DNA of 64,000 nt, from the NCBI GenBank assembly GCA_903952435.1, contig CAJBFN010000002.1:81507-145506 (forward strand). Direction: 5' to 3'. This document shows, one piece after another, positions 1-64,000 of this stretch. Source of the stretch: an uncultured bacterium. Its GTDB lineage: Bacteria > Patescibacteriota > Saccharimonadia > Saccharimonadales > Saccharimonadaceae. The position numbers and the translations under genes are program-made. The notes beneath the pieces are model-generated. The model was not told where the DNA came from. It saw only the letters and a list, made by a program, of their open reading frames with translations, and ran no database searches. Numbering within the stretch: position 1 is the first letter of the stretch; each line of letters opens with the position of its first letter.

Positions 1-77
1 ATAATCAAACCGCCGAAGGCAATGTAAACATTCCAAAAGCATTGCAGTCATATCTTGGCGGCAGAACCGTTTTATAA
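1..77 (+). CDS. serS: C-terminal end of seryl-tRNA synthetase (partial, enters from the left)
   Basis: Frame 3 reads NQTAEGNVNIPKALQSYLGGRTVL*, resembling the SerRS C-terminus (..G.V.IP..L..Y.GG). Confidence 0.6.
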   Translation, partial: NQTAEGNVNIPKALQSYLGGRTVL

Positions 78-125
78 ATATTTGCTATAATATAACTAGC
101 CGACTAATTAATATAGGAGGATAGC

Positions 126-506
126 ATGATTAAAAATATCAACATTACCTGTATGTCATATGACATTGATGAGGCAACACGCCGGGAAGTTTTTAAAAAA
201 CTGGGCGGGTTGGATAAATATTTACCGCGCCATGCCGTAAAAAGCGCTAATATCGATGTAAGATTAATTGACGCGTCTAAAAAGCGCAACCACTCTGATG
301 AAAAATATGAGGCTGAAATAATTTTAAGGATTCCAGGCGAAATTATAAACGCCAAGGGTTTAAGTGGCACTATGTTACTGGCAATTGACGCTGCTGCTGC
401 TAAGGCTCAATCGCAAATTCGCGATTATAAACAAAAAAACGTGGCTCATATTGGTCGACGCGGAATTTTAAGTCGCTTTAAGCGCAGTTTTAAACGCGAA
501 TTATAA
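126..506 (+). CDS. raiA: Ribosome hibernation promoting factor / RaiA-like
   Basis: 126 aa, HPF/RaiA-like N-terminal domain; RBS aggagg upstream; TATAAT-like box near 86. Confidence 0.75.
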   Translation: MIKNINITCMSYDIDEATRREVFKKLGGLDKYLPRHAVKSANIDVRLIDASKKRNHSDEKYEAEIILRIPGEIINAKGLSGTMLLAIDAAAAKAQSQIRDYKQKNVAHIGRRGILSRFKRSFKREL

Positions 507-595
507 GCTGTTGGTATCTTGCGCTATCAGTGTTTTGGCTTTATAATAGTCAACAGTATTTTTGAACTTTATGATAGGAGTTAAGGGTTTTTATT

Positions 596-3211
596 ATGGC
601 AAGCAAACATAAGGTTCTGACCAAGATATTTGGCGATCCACAATTGAAATTATTAAAGGGCCTCCAAAAAAAGGTTGCGGCGATTAACGCGTTGTCTGAT
701 AAATATAAAAAGATGACCAAGCCGGAGTTAAAAAAACAAACTGAAGTGTTAAAGAAAAGATTACAGAAAAAAAGCGTAACACTTGACACTATCTTGCCAG
801 ATGCATTTGCATTAGTTCGTGAATCAAGTGAACGAGTATTAAAGATGCGTCATTTTGATGTCCAGTTGATTGGCGGTATGGCCTTGCACGAAGGTAATGT
901 CGCCGAGATGAAGACTGGTGAAGGTAAGACTTTAGTAGCTACGCTACCAGTTTATTTAAACGCATTGACCGGTGAAGGTGTGCATGTTGTTACAGTCAAT
1001 GATTATCTGGCGCAACGTGACGCTTGTTGGATGGGTGAAGTTTATAATTTTTTGGGTTTGCAAGTTGGTGTAATCATCAATGAAGCGTCTTTTGTTTATG
1101 ATCCTAGTTTTGATAACGAAGATCATAAAGATGAACGATTAAGGCACTTAAAGCCTGCGACCAGGAAAGAAGCCTATGCGGCTGATGTCACTTATGGTAC
1201 AAATAATGAATTTGGGTTTGATTATTTGCGCGATAACATGGTTAATGAAGTTGATTTATTGCGCCAACGCAAACTAAATTTTGCGATTGTTGACGAGGTT
1301 GACAGTATCTTGATTGATGAAGCTAGGACGCCGCTAATTATTAGTGCTCCAGCAGCTGAAAACCCTGATAGTTATTATCAGTTTGCTAAAATTGCCGCAA
1401 AATTAACACCTGATGATTATATTATGGACGAAAAGCATCGCACAGTTTCATTAAGTGATGAAGGGACTGAAAAAATTCAAAAAATGCTGGGTGTCAAAAA
1501 TCTTTACAGCCCTGATCATGTTCGCTCGGTTTATCATATGGATCAAGCTTTGCGTGCTCAGACGTTATTCCGACGCGACAAAGATTATGTTGTTACTAAA
1601 AATGGCGAAGTTGTGATTGTTGATGAATTTACCGGCCGTTTGATGAATGGTCGGCGCTATAATGAAGGGCTGCACCAAGCAATCGAAGCTAAAGAGGCTG
1701 TTCCAGTTTTGCAAGAGAGTATGACGCTGGCGACGATTTCTTTCCAAAACTATTTCCGTTTGTATAAAAAGTTGTCTGGTATGACAGGTACGGCATTCAC
1801 CGAGGCTGAAGAATTTCAACAAATTTATAGTTTGGACGTTATTCAAATTCCGGCTAATCGTCCAATTTGTCGCGATGACAAACAAGATTTAATTTTTAAA
1901 ACCGAAACAGCCAAATTAAAGGCAATTGTTAAGTCAATTTCCGAATATCAAAAGCAAGGTCGCCCAGTTTTAGTTGGTTCGGCTTCAATTGCTAAAAATG
2001 AGCTGATTGCTTCGTGGTTAGATAAGGAAAAAGTGCCTTACGAAATTTTGAATGCTAAAAATAATGAACGTGAGGCGGCAATTATTGAAAAAGCAGGCCA
2101 AAAAGGTTCAATTACATTGGCTACAAATATGGCTGGTCGCGGTACTGACATTAAACTTGGTGAAGGCGTAGTTGAACTGGGTGGATTGGTCGTTATTGGT
2201 TCAGAGCGACACGAATCACGCCGAATTGATAATCAATTGCGTGGTCGTGGTGGTCGTCAAGGCGATCCAGGTGAAACTCAATTTTACGTCTCGACCGAAG
2301 ATGATTTGATGCGAATTTTCCAGGGCGATAGGATTGCAAGTTTGATGGATCGGTTGGGAATTGATGAAGACATACCAATCCAAAATAAGGCAGTTTCAAA
2401 AACTCTGGAATCAGCTCAAAAACGAGTTGAAGGCTTCAACTTTGATACTCGCAAAAATGTCGTTCAATATGACAATGTTATTAATCGCCATCGTCGAGTT
2501 GTCTATACGATGCGTCGCAAGATTTTAGAGGGTAGTGATATCAAGCCAGAAGTTGAATTATTAATTCAATCAAAGCTTCGCGAGTTAACGGCGCTTCCTT
2601 CCAAAAATAACAAACATTTTGATGAGCAATTTAATCAAGTGTTCCCGATTGACGCTGGTAAATTAGAAGTTATCGGAAAAGAAAAGAATGATAAAAAACG
2701 ATTTGAATTGGCGTTAAAAGCAGCTGATCGGCTTTATGGCGAAAAAGAGAAAGAGCTTGGTGAGGAAATTATTCGCAAAGTTGAACGCGAAGTTTATTTG
2801 CAAGTTTTAGATACGCTTTGGATGCAACATCTTGAAAATATGCAACATTTGCGCGAGGGTATTCATTGGCGCAGTGTTGGTCAGCGCGATCCATTAGTTG
2901 AATATCGAAGCGAATCGCAAAAATTATTTGATAGTTTACAAGCAACCTTGCGCGACGAAGTTATACGCGCAGTGATGAGCGTTCATCGAAACGATGTTAT
3001 CGCCAAAGAAGATGAAGAATATGAAACCGAATTGACTAAATTAGCTGAAAACGCTGTAGAGAAAGGTGTTAATGAGGTAACTGGTGGCACAGCAAATCGA
3101 GATAAGGACTTTAAGGTTAAGAAAGAGCATGCAGATGTTAATAAAAAGAAGAATGACGCTCGCAAAAAGAAAAAACTTGAAAGAAAAAACCGTAAAAATA
3201 GGCGCAAATAA
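596..3211 (+). CDS. secA: Preprotein translocase ATPase SecA
   Basis: 871 aa, MKTGEGKTLVATLPVYLNAL, DEVDSILIDEARTPLIIS, AGRGTDIKLG, GRGGRQGDPGETQFYVS motifs. Confidence 0.98.
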   Translation: MASKHKVLTKIFGDPQLKLLKGLQKKVAAINALSDKYKKMTKPELKKQTEVLKKRLQKKSVTLDTILPDAFALVRESSERVLKMRHFDVQLIGGMALHEGNVAEMKTGEGKTLVATLPVYLNALTGEGVHVVTVNDYLAQRDACWMGEVYNFLGLQVGVIINEASFVYDPSFDNEDHKDERLRHLKPATRKEAYAADVTYGTNNEFGFDYLRDNMVNEVDLLRQRKLNFAIVDEVDSILIDEARTPLIISAPAAENPDSYYQFAKIAAKLTPDDYIMDEKHRTVSLSDEGTEKIQKMLGVKNLYSPDHVRSVYHMDQALRAQTLFRRDKDYVVTKNGEVVIVDEFTGRLMNGRRYNEGLHQAIEAKEAVPVLQESMTLATISFQNYFRLYKKLSGMTGTAFTEAEEFQQIYSLDVIQIPANRPICRDDKQDLIFKTETAKLKAIVKSISEYQKQGRPVLVGSASIAKNELIASWLDKEKVPYEILNAKNNEREAAIIEKAGQKGSITLATNMAGRGTDIKLGEGVVELGGLVVIGSERHESRRIDNQLRGRGGRQGDPGETQFYVSTEDDLMRIFQGDRIASLMDRLGIDEDIPIQNKAVSKTLESAQKRVEGFNFDTRKNVVQYDNVINRHRRVVYTMRRKILEGSDIKPEVELLIQSKLRELTALPSKNNKHFDEQFNQVFPIDAGKLEVIGKEKNDKKRFELALKAADRLYGEKEKELGEEIIRKVEREVYLQVLDTLWMQHLENMQHLREGIHWRSVGQRDPLVEYRSESQKLFDSLQATLRDEVIRAVMSVHRNDVIAKEDEEYETELTKLAENAVEKGVNEVTGGTANRDKDFKVKKEHADVNKKKNDARKKKKLERKNRKNRRK

Positions 3212-4497
3212 TGAAACATGCTGTATCAGAAATTAAACTAAAAAATGGTGCCCGCGGACTACTAATCGATGTGCCTGGCGCAACTACCGTCAGCATGCAA
3301 TTCCAATTTAGGGCCGGTAATCGATATGCCAAGTCTAAAGATATTGAACAGGTTGCTCATATTATGGAGCATATGGCTTTTGGCGCTAATGCTAGGTTTA
3401 AAGACGAGCAAGATTTTGAGTTTGAGTTTACTAAAAACGGTGCTTATCGAAATGCCTATACTAGTGATTTATCAATGTTCTATGAAGCCGATTGTGCTGA
3501 TTTTGAATGGGATAGGATTTTAGATTTACAACAGTTGGCAATTTGCCAGCCAAGATTTAATGAGGAAGAATTAGCGGCCGAAAAAGGCAATGTTAGGTCC
3601 GAATTAACAAATTATTTAAACGATCATCACCGAATATTATGGCCCAAGATTCAGCAATTAATAGGTGAGGATGTTTTAACTTATCGACAATCTTTATCTA
3701 CTATTAGTGATATAACCGTAGCTGATATTCGTGAACATCACAAGAGGACTCACACAACTGACAATATGAGGTTTGTGATTGCCGGTAAATTAAAGGGTCG
3801 TAAATCTCAAATTCGAAGAATCATGGAAAGTTTTCAATTGCCAAGGGGCGAGAGGTTTGAAGTTCCATATGATACATTAACCAAGTCTAATCCTAGTATT
3901 GTTCGTCGTAAAGATGCTACTAACCTGACATTTGGCTTGTTTTTGGCTATCCCAGAAGTTTTGCCGGATGAAGAAATAGATGCCATGCATTATTTGAACC
4001 ATATCTTGACTGGGACTATGCATTCGCGTATTTTCGGTGCTGCGCGCAAAAAAGGCTTGGCCTACAATGTGAGCGCTTATGCTGCTACTGGTTTTTATGA
4101 CAGTGGTTGGGATATATCTGGGCAGGTTAATCACGAAGCCGCTAATGAGTTATTTGATATTATTGCTCGTGAAATCAATCATGTCCTAAAGGGTAAAATT
4201 AGCGAAAAAGAGGTTGAGGCCGCGAAATCATTCGCGTTAGGACGCTATCAGATGGGCGCTCAAACTGTCTCGCAGATCAGTGGATTTTATACTGGTAGAT
4301 ATTTTGCCGATGGTTTTATAAAAAACTATGAAAAAGTGCCAGATATGATAAAAAATGTAACGACTGAACGAATGGTCGAGACGGCACGGAAGTTTATCAA
4401 AAGCGATACCTGGGTATTAGCTGCGGTTAGTAGTGGCGAACGACAAGAGATTGTAGATTTAAGTGATAAAATAGCAAAATTATTTAATCAAGAGTAA
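3211..4497 (+). CDS. M16 (insulinase/pitrilysin-like) peptidase
   Basis: HIMEHMAFGA variant of the HxxEH motif; M16 layout. Confidence 0.85.
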   Translation: MKHAVSEIKLKNGARGLLIDVPGATTVSMQFQFRAGNRYAKSKDIEQVAHIMEHMAFGANARFKDEQDFEFEFTKNGAYRNAYTSDLSMFYEADCADFEWDRILDLQQLAICQPRFNEEELAAEKGNVRSELTNYLNDHHRILWPKIQQLIGEDVLTYRQSLSTISDITVADIREHHKRTHTTDNMRFVIAGKLKGRKSQIRRIMESFQLPRGERFEVPYDTLTKSNPSIVRRKDATNLTFGLFLAIPEVLPDEEIDAMHYLNHILTGTMHSRIFGAARKKGLAYNVSAYAATGFYDSGWDISGQVNHEAANELFDIIAREINHVLKGKISEKEVEAAKSFALGRYQMGAQTVSQISGFYTGRYFADGFIKNYEKVPDMIKNVTTERMVETARKFIKSDTWVLAAVSSGERQEIVDLSDKIAKLFNQE

Positions 4498-4507
4498 GCG
4501 AGGTTAT

Positions 4508-5788
4508 ATGAAAATTGCAATCGCGGGTTATGGTCTAGAAGGTGAATCAAACTATAATTATTGGTCAATTGACGAAAGCAATGATGTAACGATAGTCGAC
4601 CAAAAAAAACCAGAAAGAGATCTGCCTGGCGACGCCAAAACTCTTATTGGTGAAAATGTTATGGAGAATTTGGCTGATTTTGATATTGTTGTGCGCACGG
4701 CAGGACTGGCGCCATATAAAATTAAAACTAATGGCAAAATTTGGTCGGCAACTAATGAATTTTTTGATAAGTGTCCAGCGCCGATAATTGGCGTGACTGG
4801 CAGTAAAGGTAAGGGCACAACAGCCAGCTTAATTGCAAGCATATTGGAGCGATCTGGACGAAATGTTTGGTTGCTGGGAAATATTGGCAAACCACCACTT
4901 GATGTTTTGGGTGATATTCAACAAAGTGACATTGTTGTTTATGAACTGTCTAGTTTTCAACTGTGGGATCTTGAAAAATCACCTCATATTGCGGTAGTTT
5001 TGTTTATCGAGCAAGAGCATCAAAATGTCCATACTAGTATGGAAGATTATGTTATGGCTAAAGCTAATGTGACTAAATATCAAAACGAAGGTGATATTTT
5101 AATTTATAATCAGTCAAATCAGTATGCTAAGTTTATCGCCGATGGTTCAAGGGCTCAACTAATAGGCTATACTGATCTATCTACTGCTCATGTTTCGGAT
5201 GGTAATTTTTACTATGGAGAACAAGTAATTTGTTCAGTTGATGTCTTAAAACTTATTGGGAAACATAATCAAGACAACGCCTGTGCAGCGATTGATGCTG
5301 CTTGGCATTTTACTCAAGATACCGGTGTTATATCTAGTGGTTTGTCGGCTTTCTCCGGTTTACCGCATCGACTAAGCTTTGTTAAAGATGTTGATGGCGT
5401 TAAATATTACGATGATAGTATTGCAACAACACCTAATGCGGCGATTGCGGCACTAAAATCATTCAAGGACCCAAAAGTTATTATTTTGGGAGGCTCATCT
5501 AAGGGCGGTGATTTTAGCGAGATGGCTGTTGAATTAAAAAACCAAGATGTAACGGCTATATTGATTGGCAGTGAGGCTGAAAATATTGCTAATTCTTGCA
5601 AGGCAGCCGGCTTTGATGGTTTTGAAATTATGGAAAATTCAACTATGAAACAAATTGTCGATAAAGCTAAAAGTATGTCAAAGTCGGGTGGCGTTGTTTT
5701 GCTTAGTCCAGCTTGTGCATCATTCGGAATGTTTAAAGATTATGCAGATCGAGGTGATCAGTTTCAAGCAGCTGTTATGGCGCTTTAA
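4508..5788 (+). CDS. murD: UDP-N-acetylmuramoylalanine--D-glutamate ligase
   Basis: GVTGSKGKGTTASLI P-loop, YELSSFQLW, KYYDDSIATTPNAAIAAL, LLSPACASFGMFKDYADRGDQF. Confidence 0.92.
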   Translation: MKIAIAGYGLEGESNYNYWSIDESNDVTIVDQKKPERDLPGDAKTLIGENVMENLADFDIVVRTAGLAPYKIKTNGKIWSATNEFFDKCPAPIIGVTGSKGKGTTASLIASILERSGRNVWLLGNIGKPPLDVLGDIQQSDIVVYELSSFQLWDLEKSPHIAVVLFIEQEHQNVHTSMEDYVMAKANVTKYQNEGDILIYNQSNQYAKFIADGSRAQLIGYTDLSTAHVSDGNFYYGEQVICSVDVLKLIGKHNQDNACAAIDAAWHFTQDTGVISSGLSAFSGLPHRLSFVKDVDGVKYYDDSIATTPNAAIAALKSFKDPKVIILGGSSKGGDFSEMAVELKNQDVTAILIGSEAENIANSCKAAGFDGFEIMENSTMKQIVDKAKSMSKSGGVVLLSPACASFGMFKDYADRGDQFQAAVMAL

Positions 5789-5797
5789 TTTAATATT

Positions 5798-6874
5798 ATG
5801 CAAACGTTATTAAAACAAATAAAAAAATTACTGGCGCAAATTGATGCGGCATATTTGCGACTTGGGATTAATGAAAAGCAAGTAATTGTAGGTGATTTAA
5901 CTGGGCAATTAGCTAGCTCTGAAATTTGGAATAATCCAAACGAGGCGCAGATTAAGAGTAAGCAATTATCGGCATTGTCGAATATGATCGATCCCTGGGT
6001 GACTTTACACGCTCAAGCGGCAGATATAACTGAATTGATTGAGATGGGTGACGATAGCTTAGAAAATGAATTTAAGGTCCAGGTTGATGCCTTAGAAAGT
6101 GATTTTGCAAAACTTAAAAAAGATTTGATGTTTAACGGCGAGTTTGATGATCACAATGCGATTATCAGATTAAGCGCTGGTGTTGGCGGGACGGATGCTC
6201 AGGATTGGACAGAAATGTTAGAGCGGATGTATTTACGCTGGGCAGAAAAGTCTGGCATGAAAACGACTATTGTCGAGCGATCGGTTGGCGAGGAAGCTGG
6301 CATAAAATCATCAGTTATTGAAATTGATGGGGCTTTTGCCTATGGGAAATTGCGCAGTGAAAATGGTGTTCATCGTTTGGTCCGTCTTAGTCCATTTAAT
6401 AGTGATAATTTGCGTCAAACTAGTTTTGCATTAGTCGAAATCTTGCCACAAATTGAAACACCCGAAGAAGTCGCGATTGACGAAAAAGATTTAAAAATTG
6501 ATGTTTATAGAGCTGGAGGAAAAGGCGGCCAGTCGGTGAATACAACTGATAGCGCAGTGCGAGTAACTCATATTCCAACTGGTATTGTTGTGGCGATTCA
6601 AAATGAACGGTCTCAGTTGCAAAATCGTGAAACAGCTATGAAGATTTTACGATCAAAATTAATCCAGCTGCAGCTTGAACAGCATGCTTCGAGTATATCC
6701 GATTTGCATGCTGGCGAATCAGCCAATTGGGGATCGCAAATCCGAAATTATGTTTTGCATCCATACACTATGGTTAAAGATACACGAACAAAATATGAGG
6801 ATCGAGATACGCAAGGTGTATTAAGTGGAAAAATTGACGGCTTTATTGAAGCTTATTTAGACCAACAAAATTAA
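5798..6874 (+). CDS. prfB: Peptide chain release factor 2
   Basis: SPF tripeptide (VRLSPFNS) and GGQ motif (AGGKGGQSVNTTDSAVR); single uninterrupted frame. Confidence 0.95.
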   Translation: MQTLLKQIKKLLAQIDAAYLRLGINEKQVIVGDLTGQLASSEIWNNPNEAQIKSKQLSALSNMIDPWVTLHAQAADITELIEMGDDSLENEFKVQVDALESDFAKLKKDLMFNGEFDDHNAIIRLSAGVGGTDAQDWTEMLERMYLRWAEKSGMKTTIVERSVGEEAGIKSSVIEIDGAFAYGKLRSENGVHRLVRLSPFNSDNLRQTSFALVEILPQIETPEEVAIDEKDLKIDVYRAGGKGGQSVNTTDSAVRVTHIPTGIVVAIQNERSQLQNRETAMKILRSKLIQLQLEQHASSISDLHAGESANWGSQIRNYVLHPYTMVKDTRTKYEDRDTQGVLSGKIDGFIEAYLDQQN

Positions 6875-6899
6875 AGCTTATGTTATAATTATTTAAGAT

Positions 6900-7583
6900 A
6901 TGATTTTGTTAGATAGGGTTACAAAAACTTATGGAAAAGGTACTGAAGCGGCGCTTGATCGTGTCAGTTTATTTATCGAACCGCGTGAATTTGTGATTTT
7001 AGTTGGCACTAGCGGTGCTGGTAAATCAACTTTATTTAAACTTTTAACTCGTGAAGAAAAACCAACTAGTGGCAAAATTGTGGTCGGTGGAATTGATTAT
7101 GATACCTTGAAAGATAAAAATATTCCAATGCTTAGGCGTAAAATTGGTGTCGTTTTTCAGGATTTTAAATTATTGCCGCAACGTACCGTTTTTGAAAATG
7201 TTGCGTTTGCGTTAGAGATTGCTGGTATGACTAGGCATGAAATTAAAAGCACCGTACCGAAAGTTATCGAGTTGGTCGGATTAACAGGTAAGGAAAAAAG
7301 TTTCCCTCATCAATTATCTGGTGGCGAAAGGCAGCGCGTGGCGATTGCTAGAGCGGTTGTGCGTCAGCCAAAAATATTGATTGCTGATGAGCCAACTGGA
7401 AATTTGGATCCGAAAAATAGTTGGGATATTATGCGTTTGTTGGAAAAAATTAATAAATATGGCACAACAATTTTGTTGACGACTCATAATGCCGAGATAG
7501 TCAATAAATTAAAGCGACGCGTTATTACACTTGATCATGGCAAAATATCTGGTGATCAAGCACAAGGGAGTTATAAACAATGA
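6900..7583 (+). CDS. ftsE: Cell division ATP-binding protein FtsE
   Basis: Walker A GTSGAGKSTL, LSGGERQRVAIARA signature; followed by ftsX. Confidence 0.95.
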   Translation: MILLDRVTKTYGKGTEAALDRVSLFIEPREFVILVGTSGAGKSTLFKLLTREEKPTSGKIVVGGIDYDTLKDKNIPMLRRKIGVVFQDFKLLPQRTVFENVAFALEIAGMTRHEIKSTVPKVIELVGLTGKEKSFPHQLSGGERQRVAIARAVVRQPKILIADEPTGNLDPKNSWDIMRLLEKINKYGTTILLTTHNAEIVNKLKRRVITLDHGKISGDQAQGSYKQ

Positions 7584-8536
7584 AAAAAGATATCCCAAAA
7601 CGCAATAATCGAAAACTTTTGACATTCCTTAGAATGTTTAAATATGGTTTTGATAGTTTTCTACGTAATTCTTGGTTATCGGTTGCAGCTACTGCTGTTA
7701 TGACAATTACGCTACTTATTATATTTACTACTTTTGTAGCTCAGAATGTCTTGAATGATACAGTTGCGGCTTTAAGAAATAAAGTTGATATGTCGATTTA
7801 TTTAAAGACCGATACGACCGATCAAGATGCAACTAATATAACTACTGAATTAAAAAAGTTATCATCGGTAAAATCTGTTAGCTATATAAGTGCTGAATCG
7901 GCTCGTAACCAAATTATTGAGGCAAATAAAGCGGATAATAATGTTTTGGATGCCATAAAAGAGGCGACTAATAAAAATCCTGCAACCTTAAGAATTGTGG
8001 TTAATGATATAAATAATACCGCGCAGTTGCAAAATTTTGTTGACGATAACGCGGTGTTAAAAGATCATTTGAACCCTGATTATAAGCCTTCATTCGCAGG
8101 TGAAAGACGCAATACAATTCAATCAATCGCTAGGGCGGTGGATTTTGCGCAAAAAGCTGGTATCGCGGCTGGGACAGTTTTCATGATAATATCAGCGCTA
8201 ATAATATTTAATACTATACGCATGGCGATATTTAATCGTCGCGAAGAAATTCAGATGATGAAATTAATTGGTGCAAACCAAGCGTTTATTAGAGGTCCGT
8301 TCTTGGTTGAGGCAAGTATTTATGGTGTAATAGCTGCAATAATTGCAGCTGGCGCTGGAACTTGGGCGCTATTTAGCTCGGCTAGTTTATTGACAAGTTA
8401 TCAGATTGCGGTTCAGCCGACGATCGACCTTATAATCAAGGGCGCACCCTTATTTGTTTTTGGGATGATTGTTATAGGTTCGCTGATTGGCATTATTTCT
8501 TCGCTATTTGCAACTTATAGGCATCTGAAGATATGA
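7580..8536 (+). CDS. ftsX: Cell division permease FtsX
   Basis: Overlaps ftsE by 4 nt, FtsX-type TM/extracellular organisation. Confidence 0.93.
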   Translation: MKKDIPKRNNRKLLTFLRMFKYGFDSFLRNSWLSVAATAVMTITLLIIFTTFVAQNVLNDTVAALRNKVDMSIYLKTDTTDQDATNITTELKKLSSVKSVSYISAESARNQIIEANKADNNVLDAIKEATNKNPATLRIVVNDINNTAQLQNFVDDNAVLKDHLNPDYKPSFAGERRNTIQSIARAVDFAQKAGIAAGTVFMIISALIIFNTIRMAIFNRREEIQMMKLIGANQAFIRGPFLVEASIYGVIAAIIAAGAGTWALFSSASLLTSYQIAVQPTIDLIIKGAPLFVFGMIVIGSLIGIISSLFATYRHLKI

Positions 8537-9693
8537 AAATTCATAAAAAGATTTTAATATTTATTTCAGCTGCGGTATTGATGATTTTCGCACCTTTACA
8601 GATAATCAACAAACCAGTTGCGGCTGATCAATATGATGATCAAATATTATCATTACAAAATGACATTTCTGCCTATCAAGCTGAGGCTGCAAGATTAGAT
8701 GCTGAAGCGATTACTCTTCAATCTGCACTTGAGCAATTGGCAAACCAAGAAGCTGTTCTTCAGACGCAGATAAATATTAGCCAGTCAAAATATGATCAGT
8801 TGGTCCAAAAAATTGCCGATACCGAAAAACAGATTAGTGACAATAAAGATGCGCTGGGTATGACAATAGCTAATATGTATGTCGAAGATAATATAACGCC
8901 AGTAGAGATGTTATTTAGTAGTAATAATATTAGCGATTATATGGACAAGCAGGAATACCGCAGTTCAGTTAGGGATCAGTTAACATCGACAATCTCAAAG
9001 ATTAAAGATCTGAAGGTACAACTAGATCAACAAAAATTAGATATCGAAAAAGTCTTAGCTGAACAAAGATCTCAGCGCGATCAATTAACTGCTAGAAAAA
9101 ATCAACAAGCTTGGCTACTTGAGCAAACTAAGGGTCAAGAATCTGCTTATCAGGATTTGATAAAGGGCAGTGAGTCTAAGATAGCTGAAGCGAGAGCTAT
9201 TCAGGCAGCTATTCGTGCTGCTGTCAGCAGGACAGGTGGCGGGTCGGTCATAAATGGTGGTTTATTAGCTGATTATGGCTGGAATGATTTTAACTGTCCG
9301 ATGCAAGGCTATCTTTCTACTGGTGGCGCGGATGGTCGCGGTGGTGATGGGTTTGGTTATGGGTGTCGTCAATGTAGTAGCTATGTTGCTTGGAAAATTG
9401 CAAAGGCAACTAATTTTTATCCGCAATGGGGCGATGGAAGAAGTTTTACCTCTAACGCACAGGCTAAATTTGGAGTTGGTGATGGGCAACCGCATGCCGG
9501 GTCAATAGCCGTAATGGATGGTGGGCCATTTGGTCATGTTGCATGGGTCGAAACGGATCCTTATATGAAAGATGGTCGTATGGTTATTCAAGTTAGCCAA
9601 TATAATGTTGATTATGGTGCTGGTTACGGCATGTATAGTTTAGTAGAGTGGTCAGTAAATGCTTTTGATCACTATGTGCAAATTGTTAAATAA
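8533..9693 (+). CDS. Coiled-coil CHAP-domain peptidoglycan hydrolase (PcsB-like)
   Basis: Signal sequence, long coiled coil, C-terminal CHAP (YGCRQCSSYVAWK...HAGSIAVMDGGPFGHVAWVE); in operon with ftsEX. Confidence 0.88.
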   Translation: MKIHKKILIFISAAVLMIFAPLQIINKPVAADQYDDQILSLQNDISAYQAEAARLDAEAITLQSALEQLANQEAVLQTQINISQSKYDQLVQKIADTEKQISDNKDALGMTIANMYVEDNITPVEMLFSSNNISDYMDKQEYRSSVRDQLTSTISKIKDLKVQLDQQKLDIEKVLAEQRSQRDQLTARKNQQAWLLEQTKGQESAYQDLIKGSESKIAEARAIQAAIRAAVSRTGGGSVINGGLLADYGWNDFNCPMQGYLSTGGADGRGGDGFGYGCRQCSSYVAWKIAKATNFYPQWGDGRSFTSNAQAKFGVGDGQPHAGSIAVMDGGPFGHVAWVETDPYMKDGRMVIQVSQYNVDYGAGYGMYSLVEWSVNAFDHYVQIVK

Positions 9694-9710
9694 AATGATA
9701 ATGAGGTTAT

Positions 9711-10940
9711 ATGCAACATATTAAAATGAAAAGTGCCGATTCTGAAAATAATTGTCAAAAATCAAAAAAACCAATATCGCCAGTTTTATTATTTATAATA
9801 ATCGCTTTTTCAGTTGGGCTTGGTTTTGTAGTTGGAAATTATAAATATCAAATTACGGCAGCGATTGGCCCGGTATTTGGCTATAAGGCGCATGCGGGTA
9901 GTTTAGATGTAAGTTCGTTGCAGGAAACTTATAATGCTCTTGCTGGCAATTTTGATGGCACATTGGACATAAAGTCTTTAATCGAAGGTGCTAGTCGCGG
10001 GATGGTTGCAGCTGCAGGCGATGACTACACGATATATATGAGTTCTAAAGAGGTGATTGATTTTAACAACAGTCTGACTGGTAATATTGGTGGCGGCATT
10101 GGCGCTGAGATTGGTATAAAAAACAATAAAGTTGTTATTATACGAGCATTAAAAAATAATCCAGCCGAAAAAGCCGGCCTTAACGCTGATGATATTGTTT
10201 TAGGCATTAATGATCAATCAACTGATGGTTGGACGGTTGATAAGGCCGTTAGTAACATTCGTGGCGACGCCGGCACAACGGTTAAATTATCTATTCAGCG
10301 TGGTAGTGAGATAAAAGAATTTACGATAACTCGTGCAATAATAGATAACCCCAGCGTCGATAGTAGTGTTGTTGATGGGGTTGGGATTTTGACGATTAGC
10401 CGTTTTGACGAAAAAACTGGTAGCTTGGCGCGACTTGCAGCCCAGGGATTTATAAAGCAAAATATCAAAGCTGTAATATTAGATCTTCGCGGTGATGGAG
10501 GCGGTTATGTTGACGCAGCCAGAGACGTCGCTGGCTTGTGGCTAGATAATAAGACGGTTATGACCCAAAAATCAGGGGGTGTAGTCCAGGATGTAATCAC
10601 AACTGGCAATAACGCTATTTTGAATGGTATACCGACGGCAGTTTTGGTAAATGGTGGCAGCGCTAGCGCTAGTGAAATTGTGGCCGGTGCATTGCGCGAT
10701 AATAATGCCGCAAAATTAGTTGGTGAAAAAACCTTTGGCAAGGGAAGCATGCAACAATTGGCATCACTTAGTAGTGGAGCAGAGTTAAAGGTTACGATTG
10801 CTAAATGGTATACGCCTAATGATACTAATGTAGATAAAAATGGTTTTGAGCCTGACATTACCGTAACCTTGACCCAGGCTGATATTGATAGGGGCTTTGA
10901 TACTCAATTGGACGCTGCTAAAAAATCACTTGGTTTTTAA
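9711..10940 (+). CDS. S41 family C-terminal processing peptidase (PDZ)
   Basis: PDZ region, LDLRGDGGGYVDAA, VNGGSASASEIVAGALRD, GEKTFGKGSMQ. Confidence 0.93.
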   Translation: MQHIKMKSADSENNCQKSKKPISPVLLFIIIAFSVGLGFVVGNYKYQITAAIGPVFGYKAHAGSLDVSSLQETYNALAGNFDGTLDIKSLIEGASRGMVAAAGDDYTIYMSSKEVIDFNNSLTGNIGGGIGAEIGIKNNKVVIIRALKNNPAEKAGLNADDIVLGINDQSTDGWTVDKAVSNIRGDAGTTVKLSIQRGSEIKEFTITRAIIDNPSVDSSVVDGVGILTISRFDEKTGSLARLAAQGFIKQNIKAVILDLRGDGGGYVDAARDVAGLWLDNKTVMTQKSGGVVQDVITTGNNAILNGIPTAVLVNGGSASASEIVAGALRDNNAAKLVGEKTFGKGSMQQLASLSSGAELKVTIAKWYTPNDTNVDKNGFEPDITVTLTQADIDRGFDTQLDAAKKSLGF

Positions 10941-10982
10941 TTGCTTGTGTTTTTACGGTCATATGTAGTAGTATAGAGTTAG

Positions 10983-11360
10983 ATGAATAAAAAGAAGATT
11001 TTACTAGTTGAGGACGACGAAGCACTATCAAGTGTTTATAAAACAAGGCTCGAGATGGAAGGCTTTGAAACTAAAGATGTAAACAATGGCGAGAAAGCTC
11101 TTTCTGTAGCTATCGATTTTAAACCTGATTTGATATTGCTAGACGCTATGATGCCAAAAGTTAGCGGTTTTGATGTGCTTGATATATTAAAAAATACACC
11201 AGCAACCAAAGACATCTTAGTTATAATGTTGACAGCTTTAAGTCAGCCAAAAGACAAAGAGCGTGCCGAGTCACTAGGTGTTGACGACTATCTTGTTAAA
11301 TCACAAGTTGTTATTGGTGACGTAGTTGATCGCGTTAAGCATCATCTTGGGATGAAGTAA
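10983..11360 (+). CDS. Single-domain response regulator
   Basis: REC: LLVEDDEAL, DLILLDAMMPKVSG, MLTALS. Confidence 0.93.
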   Translation: MNKKKILLVEDDEALSSVYKTRLEMEGFETKDVNNGEKALSVAIDFKPDLILLDAMMPKVSGFDVLDILKNTPATKDILVIMLTALSQPKDKERAESLGVDDYLVKSQVVIGDVVDRVKHHLGMK

Positions 11361-11373
11361 TAAACTTATAAAT

Positions 11374-11403
11374 AAAAAACCGCCCGGGTTGGGCGGTTTT
11401 TTT
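11374..11403. terminator. Bidirectional intrinsic terminator
   Basis: aaaaaACCGCCCgggttGGGCGGTttttt between convergent genes. Confidence 0.85.
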
Positions 11404-11418
11404 ATTGTCTTTGTTGAA

Positions 11419-11691
11419 TTATTGAACTGCAACTTGAGTGCGAGGTTCGGTTTTGCCTGTAAAGCGGCTTTTGCTGACTTTTTTGAAGCTAACAATACCA
11501 TCTTGGGAGGCGTGAATAGTATAATCGCGGCTCATAAATGTGCCAGGACCTGCTATTTTAGTTGAACCAGTTTGGCGTATTAAAACTTCACCTGTTCGAA
11601 CAGATTGGCCACCAAAGCGCTTGACGCCAAGTCGTTGACCAGGACTATTTTTAACATTTTTAGCTGAACCGCCAGCTTTGACATGTGACAT
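11419..11691 (-). CDS. rpmA: 50S ribosomal protein L27
   Basis: MSHVKAGGSAKNVKNSPGQRLGVKRFGGQSVRTGEVLIRQTG. Confidence 0.95.
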   Translation of the reverse strand: MSHVKAGGSAKNVKNSPGQRLGVKRFGGQSVRTGEVLIRQTGSTKIAGPGTFMSRDYTIHASQDGIVSFKKVSKSRFTGKTEPRTQVAVQ

Positions 11692-11763
11692 TTGGATGAC
11701 TCCTTAAAAATTTATAATAAAATCTAATTAACTATACCAAATATAGGGGTTAGCGTCAAGGTT

Positions 11764-12936
11764 TTAGGCGCGAATTAAAACCAATAATTTACGAGCAACA
11801 ATTTGGTCTTCACGGTAATACAAAAGGTCATTTTGCGATACGTTATAAAATTCGTGTATTTTATAGCCCAGCCGAGCGATAGTTGAGGTTAGCGGTAGGT
11901 GGGTGAATTGTCCGTTTTTACTACGCCAAGCTGGCACGGCCAAACAAATTGGTGTGCCGGTCTTTATTTGCGGTGCTAGATTCTTCAAAAACTCATCAAT
12001 AATATGGTCGCAATTTTTTACTACTTCATCTAATTTAACAGGTGATGGAGGTGCACTGAATGGCTGTCCCAAGTAGGTTTCGCAAACAATGGCGTCGATA
12101 GGTTGTTGCCATTTTGTTGTCATGGCATCACCTTCATGCAAATACCAATCGAAAACCTTATTGTGACTATCAGCTAACCAATTAAGGTTTTCGCGACTGT
12201 AGCGAACCATTTTTTCAGCTAAATCTGTGCCATAGACGGCAAAACCTAGTAGGGCTGCTTCTTGTAATATTACGCCGGTGCCGCAAAATGGATCCAGGAT
12301 TCTTTTTTCTTGATTTTTGCTGGCGAGGCCGGTTAAATTAACCATTATCTGGGCAAGTTTTGGCGGCAACATTCCAACAAAGGCATCGCGTTTTGGTCGG
12401 CCTTGATCGCGTTTGGCATAGGCGGTGATATTTTGGGCGCCGGTACTTTCGGCGATTATAACTCGGCCATTATTACCTTTAATAATTAATAATTCGACTT
12501 TGTTCGGTGACAAACCAAGTTTATTATGATGACTGACGGCGCTATTTAGGGCCGAGTCGGTATTTGGAATTAATCGCAAACTGATGCCGTATTTTTTTAA
12601 TTTTTGTTTTAAGATAATGCCAGTTTTTTGGACTTCTCGTGGGCTAATAGCACAGTTGTAGGTGCTAATCCCAAGGGTGATTTTGCCGTCAAATTTCGAC
12701 CACTCGCTCATATAAAAACTAACTATTTTTTGGCTAATTTGGTGCCAGTCGCTTCTGGGAAGTTCCATAATAACTCTGCCGGCTTTTGGTGTGCCGCCAA
12801 GATCTTGAACTTCAAAATTTTCAGTTTCGATAGTTGCTGTCTGGTCCGAAAATAGATTAACGGATTTTCCGCCAAAAACTTGTTCTAACTCGGCGATCCC
12901 AATGGCCGGCTGTCGTCCTAAAATTGCAATATACAT
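11764..12936 (-). CDS. TRM11-like SAM-dependent (tRNA guanine-N2?) methyltransferase
   Basis: RILDPFCGTGVILQEAALLGFAVYGTDL; DAIVCETYLGQP catalytic-like motif. Confidence 0.75.
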   Translation of the reverse strand: MYIAILGRQPAIGIAELEQVFGGKSVNLFSDQTATIETENFEVQDLGGTPKAGRVIMELPRSDWHQISQKIVSFYMSEWSKFDGKITLGISTYNCAISPREVQKTGIILKQKLKKYGISLRLIPNTDSALNSAVSHHNKLGLSPNKVELLIIKGNNGRVIIAESTGAQNITAYAKRDQGRPKRDAFVGMLPPKLAQIMVNLTGLASKNQEKRILDPFCGTGVILQEAALLGFAVYGTDLAEKMVRYSRENLNWLADSHNKVFDWYLHEGDAMTTKWQQPIDAIVCETYLGQPFSAPPSPVKLDEVVKNCDHIIDEFLKNLAPQIKTGTPICLAVPAWRSKNGQFTHLPLTSTIARLGYKIHEFYNVSQNDLLYYREDQIVARKLLVLIRA

Positions 12937-12987
12937 ATGTTTATTATACCTTGAAAGGAGTATTTAGATGCTATAATTATTAGTAAT

Positions 12988-14034
12988 ATGTCATTTCGTT
13001 TTTGGGCGTCGATCATCACTGTAGTATTAGTCGCATTAGTCATATTTTTAGGTTGGGATAAGATAGTCCAAGCCTGGAATTTGCTAGGCAGCGTTAATAT
13101 TTGGATATTGCTATTGATGATACCAATTCAATTTATCAGTTATTTCGCAACTGGCGGTATGATTTTCTCATATTTGCGATCAAAAGGTGATCTGAAAGGT
13201 GCAAAACAAAGCCAAATGACCCGTGTGGCGTTGGAGTTTAATTTTGTGAATCATGTTTTCCCGACGACAGGAGACGCAATCGGGTTCTCGTATTTATGTT
13301 GGTCATTGAAACGATTTGGAGTTAGTTTGGGTCGAGCGACTATGGCACAGATGGTTAGGTTTGCGGCGGCTTTTATAGTTTTCTTGGGATTTTTAGTGTT
13401 GTCGGTTTTCTTGTTGATTTTAGACCAGAAGATTAATCGAACGATTATATTTATGAGCGCATTATTATTGTTATTGATCATTGTTATTATTGCATTGTTC
13501 GCGTACGCGATGAGCAATCATCGGCGATTGATTAAATTTTCTGGTTGGATAACAAAGTTAATAAATAAAGTTGTTTGTAAAATAACTCGCGGCAAAAAAT
13601 CTAAATGCTTAAAACCAGAAAAAGTCGAGGCTTTCTTTACCGAGATGCATCATGACTATCTAGCTATATTGGCTGATAAAAAGATATTAAAAAAGCCATT
13701 TATTTGGGCATTAGTTTTTAATGTGTTTGATGTTATGTTGTTGTTTGTCGCATTCTGGGCATTGGGATTTATAGTTAGCCCAGCTATTTTGTTTGTTGCG
13801 TTTGGTGTTGCGGCTGTTGCTAGTGCATTGGCTGTTACTCCTGGCGGTACTGGTGTTTACGAAGCGGTGATGATTACATTTTTAATATCTGCCGGCGTGC
13901 CAGCCGAGGCAGCGATTGCAGGCACGTTATTGGCTCGGGTAGTATTACTATTGGGCACGATTGCATCTGGCTATGTGTTCTATCAATTAACGATTAATAA
14001 GTATGGCAAACCAAACACCTCAACTAATATTTAG
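12988..14034 (+). CDS. LPG synthase TM-region (UPF0104-like) flippase-type membrane protein
   Basis: Multi-TM; PGGTGVYEAVMITFLISAGVP motif. Confidence 0.8.
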   Translation: MSFRFWASIITVVLVALVIFLGWDKIVQAWNLLGSVNIWILLLMIPIQFISYFATGGMIFSYLRSKGDLKGAKQSQMTRVALEFNFVNHVFPTTGDAIGFSYLCWSLKRFGVSLGRATMAQMVRFAAAFIVFLGFLVLSVFLLILDQKINRTIIFMSALLLLLIIVIIALFAYAMSNHRRLIKFSGWITKLINKVVCKITRGKKSKCLKPEKVEAFFTEMHHDYLAILADKKILKKPFIWALVFNVFDVMLLFVAFWALGFIVSPAILFVAFGVAAVASALAVTPGGTGVYEAVMITFLISAGVPAEAAIAGTLLARVVLLLGTIASGYVFYQLTINKYGKPNTSTNI

Positions 14035-15106
14035 TGTTAGTGATTTTATAGCTGTAGTTAATCAGACTTTTGAGTATGCTTATCCCACGGTCGAAATAGA
14101 AGGCGAGGTTGCATCGCTAAAAATAAATCAGGGAAAGTTCGTATTTTTCGATATTAAAGATGCTGGCGGCAGCATTGGTTGTTTTATGACTGTTTGGCAG
14201 ATGCGCACGCCAATCGAGGATGGCATGAAAGTTATAATTTCGGCGACGCCAAAAATAACCCAGTGGGGTAAGTTTAGTCTAACTATAAAATCAATTAGGC
14301 CAAGCGGGGAAGGTTCGTTAAAAAAGAGCTTTGAAATATTAAAAGCTAAATTAGATGCAGAGGGTTTGTTTGCGTCTGAGCGAAAACGAAAATTGCCGAT
14401 TATTCCGAGTCATATAGCAGTAATTAGTAGCGTCCAGGCGGCCGGTTATGCTGATTTTATAAAGATACTAAATGATCGTTGGGGTGGTGTTAAGATTGAT
14501 GTAGCTCAGACTTTAGTCCAAGGCGCGGATGCTCCAGATCAAATTATTAGGGCGATAAGTTATTTTAATCAGCAAGAGGTATTACCTGAGGGTTTGGTAA
14601 TTATTCGTGGCGGTGGTAGTGCCGATGATTTGTCGGCTTTTAATGATGAATTATTGGTTCGAGCGATCGCCGGTAGTCGTATTCCGACTTTGGTCGGTGT
14701 TGGTCACGAGATTGATGAAAGTTTGGCTGATTTGGCGGCCGATGTTAGGGCGTCAACACCTAGTAATGCCGCTCAGATATTAGTGCCTGACAAAAACGAA
14801 ATCATTAGAGCTGTTAAAAATCAGATTAATTATTTGTTGCCAAGAATATTGCAGATAATTGATAATCAAAAGCGAGCCTTGGGTGATTTAATGATGGGTG
14901 CGATTGAAAATATTGAATCGGCTTTAAGTGACCAGTTTAAAAACGTTATATCAATTAAAAGTTTATTAGCGCAATTAAATCCCGAAAATGTTTTAGCTAG
15001 GGGGTATGCGTTGCTGCGTGGTGAAATTAAAATTGGCTCAACGATTGAGATTGAAACAAGTAATATTATAATGAAAGCAGAGGTAAAAAATGTCAGTAAA
15101 AAATGA
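14003..15106 (+). CDS. xseA: Exodeoxyribonuclease VII large subunit
   Basis: IEGEVASLK OB domain, VISSVQAAGYADFIKIL, GRGGSADDL-like IIRGGGSADDLSAFNDE, DVRASTPSNAAQI. Confidence 0.95.
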   Translation: MANQTPQLIFSVSDFIAVVNQTFEYAYPTVEIEGEVASLKINQGKFVFFDIKDAGGSIGCFMTVWQMRTPIEDGMKVIISATPKITQWGKFSLTIKSIRPSGEGSLKKSFEILKAKLDAEGLFASERKRKLPIIPSHIAVISSVQAAGYADFIKILNDRWGGVKIDVAQTLVQGADAPDQIIRAISYFNQQEVLPEGLVIIRGGGSADDLSAFNDELLVRAIAGSRIPTLVGVGHEIDESLADLAADVRASTPSNAAQILVPDKNEIIRAVKNQINYLLPRILQIIDNQKRALGDLMMGAIENIESALSDQFKNVISIKSLLAQLNPENVLARGYALLRGEIKIGSTIEIETSNIIMKAEVKNVSKK

Positions 15107-15290
15107 ATCGATATCTGAAAAAACTATCAGATTAACAAAACTGGTTGAGTGGTTTGATGGCGGGGATTTTAAATTAGAATTGGCACTGGATAAATTTAAA
15201 GAAGCTGAAAAGTTAGCAATCGAAATCGAAAAAGATTTATCGTCATTAAAAAATGAGATTGAAATTGTAAAACAAAAGTTTGATAAATAG
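15090..15290 (+). CDS. xseB: Exodeoxyribonuclease VII small subunit
   Basis: 66 aa overlapping xseA; W-FxxGDxxLELALDKFKEAEKLA. Confidence 0.85.
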   Translation: MSVKNESISEKTIRLTKLVEWFDGGDFKLELALDKFKEAEKLAIEIEKDLSSLKNEIEIVKQKFDK

Positions 15291-15794
15291 ATGACGTTTT
15301 TTTGGATTTGTTTGGCGGTTTTCCTGGTTTTTGGGCTAGTTGTCTTTCGTGGATCACCATATGTGCCAAGTCAAAAAAAATATATTCGTCAGGCATTTAC
15401 GGATCTTTATAAAATAACATCAAAAGATGTGCTGATAGATATTGGCAGTGGTGACGGTGTGGTTTTGCGTGAAGCGTCCAAATTAGGCGCCAGATCGATT
15501 GGTTATGAAATTAACCCATTACTGGTGTTTATTTCGCGATTTTTATCGTTTAAAAATAAAAAAATTACGGTTCATTTGGCTGATTTTTGGTCGGCAAAAA
15601 TCCCCGATGATACGACGATTATTTATGTTTTTTCGGTCACTCGGGATATAAAAAACATTACTAGGCGATTGCGAAAAGAGGTAAATCGTATAGGACATTC
15701 AGTTTACCTACTGAGCTTTGCTGGTGATTTTACAGATTTAAAACTAGTCAAAAAGAATCAATCGTACAGATTATATTTAATCAATAAAATCTAG
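15291..15794 (+). CDS. Class I SAM-dependent methyltransferase with N-terminal TM
   Basis: DVLIDIGSGDGVVLREASKLGARSIGYEINP. Confidence 0.8.
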   Translation: MTFFWICLAVFLVFGLVVFRGSPYVPSQKKYIRQAFTDLYKITSKDVLIDIGSGDGVVLREASKLGARSIGYEINPLLVFISRFLSFKNKKITVHLADFWSAKIPDDTTIIYVFSVTRDIKNITRRLRKEVNRIGHSVYLLSFAGDFTDLKLVKKNQSYRLYLINKI

Positions 15795-15813
15795 CGTGTT
15801 ACAATAATATTAT

Positions 15814-16539
15814 ATGGATGAGGCGAAGCAGGGTAGTGATCAGGTTTTTGATGGTTTATCATCGATTTCGGCGGCCGCTCATGAGCTAAAATCGCCCTTA
15901 GTCTTGGTCAGGCAATTATCCTTGATGCTTGAAAATGCTGAAGTTTCGGAAACTGAAAAACACAGAATGTTGCGCCAAATTGTTTTAACTAGCGAGCAGG
16001 CTTTGCGTTTAACTAATGATTTAACAAAAGTTGCCAGATTATCCGATGCTATGTTTGATATCGAGCCAATCAACCCGACGCAATTATGTAAAGACATAGT
16101 TTGTGAGTTACGACCGATTTTGCAGGCCAATAATCTTGATATTAAATTAAAATCCTGCAAGCATCCGCTTTTGCTGGTGGCTAATCGTGATTTGCTTCGA
16201 CGAATAATTATGAATTTTAGTGATAATGCGATCAATTATGCCGGCAGCGATGCGGCTGTCGAGATTCAGATAAAAGCTTTGAGTGCTGGCAAAATAATTA
16301 GACTTGGAGTTCGCGATTATGGCCCAGCTTTGTCTAGTGATTTGTGGCGATCGCTGCGCGGTCGGTTATTAAAATCTAGTGTGCCGATTAATTCTAGGCC
16401 GCAAAGCAGTGGGCTAGGTTTGTATATCGCCAGTCAATTTGCTGAGGCTATGAATGGCAAGATTGGCGCTATAAAACATCGAGACGGCGCAACTTTTTAT
16501 GTTGATTTGCAGGCTTCGTCACAACTTAGTTTATTATGA
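15814..16539 (+). CDS. Soluble sensor histidine kinase
   Basis: H-box AAHELKSPLVLVRQL, N box NFSDNAINYA, SSGLGLYIASQF; no TM. Confidence 0.9.
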   Translation: MDEAKQGSDQVFDGLSSISAAAHELKSPLVLVRQLSLMLENAEVSETEKHRMLRQIVLTSEQALRLTNDLTKVARLSDAMFDIEPINPTQLCKDIVCELRPILQANNLDIKLKSCKHPLLLVANRDLLRRIIMNFSDNAINYAGSDAAVEIQIKALSAGKIIRLGVRDYGPALSSDLWRSLRGRLLKSSVPINSRPQSSGLGLYIASQFAEAMNGKIGAIKHRDGATFYVDLQASSQLSLL

Positions 16540-16898
16540 AATCAGTTTTAATTGTTGAAGACGATAAGTGGCTGGCTGAAAATTATTCCAGAGTCTTAAC
16601 CGGCGCCGGTTATAAAACAACCGTTGCATTAAACGCGCTAGACGCGATTGACGCGGTTGATGATCAAATGCCTGACGCTATTATTCTAGATGTTTTATTG
16701 ACTGGCAGCACGGCTTTTGCATTTTTGAATGAGCTTCAGTCTTATGGCGATACTGGTGTTATACCGATCATATTGTGTACTAGTTTGGCTAGCGAATTGT
16801 CGCTAGAAAATTTAGCACCTTATGGCGTAAAGCAGATAATAGACAAGACTATTATGACGCCGGATGATCTAGTAGTGGCATTATCGAGAGTGTTGTAA
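16536..16898 (+). CDS. Single-domain response regulator
   Basis: VEDDKWLAENY, DAIILDVLLTGSTA; 4-nt overlap with upstream kinase. Confidence 0.9.
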   Translation: MKSVLIVEDDKWLAENYSRVLTGAGYKTTVALNALDAIDAVDDQMPDAIILDVLLTGSTAFAFLNELQSYGDTGVIPIILCTSLASELSLENLAPYGVKQIIDKTIMTPDDLVVALSRVL

Positions 16899-17578
16899 TG
16901 AAAACAACTAAAATCCAAGCGATAGTTTTGCGTCGAACTAATTATGGCGAAACTGATCGGATACTTCAATTGATGACGCCAATTGGTAAAATGAGCGTTA
17001 TGGCACGTGGCGTCAGAAAAGAGAAAAGTAAACTAGCCGGTGGTATTGAATTGTTTGCTGTCTGCGATGTTGTTATAGGCGAGGGTAAGGGTGATTTAGG
17101 CGTTTTAACTTCGTCTAGGTTAATTAAATTTTATAAAAATATAATGAGCGACTATGATCGAATGCAATTTGCATACTTAGTAACTAAGTTAGTTTCTGGT
17201 GCTAGCGAAATGGTTGATGGTGTAGATTGGTATGATGTTTTGGCGGAAGTTTTGGCTGGGCTGGACACAGTTACGATACCACTTAGTCTGATACAAACTT
17301 GGTTTTACTTGCACTATGCGGAAGTTTTAGGGCACGGTTTAAGCTTGCAGTATGATGTCGATGGTAATAAATTATCTGCGGATAATAAATATCAGTATTC
17401 AGATGAGGACAAGGGTTTGAGGTTGGCTGAGAATGGTGATATTGGCTCTGACCAAATAAAATTATTAAGATTAATTGAGTCAAGATCATTAAAAGTTTTG
17501 GTTCAAGTCGGGGGCATAAATGATATTTTGCCTGATTGTTTAATGGTCGCTAGACGGCACGCCGCGATTAGGGCTTAG
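16898..17578 (+). CDS. recO: DNA repair protein RecO
   Basis: AIVLRRTNYGETDRILQLMTPIGKMSVMARGVRKEKSKLAGGIELF. Confidence 0.9.
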   Translation: MKTTKIQAIVLRRTNYGETDRILQLMTPIGKMSVMARGVRKEKSKLAGGIELFAVCDVVIGEGKGDLGVLTSSRLIKFYKNIMSDYDRMQFAYLVTKLVSGASEMVDGVDWYDVLAEVLAGLDTVTIPLSLIQTWFYLHYAEVLGHGLSLQYDVDGNKLSADNKYQYSDEDKGLRLAENGDIGSDQIKLLRLIESRSLKVLVQVGGINDILPDCLMVARRHAAIRA

Positions 17579-17590
17579 AAAAAGAAAAAT

Positions 17591-17611
17591 CCCGCCACTT
17601 TTCGTGGCGGG
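17591..17611. terminator. Intrinsic terminator hairpin between convergent genes
   Basis: CCCGCCACttttcGTGGCGGG. Confidence 0.75.
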
Positions 17612-17617
17612 TAGGAG

Positions 17618-18391
17618 TTAAATTTTTGTGAACGTTTTTGATAACCAGTCATCAAATTTGTTTGCGGTTTTACTGATATTGATCAGGCGAGCCCTAAGAC
17701 GGATGATTGTATGCGGGCTGCCGGCCATATATTTTGGCTTGCTGCCCCCGCTCCAATCGTCAAAATCAATGTAATAACCACCGATGATTTTTTTGGCCAA
17801 AAAATACCTTTCTTTAGTTTTATTTCCGGTCTTTACCATGATTTTTAATCGATAAAGATCGGTTATTGACAGGTATTTCTCGACTCTACTGTCGTCATCA
17901 AGGCTGTTGCATCCAGAAAGTGCTTGATGTAGCTTTTGTGTCGCTGGCCAAGTCGAACCTTTTTGGTAATTTGCGATCCCTTCAGCCATATCGGTTTTAA
18001 TATTGAAGAAGGTGGTACCAAAAGTTCCCCATGCTCTTTTGTCTACGGCTAGCTCTTTTATCATCTGGACTTCGTCCAATGCCAAGTTTGGATTATAATA
18101 TTTAATCCAGTATATGGCATTTTCAAGATGCCAGCGGGCCATTTCTCCTTTATAGAAGTTGTCGCATTTGACCATTTTCTCTTTTATAAAAGTTAATCTT
18201 TTGTAGATTTTTTCTGGCCTAATTGATTCGCGAACTGCTATGCTGAATTCTGACCAAAACATTATATTTGTATCGGCAGAATGGAAGCAAAGGTTTGCGT
18301 CAACTTTCTTGATTAGCCACTTGTACTGCTTTTTTCTAATTTTTAAAGTCATATCGAACATTTCGATATATGGTCCTACCAATTTCAACAC
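17618..18391 (-). CDS. Hypothetical protein, 257 aa
   Basis: Long ORF preceded by strong RBS (aggaggtg on minus strand at ~18394); no family recognised. Confidence 0.75.
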   Translation of the reverse strand: MLKLVGPYIEMFDMTLKIRKKQYKWLIKKVDANLCFHSADTNIMFWSEFSIAVRESIRPEKIYKRLTFIKEKMVKCDNFYKGEMARWHLENAIYWIKYYNPNLALDEVQMIKELAVDKRAWGTFGTTFFNIKTDMAEGIANYQKGSTWPATQKLHQALSGCNSLDDDSRVEKYLSITDLYRLKIMVKTGNKTKERYFLAKKIIGGYYIDFDDWSGGSKPKYMAGSPHTIIRLRARLINISKTANKFDDWLSKTFTKI

Positions 18392-18470
18392 CTCCTAAAT
18401 GTTTTTTGGAATGTAAAAACTATAACATATTTTATGTAATTCATCAATGCTGTTATAATAGATTTCAACT

Positions 18471-19769
18471 ATGAACGATAAAAATAACAAGAACGAAAAA
18501 ATGGAAGCAATTGTATCTTTGGCAAAGCGTCGAGGGTTTATTTATAACGGCAGTGATATATATGGTGGCCTTAGCGGTACTTGGGACTTTGGTCCATTAG
18601 GCGTGGCACTAAAGCGCAATATCATGAATCTTTGGTGGAAGATGTTTGTGCTGGACCGCGAAGATATGTTTGGTGTTGATGCGGCTATATTAATGAACCA
18701 GAAAGTCTGGAAGGCGAGTGGCCATGTTGACACATTTAGTGATCCGATGGTCGAGTGCAGTGAGTGTAAGGGCCGTTTTAGGGCTGATCATATAAAAAAT
18801 GACACCTGCCCAAATTGCGGCAAAGTCGGCACTATGGGCGAGGCGCGACAATTTAATATGATGTTCAAGACGAATGTCGGGCCGGTTGAAGATGAAAATA
18901 GTGTTAGCTATCTACGCCCAGAAACCGCACAAGGTATTTTTACTAATTATAAAAATATCGTTGATTGTTTTTACCCAGATTTGCCATTTGGTATTGCGCA
19001 GCAGGGCAAGGCGTTTAGAAACGAGATTAGCCCACGCGATTTTGTGTTTCGGTCACGCGAATTTGAACAAATGGAAATTGAATATTTTGTTGATCCTGCT
19101 AACTGGGAAGAGTCGTTTGATATGTGGCGAAAATTGGTTTGGGATTGGTGCGAGGCGATCGGTTTGCCACGCGAGTTCGTTCACGAGGATGAGATTCCGG
19201 CTGATAAATTAGCACATTACAGCAAACGAACAATCGATTTTATGTTTGATTTTCCGATTGGTCGCGAAGAGCTACTAGGTCTTGCTTATCGTACTGATTT
19301 TGACCTTGGTAATATCCAACGCGAATCTGGCAAAAATATGGACTATATAATTAAAGGTACGAATCAAAAATTAGTTCCTCATGTTATTGAGCCGTCATTT
19401 GGTGTCGAGCGGGCGATTATGGCTGTTTTGTCGACGGCTTATCAGGAAGATGAAGTTAACGGCGAAAAACGAGTTTATTTGAAATTACCCGAGCATCTAG
19501 CGCCAGTTAAATATGCCGTTTCTCCATTACTAAAAAACAAACCAGAGTTAGTCGCTAAGGCCAGGGAAGTTTATGCGATTCTGAAAAAGAAATTTGGCGC
19601 AGTTATGTGGGATGATAACGGTAATATTGGTAAACGCTATCGTCGACAAGATGAAATTGGTACGCCATATTGTGTTGTAATTGACTTCGATACACTTGAG
19701 AACGATACAGTGACAATCCGTGATCGTGACAGCACCGAGCAAAAACGTGTAGCTATTAGCGAGCTTTAA
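18471..19769 (+). CDS. glyS: Glycyl-tRNA synthetase (single-subunit, class II)
   Basis: RRGFIYNGSDIYGGLSGTWDFGPLG, CxxC zinc knuckles, RPETAQGIFTNYKN, PSFGVER. Confidence 0.97.
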   Translation: MNDKNNKNEKMEAIVSLAKRRGFIYNGSDIYGGLSGTWDFGPLGVALKRNIMNLWWKMFVLDREDMFGVDAAILMNQKVWKASGHVDTFSDPMVECSECKGRFRADHIKNDTCPNCGKVGTMGEARQFNMMFKTNVGPVEDENSVSYLRPETAQGIFTNYKNIVDCFYPDLPFGIAQQGKAFRNEISPRDFVFRSREFEQMEIEYFVDPANWEESFDMWRKLVWDWCEAIGLPREFVHEDEIPADKLAHYSKRTIDFMFDFPIGREELLGLAYRTDFDLGNIQRESGKNMDYIIKGTNQKLVPHVIEPSFGVERAIMAVLSTAYQEDEVNGEKRVYLKLPEHLAPVKYAVSPLLKNKPELVAKAREVYAILKKKFGAVMWDDNGNIGKRYRRQDEIGTPYCVVIDFDTLENDTVTIRDRDSTEQKRVAISEL

Positions 19770-19777
19770 ACAATAAA

Positions 19778-20368
19778 ATGGTGGGCATGAAAACAGTTTT
19801 TATTATTCTGAGTAGTTTATTAACTATTATTTCTGCAGTACCTTATCTTTTAAATGTAATTAAAAATAAGACAAAACCAAAAGTAGTAACTTGGGGCGTT
19901 TGGTCATTGTTGACATTTATATCCTTAGTCGCGTCATTTGTCGAAGGCCAATACGCCACTGCTGCACTTTTATTATTTGCCAGCCTAGGCTCTTTATCGA
20001 TAGCCATATTGGGTTGGAAAAATGGTAATAAAAAATTTAATATCCTAGATGTTTTATGCCTGATCGGTGTCCTTATTGGCATAATATTATGGAGCGTTTT
20101 TGACTCACCGGTTATCGCTGTCGTAATAATGGTTTCTATTGATTTTATAGGTGGCATTCCGACTACTATTCATTGCTGGAAGTCTCCAGAAGAAGAGACC
20201 GGATCGGCTTTTTTCATGGGCTTTTTAGGCGCGTTATTTACAGTTTTGGTTTTAGATAGTTGGCAAATTACATCATTTCTATTTCCATTGTTTCTAGTGG
20301 CTAATAATTTAAATTTAACTTTAATAATTTTTATCAGGAAAAGGCTGTTATTAAGTAAAAATAAATAA
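19778..20368 (+). CDS. Polytopic membrane protein, uncharacterised (SWEET/PQ-loop-like flavour)
   Basis: About 6-7 predicted TM; VVTWGVWSLLTFIS, GGIPTTIHCW. Confidence 0.7.
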   Translation: MVGMKTVFIILSSLLTIISAVPYLLNVIKNKTKPKVVTWGVWSLLTFISLVASFVEGQYATAALLLFASLGSLSIAILGWKNGNKKFNILDVLCLIGVLIGIILWSVFDSPVIAVVIMVSIDFIGGIPTTIHCWKSPEEETGSAFFMGFLGALFTVLVLDSWQITSFLFPLFLVANNLNLTLIIFIRKRLLLSKNK

Positions 20369-20390
20369 ACGCCAGTTTCGGCGTTTATTT
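20361..20390. terminator. Bidirectional terminator
   Basis: TAAATAAACGCC agtttc GGCGTTTATTTA. Confidence 0.8.
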
Positions 20391-20397
20391 ATTTTAA

Positions 20398-20460
20398 TTA
20401 CTTTTTAACGACTTTTTTAGGTTTCTTGATGGCTTTTTTCTTGTCTTGTCCTTTTGACAT
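20398..20460 (-). CDS. Small Lys-rich protein, 20 aa (MSKGQDKKKAIKKPKKVVKK)
   Basis: ATG..TAA on minus strand; AGAAAGGA RBS; TTGCAC-17-CATAAT promoter-like; shares terminator with convergent gene. Confidence 0.6.
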   Translation of the reverse strand: MSKGQDKKKAIKKPKKVVKK

Positions 20461-20558
20461 ATTTTTCCTTTCTGGGCCCCACGCCCATTTTCTATATTAT
20501 GCGCTTATGCTTTATTGCGTGCAAGTAAATAATTCAACTCATGCTAAAATGGTTAATA

Positions 20559-20996
20559 ATGATTATTTATTACACAGATGGAAGCTGCAGCCCTAATCCT
20601 GGTCCGGGTGGATTTGCAGTGATAAAAGACGCAAAACCAGTTATTGTAGGCAACGAAGAAATGTCAACTAATATCCGCATGGAGGGCAGGGCGATGATAG
20701 CCGCCTTAAAAGATGCGGCTGGCCAAGAATGCCAGATTTATAGCGACAGTGAATTTTGGGTTAATGTGATTACTAAATGGGGCAAGTCGTGGGAAGCTAA
20801 TGGCTGGAAGAAAAAAGGTGGTGATATTAAAAACCTTGAATTAGTTCAAGAGGCTCATAATTTATACTTGCAATCAAAAGCTGAGTTGGTTTGGGTGCGT
20901 GGTCATGTTGGTAATATCAGTAACGAACTGGCTGATAAATGGGCTAATAAAGCGCGTGAGGGTAAGCTCGACGGTTATTTGGCGGATAATATTTAA
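20559..20996 (+). CDS. Ribonuclease H-like protein
   Basis: IIYYTDGSCSPNPGPGGFAV, YSDSEFWVN, WVRGHVGNISNELADKWA; start at internal Met preferred over track start 20541. Confidence 0.88.
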   Translation: MIIYYTDGSCSPNPGPGGFAVIKDAKPVIVGNEEMSTNIRMEGRAMIAALKDAAGQECQIYSDSEFWVNVITKWGKSWEANGWKKKGGDIKNLELVQEAHNLYLQSKAELVWVRGHVGNISNELADKWANKAREGKLDGYLADNI

Positions 20997-21017
20997 TTTT
21001 TAAAGAAAGAGACATTT

Positions 21018-21995
21018 ATGGAAAAAAATGATGATAAATTTGATATTTTTTTATGGGCTAATAATATCGATGGCGTTAAGAAAGAATTGGATGTTGAGTT
21101 TTTTTTGTTTAACAAACACTACACGCCATACACTACTAGTTTCAGTAGCGAATTGAACTCACAAATAAAACCTTTGTTTTTGTACGACCTAATAAATTTT
21201 GTGAATATGGGCGCTGGTACTGGCTTGTCGGTTCGTGATTTTGAGCTGTCGGAGGGCGAAGATAATGTTTTGTTGCGTACGGATTTAGAAAATGTAGGTC
21301 GGGCCGAAACTTTATTGCATTTAATCGAACATCAACGTAGCGATATTGTCGAGTTTAGTGAATCTGAACACGAGTTCAAGCGTATTAAAGGTATTATGGC
21401 GCGTTTCACGGATAAGAATAATTCTAAGAAGCCTTTTTATGTAATTAAACAAATATCGCAGGGAAGTGTACTGAAAGGTTCGACGGCTTGGGAATTTCGA
21501 GACGGTAAATTTGGTGCTTTTCAGGCTGAGGTTGGTATGAAGGTACCGGTAGATAATCAGGTTCTGATTGTTGACGGTAATATATTTGCATTTAATGAAG
21601 GTAAATTTGAGCGCATCTTTAATTATGACTTTAAAAAGCAGGCTTTGGCTGATAAAAAAGTTGCCGAGATTGAAAAGCAATTTAGGCTAAGTTTCCCAGA
21701 TGGTATGGATTTACAATCACTAGTTCGTGAACGTAAAAAAACAGTTAATAAATTGCAAAAAATTGAAGTCGGCGCGATTACCCAGGAACAAGTAGTTGAA
21801 TATTCAGATAATATGCAATTGGAATTAATGACCGATGATTCCGGTGCTATTATTATTATGGATGGTAATGATCTGGATACATTTGTTAATTTAATTAATG
21901 AAGATTATATTACTAGTGAAATTACCGGGCGTCGCTACGAGGTAAAATCAAAGAAATTACTTGACGATCCGGAAGGTGAACCGCCAAGGGGCTAG
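21018..21995 (+). CDS. DUF4868 / KwaB-like protein (tentative)
   Basis: 325 aa, overall layout and C-terminal VNLINEDYITSEITGRRYEVKSKKLL resemble the DUF4868 family that includes Kiwa KwaB; recognition from memory. Confidence 0.5.
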   Translation: MEKNDDKFDIFLWANNIDGVKKELDVEFFLFNKHYTPYTTSFSSELNSQIKPLFLYDLINFVNMGAGTGLSVRDFELSEGEDNVLLRTDLENVGRAETLLHLIEHQRSDIVEFSESEHEFKRIKGIMARFTDKNNSKKPFYVIKQISQGSVLKGSTAWEFRDGKFGAFQAEVGMKVPVDNQVLIVDGNIFAFNEGKFERIFNYDFKKQALADKKVAEIEKQFRLSFPDGMDLQSLVRERKKTVNKLQKIEVGAITQEQVVEYSDNMQLELMTDDSGAIIIMDGNDLDTFVNLINEDYITSEITGRRYEVKSKKLLDDPEGEPPRG

Positions 21996-22010
21996 AAGGT
22001 TGTATCATCG

Positions 22011-22107
22011 GCAATTAATTTGCAAGATAGGGCTTCGCTCCAGTTCTGAACAAGGGCCCCGGCGCCTTGTTAGACTTGGGCTGCAGATTATCTTGCAAAT
22101 CAATTGC
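22011..22107. repeat. Palindromic repeat element copy A (intergenic)
   Basis: Arms GCAATT aa TTTGCAAGATA ... TATCTTGCAAA tc AATTGC; 59-nt core shared with copy B at 39081-39174. Confidence 0.85.
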
Positions 22108-22159
22108 GTCGGCTACTCTAACATGATTTATAGACAGATTTAGGTTATAATTAATTGTA

Positions 22160-23677
22160 ATGAATCAGGGATTGGCGCTCGAGATAATGCTTTCAGGAGA
22201 AAGCGTGCTACTAACTGGCCCAGCAGGGGCTGGCAAGACCTTTGTTTTAAATCAATTTATTCGCTTGTCTAAAAGCGAAGGCAAGCATGTCTCGGTTACG
22301 GCTACGACAGGTCTGGCGGCGACACATTTGGGCGGAACGACTATTCACTCATGGAGCGGAATCGGCATCAATGACAGTCTTGAGCCGGGTTTTGTTGAGC
22401 ATATGTCAAAAGGCCGCATTGAAATTATTGCCAAGACTGACACTCTTATTATTGACGAGGTTAGTATGTTGCATGATTATCGCCTTGATATGGTTGATGA
22501 AGTTTGCCGAGCAGTTCGAAAATGTGACGAACCATTTGGTGGCATTCAGGTTATTATGAGTGGTGACTTTTTTCAATTGCCACCAATTAACAGAGGCGAC
22601 TCGCGGGCTGGTGGTTTTATAGTCAATAGTAACGTTTGGCAAGAGCTTGATCCAACAATTTGTTATTTAGAAGAACAGCATCGACAAGATGATGAGGTGT
22701 TATTGGATATATTGAATGCTTTGAGGGCGGGCGAGTTAAGACGTAATCATGCCGAGAGTTTGCTAGCCAGAGTCGATGTGCAGCCAGATACTGATGAACT
22801 ACTAACCGAGCTTCATACTGTTAACGTCGATGTCGATCACTTAAATGAAGCAAAACTAGAACTACTAGAAGGTGACGAAGTTTTTTATATACAATCTACA
22901 AAAGGTGGTAAAAATTACATCGAAAATCTGCAACGATCAGTTTTAGCGCCGGCCACTTTAAGATTAAAAAAAGGCGCATTGGTGATGGCTGTCAAAAATA
23001 GTTTAGATAAAAAATACGTCAATGGCAGTTTGGGGCAGGTGATGGATTTTGAAGCGGGGACTGAATATCCAGTTGTGGAGTTCAAAAATGGCAAAGTAGT
23101 AACTATGTCGCCTGATACCTGGGAGCTGCGAGATGGTGAAAAAAAGCGAGCCAGTATAACCCAAATTCCGTTACGTCTAGCGTGGGCGATTACTGTTCAT
23201 AAATCCCAGGGGATGACATTAGATGCCGCTAGGATTGATCTACGTAAAGCTTTTGTTGAAGGTATGGGATATGTGGCACTTAGCCGAGTGAAAAATTTGA
23301 ATAGTTTGTATCTTTCGGGAATAAATCAAATGGCGCTTCGAGTTAGCGAAGATGCTCAAACGATTGATGTTTTGTTGCGAGACAAAGCTGCGCGTGATAA
23401 AAAACGATTTGCGCACCTTGAAGAAAATATTAAAAAACGAAAAACTGAAGTTCCTAAAAAATCTAAAAAAGCTAGCGGCTGGGCTGAAAAGATTGCCAAG
23501 ATGCGTGAGACCTACCCTAGTGCCTACAAGCCATGGGAATTGGCGCAAGATTCGTTACTAAAAGAAAAATTTCAAAATGGCGCGACTGTCAAAGAGCTAA
23601 GTAAATTACTAGGTCGTCACGAAGGTTCGATTGTAATGCGTTTGCAAAAGCATTTTGGCGAGGATGCGATACAATAG
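22160..23677 (+). CDS. PIF1/RecD-like DNA helicase with C-terminal HTH-like region
   Basis: TGPAGAGKTFVLNQF, DTLIIDEVSMLH, GDFFQLPP, AITVHKSQGMTLDAARIDL, GYVALSRVKNLNSL. Confidence 0.9.
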   Translation: MNQGLALEIMLSGESVLLTGPAGAGKTFVLNQFIRLSKSEGKHVSVTATTGLAATHLGGTTIHSWSGIGINDSLEPGFVEHMSKGRIEIIAKTDTLIIDEVSMLHDYRLDMVDEVCRAVRKCDEPFGGIQVIMSGDFFQLPPINRGDSRAGGFIVNSNVWQELDPTICYLEEQHRQDDEVLLDILNALRAGELRRNHAESLLARVDVQPDTDELLTELHTVNVDVDHLNEAKLELLEGDEVFYIQSTKGGKNYIENLQRSVLAPATLRLKKGALVMAVKNSLDKKYVNGSLGQVMDFEAGTEYPVVEFKNGKVVTMSPDTWELRDGEKKRASITQIPLRLAWAITVHKSQGMTLDAARIDLRKAFVEGMGYVALSRVKNLNSLYLSGINQMALRVSEDAQTIDVLLRDKAARDKKRFAHLEENIKKRKTEVPKKSKKASGWAEKIAKMRETYPSAYKPWELAQDSLLKEKFQNGATVKELSKLLGRHEGSIVMRLQKHFGEDAIQ

Positions 23678-23683
23678 GTTTAT

Positions 23684-24754
23684 ATGAAGTATGATTTTTC
23701 GGCTTTAAGTAGTGTGGTTACAGAGGCTGATGTTATATCGCTAAAACAAATATATAAACCAAAGAATAAAAGTCTTTTAGTTAAATATATTAAAATAATT
23801 GCCGTGATTATCGCCTGTATTGTCGGATTTTCTATGTTATTTGTGCTTTTTTATAGTGTTATCCCTTTTTTAATTAAAGATGAGAATTTTGGTATTGTAC
23901 CGGTAATTTTTATTATGTTTATGTTTTTAATGGTAGCTTTCGGTATTATTTATAGTATTAAATCTGATAAAAAAACCTGGGAACAAAATGTCAGGCTCTC
24001 TAGATTTACCAAGGCTAATGATTTATCTTTTGAATTGAGTTTATCTCATCCGGGGCATAGTGGGCTGATATTTAATATTGGTGAGCTTAGGATAGCGGAA
24101 GACATCTTGAAAAACACAACCAAGAAGCCTACATTTGAAATCGCAAATTATACATATACAATTACTAGAAGTAGCGGCTCGGGAAAGGATAGACATTCAG
24201 ACACGACTTATTATCGCTATGGTTATATAATGATTCAGCTTAATAGAAAACTGCCCCATATGGTGCTAGATTCTAAGTCCAATAACACATCTTTATTCGG
24301 TGCGAGCTTATCTGCTTTACCAATGTCTTTTGATAATAGCCAGATTTTATCTTTGGAGGGGGACTTTGACAAATATTTTACCTTGTATGCCCCAAAAGAA
24401 TACGAGCAGGATGCATTATATGTATTTTCTCCAGACTTAATGTCGATGTTTATCGATCAATCAAGTCAGTTTGACGCTGAGATTGTTGATGATAAGTTAT
24501 TTATTTATTCTACAAAACATTTTGATTTTTCTAATATCTCACTGGTCCAACAATTGTTTAATATAATTAATAAAGTTGGTTCGTTGGTTGTTCATAATAC
24601 TAATCGCTATAAGGATGAAATGGCGGCTATATTGCCCGAGAATACGGTTGCGGAAACTGGCCGTAGGCTAAAGGTGTCATATGTTGGTATTTATGTAGCT
24701 TTGGCCTTTATAATAATTATGTTTTCGGTATTCTTTTTTATGTCTAGTCGTTAG
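23684..24754 (+). CDS. DUF3137-like membrane protein
   Basis: Two N-terminal and one C-terminal TM; FDKYFTLYAPKEYEQDALYVFSPDLMSMFID pattern. Confidence 0.6.
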   Translation: MKYDFSALSSVVTEADVISLKQIYKPKNKSLLVKYIKIIAVIIACIVGFSMLFVLFYSVIPFLIKDENFGIVPVIFIMFMFLMVAFGIIYSIKSDKKTWEQNVRLSRFTKANDLSFELSLSHPGHSGLIFNIGELRIAEDILKNTTKKPTFEIANYTYTITRSSGSGKDRHSDTTYYRYGYIMIQLNRKLPHMVLDSKSNNTSLFGASLSALPMSFDNSQILSLEGDFDKYFTLYAPKEYEQDALYVFSPDLMSMFIDQSSQFDAEIVDDKLFIYSTKHFDFSNISLVQQLFNIINKVGSLVVHNTNRYKDEMAAILPENTVAETGRRLKVSYVGIYVALAFIIIMFSVFFFMSSR

Positions 24755-24826
24755 GTCTGACTTTATAGCTAAAAACACTACATCACCTGGGTGATTTTTT
24801 TATTTTTCAATCTTTAAAAATAATGG

Positions 24827-24835
24827 TTATCCACA
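24827..24835 (+). promoter_or_regulatory. Perfect DnaA-box-like sequence TTATCCACA
   Basis: Exact 9-mer upstream of mraZ. Confidence 0.45.
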
Positions 24836-24861
24836 AACCTGAGTATAACTATAAGCATAAT

Positions 24862-24938
24862 TGGGCATGAAAATATAAATTGGGTATTGTAGTGGGTAAA
24901 AATGGGTAGTATAGTTAACTCAGTGGAAAAAAGTGGGT
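24862..24938 (+). promoter_or_regulatory. mraZ promoter with MraZ-box-like TGGGT repeats
   Basis: TGGGC/TGGGT at 24862, 24881, 24893, 24903, 24934 and TGGAA at 24924; TTGTAG(24887)-17 nt-TATAGT(24910). Confidence 0.75.
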
Positions 24939-25010
24939 AATACCACCAAAAAAACAAACACCACTAATATTAAAAAAATAAACTAAACGGGGCCAAGAGA
25001 AAAACTAACC

Positions 25011-25382
25011 ATGGCAAGTGTAGATTATTTTGAACGAAAGCTTGACGATAAGCGTCGTTTAACTATACCTACCGAAGTTCGAAGTGAACTTGCCAGCGGA
25101 GTAGTGATAACTCGTGGCTTTGGCCAGTATTTGCATCTTTATCCTAAACAAGTTTGGGATAGGGAAGTCGAATCAGCACTGGGCGGCAATATTCTTGATG
25201 AGAAGACGGCCGATCTGAATGTGCGATTTCGAATGGGCAAAACCGAGGCGGAACTTGACCAAAAACAAGGTCGAGTTACAATCGAGCAACATTTGCTTGA
25301 TTACGCTGGTATTGACCGCGAACTGGTTGCTGTAAGGGCAGGCGCATATTGGCGCATTCTGGCGCCCAAAGCTGACGTTTAG
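25011..25382 (+). CDS. mraZ: Transcriptional regulator MraZ
   Basis: YFERKLDDKRRLTIPTEVRSEL...FGQYLHLYPKQVWD; upstream of rsmH. Confidence 0.9.
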   Translation: MASVDYFERKLDDKRRLTIPTEVRSELASGVVITRGFGQYLHLYPKQVWDREVESALGGNILDEKTADLNVRFRMGKTEAELDQKQGRVTIEQHLLDYAGIDRELVAVRAGAYWRILAPKADV

Positions 25383-25437
25383 AAAAAACAATCCGAATCG
25401 TTCTTTAACAATTAATGTAAATTAAGGACAAAAACTC

Positions 25438-25674
25438 TCGAGATCAACTATCTGGTAGTCAGGCAGTGGGCTACGAAACCACATTAAAAAATTCGCGCAC
25501 CTTATTCAAAAAACACACCTCCCAAATAAACTCCACCTCACACATAAGTCTCTCAACCGAATAATTTAAGCAATATGATTTACTTTTTTGGTAACCATGC
25601 TGATTATTCGGAAACTTATCAAAAACAAACACATGCGAAAACAAACAGCTTTACTACCAGTTAGGTGATCTCGA
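25438..25674 (+). ncRNA. Candidate structured RNA / leader between mraZ and rsmH
   Basis: TCGAGATCAACTATCTGGTAG (25438-25458) pairs with CTACCAGTTAGGTGATCTCGA (25654-25674); inner perfect CCGAATAAT/ATTATTCGG at 25557-25565/25603-25611. Confidence 0.55.
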
Positions 25675-25704
25675 AAATCGAACCTTATGTTATCATAAGA
25701 GTCG

Positions 25705-26601
25705 ATGAGTATAACAGAACATCCACCACAAATTCTACATGTTCCAGTCTTGCTAGATTCAACACTTGAATTACTGCAACCGCAAAAAGGCGAGAATTAT
25801 CTTGACCTAACTGCTGGTTACGGTGGTCACGCTAGTCGAATCTTGGAAGTAACTGGCAATTACGCTGAATCGGTTTTGGTTGATCGTGACGATTACGCTT
25901 TGGGGCGTTTAAAATCATTATCGGACAAAGGCGCTAGGCTATTGCATACTGATTTTGCTGCTGCTGCAAAGCAACTGGCAGATGAAGGGCAAAAATTTGA
26001 TCTTGTATTAGTTGATTTGGGGGTGTCATCACCACAGCTCGATCAGAGCGACCGAGGGTTTTCCTTTACAAATAGTGGTCCGCTAGATATGCGAATGGAT
26101 AGAGGTCAAGAGTTAACGGCTGAGAAATTGGTCAATACTGCTTCGGCTGATAAACTAGCGCATATCATCAGTCAATATGGCGAAGAGCCAATTGGACTGG
26201 CAAAATCAATTGCCTTGGCAATTGTGAATAACAGGCCATTATACACAACAGGCGAACTAGCCGATCTGATAAAGCAAAATTATCGTGGCAAATGGAAGAA
26301 AATTCATCCGGCTACGCGTACCTTTCAAGCAATCCGCATAGCAGTCAACGACGAGTTAAAACAAATCGAAGATATGCTGCCGCTACTGCCGAAACTTTTA
26401 AAAAAGAATGGGCGAGTAGGGGTGATTAGTTTTCATAGTCTAGAGGACCGACTTATCAAAAGATATTTTAAAGATCAATTTGATAACGGGCTAGAGGCAG
26501 AATTACTACCAATAACTAAAAAGCCAATTGCGGGCAACCTAAATGACGTTCACAACCCGCGATCTCGTAGTGCAAAATTACGAGTCGCAGTGAAAAAATA
26601 A
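25705..26601 (+). CDS. rsmH: 16S rRNA (cytosine(1402)-N4)-methyltransferase
   Basis: HVPVLLDSTLELLQPQKGENYLDLTAGYGGHASRIL, DLGVSSPQLDQSDRGFSF, ISFHSLEDRLIKRYF. Confidence 0.97.
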   Translation: MSITEHPPQILHVPVLLDSTLELLQPQKGENYLDLTAGYGGHASRILEVTGNYAESVLVDRDDYALGRLKSLSDKGARLLHTDFAAAAKQLADEGQKFDLVLVDLGVSSPQLDQSDRGFSFTNSGPLDMRMDRGQELTAEKLVNTASADKLAHIISQYGEEPIGLAKSIALAIVNNRPLYTTGELADLIKQNYRGKWKKIHPATRTFQAIRIAVNDELKQIEDMLPLLPKLLKKNGRVGVISFHSLEDRLIKRYFKDQFDNGLEAELLPITKKPIAGNLNDVHNPRSRSAKLRVAVKK

Positions 26602-26632
26602 AAACAAAACAAAAAAGAAAGGGCAAGACACC

Positions 26633-26698
26633 ATGCCAATTCACATCCCAGTACAGTGCACCGACACTCCACAGATTGTCGCTGTCAGAATCAAGTAA
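26633..26698 (+). CDS. Small ORF, 21 aa (MPIHIPVQCTDTPQIVAVRIK)
   Basis: AAGAAAGGG RBS-like sequence upstream; followed by a perfect 12-bp hairpin. Confidence 0.45.
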   Translation: MPIHIPVQCTDTPQIVAVRIK

Positions 26699-26709
26699 AT
26701 AGCTTTTAA

Positions 26710-26739
26710 CTTTAGCCCCTGCTTCTACAGGGGCTAAAG
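26710..26739 (+). promoter_or_regulatory. Strong hairpin downstream of small ORF
   Basis: CTTTAGCCCCTG cttcta CAGGGGCTAAAG; no U-tract directly after. Confidence 0.75.
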
Positions 26740-26787
26740 GGCTAGGTCTATAAAATTAAATAAACATAAATAGAAATTAAAATAAAA

Positions 26788-27135
26788 ATGTCTTATCAAC
26801 GTACTCAAAATTTTGTCAGTCGCCGTCAGCAAAACTGGTCACGAAATCAAAACACTGTGGCTTTTGCTTCAGCTATTAAACTTGGTCCTGTCACTCATAC
26901 CGTGTTAATCGCATTAATGATAACAGTACTCGGGTTAATTTATTTAACACAGGCGACTCGCGCAACTGGCTATGATTACGCAGCGCAAAAAATTGACAGT
27001 CAAATTGCAGATTTGAATATTCAAAAAAGTGACCTAGAGGTTGAAAACGCCAGATTAACTGCACTTGAAACAGTTAAAAATAGCAGCATAGCTACTACTA
27101 TGACGACACCAGTCGCGACAGACTATATTCACTAA
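26788..27135 (+). CDS. FtsL/DivIC-like single-TM coiled-coil protein
   Basis: Position rsmH-x-PBP in the dcw cluster, one TM, coiled coil. Confidence 0.65.
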   Translation: MSYQRTQNFVSRRQQNWSRNQNTVAFASAIKLGPVTHTVLIALMITVLGLIYLTQATRATGYDYAAQKIDSQIADLNIQKSDLEVENARLTALETVKNSSIATTMTTPVATDYIH

Positions 27136-27143
27136 AAATTATT

Positions 27144-28889
27144 ATGAAATTGGAATTGCAAAAGGGTAGCCGATCAAAAGTTCTAGCTGGTCTAATGTTA
27201 GCTATGATGGCTATATTTGTTGCTAGGCTTTTTTATTTGCAGGTTTTGCAGCATGGTTACTATGTTGATGTAGCTAAATCAGAGCAAGTTAAAAGATTAA
27301 AAATCCCCGCTAAGCGAGGGCTTATTTATGCTTTAGATGGAGAAACGCCCGTACCGATGGTTATGAACCAGATAGTTTATACTGTTTTTGCTGATCCGCA
27401 AATGGTCAATGATAGTAATAAAATCATAGATGTTATTAGGCAAGTGGCTGGTGGAAATGCCAGAGCGGATTTGCAGGCTTTATTGGATAAAAAAGATAGC
27501 CGCTATCAAATATTGGCTACTAAAATTACCAGGATTCAGGCTGATAAAATTAAGGCTGAGAATTTAAAGGGCATAGGCTTCCAGGAGAATAGCCAAAGGG
27601 TTTATCCCGAGGGTCAATTGGCATCGCAAACCTTAGGCTTTGTTAATAATGAAGGTCTTGGACAATATGGAGTTGAGGAAAAACTTAATGATAGACTAAC
27701 TGGAACTGATGGTATATTGCAATCCGTTACTGATGTAAGCAATGTGCCACTTACAATTGGTAATAATAATATTAATCGTCCAGCAATAAACGGTGAAGAT
27801 ATAGTTTTAAGCATTGATCGCAATGTTCAATCCCGTGTTGAAACGGCTTTGGTAGATGCCTTAGCCCGTACGGGCGCTAATGAGGCTAGCGCTATTGTTA
27901 TGGACCCACAAACTGGTAAAATTATGGCTATGGCAAATTTGCCAACATATAATCAAGCAGAGTTTAATAAAGTTTCAGATGCGGCTGTTTTTAATAATAA
28001 TGTTGCTTCAAAACCTTATGAGCCAGCTTCTATTGTGAAGACATTCACTTTTTCGGCCGGTATAGAGAAGGGTGTTATTACTCCAACTTCTACATATAAT
28101 AATACAGACCATATACAGGTTGATGACGCAATAGTATCTAATGCAACTCTAGGCCGAACCGGTATACTTACTATGCAACAGGTATTAAATTGGTCATTAA
28201 ATACTGGTTCTGTGACTGTCGCGCAAAAGCTAGGAGACGGTCAAAATATTACCAGGGAGGCGCGTAATACAATTTATGACTTCTTTTATAATAGATTTAA
28301 ATTAGGCCAAAAGACTGGTGTCGAAGTGGCTGGCGAAGCTAGCGGAACTATAATATCTCCAGAAGAAGTTGAGGGTAATGCAGTCCGCTACTCTAATATG
28401 ACTTTTGGCCAGGGCTTGGATTTAACAATGGTCCAAGTGGCGGCGGCTTTTTCTTCAATGATTAATGGTGGTAATTATTATAAACCTACTGTTATAGGCG
28501 GCATTATCGGCAAGGATAATGTCTATTTACCTAGCACTTATAAGATTGATTCTAATTCAATTTCAAAATCCACATCTGATCAAATGCGTGAAATGATTCA
28601 TAATGTCAGGATATCGGCGTCCTCAACTCTTGATAAGCCGGGCTATTATATAGGTGGCAAAACAGGAACTGCCGAAGTAGCACAGAATGGAGCATATTTG
28701 ACCAATAAGACTATCGCATCTTATGTTGGTTTTGGTGGTAGTGAAGATCTATCTAGTTATGTCATAATGGTAAAGATATACTCTGACTCTGAGGACCGAG
28801 CGATGCGTGGGTCGCAAGAGGCGGGACCGATATTTACAGATATATCAAATTGGATGTTGGATTACTTAAAAATACAACCGAAAGGATAG
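27144..28889 (+). CDS. ftsI: Division-type penicillin-binding protein (FtsI/PBP2-like)
   Basis: EPASIVKTFTFSAGIE (SxxK), SLNTGS (SxN), GGKTGTAEV (KTG). Confidence 0.93.
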   Translation: MKLELQKGSRSKVLAGLMLAMMAIFVARLFYLQVLQHGYYVDVAKSEQVKRLKIPAKRGLIYALDGETPVPMVMNQIVYTVFADPQMVNDSNKIIDVIRQVAGGNARADLQALLDKKDSRYQILATKITRIQADKIKAENLKGIGFQENSQRVYPEGQLASQTLGFVNNEGLGQYGVEEKLNDRLTGTDGILQSVTDVSNVPLTIGNNNINRPAINGEDIVLSIDRNVQSRVETALVDALARTGANEASAIVMDPQTGKIMAMANLPTYNQAEFNKVSDAAVFNNNVASKPYEPASIVKTFTFSAGIEKGVITPTSTYNNTDHIQVDDAIVSNATLGRTGILTMQQVLNWSLNTGSVTVAQKLGDGQNITREARNTIYDFFYNRFKLGQKTGVEVAGEASGTIISPEEVEGNAVRYSNMTFGQGLDLTMVQVAAAFSSMINGGNYYKPTVIGGIIGKDNVYLPSTYKIDSNSISKSTSDQMREMIHNVRISASSTLDKPGYYIGGKTGTAEVAQNGAYLTNKTIASYVGFGGSEDLSSYVIMVKIYSDSEDRAMRGSQEAGPIFTDISNWMLDYLKIQPKG

Positions 28890-28894
28890 GAAAT

Positions 28895-29932
28895 ATGATA
28901 GAAGGTATAGCTCAAATAGGTAAAGATATAAACGGAACATTCTTATTAAGTGTAGGATCGTTTTTGTTGGCAATGTTGCTTACGCCAATTTATACATTTT
29001 TAGCTTATAAATATAAATTTTGGAAAAAGCAAAGATCAACCACGACTACTGGTGAAAAATTGACAGTTTTTAATAAATTACATGCCGATAAGTTTACTCG
29101 TAATATTCCTACTATGGCGGGTACGATTTTTGTGCTGGCTATTACAATTATGACGCTAGGGCTCAATCTGGATAGAGGACAGACTTGGTTACCATTGGCA
29201 GCGTTAATTGGCGGTGCTATCGTCGGATTATTAGATGACATTATAAATGTTCGCGGTAATGGCAAGGGTGTGGCTGGGCTTCGTTCTAGTATAAAATTTG
29301 CGATGATTACGGCGATCGGATTGGCATTAGGTTGGTTTTTCTTTGCTAAGCTAGGTTTTTCTACAATTAATATACCATTCTCGGGTAGCTTGGATTTGGG
29401 CTGGTTGATAATTCCAATCTTTGCTTTTGTGGTTGTGGCGACTGGTAATGCGGTCAATATTAGCGATGGTTTAGATGGCCTAGCTGGCGGATTACTCGGC
29501 ATGAGTTTTAGTGCATTTGGAATAATTGCTCTATTTCAATCACAATTAATTTTAGCTGGCTTTTGTTTTACTGTTGTCGGAGCTTTGCTAAGTTATTTGT
29601 GGTTTAATATTTATCCTGCCAGGTTTTTTATGGGCGATGTAGGTAGTTTTGCATTAGGTACATCGTTGGGTGTAGTGGCAATGTTAACAAATTCGTTATT
29701 TTTGTTACCGATTATTGGTATAGTTTTTGTGGCCGAGGCTGGTTCAAGTTTGATTCAGATTTTTAGTAAAAAAGTTTTCAAACGTAAAATTTTCATTTCG
29801 GCGCCAGTTCATCATCATCTGGAGGCTAAGGGTTGGCCAGAAACTAAAGTTACTATGCGTTTTTGGGTAATTGCTAGTGTGGCTGGATTTGTTGGCGTTC
29901 TACTGGCAATTTCAGGAGGCTTTATTAAGTGA
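28895..29932 (+). CDS. mraY: Phospho-N-acetylmuramoyl-pentapeptide-transferase
   Basis: GLLDDIIN, NAVNISDGLDGLAGG, FMGDVGSFALG, HHHLEAKGWPETKV; start at MIEGIAQ preferred over track 28850. Confidence 0.95.
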   Translation: MIEGIAQIGKDINGTFLLSVGSFLLAMLLTPIYTFLAYKYKFWKKQRSTTTTGEKLTVFNKLHADKFTRNIPTMAGTIFVLAITIMTLGLNLDRGQTWLPLAALIGGAIVGLLDDIINVRGNGKGVAGLRSSIKFAMITAIGLALGWFFFAKLGFSTINIPFSGSLDLGWLIIPIFAFVVVATGNAVNISDGLDGLAGGLLGMSFSAFGIIALFQSQLILAGFCFTVVGALLSYLWFNIYPARFFMGDVGSFALGTSLGVVAMLTNSLFLLPIIGIVFVAEAGSSLIQIFSKKVFKRKIFISAPVHHHLEAKGWPETKVTMRFWVIASVAGFVGVLLAISGGFIK

Positions 29933-31251
29933 GATTATTCGAGAGCAAAAAACTCGTAAAATCTTTATCGGACGGAGTTTTGTCTGACGACTTAATCCTT
30001 TCTCGTCGTCACAGGCCTGACTATCAGATAGTTGTTTTTATGGGTATTTTAATGCTTTTGGGGTTGGTTGTAGTTTATGCGATTGGCCCACAAAGGGCAA
30101 ATGTTTTAAATAATGCCTATGGTAGTGATTATTCTGATACTTATTTTTTTATAAAACAATTAGCTAGTCTTGTGGTTGCTAGTGTTGCATTTATATTTGT
30201 TGCTAATTTTCCATTTAAATTTGTCGCTAAATATGCCAAGCCTTTACTGATAGCGTCGTTTAGCCTTTGTTTGTCATTAGCTTTGGCTAATCTAGCTAAT
30301 CTTGAAATTGCTAGAGCAACACTTGGTGCGGCTCGATGGTTTAATCTTGGGGTACTTGGCAGTTTTCAGCCGTCCGAGGCCTTAAAATTTAGCCTTTTAG
30401 TATTTTTATCTTTATTTTTGGGTAATAAAATAAGGCAAGGTAAATTGAATGATTTAAAAGAAACAATAATACCACTAGCGTTAGTTTATGGTTTGTCGAT
30501 AATTTTTATCGTGATAATACAAAACGACCTAGGAACTGGCATAGCAATGACGAGTATAATTGCCACCATGCTTCTGGTTGGAAAGATTAATCTTAAAAAT
30601 AGCCTGATTGTTTTATCAGCGATTGGAATTTTGTTGTCGGCGGTTATAATTTTGGCACCACACCGCATGGAGCGAATTATGACTTTTATGCAGGGCGATA
30701 ACCAATCTAGTTCGATTGATAAAAATCAGGATAATTATCATGTCGAGCAGGCAAAATTAGCGATTGGAACCGGTGGAATATTTGGTGTTGGTATTGGTAA
30801 TAGTGTTCAAGCGACGGGGTATTTGCCAGAGGCAATAAATGACTCGGTCTTTGCAATTATTGGAGAAACTTTTGGATTTATAGGGCTTATAACTATCTTG
30901 GCTTTATTTACATTTTTATTAACAAGACTGCTTAAGACGATGGATCATCTAGAGGATATTAGATTAAGGTTAGTTATGGCTGGAATTTTTGGCTGGGTGG
31001 CTGCACATGTTATGCTAAATGTAGCGTCAATGATAGGGCTAGTGCCCTTGACGGGGATTACGTTGCCATTACTTAGCTTTGGCGGAACCAGTATGATGTT
31101 TATCGCGGCTATACTAGGATTGGCTTTTCAACTTTCTAGATACACGACTTTTTCGTCAAATATAAAGGAGACAAAATATGAAGATCTTGGCAGTCGGCGG
31201 GGGATCGGGCGGACACGTAACGCCAGTCGTAGCAGTTTTAGACGAAATTAA
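29929..31251 (+). CDS. ftsW: FtsW/RodA/SpoVE family glycosyltransferase
   Basis: Multi-TM, GAARWFNLGVLGSFQPSEALKFSLLVFL, PLTGITLPLLSFGGTSM. Confidence 0.93.
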   Translation: MRLFESKKLVKSLSDGVLSDDLILSRRHRPDYQIVVFMGILMLLGLVVVYAIGPQRANVLNNAYGSDYSDTYFFIKQLASLVVASVAFIFVANFPFKFVAKYAKPLLIASFSLCLSLALANLANLEIARATLGAARWFNLGVLGSFQPSEALKFSLLVFLSLFLGNKIRQGKLNDLKETIIPLALVYGLSIIFIVIIQNDLGTGIAMTSIIATMLLVGKINLKNSLIVLSAIGILLSAVIILAPHRMERIMTFMQGDNQSSSIDKNQDNYHVEQAKLAIGTGGIFGVGIGNSVQATGYLPEAINDSVFAIIGETFGFIGLITILALFTFLLTRLLKTMDHLEDIRLRLVMAGIFGWVAAHVMLNVASMIGLVPLTGITLPLLSFGGTSMMFIAAILGLAFQLSRYTTFSSNIKETKYEDLGSRRGIGRTRNASRSSFRRN

Positions 31252-32332
31252 AAAGAGCCACAAGAGGGTTCAAATTAGGTTTTGGTGTGATTATAAATTT
31301 GCCGAGCAGGCAAAATCAATAATGGGCCATTTTGACAAGAATATTCCAGTTTCGATAATTATATCAGGTAAATTACGTAGATATAGTCATTTGTCTTTTA
31401 CTAGGCAGTTATTTTTGAGAAACCTTGTACTACTTAATATAAGAGATGTATTCTTAACAATGTTTGGTATTTTGCAAAGTTTTATGAAACTAATCGCTTG
31501 GCGACCAGATGTCATATTTGCAAAAGGTGGCTATGTTTGTTTGCCGGTTGGTTTTGCGGCCCATATCTTAAGGATACCTCTCGTCATACATGATTCTGAT
31601 GCGCATCCAGGTTTGACGAATAGGGTTTTGGGCTTATGGGCTAATGTTATCGCAACCGGCGCACCACTTAAGTATTATTCTTATCCAGCCAGCAAGGCTA
31701 TCTACACAGGTATTCCTATATCCGATGAGTTTCACGAATTTTCTAATATAGAAAAACAAGAGGCTAAGCTAAAATGGGGAGTGGCGGCTAATCGGCCTTT
31801 AATAGTTATAACTGGCGGTGGTCTTGGCGCTCAACGTATTAATGATGCGTCGGTTGTTGCGCTTGATGACTTAACTCGCCTTGGATCGGTCGTGCTGATA
31901 TCTGGGGTGGGGCAATATAACGAATTAAAATCAATCTTGCCAGCTAATAATGAAAAGTTCCAGTTGCATTCATTTATAGCTAGCGACGTCGCTTCTTTAT
32001 TGGGTGCCGCAGACGTGGTTATTGCTAGGGCTGGGGCTACGACTATATTGGAATTAGCATCTTTGGTAAAGCCGACTATTTTAATACCTAATGAAAAGTT
32101 GACTGGCAACCATCAGTTAAAAAATACTAATGTTTATCTTGAAAAGGAAGCAGTTAAGTTCATAAGCGAGGCCGATATGGTTAATGACCCTAAAATTTTA
32201 GCTTCAGCCGTAAAGGATATATTACACAGTCCAGAAGCTTCACACAAGATGGCTATAAGATTTTCTAATTTTGTTCGTCCAAATGCTGCTCGTGATGTTG
32301 CGGATATGATTATTTCTAGTATTAAATTATAA
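31178..32332 (+). CDS. murG: UDP-GlcNAc:undecaprenyl-PP-MurNAc-pentapeptide transferase
   Basis: MKILAVGGGSGGHVTPVVAVLDEI, ITGGGLGAQRIND, ADVVIARAGATTILELA. Confidence 0.95.
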   Translation: MKILAVGGGSGGHVTPVVAVLDEIKKSHKRVQIRFWCDYKFAEQAKSIMGHFDKNIPVSIIISGKLRRYSHLSFTRQLFLRNLVLLNIRDVFLTMFGILQSFMKLIAWRPDVIFAKGGYVCLPVGFAAHILRIPLVIHDSDAHPGLTNRVLGLWANVIATGAPLKYYSYPASKAIYTGIPISDEFHEFSNIEKQEAKLKWGVAANRPLIVITGGGLGAQRINDASVVALDDLTRLGSVVLISGVGQYNELKSILPANNEKFQLHSFIASDVASLLGAADVVIARAGATTILELASLVKPTILIPNEKLTGNHQLKNTNVYLEKEAVKFISEADMVNDPKILASAVKDILHSPEASHKMAIRFSNFVRPNAARDVADMIISSIKL

Positions 32333-32347
32333 TAAACCATAAGCAAT

Positions 32348-33247
32348 ATGAGTTTATTTAGAAGAAAAAAAGATAATACAATTCCTAGGCGCCGGCTTGA
32401 AGCCGATGTTGATGTAAAGGTTGATTTATCGGATAATTTCAAGCGTAATCAAACTATTTCTGGTGCTTTATCGTCAGTTACGCCTAGGCAAAAAACTCAC
32501 CATTTGGCAATTAAAAGACGTAAAGTGTTAACGATTTTTTTAATTGTTTTAATGGTGGCGTTAACCATTTGGCTATTGATTATAAATATGACGGCAAAAG
32601 TTTCAGTTAGTGTTATCGGATCCATATCATCTTCAAAAAATATTGATAAATCTAGTTACGAAAAGGTGATACAGGATTATTTGGATGCCAATCCAATCGG
32701 TCGACTAAGGTTCTTTTTAGACCAAAATACCCTAAGGTCTTATTTAGTTAATAAAATGCCAGAGGTTGAGAATATTAGCCAAGCTGGCACGGATGGCCTT
32801 GGTGTGAGCGTATTTCGTATTGCCATGAGGAAGCCAGTCGCTGGATGGATGATAAATAATAAACAATATTTTGTGGATGCTAATGGCGTATCTTTTAATT
32901 TGAATTATTTCAATGACCCCAGTGTGCAGATAATCGATCAAAATGGTGTATCTTTACAATCTGGCGATGTGGTTGTTAGTCAGCGCTTTTTAAGCTTCGT
33001 AGGCCTAACTGTGGCTCAAGCTACAAATAATGGCTACACCGTAATCCAGGCGATCTTGCCGTCGGGCACCACTAGGGAATTGGAATTGAGGATAAAAGAA
33101 GGTGATTATTTGGTTAAGTTATCGATAGATAGGCCAGTGGGGGAGCAAATAGAGGATATGGTTGTTGCTTTGAAATATTTTATCAGTAAGGGCCAGAAGC
33201 CGCAGTATATTGATATTAGGGTTAGTGGTAAGGCATTTTATAAATAA
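32348..33247 (+). CDS. ftsQ: FtsQ/DivIB-like cell division protein
   Basis: N-terminal cytosolic tail, one TM, POTRA/FtsQ-like extracellular region; dcw position. Confidence 0.7.
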   Translation: MSLFRRKKDNTIPRRRLEADVDVKVDLSDNFKRNQTISGALSSVTPRQKTHHLAIKRRKVLTIFLIVLMVALTIWLLIINMTAKVSVSVIGSISSSKNIDKSSYEKVIQDYLDANPIGRLRFFLDQNTLRSYLVNKMPEVENISQAGTDGLGVSVFRIAMRKPVAGWMINNKQYFVDANGVSFNLNYFNDPSVQIIDQNGVSLQSGDVVVSQRFLSFVGLTVAQATNNGYTVIQAILPSGTTRELELRIKEGDYLVKLSIDRPVGEQIEDMVVALKYFISKGQKPQYIDIRVSGKAFYK

Positions 33248-33949
33248 ATTCAAAAGCCAGGGTACTACACTGTTACCCTTCTTGATGTTCTAATTTTGTT
33301 CGTATTTTAGTAAATTATAGTTGAATAATAAAAAACATATTTTAATATCAAAATAACAAAAAAGCAAATAGTGCATAGTCGGGCAGAGAACAGGTGGCCT
33401 GTGGAAAACATTAGGCATGACGACCAAAAACTACAACAAATGACAACGATTGGTATATTTAGGGTTTTTATATATAAACAACTAGATAATATAAAACAAA
33501 GAACGACATTAATAGTGTTAATCGATATTTTTATACAGGCACTACACTCTTTCTAGGGCGAAATTACAGATTGGGGTTATGCTTAGACGCATTACTAATC
33601 ATCTTATGTAAGTATATCTAATGTCGTAAAAGATATATTGTGCGACGTTAAGTCTATGTTTTGAATTTGTATTGTTATTTAACTTTTTGCTAGCTATTAA
33701 TGCCGATCGACCTATTCTATGCTGCTTGGCTTTTATATCAATATTCTTTTCGTACGTTCAGTATGTGTTTTTTAGCTTGTTTTTGGCTTTTTATAATTTA
33801 TCGGTTTTTGAGCCGCATAATTTTTATTGAAATTAAAATCAAGCTAGCTCGCGCCGGCGGCTTACTCGGCCTAATTTCGTCATATTTAAAATGTTCTATT
33901 TTTGTTCTATATATCTATAGTTGACTGTGTCTGGCTTAGTTAGATAGGT

Positions 33950-36631
33950 TTAGTGCTTGATTTGTAGTGAGTTATCGTCACTACTGCCCTGTTTTTGAGC
34001 TGTTGGTTGGCTGCTTTGATCTTGTGGTGCATTGGTTTTTCGTTTGCGGTTTCGTTTACGTTTTGGCCTTGGAGCATCATCTGATTTTAAATCTGTTGTA
34101 ATAGGGGCGGGAACTACGGCAGTGTGCCCTACTGCCTTTATGACAGTATTATTTATTGGTTTAATGCCTTCGGGCCAATTCATTGCTGGGCGGGCGGTAG
34201 CGGGCTTCTGAAGGCTTTCTGGTGGTCTGATGGCCTCGGATATCTCTTCCTCTATTTCGGCACGAGGGCGGCTGTAATTGCGGCGAGTATTCTCGATAAT
34301 TTTACCAGTGTTATCAATCTGTGGTTTTGGTAATGTCAAAGTTGTAGCATTAAAAGCTGGTGATTTTTCGCCTTTGATTACCATATTAATAACAAAATTA
34401 CGATTATGCATTTGCAATAAATCATTAGGTTCGAATTCTGGCTCAAACTGTTTAGATAAGATCGGTGCGTCATCAGCTGAGACTCGGAAACAAACCATTG
34501 TGCCGACGTTACCAAATACTGCATCGCGGACATTTTCGCTCATCTGGCTGATATATTGGTTTGCTACAGTTAAGTTTAGGCCATATTTGCGCGCCTCGGA
34601 CAAGATGGTCGCAAATGAGTCGGTGGCAAAGTTTTGAAATTCGTCTACATATAAATAGAATGGCCTGCGATCCTCAACGCGCTCAATATCACTTCGGCTC
34701 ATGGATGCTAGTTGTATTTTGGTGACGATAAAGGCGCCAAGGATTGAAGCGTTGTCTTCGCCAATTAGGCCTTTTGACAAATTAACTATCAAGATTTTGC
34801 CCTGATCCATAATCTCGCGGATATTAAAGGTGGATTTTGGCTGACCAATAATATTACGGATAATTGGGTTGGCCGTAAAGGCACCGACTTTATTTAGGAC
34901 TGGCGAAATCGCCTCGGCGACGAACTTATCATTCCAGGTTGCAAACTCATTTTTCCAGAAATTTAAGACGACCGTATCTTGGCAGTAGCCTAGTGTTTCT
35001 TGGCGAAATTTTTTATCTGTTAACATACGGGTTATATCAAGCATTGTTGTACTTGGACGGTCTAGTAGTGCAAGAATTGTATAGCGCAAGATATATTCTA
35101 GGCGTGGTCCCCAGCTTTCACCGAACATGCGCTTTAAAACACCAATAACCTCAGAGCTGATATTGGTTTTTTGGTTAGGATTAGTTACCTCTAATGGGTT
35201 AAAGCCTAGAGGATAAGCTGTATCTGCTGGGTTGAAATATACTACGTCGCTTAAACGACTGCCTGGTATAAAGCGCATGTTATTAACGGCAAAATCTCCG
35301 TGTGGGTCGATTATCGCGTAACCGTGACCATGGAAAATATCGCTAAGGGCGAATAATTCTAGCAAACCACTTTTGCCGGCGCCAGTTTGACCAATAATAT
35401 AAACATGCCTTGATCGGTCTGATCGCAACATGCCGAATTGGTGGTTTATGCCGCGGAAATTGGTCATGCCAAAGGCGCTAATATTTTCGTCAATCGCGCT
35501 ATTACCAGTAATTATTGGTAATTTTGATGGTGGTTCAGCTGTCTTACTGCTAGCCCATACTACATTTGGAGTCTCGACGTTAGTATGTGGCAAGTGAAAT
35601 ACACTAGCCAGCTCTTCGATATTAAGTATAAAACCTTCTTTTTTGCCAAAGTGTCGTGATCGGTAGCCAAATATATCTTCTTTTTTAAAACTAGCGGCTG
35701 ACATTTTGAATCCATTAAGGTTGGTGCTGTTAAACTGTTTGAATGTGCCAACAATTGCTTGCATTCTTAAACGAGCGTTAACAGTGCTCTCCCCTAGATA
35801 GACTAAGCGGATTTTAACTTTATAACCAAGTTTTGTGGCCTTTTTTTCAGCTTCGGATATTCGGGTTTTGTCTCGTTCGCTAACTTCTTTGACGGCGCTG
35901 CCTGATTTACTATCATCTGGCGGAACCCACAAAGCTTTTACTATTTGGCCCAGCCAAGATAGACTTTCTCCGTTAATTAATCCTGAAGATTTACCTTTTT
36001 TAATACTTTTTATCCAATTGTCGGAGTCTTTGTGCCAGCTGTCGGCTACTGGACGGGCTAAAATTTGAATCCAGACCTCTTCGCCGGTTGTCTCAAGCTT
36101 AGCTAAGGCGCCAGTCACGCCGGCTAGTGGGTCAACCTCGAAGTTTTGAAATGTTTTTATTGGCAACATTTCACTGGCAGACAATGTAATTTCGGATGAA
36201 TAAACAACTGTATGTTCGCGTTCATGATTTACATAATCTTCCTCGGCTTTTCGAATTTGAACTGTTGGATATTGAGAGTATATTTGCCCCTCAACAAAGC
36301 TGCGCAGGGCTTTTGGTACCCAGACATAAAAACGAATCTGACCATTTACAGATGCAATCTCAAGACTTAAATGTTCTTGAACGCCACTATTTAAAATTAA
36401 TTCTTCTTTGTCTCGTAATATTCCATGAAGACTGGCAAATAATTGTTCGGCTGCTAGCTCACTTTTATCGTTAGCTTTTGGGATCTCAAGAATTAATAGG
36501 TCGCTATCAAAATTAGCCAATTCTTCAACGCTTTTATTATTACGCCAAGTTAAAAAAGCCAGGACGGCCACGACCGGCAACCATACATACCACTGCAGTA
36601 AGAAGCTAATAATAGATAAGAATATACCCAT
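33950..36631 (-). CDS. Type IV secretion / conjugation-type ATPase (DUF87/TraM-recognition type)
   Basis: IGQTGAGKSGLLELFAL Walker A, FYLYVDEFQNFATDSFATILSEARKYGLNLTVANQY. Confidence 0.85.
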   Translation of the reverse strand: MGIFLSIISFLLQWYVWLPVVAVLAFLTWRNNKSVEELANFDSDLLILEIPKANDKSELAAEQLFASLHGILRDKEELILNSGVQEHLSLEIASVNGQIRFYVWVPKALRSFVEGQIYSQYPTVQIRKAEEDYVNHEREHTVVYSSEITLSASEMLPIKTFQNFEVDPLAGVTGALAKLETTGEEVWIQILARPVADSWHKDSDNWIKSIKKGKSSGLINGESLSWLGQIVKALWVPPDDSKSGSAVKEVSERDKTRISEAEKKATKLGYKVKIRLVYLGESTVNARLRMQAIVGTFKQFNSTNLNGFKMSAASFKKEDIFGYRSRHFGKKEGFILNIEELASVFHLPHTNVETPNVVWASSKTAEPPSKLPIITGNSAIDENISAFGMTNFRGINHQFGMLRSDRSRHVYIIGQTGAGKSGLLELFALSDIFHGHGYAIIDPHGDFAVNNMRFIPGSRLSDVVYFNPADTAYPLGFNPLEVTNPNQKTNISSEVIGVLKRMFGESWGPRLEYILRYTILALLDRPSTTMLDITRMLTDKKFRQETLGYCQDTVVLNFWKNEFATWNDKFVAEAISPVLNKVGAFTANPIIRNIIGQPKSTFNIREIMDQGKILIVNLSKGLIGEDNASILGAFIVTKIQLASMSRSDIERVEDRRPFYLYVDEFQNFATDSFATILSEARKYGLNLTVANQYISQMSENVRDAVFGNVGTMVCFRVSADDAPILSKQFEPEFEPNDLLQMHNRNFVINMVIKGEKSPAFNATTLTLPKPQIDNTGKIIENTRRNYSRPRAEIEEEISEAIRPPESLQKPATARPAMNWPEGIKPINNTVIKAVGHTAVVPAPITTDLKSDDAPRPKRKRNRKRKTNAPQDQSSQPTAQKQGSSDDNSLQIKH

Positions 36632-36675
36632 GGTTTACTTCCTTATTGTCTCACTTCAGAGTAAAATTGACAATG

Positions 36676-37731
36676 TTAGTTTGATGTTGGTTCAAAGATG
36701 TATGTAGCTTTAGCGACACGCTTAAATTGCGGCTTACTTTGAAGATTTAGTAATATAGTAGTCTCTTTAACTTGGCGACTGGCAAGTACACGTTTAACGA
36801 TTTCATCACGGTGTAATGGTTCAGAAGAATTTTTAAGAACGTCGGCAATAATATCCGATACAGTGCCACGGTTAAATCCCCAGCTACTTAATGCATAGAT
36901 TCCGCGGCCGATTAGGACAAAGCGAGAATCTTTGATTAATTCATTGTGTATTGCCTGGGTTGTAACATCTTTGCGTTTAAAGCTACTATCTTTTATCGAT
37001 CCAGCTATTTCGCTAAAGTGCATTGGTTTCTCATTTTCGGTTAAGATAACAAAGATTTTATCGCGAATATTTTTTGGATTAACAGTCGGCCATTTCAATA
37101 ATCCCCAACTGTCTTTTAGATGAGCTAATGATTTTGAGACGCTAGCTAGGCCGCGAACATAATTTGGATGTTCGTAAGATAATTTCTCGTGTAGTTGTTC
37201 TACGGTTAGTGGCTCGCCATGTTTTTTAATTACATCAACGATTACATCAACTTGGCCGCGTATTTTCTTTTCATCGCCATATTCACGAATACCAACACTA
37301 TGGTGATAACTGTCGTTTTCTTCAACAACGGTCAAATTTGGCGATAAGGCTGCAACAAAAGCGACGTGGGCGCGTTCGCGTTGGTCGCTGGTTTTTTTCA
37401 ATAAATCATCAGCTAGATCTTGAACTCGGGCTGTTCGGCCAAGGTCGGTTAGATTACGAATAATAATTTTTTCAATATTTGATACAGATTGGATTTTGCC
37501 ATTTTCGGCCGCCATTTTTAGACGAATAAGAATAGCCTTTTCAAGCTGTCTGACGCGTTCACGGGTGATGCCTAATAGCTCGCCAATTTGCTCTAGAGTT
37601 TCGCGTCGGTCATATAAACCAAAGCGACGAGTTATGATTTCTCGTTCTCGTTCTTGGTCGATAGTAGATAGTATCTCGTTGACACTATTTTTTAAGTCGA
37701 TTTTTGGTTCGCTATTTGATGGGTTATTCAT
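36676..37731 (-). CDS. Sigma-70 region 4-like HTH fused to HARE-HTH-like repeats
   Basis: EREREIITRRFGLYDRRETLEQIGELLGITRERVRQLEKAILIRLK plus repeated PLTVEQLHEKL / PMHFSEIAGSI / PLHRDEIVKRV modules. Confidence 0.75.
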   Translation of the reverse strand: MNNPSNSEPKIDLKNSVNEILSTIDQEREREIITRRFGLYDRRETLEQIGELLGITRERVRQLEKAILIRLKMAAENGKIQSVSNIEKIIIRNLTDLGRTARVQDLADDLLKKTSDQRERAHVAFVAALSPNLTVVEENDSYHHSVGIREYGDEKKIRGQVDVIVDVIKKHGEPLTVEQLHEKLSYEHPNYVRGLASVSKSLAHLKDSWGLLKWPTVNPKNIRDKIFVILTENEKPMHFSEIAGSIKDSSFKRKDVTTQAIHNELIKDSRFVLIGRGIYALSSWGFNRGTVSDIIADVLKNSSEPLHRDEIVKRVLASRQVKETTILLNLQSKPQFKRVAKATYIFEPTSN

Positions 37732-37888
37732 AAATTAGTCTTTCCTTCTGACCACCTCAGAGTTAACTTTATATTTTAAATATATCTATATTGTAAAAGA
37801 TTGTTTTTATTATGTCAAGTATCTCGTATACTCAATTCATTATACCATCAAATAGACACTGTATGTAAATAGTGTTGTAGGGCTTTTA

Positions 37889-40342
37889 TTATTTCTTCTT
37901 TGTTGTACGGCTTTTTTTTGTAGTTTTTCGTACAATACGGCGTTTTTTGCCTGCGGGTGCGTCTTTTAATAATTCTTTGGCCTTTTCATGGCTGATTTCA
38001 TCTGTTGTTAGATCTTTTGGTAGTTTAACGTTTTTGCTGCCGTCGGTTATATAAATACCAAAACGACCCTTTAAAATCTTAATTCCATCACCAAAATCGG
38101 CGATATTTTTTTCAGCTTCACTTTTTAATTTATTGGCATACATTTCAAGCGATTCGCTAAGTGTAATTGTGTGTGGGTCTAGCGGTTTTATACTGACAAA
38201 TAGTTTATCAATCTGAATATATGGTCCAAAACGACCAATATTAGCCTTTATTGGTATACCTTCGGGGGTATTACCGACGATTCTTGGCAAGCTAAAGGCT
38301 TGCAGGGCCTCGGCAAGCGTTACATTGTCAATTTTACGACCGGCTGGCATTGGGGCAAACTGTGGCTTATCTTCGTCTTTGTCTCCACTGCCTAGCTGTA
38401 ACATTGGCCCAAAACGGCCAAATCGGGCCAAAATTGGCTTGCCTGTCTTTGGGTCAACGCCTATTTCACGGGCCTGCGAAACTGTGCTGCGGTCGATTCC
38501 ACCAGATTGCTCGATTAATTTATGGAAAGGTATATAAAATCCGTCTAGCATTGTATTGCGCGCCAAAGCCCCAGTTGCTATCTTGTCAAAGCCGGTTTCA
38601 ACTTTGGCTGTAAAGCCGTAATCAACGATTTTATCAAAGTGATTCATTAAAAAGTCGCTAACTACTTCGCCAGCGGCGGTTGGGACAAGTTTACCTCGGT
38701 CGGCACCGGTTTTTTCGGTCATTATTTCGCGGTTTATCTGATTTTTAGATAAGTTCAAGGTGATGACATCGCGCGGATTGCCTTCGCCCTCGCCTTTTTC
38801 AGCGTAGCCACGGACTTGGACGGTGTTAATGATGGTTGCATAGGTTGACGGTCGGCCAATGCCTAATTCTTCAAGCTTTTTGACCAAGCTACCTTCACTG
38901 TATCTGGCTGGTGGGCGGGCAAATACTTGGCGAGCGTTGGCTGATTCTAGGTTAAGATCGTCTCCTGTTGAGACTGCGGGCAAAATTTCAGCGTCTTTTT
39001 TGCCGGCGCCATAGACTTTTAAAAATCCGTCAAAGATGATTACTTCGCCTTTGGCTTCAAAAACTAGATCGCTTGCTCGTTTGCTACCCCGCAAAGCAGG
39101 CTTCGCGCCGGGTTCGAACAAGGGTCCCGACGCCTTGTCGAACTCTGGCTGCAGATTGCTTTGCAAAGTAGCAACCTTGCCGTTCGCATCTGATATATCG
39201 ATAGTTATAACGGTTTTTTCTAATTTAGCCGGAGACATCTGGCTGGCAAGGGTGCGGCGGCGAATAAGATCGTATAATTTTTGCTCGTAGCCATTGCTGC
39301 TGGCGTTTTCTAGTGACATATCTGTTGGGCGGATAGCTTCGTGAGCTTCTTGGGCGCTGGCACTTTTGGTTTTAAAATTTCGAACTTGGCTATAATTGTC
39401 GCCAAATTTACCCTTAATATATTCGGTGGCGGCGGCGATAGCTTGGGCGCTTAATGTGGTCGAGTCGGTTCGCATATAGGTAATCTTACCGTCTTGGTAT
39501 AATTTTTGGGCGCTAGACATCGTTGATTTAATACTAAAGCCTAATTTACTGTTGGCTTCTTGTTGCAAGGTGCTGGTTGTAAATGGCACGCCGGGATTTC
39601 GAGTTGTTGGGCTGGTTGTGACATTTGAAACTGTAAATTTAGCGTTTAGTAAGCTTTCTAGAAATTTTTGAGCTTCTGTCTCGGTTTCAAATCGATTTGG
39701 CAACTCGGCCTTGATTATATCTTTACCGTGAGTGAACTCGGCGACAACTTTAAATGTAAATGATCCATTAAAGCCATCAATTTCGCGCTCGCGTTCGACT
39801 AATAATCTAACAGCTGGTGATTGCACGCGGCCGGCAGATTTACCACCAGGGACTTTACGCCAAACAACTGGCGACAATTCAAAACCAACAAGTCGGTCCA
39901 GAATTTGTCGGGCTTGTTGAGCGGCAACCAGATCCATGTCAATTGTGCGCGGGTTTTTAACAGCCTCTTCGATAGCGGTTTTTGTGATTTCGTGAAATAC
40001 GATACGTTTGGTTTTTTTGATATCTAATTTCAAGACTTCACAAAGATGCCAGGCAATTGCCTCTCCTTCGCGGTCTTCATCGGTTGCTAGCCAGACTGTT
40101 TCAGCTTCAATAACGGCTTTTTTAAGCCCGACAATGATTTTTTTCTTTTCAGGATCGACTTCGTAGATTGTCTTATAACCGTTTTTGACATCGATTGATT
40201 CGGCGCCGCCCTTAACTTTTTTTGCGATTCCACGGATATGTCCGACGCTAGATAACACCTTAAAGTCACTGCCGAGATACTTCTCGATAGTTTTAGCTTT
40301 GGCTGGTGACTCGACGATTACTAGATTCTTGCTCATAGACAA
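37889..40342 (-). CDS. topA: DNA topoisomerase I (contains inserted repeat element)
   Basis: NLVIVESPAKAKTIEKYLG, ATDEDREGEAIAWHL, TYMRTDSTTLS, LEELGIGRPSTYATII. Confidence 0.97.
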   Translation of the reverse strand: MSMSKNLVIVESPAKAKTIEKYLGSDFKVLSSVGHIRGIAKKVKGGAESIDVKNGYKTIYEVDPEKKKIIVGLKKAVIEAETVWLATDEDREGEAIAWHLCEVLKLDIKKTKRIVFHEITKTAIEEAVKNPRTIDMDLVAAQQARQILDRLVGFELSPVVWRKVPGGKSAGRVQSPAVRLLVEREREIDGFNGSFTFKVVAEFTHGKDIIKAELPNRFETETEAQKFLESLLNAKFTVSNVTTSPTTRNPGVPFTTSTLQQEANSKLGFSIKSTMSSAQKLYQDGKITYMRTDSTTLSAQAIAAATEYIKGKFGDNYSQVRNFKTKSASAQEAHEAIRPTDMSLENASSNGYEQKLYDLIRRRTLASQMSPAKLEKTVITIDISDANGKVATLQSNLQPEFDKASGPLFEPGAKPALRGSKRASDLVFEAKGEVIIFDGFLKVYGAGKKDAEILPAVSTGDDLNLESANARQVFARPPARYSEGSLVKKLEELGIGRPSTYATIINTVQVRGYAEKGEGEGNPRDVITLNLSKNQINREIMTEKTGADRGKLVPTAAGEVVSDFLMNHFDKIVDYGFTAKVETGFDKIATGALARNTMLDGFYIPFHKLIEQSGGIDRSTVSQAREIGVDPKTGKPILARFGRFGPMLQLGSGDKDEDKPQFAPMPAGRKIDNVTLAEALQAFSLPRIVGNTPEGIPIKANIGRFGPYIQIDKLFVSIKPLDPHTITLSESLEMYANKLKSEAEKNIADFGDGIKILKGRFGIYITDGSKNVKLPKDLTTDEISHEKAKELLKDAPAGKKRRIVRKTTKKSRTTKKK
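39081..39174. repeat. Palindromic repeat element copy B, inside topA
   Basis: TTGCTAC ccc GCAAAGCA ... TGCTTTGC aaa GTAGCAA; core matches copy A at about 47/59 positions by eye. Confidence 0.88.
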
Positions 40343-40423
40343 TGCCCTATACTACGCAATTTGTTTTGTTTTGTAAACAAGCATTTTGTAGATTATTCAA
40401 AATGCTAATGCTATAATTAACTC

Positions 40424-41221
40424 ATGTATAAGATAGGAACAAAAGGGTTTACAATAGTTGAACTATTGGTAGTGATAGTTGTTATTGGTATCCTTGCTGC
40501 TGTGACAATTGTGTCTTATAACGGCATTACCCAAAAAGCCAGTTTAGCTGTTATTCAATTTGATTTAGATAATGCATATAAAAGATTAGAGATGTATAAA
40601 GTTCAAAATAGTTCTTATCCTACAGAAATCGATGCTACTTATTGTCCTAAGTCACCAGTGCCTGATACTAATAACTGTTTAAAGTTCAGTCAAGGTATGG
40701 TGTTTACTGGCTATATTGGTAACATGTCTTCATTTGGGTTATCCGTCACAAAAGATTCAAAGGTTTATAGCATTACTCAGAAAGGTGCAGTGTTATCTAG
40801 TGGCATAAATCTGTTGCCTAATAGCCAAAATTTAAAAACAGTACCTAATCAAGTGGGTATGGGTACCGCGGAAAAGAAGACAGACGAAACTATACCATAC
40901 TGGAGAGTTACTGCGACTTCATCTGTATCGACTTATGACAATAATACGACTGCATTAGCTTTAACGCCTGGTGTGGCCTACACGATAAGTTGTGAAGTAA
41001 GAGTGCCTACGGCCGGGAGTGTTAGTTTTTGGAATAATAGGGGTATTAACACTGGTATACCGGCTAATACTTGGACAAAAATTTATTTTACTTTTACCTA
41101 TACTTCGGGATATAGGATAGGGGGCAATAATTACAGCGGAATTCAATTAGATTATAGAAATTGGAAAATTGAAACAGGCAGTATAGCTACTGATTGGACG
41201 CCAGCCCCAAGCGATCTCTAG
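40424..41221 (+). CDS. Type IV pilin-like protein with phage-tail/CBM-like C-terminal domain
   Basis: GFTIVELLVVIVVIGILAAVTIVSYNGITQ; C-term WKIETGSIATDWTPAPSDL. Confidence 0.85.
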   Translation: MYKIGTKGFTIVELLVVIVVIGILAAVTIVSYNGITQKASLAVIQFDLDNAYKRLEMYKVQNSSYPTEIDATYCPKSPVPDTNNCLKFSQGMVFTGYIGNMSSFGLSVTKDSKVYSITQKGAVLSSGINLLPNSQNLKTVPNQVGMGTAEKKTDETIPYWRVTATSSVSTYDNNTTALALTPGVAYTISCEVRVPTAGSVSFWNNRGINTGIPANTWTKIYFTFTYTSGYRIGGNNYSGIQLDYRNWKIETGSIATDWTPAPSDL

Positions 41222-42102
41222 CGCAAGGTCCACTGATTACCACCAAGGGCGCGAATTACGCCATTTATTTCCATTAATGTCATAGTTTGAGAAAATTCGC
41301 TGATTTCGGCGTCTGATTGAGTTTGCAAATCATCTCCATCACGGACTCCGGATTGTAATAATTTTATAATCTTAGTTTCTAGTGCATTGGCGCCCAGCGG
41401 TAATAGTGATTGGCCTTGCAACAGGTCTGGCGCAATAATTTCTAGTACATCTTCAGCGCAAGTTATTGGCGTTGCGCCTTGTTTGATTAATTTATTGCAG
41501 CCAGCTGATAATGGACTAGTTATGTTACCAGGCACTACAAATACTTCCCGTCCCTGATCTAGAGCGTGCGCAGCAGTTGACATCGTTCCACTGCGAATTG
41601 CTGCCTCGGTTATTATAATCGCATCGGATAATCCACTGACGATTCGATTGCGCTCGATAAACTGAAAGTCGCGTGCTGCAGTCCCGGGTTCGTAGTCACT
41701 GATAATCGCGCCACCATTTTTTATGATATTGTTTGCCAGCTCTTTATGACTGGCTGGATAAATAATATCCACACCGTTTGCCAAGATCGCTAGTGTTGTG
41801 CCGCCAGCGTCTAGCGCGGCGCGATGAGCGATACCGTCAACTCCTAATGCTAGTCCACTAACGACTATAACTCCTCGTTTTGCCAGGTCATAAGCTATCT
41901 GGTATGTCACTTCTCTGCCATAAGATGTAGGTTTGCGGGTGCCAACAATAGCTACAGTTGGTTGACGAGTTTCGGGCAATTTGCCAATAAAGTATAATCT
42001 TTTAGGCTTAGCTGCAATAGTATCTATAATCTGTAGATATTTATGGCCTAGGGGTGATATTGTATTGATTTTCATGCGTTTTGTGTCCAAATGTGTTGAC
42101 AT
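41218..42102 (-). CDS. dprA: DNA processing protein DprA
   Basis: VAIVGTRKPTSYGREVTYQIAYDLAKRGVIVVSGLALGVDGIAHRAAL, FIERNRIVSGLSDAIIITEA. Confidence 0.95.
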   Translation of the reverse strand: MSTHLDTKRMKINTISPLGHKYLQIIDTIAAKPKRLYFIGKLPETRQPTVAIVGTRKPTSYGREVTYQIAYDLAKRGVIVVSGLALGVDGIAHRAALDAGGTTLAILANGVDIIYPASHKELANNIIKNGGAIISDYEPGTAARDFQFIERNRIVSGLSDAIIITEAAIRSGTMSTAAHALDQGREVFVVPGNITSPLSAGCNKLIKQGATPITCAEDVLEIIAPDLLQGQSLLPLGANALETKIIKLLQSGVRDGDDLQTQSDAEISEFSQTMTLMEINGVIRALGGNQWTLR

Positions 42103-42124
42103 AAAGTCAAATCTATGCTAATAT
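42096..42124 (+). promoter_or_regulatory. Consensus-like sigma-70 promoter
   Basis: TTGACA(42096)-17 nt-TAATAT(42119). Confidence 0.8.
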
Positions 42125-42130
42125 CAGTCT

Positions 42131-42396
42131 CGATTGGTTACATTGCGAGATTAACCAAAAGCACCTTATACCCCCCTATCCTAACTTATAAGTTAGAGTA
42201 TATGCAATGTGTTTCTAGGGTAGACTACCCTCCATCCCTTTAGACTTTGGTTCGACCAAGCAGCATTGTATATATACTAATCCCTTTAACCGAGCCGGAT
42301 CTGCGAGATTTCGAGATTCCGCGCTTACCCCTTGGGTGGGTTAAAGGGTAAAATACGCCCACAGCGATGCCCACCCTTGCTGCGGGCGTTTTTTAT
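42131..42396 (+). ncRNA. Candidate structured non-coding RNA, unassigned family
   Basis: Promoter upstream; hairpins TTGGTTA/TAACCAA, AGGGTAG/CTACCCT, TTGGT/ACCAA, CCCTTTAACC/GGTTAAAGGG; terminator CGCCCaCAGC/GCTGcGGGCG + T6; no convincing ORF. Confidence 0.65.
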
Positions 42397-42427
42397 TGGA
42401 TTTTACACGTTAAAAACATAAATACTA

Positions 42428-42456
42428 TTGACAAAACGACACTAAAATGCTATTAT
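42428..42456 (+). promoter_or_regulatory. Consensus-like sigma-70 promoter
   Basis: TTGACA(42428)-17 nt-TATTAT(42451). Confidence 0.75.
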
Positions 42457-42494
42457 GTTAATTAATCTGATTATAGCAGTAATTGGATTGTAAC

Positions 42495-42522
42495 GATCGG
42501 ACCGAAATGATCGGACCGAAAT
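42495..42522 (+). repeat. Perfect 2 x 14-bp tandem repeat in the 5' region of the next gene
   Basis: GATCGGACCGAAAT GATCGGACCGAAAT. Confidence 0.95.
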
Positions 42523-42534
42523 TTAAAATTTAGG

Positions 42535-42891
42535 ATGTGTAAACAAATGATTAATTTCTTTATTAATTTCTTTGATAGCTTCAGTTTCGATTTAATCGAC
42601 AGCATACAGTTAGCATTGAGTATAATAGTCAGTCTAGTGTCGATTATTATCTTAGTGATGACTAAAAAGCAGACTGTTTGGAAGTTAGGCATATTAGGAT
42701 TGATAATGGTTTCTATAGCCATTTCGGTTAGAACGATATGCCAAATTTTCAGTCTAGATATGATTATCTTTTTAGACTCTTACGAAGTGTCAATACAGTA
42801 TACAGTGGTAACTTTTCTATATGTTATAGGATTGGTCATTACTGGAATTGTATTTATACCTATGGCAGTCTCAGAAATGAGAAAAAAATAG
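42535..42891 (+). CDS. Small membrane protein, uncharacterised
   Basis: 118 aa, about three hydrophobic segments; own promoter and downstream terminator. Confidence 0.65.
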   Translation: MCKQMINFFINFFDSFSFDLIDSIQLALSIIVSLVSIIILVMTKKQTVWKLGILGLIMVSIAISVRTICQIFSLDMIIFLDSYEVSIQYTVVTFLYVIGLVITGIVFIPMAVSEMRKK

Positions 42892-42959
42892 CCATTTTCT
42901 GGCAATTTAGTTAGCGCTGCTTACGCGGCTAAGTTGCTCTTGAGGCCTACATAGGCCAT

Positions 42960-42984
42960 AGCCCCCTGTTTTTTTGCAGGGGGC
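42960..42984. terminator. Bidirectional intrinsic terminator
   Basis: AGCCCCCTG tttttttg CAGGGGGCT. Confidence 0.8.
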
Positions 42985-42990
42985 TTTAAT

Positions 42991-43560
42991 TTACTCTGAA
43001 ATTTTGAGACTGGTTGGCTTTAGGTTATTCTTACAAAATTGTTCAACAATTTCGATAACTTGTGGAATTATTATATCTTTTAATTTTTCGGATTCTTCAG
43101 TATTAAATTTTCCTAATACAAAATTAGTATCGTCAATTATCTTAGATTGTTCGTTGCTGATGCCAATTCGGATTCGGGTATAATTTGGATTAATTGTAAA
43201 ATTAAGTGATTTAATACCGTTATTGCCGCCATCGCCACCTTGTTGACGAATTCGAAGCGCTCCTATTGGTAATGCTAGGTCATCATGTATAACTAATAAG
43301 TCGGCCGATTGGTCAATCTTGTAGAAATCAATGAATTTGCGGGCGGCTTTGCCGGTTTCATTATAGAAAGTTTTTGGTTTTACTAATAATACTTTTTCAT
43401 TTTCGATTGTAATCTCGGACAAAAATGCGTAGAATTTTGGTTTATCTAGCCATTCGCCGTTGAATTTCTCAGCTAAACTGTTAAGGGCTAAAAATCCGAC
43501 ATTATGACGTGATCCAGTGTATTCTGGTTCTGGGTTACCCTGGGCTAAAATAATTTTCAT
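42991..43560 (-). CDS. pth: Peptidyl-tRNA hydrolase
   Basis: ILAQGNPEPEYTGSRHNVGFLAL, KPKTFYNETGKAARKF, VIHDDLALPIGALRIRQQGGDGGNNGIKS. Confidence 0.95.
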   Translation of the reverse strand: MKIILAQGNPEPEYTGSRHNVGFLALNSLAEKFNGEWLDKPKFYAFLSEITIENEKVLLVKPKTFYNETGKAARKFIDFYKIDQSADLLVIHDDLALPIGALRIRQQGGDGGNNGIKSLNFTINPNYTRIRIGISNEQSKIIDDTNFVLGKFNTEESEKLKDIIIPQVIEIVEQFCKNNLKPTSLKISE

Positions 43561-45029
43561 TATTTGCCTTTCTTTATCTTGACGGGTCCTGTCGGTCGGT
43601 CTGCCCCTGATTTTCGAACCGCTTTGGGGCGTTTCGCAAAATCGAGTGCTGCCCCGCCAACCGCCACCCGTGGCTTGCTGTTATCAAGCGCCTCTTTGGC
43701 GCGATTTGCCTTTATTTGGTTTTCGTCACGGAAACTGAATTTGATTGGCGTTCCAGTGTAATCGTAAGTTTCGCGTAATTGCTTTTCGAGATAGCGTTTA
43801 TAGCTCCAGTGAAGGAACGTTAGTTTTGATCCATAAATTACAAACCAAGGAGGTGTTGTGTCGGTTTGAACCATATAACGCAACTTTGGATGGGTATTTT
43901 TTAGTCCGGCTGGTGGATGAAATTGAACGCTTTTCTGTAGTAAATCATTTAATACGCGGGTTTTAGTAGTTTGTTTGCGTCTGGCATCAATATCTAGGGC
44001 CAGATCAAATAATTTAGTGACGTTTTGACCAGTTACGGCACTGGTAAAAATGAGTGGTGCCCAAGGCGTAAAGTCGAAAGTCCGGCTAATTTTTGGTGCC
44101 AATGCGTCGCGAGTATAGGCGTCTTTTCCTTCGACGCTGTCCCATTTTGTGACTACAATTGCCATGCCTTTGCCTGCTTCGTCAATAATGCCAGCGATTC
44201 GCTGGTCTAACTGGGTGTTTAATTCGTTAGCGTCCATTAGTAAGAAACAAATATCCGATTCTTCAATAGCCGCAAGTGTTCGTAGTACGCTAAATTTTTC
44301 AATGCCGACTTCTTGTTTGCCTGGCTTGCGCATACCAGCCGTATCAAGTAATTGAATATCTCTTCCGCCGTATTTGATATCGATGCGGTTAACATCGCGG
44401 GTAGTACCGGCGATATTAGCGACAATCGCCTGTTGCTTGCCGGCCAAGGTGTTAAACAGATAGCTTTTGCCGACATTTGGGCGGCCGATTAGTGAAACGC
44501 GCAAGATTTCGTCTGGTTCGTCTTCGCTTTTGGCTGGGATTAGGTCTATGATGCTGTCTAGGGCGTCTGTTATGCCAAAGTTGTGCTCGGCACTGGTGCG
44601 AATAATCTCTTTGATTCCAAGGCGTTTAAACTCGTCTAGTGGCAAGCTTTCTTTTAGGTCGGCTTTGTTTGCCAATAAAATTACTGGCTTTTTGCTGCGC
44701 AAGGCTTTTTTAGCAACAAAACGATCTTGGTCGCTGGCATATTGGCTACTGTCGACGACGACTAATATTACGTCGGCCGATTCAGCGGCTTCAGTGATTT
44801 GATCTTGGATAGAGGCTTCAAATTCGTCACTAGCATCCTTCAATCCAGCAGTATCAACTAGCCAGAATTGATGATGGCGATATTCGACGCGACCTAAAAC
44901 ATTATCACGAGTTGTGCCGGCTTCACGGGCAACAATTGCCTGTTGTGAGCGCACCATACGGTTAAAAAGCGAACTTTTGCCGACGTTCGCCTGACCGATG
45001 ATTGCAACTGTTGGTAATTTTGAGGCCAT
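43560..45029 (-). CDS. der: Ribosome biogenesis GTPase Der
   Basis: Two G domains (GQANVGKSSLFN; GRPNVGKSYLFN), KH-like C-term. Confidence 0.97.
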   Translation of the reverse strand: MASKLPTVAIIGQANVGKSSLFNRMVRSQQAIVAREAGTTRDNVLGRVEYRHHQFWLVDTAGLKDASDEFEASIQDQITEAAESADVILVVVDSSQYASDQDRFVAKKALRSKKPVILLANKADLKESLPLDEFKRLGIKEIIRTSAEHNFGITDALDSIIDLIPAKSEDEPDEILRVSLIGRPNVGKSYLFNTLAGKQQAIVANIAGTTRDVNRIDIKYGGRDIQLLDTAGMRKPGKQEVGIEKFSVLRTLAAIEESDICFLLMDANELNTQLDQRIAGIIDEAGKGMAIVVTKWDSVEGKDAYTRDALAPKISRTFDFTPWAPLIFTSAVTGQNVTKLFDLALDIDARRKQTTKTRVLNDLLQKSVQFHPPAGLKNTHPKLRYMVQTDTTPPWFVIYGSKLTFLHWSYKRYLEKQLRETYDYTGTPIKFSFRDENQIKANRAKEALDNSKPRVAVGGAALDFAKRPKAVRKSGADRPTGPVKIKKGK

Positions 45030-45095
45030 GATTTAGGGCTATTATAACAGAGAAAACCGCCACTGACGAGCTTAAGCGGTTTGGGTAAGAAAAAA

Positions 45096-45117
45096 GCACC
45101 GTAAAATATTACGGTGC
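45096..45117. terminator. Hairpin, likely terminator
   Basis: GCACCGTAA aata TTACGGTGC. Confidence 0.6.
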
Positions 45118-45127
45118 CGGCTGAATT

Positions 45128-45583
45128 TTAATACGGTAATCTTTGTGGTTTTTTTAGTGCATTTTGCGCGATTTGACAGCGTTCTGGGATTTTTTCCATC
45201 ATATCCTCGATTTCTTTAGCGGAGATTTTTGAGATGTTTTCGACTACGTCTTTATCCATGAATATCTCATCGATCTTGCCCTCACATTGGCTTATCAGAT
45301 CACTGTCTTCGTAGTAAAGGCGGATATTTCGATAAGTTTCAAGTATCTCTTCAGGGTTCTTGGATAAGATCATAGCTTTTGTTATCGCTTGTTTTCTTGC
45401 TGTAAAGCCTGGACTTTGTGAGTATGGTGCCATATAGAAAATTGATAAGCAATTATTTGTAGTATTTGCTAAATTTATTCTACCCTGGAGCTCTATCTCC
45501 CATCTTCCATATGCATCATTTCTTGGCTTAATGTTTTTAATACTTTCTTTCTTGAAAGAAGAAATATCTACGACTTTGGCCAT
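45128..45583 (-). CDS. Hypothetical protein, 151 aa
   Basis: ORF with plausible start; no family recognised. Confidence 0.6.
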   Translation of the reverse strand: MAKVVDISSFKKESIKNIKPRNDAYGRWEIELQGRINLANTTNNCLSIFYMAPYSQSPGFTARKQAITKAMILSKNPEEILETYRNIRLYYEDSDLISQCEGKIDEIFMDKDVVENISKISAKEIEDMMEKIPERCQIAQNALKKPQRLPY

Positions 45584-45759
45584 GTTAAAATGCCACCCTT
45601 CTAGTAAATTTATATTTAGGCTTTTAGCCTTAATATCAAAGATTCCGAGTTAAAAAAGAGCCAATATCGCACTATTATCATTTTTTGATAACTATGTTAT
45701 ATTTGACTATATTTTAAACTAATATATCAAGAAAGTCAATATACGAAGGAGTATATCAC

Positions 45760-46461
45760 CTACTGAATATCAACGATTTTGAATTTGCCGGGCAGTATAT
45801 CACCAACTGAATAATTGCCAAAATTTGTGCGATGCAATTTTATTACAGTATAGCCAAGTGCGCCAAAGGTGCGACGAATTTGGCGGTTGCGACCTTCGTG
45901 CATTGTAACTATCCAGTCTTTTCGGTTAGTTTCGCTCATTCGTTCAAGTTGTAATTTGCTTGGTCCGTCTTCAAGTGTAACGCCATAATCGTTTATCATC
46001 TGTTGATGTAATGGCGCCAGGTCGGCTGCCAGTCGAACATTATAAATTTTAACTTTATTAAAGCTAGGATGCGTCATCTTATAAGTGAAATCGCCGTCGT
46101 TTGATAATAATATAATGCCACTACTGTCACGGTCTAGACGGCCGACTGTTTTTAGGTCGTGATATTGCTTTGGTAATAGTTCGTAAATTGTTGGATTATC
46201 ACCTTGTTGGCGACGTGAACAAACATAGCCAATCGGTTTGTTAATAGCTATGTATTGATATTCTGTTTTTGAGGCTATTTTTTTATTATCGACGGTTATA
46301 ATGTCGCCATCTTTAAATCTTGCCCCCAAAGTGGCAATTTGGTCGTTTATTTTGACTGATTTTCGGTCAATTAAATTATCGGCTTCGCGACGAGATACAC
46401 CTAAAGATAAGGCGAGGTGTTTATTTAGACGCAATAAGTTATTAGTTGGGGTTTCCGTCAT
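45760..46461 (-). CDS. Pseudouridine synthase (RluB/RsuA family)
   Basis: S4 domain; VGRLDRDSSGIILLSNDGDFTYKMTHPSF; MHEGRNRQIRRTFGALGY. Confidence 0.92.
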   Translation of the reverse strand: MTETPTNNLLRLNKHLALSLGVSRREADNLIDRKSVKINDQIATLGARFKDGDIITVDNKKIASKTEYQYIAINKPIGYVCSRRQQGDNPTIYELLPKQYHDLKTVGRLDRDSSGIILLSNDGDFTYKMTHPSFNKVKIYNVRLAADLAPLHQQMINDYGVTLEDGPSKLQLERMSETNRKDWIVTMHEGRNRQIRRTFGALGYTVIKLHRTNFGNYSVGDILPGKFKIVDIQ

Positions 46462-46486
46462 TTAAATATAAGTATAACAGATAAGG

Positions 46487-47248
46487 TTAAATTTGAGGTG
46501 GGGTTGTAGTCGGAGCCGCGCTATTTAATTCTTGGTTTATAAGATCAGACATACTTAGTTCTGGAGTCGGTTCGACTGGAGTTGTGGTTTCTGCCGGTAT
46601 ATCTTGGGTTGGTTCTACTGTTGGGGCTGGTGTTGGTTCTGGCGCATCTTGAAGCGTAGTTATTGGCGGCATAGATTCAACTGGCGCTGTTGTCATCGGA
46701 GTTGAAAAAGGTGCTGTTGGCTGAGGCACTGTTATGGGCTCTGGTGTAGATGTTAGAGTTGTAGCTGGTATGTCAAGGACTTGCTCGGTGGGCTGATCGA
46801 TAACTAAAGATGTTGGAGTTGCTACTGGTGCGTTTGTAACAGGTACGGAGAAAACATTGATGGCTGGTGCACTATTTGGCGCATCACCTAATAGATCATG
46901 AATTGTTCTAACAACATCTTCAATTCCAACTTGTGATTTGACTAAATAACGGTTAGCTCCAAGAGTTTCGCCGCGAGCGCGTTGATCTTCACTGCTAAGA
47001 GCTGTCATCATGATTACTTTTATATCTTTAGTCTCTGGGGTAGATCGCAATATATCAAGCATATCAAAGCCACTAATTTTTGGCATCATAACATCGCTAA
47101 GGATTAAATCGGGGTGCTCTTTGATGGCCATAGCTAAAGCTTCCTCGCCATCGCCAGCTGACTTGATATCATAACCCTCGGCTTGTAACCGAACGCCGTA
47201 TATTTCGCGCAGACTTTTGTCATCCTCGACTAGCATTATCTTGGTCAT
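46487..47248 (-). CDS. Response regulator with long Pro/Thr-rich C-terminal tail
   Basis: REC domain (VEDDKSLREIYGVRL, DLILSDVMMPKISG) then ~130 aa low-complexity P/T/A tail. Confidence 0.9.
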   Translation of the reverse strand: MTKIMLVEDDKSLREIYGVRLQAEGYDIKSAGDGEEALAMAIKEHPDLILSDVMMPKISGFDMLDILRSTPETKDIKVIMMTALSSEDQRARGETLGANRYLVKSQVGIEDVVRTIHDLLGDAPNSAPAINVFSVPVTNAPVATPTSLVIDQPTEQVLDIPATTLTSTPEPITVPQPTAPFSTPMTTAPVESMPPITTLQDAPEPTPAPTVEPTQDIPAETTTPVEPTPELSMSDLINQELNSAAPTTTPPQI

Positions 47249-47294
47249 GTTGTCTCCTATTATACTACCTTTTTATAAAATTATAACACAATGC

Positions 47295-48770
47295 TTATGT
47301 TTGTTGATTTGCTTCTTTTGTTTCTGCTTTTTCTTGTTGAGCTAAGACTTTTTGTCGTTCGACATAGGTTGCTATTTGCTCTGGGGTTAAAGATTCACCT
47401 CTTGGCACATCTTTGGCTGGTTTGGTGACACTTTGATTTACTGCTTTGGGTTGTTCATTAACTGCTGGCTGTAATAATTGCTGATTGGCTATATTTTCTG
47501 CCTCTTGGTCATTTATTCGGGGTAATTGGACAAAGAAGGTACTGCCGGCATTATGTTTACTTTCAGCCCAAATACGACCGCCCATTATTTCAACTAGTCG
47601 GCGTGATAAATATAATCCTAAGCCTGTGCCGCCAATTTCGTTAGTATCTTTGTTTTCAACGCGATAGAACTTTTGGAAAAGGTGTGGCATATCTTCGGCT
47701 GGTATACCAATACCGCTGTCTTTTATGCTAATAACAACATGATCATCATCGCCAGCTATATCAACGTCAATCTTGCCATCTTTAGTGTATTTTATAGCAT
47801 TTTCGATTAAATTATCCATTACCTCACGAACATGATCCTTATCCAAGTGTATGTAATAAATAGGGGTGATTAGTCTTTCGTTAGTGCTTGATTTTGGTAT
47901 AAAACTTAGTTTTAGATTTTTTTCTTCTGCTTTTTGATTTAAACCCTGAACAATCTCTTCCAGAAAGTCTATTATATTAATAATAACTGGGTTATTTGAC
48001 ATCCTGCCATCGTCAGCTTTGGAAATGTCTAGCAGGTCTTGAAATAACCTGCCAAGGTGAACTGCTGACTCGTGCGCCTTCATAATAAAGTCACGTGCCC
48101 TGTCATCAATTTGGGCGGTGCTTGGGTTAAGAGTTAAACCTAGATATCCTTCAATTGATGCTACTGGTGTGCGCATTTCATGACTGGCGGTGCTGATAAA
48201 TTCGGCCTTTTCGCGCTCTTCGGCTTTTTCTTTGGTTATATCGTGAAATACGACAATTACGCCTGACGCAGTCTCACTTACTGGTGATGCGACCAATGAG
48301 ACCATGATTTTTTTACCACTTCTAGTTATAAGTGTCAGATTACTAGTTCTAACCTCGGAATTTGTATTGAGCGCTTGGCTAATTGGGTTGCTTGAAGCGT
48401 TAATAGCTTCACCCTTCATATCTATTAATTTAATAATTGACTGATAGTTTAAGAATAAGGCGTCAGCTTTGTCCCAGCCGGTTATTATTTGAGCAGCTGG
48501 GTTGATTAACTGAATTATGCCATTGCTGTCGATAGCAATTACGGCATCGCCGATAGCATTAATCACAACTTCAGATTTACTAGCGACTTCATTTAGTTCG
48601 TTGGCTAGATTTTTATAAGATTTCCCCGGACTATTATTGGTGGATTTATTTTTACTTATGATATACCAGATGACAAAAATTATTGCCGTCAAGACTAAAA
48701 GACCCAAGCCTATAATAATTATAAGCAATGGTGATGATAACTCTGTGGTGCCTAGAATGAATTGCCCCAA
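47295..48770 (-). CDS. Membrane PAS-domain sensor histidine kinase
   Basis: TM, PAS, SHEMRTPVASIEGYL, NLIENAIKYTKDG, GGTGLGLYLSRRLVE. Confidence 0.93.
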   Translation of the reverse strand: MGQFILGTTELSSPLLIIIIGLGLLVLTAIIFVIWYIISKNKSTNNSPGKSYKNLANELNEVASKSEVVINAIGDAVIAIDSNGIIQLINPAAQIITGWDKADALFLNYQSIIKLIDMKGEAINASSNPISQALNTNSEVRTSNLTLITRSGKKIMVSLVASPVSETASGVIVVFHDITKEKAEEREKAEFISTASHEMRTPVASIEGYLGLTLNPSTAQIDDRARDFIMKAHESAVHLGRLFQDLLDISKADDGRMSNNPVIINIIDFLEEIVQGLNQKAEEKNLKLSFIPKSSTNERLITPIYYIHLDKDHVREVMDNLIENAIKYTKDGKIDVDIAGDDDHVVISIKDSGIGIPAEDMPHLFQKFYRVENKDTNEIGGTGLGLYLSRRLVEIMGGRIWAESKHNAGSTFFVQLPRINDQEAENIANQQLLQPAVNEQPKAVNQSVTKPAKDVPRGESLTPEQIATYVERQKVLAQQEKAETKEANQQT

Positions 48771-48938
48771 GTCGATTTTCCCTATCTTTAGTTTATCTAA
48801 AAATTATTATGACGATTACGGTTGTTTTTTACAAGGGACGCCTGAGTTATTATTTGTGCCTAAAATTATTTTTATCGAATGACTATAGTCACTATCTGTT
48901 GTTTTTGGTATAATCACATCTGGAAAATACCAAACTGA

Positions 48939-49013
48939 GGTCTCATCGTCTAACGGTTAGGACACCAGGTTCTCATCCTGGCAATCCGGGTTCGATTCCC
49001 GGTGAGATCACCA
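48939..49013 (+). tRNA. tRNA-Glu(CTC)
   Basis: Acceptor GGTCTCA/TGAGATC, anticodon stem CCAGG/CCTGG with loop TTCTCAT, T arm CCGGG TTCGATT CCCGG, encoded CCA. Confidence 0.95.
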
Positions 49014-49053
49014 AAATAAAATACTTATCCTATGGATAGGTATTTTATTTTGG
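49011..49053. terminator. Long near-perfect hairpin immediately after tRNA-Glu
   Basis: CCAAAATAAAATACtTATCC tat GGATAgGTATTTTATTTTGG; 5' arm starts at the tRNA CCA. Confidence 0.7.
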
Positions 49054-49224
49054 CGCTCCCGCGGGATCGAATCCGGATGCGTAACGCCTTAAGCGTTACG
49101 CGAATCCGGCGTTCGGTGTAATGAATGAAGCGAAAAAGTGTTTACATTTTTTCGTGAATGAGTGGAAGAGCCAAGCTGAGCTTGGCGATTGACCGGCTGA
49201 TGCCAGTTCTTGACATTGGTAATT

Positions 49225-49602
49225 CTATCCACCAAGTTGTTGAATAACTGAGATTAGTTTCTTTGGCGTTATCTCGGCCTTGATTAGATAAGCATCGGCA
49301 TTATGTTCCATTACAGCTCGAGAATCTTCGTCTTGTTCAAAATTAGTTAAGACTATAACCCGTGATTTTGGGATTAGGTTTTGTTTTCCGCCTCTTAGTG
49401 ATGCTAAAATTTCAGTCCCCTTTCTTTCGGGTAGCATTATATCTAGTAATATAAAATCATATTGCTTATTTCGGGCTGCAACTAGCCCATCGTTTCCATC
49501 GACCATCCAGTCAACTTCGTAGCCGGCTTTCTTTAAGCTTCGGACGTACATTTCGCCAATGAAACGGTCGTCCTCGATACATAAAATAGTTTTATTTGCC
49601 AT
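49225..49602 (-). CDS. Single-domain response regulator
   Basis: CIEDDRFIGEMY, YDFILLDIMLPERKG. Confidence 0.92.
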   Translation of the reverse strand: MANKTILCIEDDRFIGEMYVRSLKKAGYEVDWMVDGNDGLVAARNKQYDFILLDIMLPERKGTEILASLRGGKQNLIPKSRVIVLTNFEQDEDSRAVMEHNADAYLIKAEITPKKLISVIQQLGG

Positions 49603-49603
49603 A

Positions 49604-51142
49604 TTATCCCCTATACATCGAATGGTTCTTTATCCATCCGCGGCCTTCACTTATAATACCAACATTACTGTTGTTACTAGCTTTTAATTTTTCAGCAATC
49701 GTTGCGTAGATAGGGATTGAAACAGTGAATGTTGAGCCTTTACCCTCTTCACTTTGGATACTGATTGTTCCGCCGTGTGATTCGACGATAGCTTTGCAAA
49801 TGTAAAGTCCTATGCCAGTGCCCGCTACGGTCTCGCGTGATCGATGAGATCGATAGAATTTCTGAAAAAGATTAGATATGATATTTTCTGACATGCCGAT
49901 GCCATGGTCTTTAAACTCAACTTCCACAAAGCTATCGTTAGCCCGAGCTGTAATATTTATAGCGCCACCCTCATTGCTATATTTGACGGCATTGTCAATC
50001 AAATTACTAAAGACTTCGCCCATGCTTGTAGAATCGACCGCGATTGTTGGTAGGTTTTCTGGTATAGAGACTGTTAATAATCGTCGTTGTGCTTTAGCTC
50101 GTAGTCTCATATCATCGCTAATTGTGTCGTAAACTCTGGCTACGTTGTCCTCGCGCAGTTGGATTTTCAAGTGTCGCCTATCGTATTTTGATGTATTTAA
50201 AATGTTATTTATATAACCAGATAGTCTGTTGGCTGACACAATTAAGCGGCTGAAAAGCTCACTTTGATCGTCCTTTAGGACGTCAACTAGTTCATCATTT
50301 AAAACATCCAAATAACCACGAATGACCGTAATCGGTCCTCGCAGTTCATGGGCGGCAAATGACATAAAATCAAGATTCTCTTCATCAATAGAATAAGTGC
50401 TAGTACGGTCGATTAGAGATAGAACAACTTCAGGAATGGCGCCTCGCTGGTAATTAGCTATACAGTCAAAGAATCGTCTACCTTCGTTATTTGGTAATTT
50501 GTCGGGGACCCTTGTCCAAATTTTTTCGTTGTGAACTGAATTATTGGAACATTTATCTAACCATTCGTCGATTCCGTCGTTTTCGTTAAAAATCAAAGAT
50601 AGGTATTCTTTATTATCGGTGTTGATACTTATTGGCGCTGATTTATTGGCATAAATTATTTGACGCTTGTCGTCCATAGCAACAAAGCCGCAAACGGTTG
50701 AATCCAGCGCTTGGCTGATTAGATTGTTTGAGGTTATGTTTTTTGAAGTAGCTTTTTTATCAGGGTTTTGATTGCTTGATAGTTTATAAATTGTTTGCAG
50801 CGCATCTTGGAATCCTGTTTTATCATCATCTTCGCTATTTGGGCTTGAGACTGGCAATATTGGCGTCTCTCCATTTATTTGTATTATTGCGGCCAATAGT
50901 TTTTTAGTTGGTTTGGTTATTTTATTTGTAAACATCAATAGTATTGCGATGTTAGCTATAAACGCAGTCGTCAAAATTAGCCATAAATTTATTGAGTCAA
51001 TTGTTGCGATATTTGTAATAATTAAAATTAATATGATAATGGTAAAAACTAATATCTGGCCTAGGATCAAATCTAAACGGGCATTTTTTATAAAACTTGG
51101 CCAAAAATCACTTGCTAATTTGGGCTGTTTTTTTAGCTCCAT
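49604..51142 (-). CDS. Sensor histidine kinase, membrane
   Basis: AAHELRGPITVIRGYL, NLIDNAVKYSNEGG, GTGIGLYICKAIVESHGG; two TM. Confidence 0.93.
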   Translation of the reverse strand: MELKKQPKLASDFWPSFIKNARLDLILGQILVFTIIILILIITNIATIDSINLWLILTTAFIANIAILLMFTNKITKPTKKLLAAIIQINGETPILPVSSPNSEDDDKTGFQDALQTIYKLSSNQNPDKKATSKNITSNNLISQALDSTVCGFVAMDDKRQIIYANKSAPISINTDNKEYLSLIFNENDGIDEWLDKCSNNSVHNEKIWTRVPDKLPNNEGRRFFDCIANYQRGAIPEVVLSLIDRTSTYSIDEENLDFMSFAAHELRGPITVIRGYLDVLNDELVDVLKDDQSELFSRLIVSANRLSGYINNILNTSKYDRRHLKIQLREDNVARVYDTISDDMRLRAKAQRRLLTVSIPENLPTIAVDSTSMGEVFSNLIDNAVKYSNEGGAINITARANDSFVEVEFKDHGIGMSENIISNLFQKFYRSHRSRETVAGTGIGLYICKAIVESHGGTISIQSEEGKGSTFTVSIPIYATIAEKLKASNNSNVGIISEGRGWIKNHSMYRG

Positions 51143-52233
51143 ATCACATCACCAGGACCATTAGGTATAGCAGTTATCCAGGTTTGTCCGCGGACTAATG
51201 GGATACTTAACCCGTTGGCATCAGTAAATGTAATTTGTGATGATTCGCTGGTCTTACTCCAGGTGGCTTCGGTGGCAGTTCCGTTTTGGAATATTACAGC
51301 ACGACCACTGCCAATTGTTTCAAGTTGCTCTTCAGATCCATTAACTGGTACTGATATAGTACTTTCGTTAATAAACATACCTATGACTGTAGTTGGTGAT
51401 ATTTGGCGACCATCTGCGTCTGTGTGCAATTCCCCAGCTTGAAAGCGATCATAACTGTTGCTGGTGGCATTGTATGTGTATGCGCTGTCAAATAAAGAGC
51501 TGCTAATCGTAACATTTATTGACGTTGCAGTTAATGCTTCGGCGGCTTTGCCATCTGTTCTTGGGAATGGCATGTAGTCCGATGAGGTATATCCGTTTTG
51601 CTTATTGAGTTCATCCAAGTTTGCAAAACTTGTATACATATTGTGCGGTGCATACCTGTCACTGCTTCTCCAATAGGCTGCATCACCGTATGAAAATTGA
51701 TCTAGGTTGCGATAATTGCCACTAGCTAATCTGTTAAGTACGTCGTCGTTTCCGCCAACGTGTGAAATACTAGCGTTAAATCCTGTCGCCCAGTCAAGAT
51801 AATACATTCGAACGCTTCGGACTGGGCCAACTAATTGTGGCTTTTCAGATTGATAAAGTGCCAAGAATCGGGTTATCCCGCCTTCGCAAATTGCTTCAAA
51901 TACAACTCCTGCATCCTTTAGCCCTGATTGCGGTCTAGCATCTGGGTGATTTTCGATCATTACGCCAGTTACTGGTTGTTGAGTGTCGGACTCTTTTTCA
52001 ACTAAGCTACCGGTTAGAGGAGAGTAATATTTTGGTGGCTCAACTATTTTTGGCAATTGTGTCTCTGGTGTGGATTTTGCCGTTGGTTTTGTGTTATTTG
52101 ATAGATAAATATATGTTCCAGCTCCTACTGCTAAAAATAATATAGACCCTGTTACGATTAATATGATTTTACGTCTTTTTGCGAGCCAATCACGTAGCCT
52201 CGCCCATTTGTGATTTTTTTCGATTGAATTCAT
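51133..52233 (-). CDS. DUF3048 (YerB-like) membrane-anchored protein
   Basis: MIENHPDARPQSGLKDAGVVFEAICEGGITRFLALYQ; LVGPVRSVRMYYLDWA. Confidence 0.85.
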   Translation of the reverse strand: MNSIEKNHKWARLRDWLAKRRKIILIVTGSILFLAVGAGTYIYLSNNTKPTAKSTPETQLPKIVEPPKYYSPLTGSLVEKESDTQQPVTGVMIENHPDARPQSGLKDAGVVFEAICEGGITRFLALYQSEKPQLVGPVRSVRMYYLDWATGFNASISHVGGNDDVLNRLASGNYRNLDQFSYGDAAYWRSSDRYAPHNMYTSFANLDELNKQNGYTSSDYMPFPRTDGKAAEALTATSINVTISSSLFDSAYTYNATSNSYDRFQAGELHTDADGRQISPTTVIGMFINESTISVPVNGSEEQLETIGSGRAVIFQNGTATEATWSKTSESSQITFTDANGLSIPLVRGQTWITAIPNGPGDVIWS

Positions 52234-52346
52234 AACTTAAGCATTATTATATCAGAAACTGTTCTATCATCTATGTTTATATATTTAACATTGTATTATT
52301 ACCCTATCACGCTTATACTAAAGATATAAATTTAAAGGATAATTTA

Positions 52347-53330
52347 ATGGGCAAAATTTATCTTAAAAACAAAAAACAACTCAAAAATTTAAATTTGGCC
52401 GGTTTTACTATTGTTGAACTGCTAGTTGTTATTGTGGTTATTGGTATCTTAGCTGCTATATCAGTAGTTTCTTATAATGGCATTACTCAAAGGGCAAAAA
52501 CTGCTGTTTTAGAGAGTGATCTGAATAATGCAAAGACGACACTACAGCTTTATCAAGCTGAGTATGGGTCTTATCCAACTGCTCTAGATGGCAATAAATG
52601 CCCATCAGCTCCAACAACTGATACTGATTACTGCTTAAAAGCTAGTTCCGGTAACACCTCTGTGTATGCTTCGGATGGTATAACCTTTGGCCTAACTGAA
52701 ACTGATTCAAATGGTACTACTAAATCTAACATTACTGACAGCACTACTGTAACTGCCGGTGCGCCATTTGCTTTAGACGCTAACTGGCTAACCATTGGCA
52801 CTCAAGTTTGGGCTAAAACTAACCTAAATGTTGGCAAAATGGTTAATAGTAGTACAACCACTCAAACCAGTGGCAACGGAATAGAAAAATACTGCTACAA
52901 TAACATTGAATCAAACTGCACAACCTACGGTGGCCTCTATCAATGGGACGAAGCTATGCAATATGCAACAACGCAAGGTGCTCAAGGTATCTGCCCAGCT
53001 GGCTCACACATCCCGTCCGACAATGATTGGAAAATACTTGAAATACAACTTGGTATGACACAAGTTCAAGCCGATGCTGTTAATTGGCGCGGTAACAGCC
53101 AAGGTGCTCAGCTTAAATCCGGTGGTTCATCGGGTATGAATATATTGCTTGCAGGTTTTCGCCTAACTGATGGGTCTTTTTATGGTTTGTCGTCGAATAC
53201 TGACTTGTGGTCGAGTTCGGAGTCGGGTATTTATGCTTGGTATCGTGGTTTGGGTTCGAGTGGTGCTACTGTGAATCGTAGTACCTACGATAAGGGTACT
53301 GGATTTTCTGTGCGTTGCTTAGGAAATTGA
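52347..53330 (+). CDS. Type IV pilin-like protein with FISUMP-like C-terminal domain
   Basis: GFTIVELLVVIVVIGILAAISVVSYNGITQ; GLYQWDEAMQY..GICPAGSHIPSDNDWKILE, LWSSSES..GFSVRCLGN. Confidence 0.88.
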   Translation: MGKIYLKNKKQLKNLNLAGFTIVELLVVIVVIGILAAISVVSYNGITQRAKTAVLESDLNNAKTTLQLYQAEYGSYPTALDGNKCPSAPTTDTDYCLKASSGNTSVYASDGITFGLTETDSNGTTKSNITDSTTVTAGAPFALDANWLTIGTQVWAKTNLNVGKMVNSSTTTQTSGNGIEKYCYNNIESNCTTYGGLYQWDEAMQYATTQGAQGICPAGSHIPSDNDWKILEIQLGMTQVQADAVNWRGNSQGAQLKSGGSSGMNILLAGFRLTDGSFYGLSSNTDLWSSSESGIYAWYRGLGSSGATVNRSTYDKGTGFSVRCLGN

Positions 53331-53445
53331 TGACTTTGACTATTTAACACTTTGATTATTTTCTTACAAGAAAAATGAAGTTGCTATAAAGTTTAAGCGA
53401 CTGTTAATGAAAATATTGAGATTACTAATTAATAATGTTGATGGA

Positions 53446-54870
53446 TTATCTAATTATATTATGGAGTCTTTTTATTGTGTTTTTTTTGCCTATTGTGGCG
53501 AGAGTTTCATTTAATGCTGGGCTGAATGGCGCCCAAGATACGGCTAATCGTATTAAGCTAAATAGTATGGCTGGTTTTTGACCGGTTGTTTCTAATAGAT
53601 TATTTAATGTTTTTTGTAATGATTCGGCGTCAAAATCGCTTTTTTCTAAAGTCTCTTTTGATGTCGATAATAGTCGTATTATTTCAGATTTATCTAGTTT
53701 ACTTAGCTGATTATTTTCCTCAATCATTGACCAATTAACTATTGGTTCGGCAAAAAAGTAATCGGTCATAGTCGGTAAATCAGCCAAGGTTTTTAAGCGG
53801 TCTTGAACTAGTTTTAAAATCTGTTTTTTATGAATATCATCAGCTGTCTTGGCGGATTCTGGCCAAAAATTGGCGACACGATTAAATAAATCATCAATTG
53901 ATAATAATCGAATATGCTGTCCATTCATCCAAATTAGGCGCTTTTCGTCAAACTGGGCACCGCTTCGCTGGACTCGGTCCAGACTAAATTTGGTAATCAG
54001 CTCGTCGCGGGTAAATATTTCTTGCTCGGTGCCGTCATTCCAACCCATACTGGCTAAGAAATTTAACATAGTTTCGGGTAAAATGCCTTCTGTGCGGTAT
54101 TCTTGGACGCTTTTAGCGCCATCACGCTTGCCAAGCTTCTTTTTGCCATCTGGCGCCATAATATGTGGCAGACAGGCTAAAATTGGCGGCGTAATCTCAA
54201 GCGCCTCGTATAAAGATAGATACTTTGGTGTTGATGGTATATATTCTAGGCCGCGAATAACGTGAGTTATCTGCATTTCAGCATCATCGACGATGTGAGC
54301 AAAATTATAAGTTGGCAGACCATCACTTTTTATCAAGATAAAATCATCTAGCGCTTCTGGTCCAGCTGACAATTCGCCCATTACTGGATCATACCAAGTG
54401 TATCGTTTTACTTCTGGTACTTTAAATCTTAGGGGCTGCGAACCATCCCAAATTGGTGGATCTTCTGGTCTGTAATCGCGGTATAAAAACGCCTGTTTAT
54501 TGTTTTTTGCTTCTTCTCGGAATTGTTCAACTTGTTCGGTTGTATATGGGTCAGCGTAAGCTAATCCTTTATCGATTAACTTTTGGGCCCATTTCAAGTA
54601 AATTTCGCGGCGCTCAGTTTGAATATATGGGCCATACTCGCCACCCTTGCCTGGGCCTTCATTCCAATCTAATCCTAGCCAGTTAAGTGTATCTAAAATT
54701 AAATCAGATGCGCCTTCAACTAATCTGGCCTGATCAGTGTCCTCTATGCGTAATACAAATTTACCGCCGTTTTGTTTAGCTATCAGCCAAGGGAAAAGTG
54801 CGCTACGAATATTGCCAACATGAATATAACCAGTTGGGCTTGGGGCAAAACGAGTGCGGATATTTGTCAT
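53446..54870 (-). CDS. gltX: Glutamyl-tRNA synthetase
   Basis: RFAPSPTGYIHVGNIRSALFPWL, RIEDTDQ, KKLGKRDGA. Confidence 0.96.
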   Translation of the reverse strand: MTNIRTRFAPSPTGYIHVGNIRSALFPWLIAKQNGGKFVLRIEDTDQARLVEGASDLILDTLNWLGLDWNEGPGKGGEYGPYIQTERREIYLKWAQKLIDKGLAYADPYTTEQVEQFREEAKNNKQAFLYRDYRPEDPPIWDGSQPLRFKVPEVKRYTWYDPVMGELSAGPEALDDFILIKSDGLPTYNFAHIVDDAEMQITHVIRGLEYIPSTPKYLSLYEALEITPPILACLPHIMAPDGKKKLGKRDGAKSVQEYRTEGILPETMLNFLASMGWNDGTEQEIFTRDELITKFSLDRVQRSGAQFDEKRLIWMNGQHIRLLSIDDLFNRVANFWPESAKTADDIHKKQILKLVQDRLKTLADLPTMTDYFFAEPIVNWSMIEENNQLSKLDKSEIIRLLSTSKETLEKSDFDAESLQKTLNNLLETTGQKPAILFSLIRLAVSWAPFSPALNETLATIGKKNTIKRLHNIIR

Positions 54871-54895
54871 ATAAAGATATTATATCGTATTTAAC

Positions 54896-55729
54896 TTAAA
54901 AGCTGTTGGCGATACGGCGAATTTGATCACCGGATAGATTAGCATCACCGTTGATTGCATATAAAATGCCACCGTTTACCCAAGCCGCGTTACCCTTATA
55001 GCTAAATATAGTCAGGCCTTTTTCTTCGGTAGTGATAAACTCACCACTAGAATCTTTACTGACTTTGTTGCGCACAGCGCTTGAATCCCAGGAGCTTTTT
55101 GTTTGCTTAATGGCGAATTTATTATTATTTGTATTAGACTTAAAATTTATTATTACTTCTCCATTACTAAAGCTCACTGGTCCATTTATGCTATAGCCAT
55201 CTGGATAATATCCGGGGAAATTAGCTTTAATTCCAGCCTGTGAGCTGGCGATTGCCACCGAGACGCCTGGCATATAAAAATAAACAATAGCGCCAGCAAC
55301 CAGAATCAACAATAAACTCGCGATAATTATATTCATGATTTTATATTTTTTATTAAAAAGAAAGAAAACTTTTTTTGTTGGTGCTGGTTTTATCCTATCC
55401 ATAGCATCTTTTATGGCGTTTTCTTTTGTCTCTTGCATTGTTTTTGGCTGGATGGTCCTAGCTATGGATTGTCGTATATGGGCGGTTCTTTGAGCTATTG
55501 GATGGCTCATATGTTTAATATCTGATGATGCCTGAGATATCTTATTGATGATCTTTGGTGCAAAATGCTTAATCTTGCTACTGCGGGCAATATCCATCAT
55601 CGATCCAGTTCGGCGTGTTAACGGCGTGTTATTAACGGCTGGTTTTTTTATATCGTTTTGATATATATTTTTAGGCTTTTGGCTATTTACTGAGCCAATC
55701 GTTGGCTGTATTGGTTTTTCTGGTTTCAT
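54896..55729 (-). CDS. Single-TM hypothetical protein
   Basis: Basic N-terminus, TM, extracytoplasmic domain. Confidence 0.7.
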   Translation of the reverse strand: MKPEKPIQPTIGSVNSQKPKNIYQNDIKKPAVNNTPLTRRTGSMMDIARSSKIKHFAPKIINKISQASSDIKHMSHPIAQRTAHIRQSIARTIQPKTMQETKENAIKDAMDRIKPAPTKKVFFLFNKKYKIMNIIIASLLLILVAGAIVYFYMPGVSVAIASSQAGIKANFPGYYPDGYSINGPVSFSNGEVIINFKSNTNNNKFAIKQTKSSWDSSAVRNKVSKDSSGEFITTEEKGLTIFSYKGNAAWVNGGILYAINGDANLSGDQIRRIANSF

Positions 55730-55869
55730 TTAATTCCTCGCAGGATTTAGTTGATGGTGGATATGCTGTTAAACATAAGCTATATTAATATCTTAAGTTT
55801 ATTTTATCAGACAATCAATATTTTATATGAAAAATATACGTTAATTAGTTTATAATTAATAAAAGAACT

Positions 55870-57330
55870 ATGCATCACCACAATTCAAAGCGAAGTAATT
55901 TTATCAAAAGGCTAGTCGTTTATTCTAGTACTACATTTTTTGTGGTGTTGATTGCTGGTTTTGTTATCCTGACCGTTATGGGTTTTAAGTTTGATACAGA
56001 CAGACAGCAGTTTGAGCAATATGCCTTCTTGCAATTTAATTCCGCTCCAACTGGCGCCAGCGTGGCGGTTGATGGAGTTGAAGTTACTGGTAAGACTCCA
56101 AATAAAACATCGGTTCCCGAGGGAAAACACGAAGTTGTAATCTGGCGTGATGGTTTTGAAACTTGGCGCAAGACTTTATATATAAAATCAGGTACCCTTA
56201 CTTGGTTGAATTATATATTAATGGTTCCGACAAAACTTAGTGTCGAATCGGTTGCCGATTATGAAGGGCTGTCAACATCATTAGTGTCTCCTTTAAATAA
56301 ATACATAGTTGTGCAGCAATTTGCTGACAAGCCGTCTTTTGATATAGCTCAGCTTGATATGGATTTGCCAACTTTTAATCAGATTACTATACCTAAAAAA
56401 GATTACAGCGAAGCATATACAACGAGCGTAAAACATAACTTCAAGGTCACTAGTTGGGACCAGGGCGAGCGCTATATATTAATCAAACATAATTATAACG
56501 ACAATACAGAATGGTTAGTTGCTGATTCTCAGGACGAGAACAATACAAAAAATATTACTAAATTATTCGACCTGCAGTTTAGTGATGTTAAATTTTCTGG
56601 CACTGGTGGCAATACATTTTTTGGTCTAGAATCTGGTAATATTCGTAAACTAGATACCAAAACCGAAACGGTCTCAAAATTATTAGTTACAAAGGTAAAG
56701 CAATTTAGCCTTTATAGTCAAAATATAATCACCTATATTGGCGACGGTGATAATGGTGGTCGTTTAGTTGGGCTTTATCGTGACGGTGACGAAAAACCAT
56801 ATGTGGTTAAAGTCATCTCGTCAAGCAACGCTAATAGTTTACAGGTTGCTTCATCTCGTTATTTTAATGAGGATTATATAGCAATTGCCGATGGTAAAAA
56901 TGTTGATATTTTAAGTGGTAATTACAGCACTTTGTTGTTTAGCGACTTATCAAGTATAAAGTCGGTCAAAACTTTTGATGTTGCTGGTGATGTTTTGAAC
57001 TTAAGCTTTAGCCCTAGCGGTCAGTATTTACTGGCTCAGTCTGGAGCTAATTTTACTAGTTATGATCTAGAATATAAAAATACTGTTCTTTCGACTGTTG
57101 ATACCACAGGTTCGGCTTCGCCATTGAAATGGTTAAATAATAGTTATTTTTGGTCTGATAATGGCAGTAATCTTAATATTCGTGAATTTGATGGTGCAAA
57201 TCCTAGGCTTATAAATTCGGTTGTTGTTGGTCAGGATGTTGCCTTAACCAAGAGCGGCAAGTTTTTGTATAGCTTAAATAAGTCAACTAATGGTTATCAA
57301 CTTCAGCGCGTAAAGATGACCTTACTCTAA
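55870..57330 (+). CDS. PEGA-domain membrane protein with propeller-like region
   Basis: SAPTGASVAVDGVEVTGKTPNKTSVPEGKHEVVIWRDGFETWRK. Confidence 0.85.
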   Translation: MHHHNSKRSNFIKRLVVYSSTTFFVVLIAGFVILTVMGFKFDTDRQQFEQYAFLQFNSAPTGASVAVDGVEVTGKTPNKTSVPEGKHEVVIWRDGFETWRKTLYIKSGTLTWLNYILMVPTKLSVESVADYEGLSTSLVSPLNKYIVVQQFADKPSFDIAQLDMDLPTFNQITIPKKDYSEAYTTSVKHNFKVTSWDQGERYILIKHNYNDNTEWLVADSQDENNTKNITKLFDLQFSDVKFSGTGGNTFFGLESGNIRKLDTKTETVSKLLVTKVKQFSLYSQNIITYIGDGDNGGRLVGLYRDGDEKPYVVKVISSSNANSLQVASSRYFNEDYIAIADGKNVDILSGNYSTLLFSDLSSIKSVKTFDVAGDVLNLSFSPSGQYLLAQSGANFTSYDLEYKNTVLSTVDTTGSASPLKWLNNSYFWSDNGSNLNIREFDGANPRLINSVVVGQDVALTKSGKFLYSLNKSTNGYQLQRVKMTLL

Positions 57331-58481
57331 TTTCTGATACCAAATAATCTTTCAAGTATCGTTGGCTGTTTGCCGGGTATTGACGTGTTATTATTGACCG
57401 AGTCTGCTGCGGGTGCCGCTTTTGATGCATTTGGATCTGGGCTGATTTGCTCGGCGATAACTAGTAACCTGCTGTTGGCTGTTCCGACTGGCACACAAGT
57501 AAGTAATGTTAAGATTGGTTTGCTTGTCGCGTACACTAGGCTGTTTACGTCATCTGGGCCGACAACTTGTTTTTCGGTTACGATATATGTATATCTTTTC
57601 GAGTTGTAATTGGCATAGATTGTATCGCCTTTATTTAACTTTTCCAGTTGTGAAAATATAAATTTGTAATCACCTGATCCGAAAAGGTCGCTGCTACTGT
57701 GTCCGGCCAGCACAGTGTTGCCTATCTCGCCTGGGTGGCTGCTGGCACCTGGAACGGCAAAATGCGCAACTCCGTTATCCATTGCGCTCATCTGTGAGTC
57801 ATAGTCGTTGCCTATATCGTAATGGACTGGTACGTCAACGTTAATCTTAGGGATTATAATTTTAGGTTCTGAGCTAACTGTGATGTCGGTGTTTGGGTCA
57901 ATAATTATATTTTGAGGGTTAATATAACCAGGGCTGACATAGGCCATTACACTTCCGATTAGTAATGTATTGTATTGCAAGAATAAAAACAATAACATAG
58001 CGATTATGCCGGAAAATATTGGCATAAAATGACGACTTTTGCGAACCTCGTTGGCTGATTCTTTTATTTTACTAAATAGTTTTTGTTTTAATTTATATTC
58101 AGCTTCTTCTTTGGCGGTTTTTTCGTCAATTAGGCTTTCTTTGGCTTTTTGTAAGTGGTGAGAATAATAGCCTTCATAATATTTTTGATAATAATTTTGC
58201 CAAGCGCTGTGATATTTATTCCAGTCGTTAGTTGTTGGTTGGTCTACGTGGTCGGTATGAACTCTGTCATAAGGGTTGATTGGTTTAGATTGGTCGGATG
58301 GCTGGTCTGTAATGGTGTTTTTTTCGGCAAATAAAGTATCAATTTTGTTTCGTAGTATTCTAGAGGCTGCCTCGCGGTTTGCTGGATTTTCATCTGAATC
58401 TGTTTTTGGCGCAACCGCCATAGGACGTTGCTGTAATAGCGGCGTCCCACCTAGGCTGCTACTGATTTCGTCTGGTTTCAT
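57327..58481 (-). CDS. Sortase
   Basis: TVLAGHSS and LTLLTCVPVGTANSRLLV (TLxTC) motifs, one TM. Confidence 0.88.
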   Translation of the reverse strand: MKPDEISSSLGGTPLLQQRPMAVAPKTDSDENPANREAASRILRNKIDTLFAEKNTITDQPSDQSKPINPYDRVHTDHVDQPTTNDWNKYHSAWQNYYQKYYEGYYSHHLQKAKESLIDEKTAKEEAEYKLKQKLFSKIKESANEVRKSRHFMPIFSGIIAMLLFLFLQYNTLLIGSVMAYVSPGYINPQNIIIDPNTDITVSSEPKIIIPKINVDVPVHYDIGNDYDSQMSAMDNGVAHFAVPGASSHPGEIGNTVLAGHSSSDLFGSGDYKFIFSQLEKLNKGDTIYANYNSKRYTYIVTEKQVVGPDDVNSLVYATSKPILTLLTCVPVGTANSRLLVIAEQISPDPNASKAAPAADSVNNNTSIPGKQPTILERLFGIRN

Positions 58482-58577
58482 CTATAGATTCCTGTTATAA
58501 TACAATTATACAATACTTCCTTTAGTATTGTTCTGTTCTTTCAGATTAGTATTATTATAATTTATTTTACATCTAGT

Positions 58578-58906
58578 GCCGCGGTGGTGGAATGGTAGAT
58601 AAAATTACTTTGTAATTTTAAAATTAAAATATATTTGTTGGGCGAATGGCGGAATGGTAGACGCGCTAGACTCAAAATCTTGTTCTCGTAAGGGAGTGGG
58701 GGTTCAAGTCCCCCTTTGCCCACCAAATATAATTTAATTTTCGCCAGGGCGCACCGTAAACGGTGCCGTTAAGACGAACAAAATCTTGTGTCCGTAAGGA
58801 TGTACCGTGTCGTGTAGGAGGAGTTTTTCAAATGTGCTTGCACAATTTTAAAAATGACGACGGAAAAGCGAAACGAAGTGGAGCGCTAGTCCGGTTCGCG
58901 GTACCA
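58578..58906 (+). pseudogene. Interrupted/shattered tRNA-Leu-like locus (pieces 58578-58599, ~58771-58807, 58888-58906)
   Basis: GCCGCGGTGGTGGAATGGTAGA at 5' end; CAAAATCTTGTGTCCGTAAGGATGTACCG middle; AGTCCGGTTCGCGGTACCA 3' end; GCCGCGG pairs with TCGCGGT (two G-U). Confidence 0.55.
58640..58725 (+). tRNA. tRNA-Leu(CAA)
   Basis: Acceptor GGGCGAA/TTTGCCC, anticodon loop CTCAAAA, long variable arm, T arm GGGGG TTCAAGT CCCCC, encoded CCA; one T-T mismatch in anticodon stem. Confidence 0.9.
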
Positions 58907-58996
58907 GAAGTAAAATAATAATTTTTCAAAATTCAAAGCCCCCATATGTAATGGGGGCATATTTTTATCATTTGCTTGCTCTTAGGTTTCCTATAG

Positions 58997-59200
58997 TTAT
59001 CTTAGATAACTAAAAAAAGCTATAAAATCGCGCAGGTTGATGCCGCCACTTAATGCTATGTATGCTATCAAGACAGCAAGGGCTACATATAATGCTTTTG
59101 CGATAGACCAACAATTATCTTGTGTATGTAATTTTCTTCCTGTTAGTTTTTCCAGGTTATTCATACCTTGATAATCGTATCGGCTTTTCCAACCACTCAT
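58997..59200 (-). CDS. Small single-TM protein, 67 aa
   Basis: AGGAGGTG RBS upstream of ATG; hydrophobic segment. Confidence 0.6.
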   Translation of the reverse strand: MSGWKSRYDYQGMNNLEKLTGRKLHTQDNCWSIAKALYVALAVLIAYIALSGGINLRDFIAFFSYLR

Positions 59201-59310
59201 TTGTTTTCACCTCCTTTAATACGTAATTGTACTATGCATGGCAAAAATAGAGCCTTAGTAATCAATTAAGATTGCTAATATCTTAATAATATCATATTTT
59301 TATAATAAAG

Positions 59311-60105
59311 TCAATAAATTAATAGACAAGCAGTAGCACTTTGTAAGGTTTTTGATGGGCGCCAAAGCCAATATGTGGCAACACTTGTAGCGGTTTTGCC
59401 GCGCCATATTTTCATTGGGTTGTCGCATGGCGTGCTGGTAACTTCTCCGCCACTAGCGACCAAAATGGAATCGTTATGGAATACAACAACAGTTATTGGA
59501 TATGAAATTGTGAATTTATGTAATGCCTCGACTAGGTTTGTTAGTTGCATACTAAAAGTTAAGACTTTTGGATAATAAACTGCTTGGAATAATTTTTGAA
59601 GTTGAGCGAAGGACGTGATTATAACTGTGTTCGGTCGGTCAACTAAAATTTGACTACTATTTTTTAGTAAGTCGATTGCATCCCTGGTAATTGTTAGTGG
59701 TCCATGGTAATCGCGAATAAAATTTTCATACAAGATTGCTGTTTCGCTGTTTTTGCCAGCATCACCAATTAGTAATATACCAGTTGCCCAATTGCCAAAA
59801 GTTTTCATTTCATTCAAAGCATCTTGTGATAATCCACCAGATTGGTTTGACGGTGCATAAATTACATCTGTTATATGATTTGGTATAGATTTTTTTAAAG
59901 TGTCGGGTAATAATATTTTTACTTCACCGGCGCCAGTTTTTAGAGCGTTTTCGTAACTTTCGGCAACGCTAATAAAACCAAGTTTATTACCGCCGATTAT
60001 CCCCAGTTTTCCAGATTGAGATTTTTGCTCTGGTTTAGCCCATTCTATATCTGGAAAAAGTGGTTTTTCAGCTGTTTGTTTTTGCCAATATGGGTGTTGA
60101 TTCAT
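59311..60105 (-). CDS. ADP/ATP-dependent NAD(P)H-hydrate dehydratase-like (YjeF C-domain) protein
   Basis: KLGIIGGNKLGFISVAESYENALKTGAGEVKILLP; ribokinase-like layout. Confidence 0.55.
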   Translation of the reverse strand: MNQHPYWQKQTAEKPLFPDIEWAKPEQKSQSGKLGIIGGNKLGFISVAESYENALKTGAGEVKILLPDTLKKSIPNHITDVIYAPSNQSGGLSQDALNEMKTFGNWATGILLIGDAGKNSETAILYENFIRDYHGPLTITRDAIDLLKNSSQILVDRPNTVIITSFAQLQKLFQAVYYPKVLTFSMQLTNLVEALHKFTISYPITVVVFHNDSILVASGGEVTSTPCDNPMKIWRGKTATSVATYWLWRPSKTLQSATACLLIY

Positions 60106-60590
60106 TATTTTATTTCACCAAAATCTTTTACTTGGCTGATTTTATGGCTGACGATTTTGTCGTTTTTGTCTAATTTGAAATTAGCCTTTATTTTTTTTCC
60201 GTCTAAAACTTGCGGTAGCCAGTATGGATCGTCGGGCCACATTTGATTAAATGGTATTTTATTTTGGTTAAACCATTCTGGCACCATCTCTTCTGATTCG
60301 GTCGGCTCGCCTGTCCATTCTGTGGCTATAAAAACATGGATATGCATAATCGCTGGCTCACCTTTAAAATATTCGTCAAAATCTATTAGTGCGACTTGTT
60401 CGAATTTAGTTGGACGTACGCTAATCTCTTCGATTGATTCTCGGACTAAAGCCTGTTCGATTGTTTCGCTTTCTTCTGGTTTTCCGCCAACGCCATTGAA
60501 ACGCCCAGCTCCAAAACCACGCTTTTTCATAGCTAATAAGATTTGATCATTTTTGATTAAAAATAATAATGTGGCTGTTATTTCTTTCAT
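60105..60590 (-). CDS. NUDIX hydrolase (MutT/MTH1-like)
   Basis: GRFNGVGGKPEESETIEQALVRESIEEI. Confidence 0.92.
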   Translation of the reverse strand: MKEITATLLFLIKNDQILLAMKKRGFGAGRFNGVGGKPEESETIEQALVRESIEEISVRPTKFEQVALIDFDEYFKGEPAIMHIHVFIATEWTGEPTESEEMVPEWFNQNKIPFNQMWPDDPYWLPQVLDGKKIKANFKLDKNDKIVSHKISQVKDFGEIK

Positions 60591-61387
60591 AGTTTTATCT
60601 CGATACTTACTGGGCAGTGGTCTGATCCCATTACCTCGGGATGAATTTCAGCATTTATTATTTGGCTGGCAACAGATTTGCTAGCTAGCCAATAATCTAT
60701 TCGCCAACCAATATTGCGCGTCCTGGCATTGGCCCAATGGCTCCACCAAGTGTAAGCGCCAGATCGGTCTGGGTATTGGGCGCGAAATGTGTCAACAAAT
60801 CCAGCCGATTCAAAAGCGTCAAACCCGGATTTTTCTTCTGCGGTGAAGCCGTGTTTGCCTTTTTTTGTTTTTGGATTATCGACATCAATATCGGTATGAG
60901 CTACATTAAAATCACCGCAAATTAATACTGGCTTGGTTTTTTCTAACGCTTTAATATGCTCTAATACAGCCGGGTCCCATTGTTTGTGGCGAAGTGGAAC
61001 TCGAGATAGATCTTCTTTCCCGTTTGGTGAATATAATGTAATTACCCATAATTCTTCGAATTCGGTTGATATTATTCTACCCTCTTTCATTGGATTGCCA
61101 TATTTATCATTTGCTAGGTCATATTTTTCGGCAATTCCATCAACAAATCCATTTATAATACTAATTGGCTTGATTTTACTTAAGATAGCAACACCACTAT
61201 AACCGGGTTTGTCGGCATCATTCCAATATTCGTAATATTCTGGTAAATTGATTTCGGCTTGGCCTTGTTTTGCTTTGGTTTCTTGAAGACATAAAACATC
61301 AGGCTGATATTCAGTTATGAATTTATGAAAAGCGCCTTTATTGATAACCGCCCTAATTCCGTTGATATTCCAAGAATAAAGTTTCAT
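60587..61387 (-). CDS. xth: Exodeoxyribonuclease III (AP endonuclease)
   Basis: SWNINGIRAV, LQETKAK, CGDFNVAHTDIDV, GSDHCPVSIE. Confidence 0.94.
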   Translation of the reverse strand: MKLYSWNINGIRAVINKGAFHKFITEYQPDVLCLQETKAKQGQAEINLPEYYEYWNDADKPGYSGVAILSKIKPISIINGFVDGIAEKYDLANDKYGNPMKEGRIISTEFEELWVITLYSPNGKEDLSRVPLRHKQWDPAVLEHIKALEKTKPVLICGDFNVAHTDIDVDNPKTKKGKHGFTAEEKSGFDAFESAGFVDTFRAQYPDRSGAYTWWSHWANARTRNIGWRIDYWLASKSVASQIINAEIHPEVMGSDHCPVSIEIKL

Positions 61388-61396
61388 TAATTTAAA

Positions 61397-61870
61397 TTAT
61401 ACTACATTTTTGATAGCGCGATTAATGTCCCGCTCTTGGTCTCGGCGTTTTAATGTTTCTCGTTTGTCGTAGTTTTTCTTACCTTTGCCTAGCGCGATTA
61501 CTAGTTTGACAAATCGGCCACTGGTTAATAGCTTTGTTGGCACTATACTCATTCCGGTTTGTTTGCGGGTATAAAGATCGTCAATTTGTTTTCGCTTGGC
61601 TAATAATTTTCGTGGTGAGGTATCAATACTGCGGGCGCCAATTTTACCTTTTTCGCTTAATCTCAAACTAAAACTGGCATTATTTAGCCATAACTCATTA
61701 TTTTTTATCGTTACAAATGACCCTTTTAATTGTATGTGACCATCGCGAGCGGCACGAGTTTCGGGTCCAGTCAAGGCAATTCCAACGACTATATCTTCAT
61801 CCAAGGCATAATCAAAAGAAGCCCGACGGTTGATTATTGATTTTGGTGATATTTTTTTTGCCTTTTTCAT
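61397..61870 (-). CDS. smpB: SsrA-binding protein SmpB
   Basis: NRRASFDY, VGIALTGPETRAARDGHIQLKGSFV, LGKGKKNYDKRETLKRRDQERDI. Confidence 0.93.
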   Translation of the reverse strand: MKKAKKISPKSIINRRASFDYALDEDIVVGIALTGPETRAARDGHIQLKGSFVTIKNNELWLNNASFSLRLSEKGKIGARSIDTSPRKLLAKRKQIDDLYTRKQTGMSIVPTKLLTSGRFVKLVIALGKGKKNYDKRETLKRRDQERDINRAIKNVV

Positions 61871-61879
61871 ACAGTTGAA

Positions 61880-62638
61880 TTATACTTTTCGTTCTTTTAT
61901 TAATCTAGGGATTTGATTTTTGCGATCAAGATCCATATGCTTTTTGAAAGTGACTCTATTGGCCCTGGCATATCTTTTGATTTTAGAGGTATTCAAAAAC
62001 ATCTCTACCATTCTTGTCTTTGCTAACATCTTATGACAGTATTCAACTTTTCCAAACCTTTTTACAAAAAGAGATAAATCTACATCTTCGTTTATGTCTT
62101 TATCACCAAGGTGAACTAGGTGTGATATTTTATCCCAGACTGATTTTCTTATTGCCATATTATGACCGGACATAATTTTGCCGACAGTTGGATGGATGAC
62201 TATGTCACCTAATTTGCGCCATAAAAAATGTATCGGGCTAAACATAAAAGTATTACTTGGTGATAATTCTCTTACAGCTACTTTACCAGTTATACCACCT
62301 AAACTTTCGTCTGCTTTTGAAAATTTATCAATAATTGACTCTATCCAGATGTCGCATGCAATTGTATCTGCGTCGATTCTGGCTATTATGTCGCATTTTG
62401 CTGCGTTAAAACCGGCAGTTCGGGCATAGGTTATGCCTTTTTGTTTTTCTTTTATTATTCTTACTAATTTGTAGGTTGAGGCTATTTCTGCAGTATTGTC
62501 GGTCGAATTATTATCTACGACTATTATTTCATTTGGCATTATTGTTTGGCGCATCAAAGAATCAAGGCATTTGGCTATGTCTCGAGACTCGTTGTATGTC
62601 GGTATTACTACACTGACGGTTAATTTCATACGTTTCAT
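61880..62638 (-). CDS. Family 2 glycosyltransferase
   Basis: VSVVIPTYNESRDIAKCLDSLMRQT, IIVVDNNSTDNT, ARIDADT. Confidence 0.93.
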   Translation of the reverse strand: MKRMKLTVSVVIPTYNESRDIAKCLDSLMRQTIMPNEIIVVDNNSTDNTAEIASTYKLVRIIKEKQKGITYARTAGFNAAKCDIIARIDADTIACDIWIESIIDKFSKADESLGGITGKVAVRELSPSNTFMFSPIHFLWRKLGDIVIHPTVGKIMSGHNMAIRKSVWDKISHLVHLGDKDINEDVDLSLFVKRFGKVEYCHKMLAKTRMVEMFLNTSKIKRYARANRVTFKKHMDLDRKNQIPRLIKERKV

Positions 62639-62710
62639 TATACAACACTAATGACATCACTTTAGGTGCTTATGCTATAATTATGATGTAAATTATAAGG
62701 TTATTAAGTT

Positions 62711-64000
62711 TTGCGTATTTATAAAAACAATCTTTCAAAAATAATTAAAGAGTCAGGTTTTGCCTTGCCTACAGTTTTAATTGCATCGATGGTTATGCTG
62801 GGGGTATTGTCGTTTGCGGCTGTATCATCATCGACAATACGGACTAATCTTGATGATCAATATTATAATCAGTTGGCAAAAACGGCGGCGGATGCCGGCT
62901 TGGAATATGCCAAAGCTTGTCTAGACTCTAGCGAAGGTTCATCGCAATGGAATGATAGTAGTCCGTTAAGGCCAAATACTAAATGTAACGGGCAATCAAT
63001 AGATGGTTTAGAATGTTTAGGTGATTCAATTAGTGAAGGATGCTTGGTTATGGGAGATCCTTCTTCCTTGATTGTTTCGTCGTTTATAATCGGAGAGCCA
63101 CAGTTTGATTTGAGTGAAAAAGTTATAAATATCAGCTCAATTGGCACTGTAAAATTATTAAAACTATCCGACAAAAGCGTTTGGCGTAGATACAGCCAAT
63201 ATAGTTATTCGGATTTTAAATTAATAAATAATCCCGAGACAGTTACTGGTATTCTAACAGCCCTATCGCCTGAAACTATTTATACTACCAATAATAACCC
63301 TAGGGATATCACTATTTCAGCCGATGGCGAATCGGTCTATGCTATTAATTCTTCTATTATTTCCACATACTCTCGTAACACATTGACTGGTGTTTTACCC
63401 AACCCATCTACTACAACTATAGCAACAGGCTATGACTCTTATAGAATAGTAATATCTCCCGATGGAAAATCAGTCTATGTGACGAACTATGGCGGTAATT
63501 CCATCTCCATGTACTCCCGCAACACATCCACTGGCGTCCTAACAACCTTATCGACCGCCACTATAGCAACAGGTTCTAACCCTCATGGTATAACTATATC
63601 TCCCGATGGAAAATCAGTCTATGTTACTAATAGTGGCGGTAATTCAATCTCCATGTACTCCCGCAATACATCTACTGGCGCCCTAGCAACCTTATCGACC
63701 GCCACTATAGCAACAGGCTCTAACCCTATTAATATAACTATCTCAGCCGATGGTGCATCAGTTTATGCAACGAACTGGATTGGTAATTCCATCTCCATGT
63801 ACTCCCGCAACACATCCACTGGCGTCCTAACAACCTTATCGACCGCCACTATAGCAACAGGTTCTAACCCTCGTGATATAGTAATATCTCCCGATGGAAA
63901 ATCAGTCTATGTGACGAACTATGGCGGTAATTCCATCTCCATGTACTCCCGCAACACATCCACTGGCGTCCTAACAACCTTATCGACCGCCACTATAGCA
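62711..64000 (+). CDS. Pilin-like protein with YVTN-type beta-propeller repeats (partial, runs off window)
   Basis: Continuous open frame from TTG 62711: SGFALPTVLIASMVMLGVLSF...; repeats ISPDGKSVYVTNYGGNSISMYSRNTSTGVLTTLSTATIATGSNP. Confidence 0.8.
   Translation, partial: MRIYKNNLSKIIKESGFALPTVLIASMVMLGVLSFAAVSSSTIRTNLDDQYYNQLAKTAADAGLEYAKACLDSSEGSSQWNDSSPLRPNTKCNGQSIDGLECLGDSISEGCLVMGDPSSLIVSSFIIGEPQFDLSEKVINISSIGTVKLLKLSDKSVWRRYSQYSYSDFKLINNPETVTGILTALSPETIYTTNNNPRDITISADGESVYAINSSIISTYSRNTLTGVLPNPSTTTIATGYDSYRIVISPDGKSVYVTNYGGNSISMYSRNTSTGVLTTLSTATIATGSNPHGITISPDGKSVYVTNSGGNSISMYSRNTSTGALATLSTATIATGSNPINITISADGASVYATNWIGNSISMYSRNTSTGVLTTLSTATIATGSNPRDIVISPDGKSVYVTNYGGNSISMYSRNTSTGVLTTLSTATIA
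63458..64000 (+). repeat. Near-identical 144-bp in-frame tandem repeats
   Basis: CCGATGG landmarks at 63458, 63602, 63746, 63890 (spacing 144 nt = 48 codons). Confidence 0.93.

Follow-up and report, generated by a model that had tools for sequence, protein, structure and literature searches.

We analysed a 64,000-nt stretch of DNA (the window) in which mraZ, ending at 25382, and rsmH (mraW), starting at 25705, carry the Pfam domains MraZ and MraW methylase and are separated by a long spacer (25383-25704). An initial annotation had reported a 21-bp inverted repeat with two mismatches in this spacer and proposed a cis-regulatory RNA or a processing site. The repeat is real: its arms (25438-25458 and 25654-25674) are complementary, enclose 195 nt and are interrupted by an A.G mismatch at 25447/25665 and a U.U mismatch at 25451/25661. 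The stem, here called P1, extends to 24 pairs with both mismatches conserved, and a repeat search carried the arms to 30 nt at 83%. The inner 9-bp repeat reported with it was likewise recovered (CCGAATAAT at 25557-25565, ATTATTCGG at 25603-25611) and sits within a further hairpin, P3. The spacer has a predicted folding energy of -68.65 kcal/mol (z = -5.98), which none of 100 shuffled sequences equalled, and the element is present as a single copy in the window's genome. The features are collected in Table 1.

Table 1. Features of the mraZ-rsmH spacer and its flanking genes, with positions in the window
Feature	Position	Strand	Remarks
mraZ	25011..25382	+	Upstream neighbour; not found 5' of the RNA in ~13 related loci
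boxA-like rRNA antitermination motif GTTCTTTAACAATTAA	25400..25415	+	Statistics versus shuffles
P1, 5' arm	25438..25463	+	24 pairs; 25447 and 25451 are conserved mismatches; covariation
P2 hairpin GUGG/CCAC	25466..25482	+	Partner-swap control
M1 GCACCUU	25497..25503	+	Single-stranded; alignments A1, A2
M2 ACACCUCCC	25515..25523	+	Single-stranded; holds anti-SD CACCUCC
M3 AAACUCCACCUCAC	25528..25541	+	Most conserved block
M4 CAUAAGUCUCUC	25543..25554	+	Conserved; truncated in phage copies L236, L238
P3 hairpin, variable sequence	25557..25611	+	Anchored-stem score
M5/M6 A-rich single strand CAAAAACAAACACA..GAAAACAAACA	25620..25647	+	Also in phage copies L249, L310
P1, 3' arm	25649..25674	+	Covariation
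Extended -10 (TG-TTATCAT), near-leaderless rsmH promoter	25688..25696	+	Just outside P1; family-conserved TGnTATAnT
rsmH (mraW)	25705..26601	+	Downstream neighbour; in every chromosomal locus with room to see

Two further features were seen in the flanks. Upstream of mraZ (24880-24945), GTGGGTA and TGGGTA boxes are repeated, which we take to resemble MraZ binding sites. Between rsmH and the next gene (26634-26740), a tiny conserved ORF, MPIHIPVQCTDTPQIVAVRIK, is followed by a GC-rich hairpin, AGCCCCTGCTTCTACAGGGGCT. The peptide of this ORF is kept in about 40 relatives of the family, and the ORF and hairpin are possibly a leader peptide with an attenuator or a small protein.

Comparison of P1 among 68 relatives showed that 95.5% of the alignment cells were paired, compared with 82.2 ± 0.5% in shuffles, and none of 500 shuffles matched this value. 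Changes on both sides were found in 23 of the 24 pairs, and covariation reached 0.537, compared with 0.273 ± 0.009 in shuffles and at most 0.173 in slid versions. The complementarity of the arms, on which the annotation had staked its proposal, is thus conserved in these relatives. Because G-U cells (174) far outnumber A-C cells (23) in the P1 alignment, we assign the RNA to the + strand. An inverted repeat by itself is no proof of an RNA, and the spacer could also be read as a DNA-level element, such as a mobile element, a recombination site or a protein-binding palindrome. However, this asymmetry between wobble pairs, together with covariation, including that of the pseudoknot described below, refutes such a reading in practice; the single genomic copy and the fixed location also speak against it, and we regard its probability as negligible.

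Inside P1 lies a core whose organization had escaped the annotation, as had the boxA motif and the phage copies considered below. The loop CGAA of hairpin P2 (25474-25477) pairs with UUCG (25492-25495) in the segment before M1, forming an H-type pseudoknot. This pairing scored 11.53, compared with 9.57 ± 0.28 when partners were swapped between genomes (maximum of 500, 10.58), and the anchored-stem score of P3 was 12.05 compared with 9.15 ± 0.33 under such swapping. Single-stranded motifs (GCACCUU, ACACCUCCC, AAACUCCACCUCAC, CAUAAGUCUCUC and ACAAAAACAAA) are near-invariant across 89 genomes, and M1, M2 and M3 each contain an unpaired CACCU, which is complementary to Shine-Dalgarno (SD) sequences. 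M3 extends to the remaining orders of the class and to every phage copy; M2 is lost in those orders. Some loci carry extra lineage-specific hairpins between the motifs (e.g. L043, L070, L089 and the phage locus L249), which leave the motifs undisturbed, and a seemingly permuted copy (L017) is due only to scaffold gaps (N runs). The core has no shared reading frame, since the lengths of its A runs differ between genomes by non-multiples of three.

Of 89 relatives, 64 have a sequence matching CTTTAACA with at most one mismatch in the 75 nt that precede P1, compared with 4.0 in shuffles. A similar boxA, CCTTTAACAATTT, is found in the genome's own 16S leader, and a NusB gene was found in 19 of 21 relatives. 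As a separate observation, the 16S leaders of the window's own genus (L250; L223-L226, L230, L231) have a CAACGTGGAGTTG hairpin, boxA and GTGCAAATCATCGTCAGTTT in common, and the GTGGA loop of the 16S-leader hairpin is complementary to UCCAC in M3, probably by chance.

On the other side of the element, a TATAAT-like -10 sequence lies at -18 to -5 of the rsmH start in 41 of 87 loci (7.7 in shuffles); the -10 of the window itself was not listed by a consensus promoter scan. In the window's family (f1), rsmH often has its own near-leaderless promoter 3' of the element, and this also holds for genus g2, in which mraZ was not found and TATAAT stands directly before rsmH. The mraZ-less loci of g2 have a promoter-like TTGCAT..CATAAAAT 5' of the element, and on sequence grounds the chromosomal copy appears to have a promoter-like site of its own in loci that lack mraZ and in no others. 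Outside family f1, no obvious promoter was seen between P1 and rsmH, so that co-transcription with rsmH is likely there. No terminator-like platform was found after P1 in the window. Many other genes of the window, e.g. at 11763-12936(-), 12987, 18470 and 43559-45029(-), also have a TATAAT-like -10 at their start codon, which suggests widespread leaderless mRNAs.

A DNA search found the element in 89 of 99 related genomes. Of ~90 loci fetched for comparison, nearly all have it between mraZ and rsmH; in eight, mraZ was not found in the fetched flank and the element is still directly 5' of rsmH. The rsmH gene follows 126-404 nt downstream of the core wherever the contig allows, and, contig ends aside, every exact-core chromosomal locus checked is an mraZ/rsmH locus. 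At least 119 stretches of a named collection contain an exact 23-mer from the core; among the matches listed, the titles refer to Saccharibacteria or to unclassified or Patescibacteria MAGs, with one labelled Chloroflexi. A sequence-only model (R1) matched 142 of 195 sampled genomes of the class Saccharimonadia. The divergent genus g2 scored low with this model, yet the g2 loci inspected do carry the element, as do the other orders of the class. Outside the class, no credible match was obtained in ~340 other Patescibacteria, nor in a sample of 379 genomes of the phylum: the weak R1 matches (G143, G398) had neither the neighbour genes nor any more of the element. One further hit (G033:C38, L094) was a chance match. 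Plasmids searched for the core gave no match. As far as tested, the RNA appears to be restricted to one bacterial class, phage copies aside.

Exact and gapped core patterns also recovered nine IMG/VR loci without mraZ or rsmH nearby (L216, L217, L218, L219, L236 with its near-twin L237, L238, L240, L242 and L249), the absence of both genes being assessed with tblastn in L216-L219 and judged from ORF lists in the remaining loci. Ten proteins tested, from eight of the nine loci, belong to terminase, portal, major head, endolysin, primase and exonuclease families. The window core matched a single one of 50,697 annotated phage records, that of the complete phage MW202692.1 (E = 2e-8). Its unit of ~150-170 nt comprises a hairpin, GCACCTT, AACACCTCCC, AAACTCCACCTCAC, AATAAGTCTCTC, A-rich motifs and a terminator-like hairpin, and part of it is annotated in the record as a hypothetical ORF. 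The phage units keep most of M1-M4 (L218 is without M2) and in some cases M5, and all have dropped P1; no clear boxA was seen in them, and the phage loci gave no Rfam match either. The core that they share with the chromosomal element suggests that these phages probably infect Saccharibacteria.

Judged from their sequence, several phage units look like transcription units of their own, with promoter-like and terminator-like flanks. Promoter-like sites lie 5' on the RNA strand in L217, L218 and L240, a -10-like TGGTATAATG is found upstream in L216 and L236, and a hairpin and then a T run follow the unit in L217, L240, L242 and L249. In L249 the unit comes after the major head gene, and a hairpin with TTTTTT behind it forms its end. 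The terminators of some units are bidirectional or were not detected by the scan.

Several other observations concern the phage loci. The RNA adjoins endolysin or lysis-type genes in L218, L219, L238, L249 and L310. A hairpin near the core has a common apical loop around CCTCGCA in L216, L236, L242 and L249, and L219 and L238 have a common loop, GGTCGAACA; both loop types may be extra functional motifs. L240 encodes an HTH-DUF5753 regulator and a HATPase_c_2 protein (2826-4911), typical of Actinobacteria, on which Saccharibacteria live, and its host is uncertain because of the DUF5753 regulator. Loose-pattern phage matches (L239, L243-L248, L293, L294) were rejected, as they are without this anatomy and several fall within coding sequence. 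A search for prophage copies in Saccharibacteria gave terminase relatives in 13 of 392 genomes, but no RNA core in the fetched flanks.

Our preferred reading, which we hold to be rather probable, is that the spacer encodes on its + strand a structured non-coding RNA of ~240 nt, representing a novel class of RNA in Saccharimonadia, whose core is trans-acting and is also encoded by phages. The separate gene-like units in phage genomes suggest that the RNA probably acts on its own and not as a local switch. The annotation was right about a structured RNA, which is now strongly supported, and its processing site is plausible for P1, whereas cis control is not the best reading, because phages carry the invariant single-stranded motifs away from mraZ/rsmH and because rsmH has a -10 at its start codon 3' of the element in f1 and g2. 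As a cis leader of rsmH or the division cluster, the RNA would sense a ligand, a protein or the state of the ribosome and control read-through or translation. The constant position directly 5' of rsmH, even where mraZ was not found, fits such a role, as do the likely co-transcription outside f1 and a boxA that would allow read-through. In addition, M2 seems to resemble the RsmH target region of 16S rRNA (ACACACCUCCC versus ACACACCGCCC). However, the leader would have to be reconciled with phage copies that have no rsmH, with the near-leaderless rsmH promoters beyond the element, with a core-rsmH distance that varies from 126 to 404 nt, with the missing terminator-like platform after P1 in the window, and with conserved letters that lie in single strands instead of a compact aptamer. 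We consider it unlikely as the main function. Nevertheless, in no genome seen is the chromosomal copy separated from rsmH, which would be expected of a cis element and is a counterpoint to action in trans; since this association is complete in the chromosomal loci examined, an additional cis effect is possible.

For the trans-acting RNA, we propose the following mechanism. On the chromosome, transcription of the RNA would accompany or follow that of mraZ; in loci that lack mraZ, it would start at a promoter belonging to the RNA itself. The boxA, with NusB, would help RNA polymerase to cross the long untranslated stretch, boxA being known to shield such stretches from Rho (PMC4807359). P1 would resemble the leader-trailer helix of rRNA, a type of helix cut by RNase III (PMC10250234), and would either let the core be cut out or insulate it. 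The core would then work in trans by offering its fixed single-stranded motifs to a partner, for which the translation machinery is, with low confidence, the likeliest candidate. Because M1-M3 each carry CACCU, the core of the anti-SD, the RNA could be a decoy or mimic of the 16S tail or a multi-site antisense RNA, and the stripped-down phage copies would supply or disturb the same activity. This anti-SD role of the CACCU copies is suggestive only. SD-like sequences precede only 17% of the starts in the window, compared with 5% in shuffles, leaderless-looking genes are numerous, and the duplex energies of the core with 54 of the window's gene starts were no better than shuffled. Global SD targeting was rejected, as there was no enrichment at these 54 starts; a role as an rRNA guide was also rejected, as the longest complementarity, 10 bp with G-U, was not striking and seemingly within the range of chance. 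We offer only tentatively the full proposal that this class-wide RNA acts in trans on translation by mimicking the 16S 3' tail, and that minimal phage copies hijack or block it. If true, phages would be mimicking a host RNA, and the RNA concerned would be a non-coding one shared by the whole class.

The same features could be arranged differently, as a miniature mimic of pre-16S rRNA in which boxA, a helix of >17 bp and CACCUCC tails titrate 16S maturation factors (Nus/SuhB, RNase III, Era, RsmH) and thereby tune rsmH or ribosome assembly. The order of boxA, long helix, CACCU motifs and closing helix is that of pre-16S, the boxA of the genome's own 16S leader is alike, the neighbour rsmH encodes a 16S methyltransferase, and roles of leader-trailer helices and boxA are described in PMC10250234. 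Yet the phage copies are without P1 and a clear boxA, M2 has disappeared from the remaining orders of the class, and we noticed nothing else that looks like 16S, which makes this mimic quite improbable. Even less probable, in our estimation, is a divergent housekeeping RNA, 6S or SRP RNA, missed by the Rfam models. Neither 6S nor small SRP RNA was detected in the window's genome, and the long closing stem with an open interior recalls 6S, but covariance models of 6S (RF00013) and SRP RNA gave no match in the spacer, there was no Rfam match at E 5, and the pseudoknot, the invariant C/A-rich single strands and the copies in diverse phages do not fit. RNase P RNA was found elsewhere in the genome, as was tmRNA (RF00023; G000:C2:8342-8747), which we had considered for its pseudoknot and open strand.

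The near invariance of the letters across a whole bacterial class suggests that the RNA likely does something central. Cultivated Saccharibacteria are epibionts on Actinobacteria (PMC10633639). Given their tiny genomes, epibiont life, many leaderless-looking genes and the lack of a detectable Hfq, a core RNA not described before could have a key regulatory role. Its functional part is delimited by the minimal phage copies, which also suggest exploitation of the RNA by phages. Since cultured, transformable Saccharibacteria exist (PMC10633639), the RNA is directly testable.

None of 4227 Rfam families matched the spacer, whether the gathering threshold or a limit of E 5 was applied, and the open literature covered by our search describes no such RNA of Saccharibacteria; subscription papers and supplements may hold an earlier prediction. 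On these grounds the RNA class appears to be new, a statement that concerns the class and not the mechanism. Its closest counterpart by location is the mraW RNA motif of Actinomycetales (RF01746; PMC2864571), likewise structured and upstream of mraW/rsmH. The annotation had called that motif unrelated, and we agree: it belongs to another phylum and does not match in sequence or in structure, even at E 5, and the present RNA combines an outer stem and a pseudoknot with long unpaired stretches of invariant sequence and is found by itself in phages. With boxA-led rRNA units closed by leader-trailer helices (PMC10250234, PMC4807359), it shares the arrangement of a boxA and, 3' of it, a long helix enclosing a large RNA, and M2 has CACCUCC in common with the 16S 3' end. 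In contrast to these units, it measures only ~240 nt, has no rRNA homology that we could find, and exists in phage copies without the long helix or a clear boxA. Trans-acting sRNAs with anti-SD (CCUCC) loops, e.g. those of Rhizobiales (PMC3927594), are also structured RNAs with unpaired anti-SD-like motifs, whereas here the motifs are flanked by invariant sequence and placed in long open strands, not in short hairpin loops. An Hfq-type sRNA was rejected, as Hfq was not found in 21 genomes. GOLLD and ROOL are large structured non-coding RNAs that occur in both bacteria and phages and whose function is not obvious. Compared with them, the present RNA is much smaller and, as far as tested, belongs to one bacterial class.

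Follow-up and report, generated by a model that had tools for sequence, protein, structure and literature searches.

The window analysed here is a stretch of 64,000 nucleotides from a 686 kb genome assembled in 11 contigs. At positions 42096-42396 it carries a promoter, a structured non-coding RNA of about 265 nt and an intrinsic terminator. The RNA sits between topA-dprA and pth-der, a position that is fixed throughout the order Saccharimonadales, with topA and dprA upstream and pth and der downstream, all on the minus strand. Two further reading frames were seen in this neighbourhood: a type IV pilin-like ORF (GFTIVELLVVIVVIGILAAV) between topA and dprA (40424-41221), and a 118-aa membrane protein between the RNA and pth (42535-42891) with its own promoter-like TTGACA-TATTAT upstream. 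No homologue of the membrane protein was detected beside the RNA in 54 order-level loci. The features of the locus, with the evidence for each in brackets, are:

41218-42075, minus strand: dprA, the divergent neighbour, likely start at 42075 (a DprA homologue adjoins the RNA at 42 of 54 order-level loci)
42096-42124, plus strand: sigma-70-type promoter TTGACA-17-TAATAT, predicted start near 42131 (sequence)
42131-42395, plus strand: structured non-coding RNA of about 265 nt with predicted ends (fold z-score, homologues from DNA search, two covariance models)
42134-42158, plus strand: H1, the 5' hairpin TTGGTTA..TAACCAA (all 10 pairs with compensatory changes order-wide)
42161-42185, plus strand: conserved linker with C-rich GCACCUUAUACCCCCCUAUCCUAAC, ending in CUAAC at 42181-42185 (near-invariant in the alignments)
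42181-42196, plus strand: H2, an alternative helix of CUAAC (42181-42185) with GUUAG (42192-42196) (partners conserved, near-equal energies)
42192-42210, plus strand: 5' strand of H3, GUUAG plus UAUAUGCAAUG (H3 covariation in 41 diverse members)
42217-42239, plus strand: hairpin H3a, AGGG[UAGACUACCCUCCAU]CCCU (stem covaries between A-U and G-C)
42246-42260, plus strand: lineage-specific tip TTTGG-TTCGA-CCAAG (found in some close relatives only)
42263-42281, plus strand: 3' strand of H3, ending in CUAAU at 42277-42281, with H4 directly after it (H3 covariation)
42282-42291, plus strand: 5' strand of H4, CCCUUUAACC (9 of 10 pairs with compensatory changes order-wide)
42292-42327, plus strand: H4a, a variable GC-rich hairpin inside H4 (compensatory changes in all pairs)
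42334-42340, plus strand: GGGUGGG, complementary to the terminator loop (motif counts)
42339-42348, plus strand: 3' strand of H4, GGUUAAAGGG (order-level covariation)
42356-42394, plus strand: intrinsic terminator with covarying stem, invariant loop GCCCACCC (42369-42376) and U tract (stem covariation, loop conservation)

An earlier note on this DNA had proposed an unassigned structured RNA with its own promoter and terminator, and the Rfam negative, the conservation and the covariation reported below support this proposal. The promoter is present where the note had put it (TTGACA at 42096-42101, TAATAT at 42119-42124, spacer of 17 bases), and the -35 box together with a (GTG)CTANNAT -10 is kept in 30 aligned relatives and in most order-level loci. 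The terminator, CGCCCACAGC..GCTGCGGGCG-TTTTTT, is likewise found at its proposed place. Its stem is free to vary and does so with compensatory changes; the loop GCCCACCC occurs in 54 of 54 diverse order-level loci. Own promoter and own terminator, as expected of a trans-acting base-pairing sRNA, are present as conserved sequence features. A short coding ORF was rejected, as ORF positions differ between relatives. No conserved ORF was found in the RNA interval, in agreement with the note; the longest ORFs shift their position, and the sole recurrent one begins before the RNA, within the -10 region.

The -35 box lies inside a palindrome, TTGAC-N5-GTCAA (42096-42110), which is kept in most of the own genus, is broken in other families, and could be an operator. 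In the promoters of loci L065-L089, which belong to other families, the -10 region itself is palindromic (TTGCTANNATNGCAA).

The 266-nt stretch folds with a minimum free energy of -87.7 kcal/mol, compared to -62.1 +/- 4.3 kcal/mol for dinucleotide shuffles (z = -6.0, with 0 of 200 shuffles as stable). At the genus level, the alignment shows changes on both sides in 29 of 72 pairs, which is matched by 0 of 500 shuffles, and sliding the partners by 1-3 columns lowers pairing from 96% to 34-46%. At the order level, compensatory changes occur in 54 of 57 core pairs (0 of 500 shuffles match) in an alignment that was fitted to the covariance model and hence favours it; 95% of its cells are paired, and only 35-49% are in the slid controls. 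An alignment of 41 diverse members that was not fitted to the model yields compensatory changes in 13 of the 18 pairs of H3 (170 cells), with a score of 0.564 versus 0.209 for shuffled alignments; 0 of 500 shuffles reach the observed value. Exchanges between GC and GU are frequent, e.g., the first H3 pair is GC in 27 members and GU in 14, and since G-U pairs are strand-specific, the RNA is read from the plus strand. These observations also bear on the reading that the conserved feature is DNA, be it part of the dprA promoter region or a site of replication or recombination. The location upstream of dprA and the palindrome over the -35 box in the own genus would suit it, but strand-specific G-U pairs, compensatory changes and terminator fit only a plus-strand RNA, and the element is kept at loci where dprA is not found adjacent. 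We consider this reading most improbable.

Among the helices proposed in the note, H1 (TTGGTTA/TAACCAA), H3 (GTATATGCAATG/CATTGTATATATAC) and H4 (CCCTTTAACC/GGTTAAAGGG) are supported by compensatory changes. Two others do not hold for the family. AGGGTAG-A-CTACCCT is found in the own sequence only and is, judging from the alignments, a local coincidence. In relatives the stem is instead AAG(G)U with A(C)CUU, and CUACCCUCC stays unpaired in the loop. The TTGGT/ACCAA hairpin is a variable tip that is absent from most relatives. In the consensus anatomy, the linker reads GCACCUUAUACCCCC..CUAAC, with ACCUU in 50 of 58 diverse members. It is followed by the long helix H3, which is closed by GUUAG/CUAAY and carries the hairpin H3a with UACCCUCC in its loop (42226-42233; 51 of 58 members). 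H4 (CCCUUUAAC/GUURAAGGG) encloses a variable hairpin or, in other families, insertions of up to about 130 nt in place of H4a. The sequence GGGTGGG is found in 33 of the 58 members and the GGTGNG type in 49. A GGGUGGG-CCCACCC pseudoknot with the terminator loop was considered and is unsupported, because the loop does not track the changes: it stays the same when GGGUGGG becomes GGGUGCG or GGGUGUG or is absent. A pairing of UACCCUCC with GGGUGGG was rejected as well, as covariation was not seen.

The GUUAG segment has two mutually exclusive partners, CUAAC upstream and CUAAY downstream, such that H2 and the outer 5 bp of H3 cannot form together. Most of the 58 diverse members retain the two partners. 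In several lineages a whole hairpin is inserted between the upstream partners CUAAC and GUUAG, and neither of them is lost. The downstream pairing covaries, to GUUGG/CCAAU in locus L063 and to GUUGC/GCAAU in L093 and L094. When either alternative is forced in folding, the median difference between H2 and H3 is -0.5 kcal/mol, and for 32 of 51 members it stays within 2 kcal/mol. These observations speak for a conformational switch without proving it; in such a switch, GUUAG may swap between an early local hairpin H2 and a long coaxial H3/H4 helix.

Conservation in relatives had been named in the note as one of the points on which the proposal could fail; sequence, fold and gene position are kept across the order. 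A DNA search of 60 relatives turned up homologues in 33 of them; within the own genus, 26 of the 27 other genomes have one. Two covariance models were built, a core model (R1) and a second one spanning linker to H4 (R2). R1 matches 180 of 294 genomes of the Saccharimonadales, and R2 matches 214 of the 294, covering 123 of 143 genera; nearly all genomes with the RNA have a single match. R1 catches divergent members missed by R2 (e.g., in genomes G151 and G163), and as the two models miss different members, the real coverage is higher than either figure. The phylum was sampled twice (290 and 384 genomes), and outside the order, among about 350 other Patescibacteria, no match was obtained. In a pattern scan of named genomes, most matches fell into records that carry the names Candidatus Saccharibacteria, Saccharimonadia or TM7; a minority came from MAGs with loose names such as 'bacterium', one of them under the label Chloroflexi. 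The best explanation for these comparisons would be a vertically inherited, standalone class of structured RNA confined to the Saccharimonadales.

That the RNA is a cis-regulatory leader of a downstream gene, i.e., a riboswitch, T-box or attenuator, could be suspected from the bistable helices followed by a terminator, and from GGGUGGG, which resembles a T-box sequence; the T-box leader (RF00230) also has a GGGUGG sequence ahead of its terminator. The gene neighbourhood does not agree with such a role. Across the 54 order-level loci no conserved same-strand downstream gene was found, and wherever pth, usually the next gene, and der were detected, they are almost always on the opposite strand. 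A leader role is therefore unlikely, and a standalone RNA is the better reading. On the other side, the RNA is retained where dprA was not found between it and topA (L073, L074, L080, L082-L084, L086); since it persists at these loci and usually faces pth downstream, there is no conserved cis target. Moreover, the Rfam scans gave no T-box or riboswitch match at the locus, a regulated downstream gene as in T-box leaders is missing, and the invariant part is the terminator loop and not an antiterminator. Overall, we rate a leader as very unlikely.

A cmscan of the window against Rfam 15 with curated gathering scores reported two tRNAs only and nothing at the RNA locus, so that no standard family is assigned. 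Sub-threshold scanning of the locus (E <= 10, 4227 families) gave no plausible match either. Most of the hits are to terminator hairpins, and several lie on the opposite strand; the lowest E-value belongs to Thr_leader, with 30 bits against a cut-off of 55, and rests mainly on the opposite-strand terminator hairpin. The note had looked for conserved blocks of RNase P, SRP, tmRNA and T-box at this place and had seen none. RNase P RNA and tmRNA were rejected as identities of the locus, as the genome encodes both elsewhere (RF00010 at G000:C2:5201-5574 with 263.5 bits, and RF00023 at G000:C2:8342-8747 with 116.2 bits).

The note had left 6S RNA as an option, and the 6S covariance model (RF00013) was applied. 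It has 0 matches in the own genome, compared to matches in 5 of 14 controls, and 6S is not among the locus matches up to E = 10. A 6S or 6S-like RNA whose similarity has gone, binding the RNA polymerase holoenzyme and dampening transcription, would fill the place left by the missing 6S match in this genome. It would also share with our RNA the size class, the single copy and the order-wide, housekeeping-like distribution. In contrast to 6S RNA, the predicted and consensus folds are hairpins in series that end in a terminator; the closing stem of 5' and 3' ends and the long rod with a large central bubble are absent, the ends being unpaired, and constraint is highest in C-rich sequences outside the helices. 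We therefore regard the 6S reading as unlikely.

A very divergent SRP RNA is hardly tenable and, as an identity for the locus, largely refuted. The slot is open, as no model match to SRP RNA (RF00169, RF01854) was obtained in 11 Saccharibacteria, the own genome and 10 relatives. However, the SRP_SPB (Ffh M) domain was not detected in the same 11 genomes and is present in 14 of 14 controls, which makes SRP RNA a poor identity. Further, a search of 21 genomes gave no domain IV signature, and the RNA has no such hairpin. From the 11 genomes, the SRP pathway of the order appears lost or unrecognisable.

The strongest constraint in the RNA falls on three near-invariant, unpaired C-rich elements, ACCUUAUACCCCCUAU in the linker, UACCCUCC in the H3a loop and GCCCACCC in the terminator loop. 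These elements and the two competing partners of GUUAG are new features of the locus. The constraint suggests a sequence-specific contact, whose partner would be either a G-rich RNA or a protein that binds single strands. In some genera of the own family (L093, L094, L095), UACCCUCC and GGGUGGG are lost and the terminator loop GCCCACCC is kept, hinting that this loop may be the core functional part. We tentatively favour a trans-acting RNA that presents its C-rich loops for base-pairing and thereby acts on translation. A discrete transcript of about 265 nt would provide helices as a scaffold holding the three C-rich unpaired elements. These elements would contact a G-rich mRNA or rRNA, or else a protein that binds single-stranded RNA, the contact would most likely control translation, and the two states of GUUAG could gate the C-rich element of the linker.

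mRNA targets were searched in the reassembled own genome, using k-mers, duplex energies and long antisense matches, and among orthologues in one relative to see whether they are conserved. Only weak signals emerged, and composition accounts for most of them. The C-rich elements do not clearly exceed shuffled elements of the same composition in their complementarity to translation start regions: in the best cases, for the terminator loop, 11 of 300 and 34 of 300 shuffles reach the observed start-site complementarity. In a further comparison, the observed count is reached by 58 of 60 shuffles for E1, 6 of 60 for E2 and 26 of 60 for E3. No extended antisense target was found in the own genome, and the 16S GGATCACCTCC end needed for an anti-Shine-Dalgarno comparison was not found in the own assembly. 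By phmmer, no Hfq or CsrA homologue was detected, so no known chaperone is at hand. An HPF/RaiA-like ribosome hibernation gene lies at 126-506 of the window. In genome G022, the start site of its orthologue, GGAGGGUA, is exactly complementary to the UACCCUCC loop; the match is imperfect in the own genome, and the one in G022 could be chance.

The target search, yielding no mRNA signal, is compatible with a different role, namely that of a structural RNA in a lineage-specific ribonucleoprotein, e.g., ribosome- or secretion-associated, with the C-rich loops as protein-binding sites. The housekeeping-like distribution with one copy at a fixed position, as well as the long and invariant single-stranded elements, would agree with this, but there is no conserved neighbour of unknown function as an obvious partner. 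We find this role doubtful, although it deserves more weight than a 6S-like RNA.

Returning to the trans-acting reading, the C-rich-loop sRNAs of Gram-positive bacteria are among the closest known systems. RsaE/RoxS-type RNAs are standalone and trans-acting, with a promoter, an intrinsic terminator and unpaired C-rich loops. Our RNA is likewise standalone, with C-rich loops able to face Shine-Dalgarno sequences. In contrast to that type, it is more than twice as long, has several covarying helices and an invariant terminator-loop motif, and occurs order-wide in single copy; no target signal was found here. With raiA, OLE and other large Rfam RNAs it shares size, lineage specificity and strong covariation, whereas it matches none of the 4227 families and its gene neighbourhood differs. 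The novelty lies in the RNA family, as Rfam has none related to it; the mechanism may well follow a known type. The literature searched contained no paper on a non-coding RNA of this kind in Saccharibacteria. The complete PGAP-annotated genome of Nanosynbacter HMT352-KC1 lists 2 ncRNAs (PMC8830319). We assume that these are RNase P RNA and tmRNA, and our RNA appears to be uncounted in current Saccharibacteria annotation.

The RNA likely matters to the cell, because it is found in nearly every genus, at one position and with much compensatory change. Its order-wide conservation suggests that the Saccharimonadales (TM7), tiny parasitic bacteria, may need it. Saccharibacteria are cultivable, transformable epiparasites with genomes of about 0.6-1.5 Mb, and in genomes so reduced each retained gene is informative. 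It is possible, if speculative, that we deal with a new housekeeping RNA that defines the order. With a single copy and two states, it would be the core of a ribonucleoprotein or a global regulator of translation, and would replace an RNA machine of other bacteria; a replacement comes to mind because SRP RNA and the Ffh M domain are apparently lacking and 6S was not found. In any case, the RNA is a direct, removable genetic target for studying self-regulation in a genome in which Hfq, CsrA and SRP are not recognisable. If the housekeeping reading is true, a long-standing gap, the regulation of expression in reduced epibionts, would become testable.

Follow-up and report, generated by a model that had tools for sequence, protein, structure and literature searches.

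Folded inserts in the loops of extra tRNA copies in one order of Saccharibacteria, and a tRNA-Leu(CAA) gene nested in a second tRNA-Leu

Several described systems resemble in part the inserts that we report here. The T-loop is a classic integrase target, and integrative elements and phages with a tRNA attB share with our inserts the use of the T-loop or 3' half as a target, the restored intact tRNA and the direct repeat of the tRNA 3' end. Unlike these, the unit that we see has no integrase or cargo, uses all three loops and includes the T-arm in inverted copy. Where a group I intron has entered a tRNA gene, a structured, RNA-like insert likewise lies in a tRNA loop, whereas our inserts are about 80–90 nt, have no Rfam intron match, have lost target bases, have an intact tRNA beside them and also use the D and T loops. 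MITE and REP-type elements (IS200/IS605 Y1 transposases) are, like the inserts, short, hairpin-rich and non-coding and have no long target duplication, but the inserts are largely confined to tRNA copies and show no clear correlation with Y1 transposase genes. Eukaryotic tRNA-proximal retrotransposons such as Ty3 and the Dictyostelium TREs find a safe site by keeping a fixed distance to tRNA genes. The inserts share the fixed distance, but they are bacterial, tiny, located inside tRNA copies and uncorrelated with reverse transcriptase. Permuted or two-piece tmRNA and split tRNAs likewise have tRNA pieces lying apart in the genome, whereas at the locus in our window (the whole 64-kb stretch of DNA that was analysed) the tmRNA score of 13.5 bits falls short of the cut-off of 47 and no functional product is predicted.

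ARAGORN and Rfam found two tRNA genes in the window, tRNA-Glu(CTC) at 48939–49013 and tRNA-Leu(CAA) at 58640–58725. The latter sits intact within the D-loop of a second, broken tRNA-Leu spanning 58578–58906, which we call the shell. The first-pass annotation had proposed this nesting, and it was confirmed by both programs and by a match of the shell's 5' end to congener G012. All shell pieces lie on the forward strand. The first is the 22-mer GCCGCGGTGGTGGAATGGTAGA (58578–58599; acceptor 5' strand and D arm), which is the exact 5' end of the intact tRNA-Leu(CAA) in G012 and is unique within the window, the runner-up on either strand having 7 mismatches. The downstream pieces CAAAATCTTGTGTCCGTAAGGATGTACCG (58779–58807; 3' side of the anticodon loop, variable arm and T-stem 5' strand) and GTCCGGTTCGCGGTACCA (58889–58906; 3' end with CCA) align to the same kind of tRNA, and a comparison with sister genomes, which the annotation had suggested, found the uninterrupted counterparts in G011 and G012. 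The acceptor strand of the 3' piece pairs with the upstream GCCGCGG at 7 of 7 positions, two of them G-U as read from the sequence, and the T-loop bases GTTCA are absent; on both points the annotation was right. It had also described two interrupting segments and two downstream pieces. These are all present, but three loops are interrupted (D, anticodon and T), since a hairpin in the anticodon loop had been overlooked, as had a further shell piece, CGCCAG (58742–58747; D-stem 3' and anticodon-stem 5'), which has the same letters in the intact type-2 tRNA-Leu of G011.

The D-loop interruption is made of the complete inner tRNA and flanking inverted repeats. Its left part (58600–58639, forward) holds a small A/T hairpin and then the left arm of the repeat, as judged from sequence and fold, and G006, G016, G017 and G041 are similarly laid out. 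The inner tRNA-Leu(CAA) follows (58640–58725, forward; type 1, GGGCGA..; Rfam RF00005, 57 bits), and then the right arm (58726–58741, forward), which pairs with the arm at 58621–58639. In the anticodon stem of the inner gene (CTAGA/TCTTG) two U face each other as a mismatch, at a position that is paired in most relatives. The anticodon loop is interrupted at 58748–58778 (forward) by a hairpin, GCACCG-TAAA-CGGTGC, with GTTAAGACGAA. Comparable hairpins occur at the same place in G041, G017, G006 and G007, and an automatic fold of 5 sequences gave no consensus for them. The T-loop holds an insert of about 80 nt (58807–58888, forward), which begins 81 nt after the inner tRNA-Leu.

We searched the window and the related loci with 4227 Rfam models, and only tRNA was above the gathering threshold, with nothing of note on the inserts. 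The annotation had allowed for a known RNA family covering 58578–58906, and tRNA was all that Rfam found there. For the group I and group II intron cores (RF00028 and RF00029) there was no match at gathering over the window, none locally up to E 10 and none in the related loci.

The T-loop segment had been noted as 80 nt of interrupting DNA. It is there, but its sequence is not arbitrary, as it is one copy of a structured family that recurs and that we call family B. Members are about 80 nt long and have one long covarying hairpin, with double changes in 10 of 13 predicted pairs, and a purine-rich 3' end. We built a covariance model (R2) without both window copies, and in the 64-kb window it gave two significant matches, one after each tRNA gene, and no other below E 0.9. 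The T-loop insert scored 31.2 bits (E 3.9e-5), and a second copy, 95 nt downstream of tRNA-Glu (49109–49190, forward), scored 63.2 bits (E 2.6e-12), although these E-values and those of R1 below are rough because the models were quickly calibrated. Since R2 was made without the window copies and still matches them, this is an independent test that the T-loop segment is a real family member. The model also finds other family B copies beside tRNAs in the window's own genome. Family B occurs in both orientations at palindromic TTCGAA T-loops (L254, L255 and the tRNA-Ser(GCT) of the window's genome), the reverse one being seen at T-loops of tRNA-Ser.

Relatives also carry a second type of insert, family A, which is about 90 nt long with three covarying hairpins; an alignment of 41 copies has 32 base pairs, 16 of which show compensatory double changes. 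A scan of 84,980 genomes with its motif GCAAGGAAACNTTCCGATG, taken from T-loop inserts of several relatives, gave 52 matching stretches, almost all of them in Saccharibacteria or in MAGs without a genus label. We left out as chance 6 matches that had no tRNA context or insert structure, one of them on a viral contig. The family A covariance model (R1) has no match in the window. It matches 24 of 28 genus members, with up to 21 copies per genome (21 in G016 and 14 in G004), and in a phylum-wide draw it matched 2 of 96 genomes, both from the window's own order. Among the genomes searched, family A is seen in one order only. An intact tRNA is no more than 250 nt away from 73 of the 92 distinct matches; all 73 are on the strand of that tRNA and 55 are downstream of it, while most of the remaining matches lie in tRNA fragments. 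Family A is found in the T-loops of many tRNAs, in the anticodon loops of Pro and Glu and in the D-loops of Ser, Pro and Gln. In a single tRNA-Glu the D, anticodon and T loops all have inserts. T-loop inserts replace 1–2 bases, and target bases are missing at the family A T-loop inserts too. Two family A inserts from two genomes are surrounded by similar sequence that is not a tRNA, GGGTGACGTTCGNCGGGGT .. GCAGGACCCGTGCC (L122:7240-7400 and L143:1670-1830). The host sequence around them has no Rfam match and may itself be a structured RNA. In G007 a family A insert lies 105 nt upstream of tRNA-Cys (L186:2471-2561), in the GACGTTCGGCGGGGT context also seen at L143.

Typically the inserts are part of a common unit: an intact tRNA, a terminator hairpin that starts from the CCA, a copy of the tRNA 3' half in inverted orientation, which is most evident over the T-arm, the 5' half of a T-arm, the insert, and the 3' half of that T-arm, often ending in CCA. 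The layout is sense-antisense-sense. The tRNA-Glu(CTC) of the window (48939–49013, forward) has this usual arrangement downstream, with an inverted copy of its T-arm at 49063–49078 (forward), after the terminator hairpin. Of the 39 tRNA genes in the window's own genome, 18 are followed by such a unit. The insert is from family B in 12 cases and from family A in 6, of which those at Val-TAC, Leu-TAG and downstream of Gln-CTG were assigned by eye. No unit was recognisable at the tRNA-Ala, tRNA-Ile, tRNA-Thr and tRNA-Asn genes and several others of this genome (L003, L010, L013). The two families occupy the same kind of place beside tRNAs. In the same genome ARAGORN called a tRNA-Asp with anticodon ATC (L030:1498-1573), which has an unusual A34 and atypical downstream sequence.

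The insert content at the same tRNA varies between relatives. At tRNA-His in 25 genus members we saw empty sites, filled sites and remnants, and the filled ones had different family A subtypes. Units are found in tandem in G004 and G021, and at L136 the third hairpin of one family A insert has been entered precisely by a second one, whereas another genome, at L122, shows this target uninterrupted. Inserts at different tRNAs, within or between genomes, can be 95–98% identical, and the nearest neighbour of an insert was in the same genome 17 times when 3.2 were expected. Presence and absence at orthologous tRNAs, nesting, tandems, near-identical inserts and the two orientations of family B argue that the inserts are probably mobile. 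The use of the D, anticodon and T loops made an RNA reverse-splicing model attractive, but we dropped it since family B can lie either way round in palindromic T-loops, which favours a process at the DNA level.

We used the protein gene beside the locus (57327–58481, reverse strand), which lies outside the element and adjoins tRNA-Leu(CAA) in genus members, as a synteny anchor across the genus. At the anchored place there was a tRNA-Leu(CAA) in the genus members examined, and by its sequence it was of one of two types, type 1 with GGGCG.. or type 2 with GCCGCG... In G006 and G017 a type-1 shell encloses an intact type 2, while in the window and in G041, which is from another family, a type-2 shell encloses type 1, and G007 has had more than one round of nesting. 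On a tree of the neighbouring protein from 25 genomes the type has switched at least 7 times, 5 of these forced by well-supported branches. The sister of G017 on this tree is G003, and the sisters of G006 are G019 and G025, all of which have type 1. Between the G006 shell and the intact G025 gene the alignment is close, and the immediate flanks are conserved. The shells of G006 and G017 thus match the tRNA resident in their sister species, which shows that the shell there is the former resident and the inner gene its replacement. We infer that in the window, too, the inner tRNA-Leu(CAA) replaced the shell tRNA-Leu.

Our main reading, to which we give a probability of about 0.5, is that the locus is one site of a genome-wide set of small, non-coding, structured mobile inserts that lodge in loops, most often the T-loop, of tRNA copies that are surplus or have been displaced, within a single order of Saccharibacteria. 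The first-pass annotation had named an insertion hot spot among its alternatives and was correct in this. The resident gene at the Leu(CAA) locus has been opened in its D, anticodon and T loops and holds a foreign intact tRNA-Leu in the D-loop, so the cell keeps a working gene while the old one turns into a shell; this is the direction in the two relatives above and presumably also in the window. We believe that the inserts may move as DNA with the help of a trans-acting protein, which would recognise tRNA-gene stem-loops with GG-NN-C or the palindromic TTCGAA in the loop. Insertion would leave no long target duplication, and the tRNA would survive through an intact copy that is duplicated or brought in with the event. 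One point against mobile inserts is that the replacement of 1–2 bases by T-loop inserts fits no simple mechanism. It is possible, and we propose it tentatively, that this is an undescribed class of non-coding mobile element that recognises the stem-loops of tRNA genes, colonises nearly half of the tRNA genes of its host and drives the repeated replacement of an essential tRNA gene by nesting.

The very regular spacing, together with the conservation of the inverted T-arm, has the look of a functional arrangement and also counts against mobile inserts. The downstream unit could be a regulatory or processing element of tRNA transcripts, in which the inverted T-arm acts like a switch, pairing either with the T-arm of the intact tRNA or with the two outer halves, and the insert as a sensor or protein-binding domain. 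In 48 family A downstream units the distance from tRNA end to insert stays within 66–99 nt (median 80 nt), and the inverted copy pairs with the intact T-arm at a mean of -25.9 kcal/mol and with the outer T-arm at -20.2, against -14.3 when shuffled, although, with the insert interrupting the outer T-arm, these energies do not tell which partner matters. Strong covariation in both families and the presence of the unit at nearly half of the tRNAs of the window's genome fit a function as well. However, orthologous tRNA-His genes differ, some having the unit and many lacking it, the unrelated families A and B share the same place, B occurs in both orientations, copies are nested and in tandem, and the terminator hairpin lies between tRNA and unit. 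We think that a functional RNA is rather unlikely.

The inserts could instead be attachment-site arms that remain from phages or larger elements whose tyrosine recombinase integrates them at tRNA T-loops. In addition to the known use of the T-loop by integrases, direct repeats of the tRNA 3' end flank the unit of about 200 bp, with an intact tRNA on one side, and the tandem units resemble circle integration. On the other hand, most insert-bearing genomes have a single Phage_integrase match, a Xer-like recombinase (G016 and G004 have one each), neither family's motif has a real match on any viral contig (the one family A match being chance), D-loop and anticodon-loop sites occur, and leftover arms would not be expected to have internal hairpins that covary from one tRNA to the next, as they do here at many tRNAs. 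We read the neighbouring ORFs of L113 and L149 by eye for a larger element and found no recombinase gene. Reverse transcriptase is patchy and does not track the inserts, being absent from G016 and G004, and Y1 transposase is present in 17 of 28 genus genomes and also absent from G004. In the genus genomes examined, none of transposase, integrase and reverse transcriptase clearly tracked the inserts, which also counts against our main reading, and we found no dedicated enzyme. Such integration remnants seem to us quite improbable.

There is very little to be said for the simple decay of a duplicated tRNA that received insertions by chance. Decay is evident in some shells, and the annotation's "decayed gene" fits the fate of the shell, but not its cause, as the sister species show that a shell of this kind is the earlier resident tRNA after three of its loops had been filled. 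The inserts fall into structured, covarying families that recur in one position next to many tRNAs, and the independent R2 matches at other tRNAs largely refute this reading. Least credible is that the shell transcript is spliced into a second functional tRNA-Leu, as an intron-bearing, split or permuted tRNA: most shell stems remain and the interruptions lie in loops, but we rejected the self-splicing and split-tRNA readings, which the annotation had raised, because excision could not restore a tRNA whose T-loop would be without GTTCA, there is no group I, group II or permuted-tRNA family match over the region, a joined mature shell tRNA is unlikely with an intact tRNA-Leu(CAA) inside, and G017, G021 and G023 already have a degraded shell.

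Returning to the inserts, many tRNA genes in these ultrasmall Saccharibacteria adjoin a damaged extra tRNA copy with a folded insert in a loop, and the insert families are absent from the databases searched. We consider them new because they lack the decisive features of known systems for which we looked and because a search of the open-licence literature found no relevant publication on such inserts. For annotation there is a warning that tRNA-like fragments in such genomes are not simple pseudogenes. The inserts also raise the question of what might move structured elements of 80–90 nt in genomes that mostly carry one housekeeping recombinase. If our reading is true, tRNA genes in a large and mostly uncultivated group of bacteria have an abundant inhabitant that has not been described, and these organisms would have a route for exchanging essential tRNA genes without loss of function.
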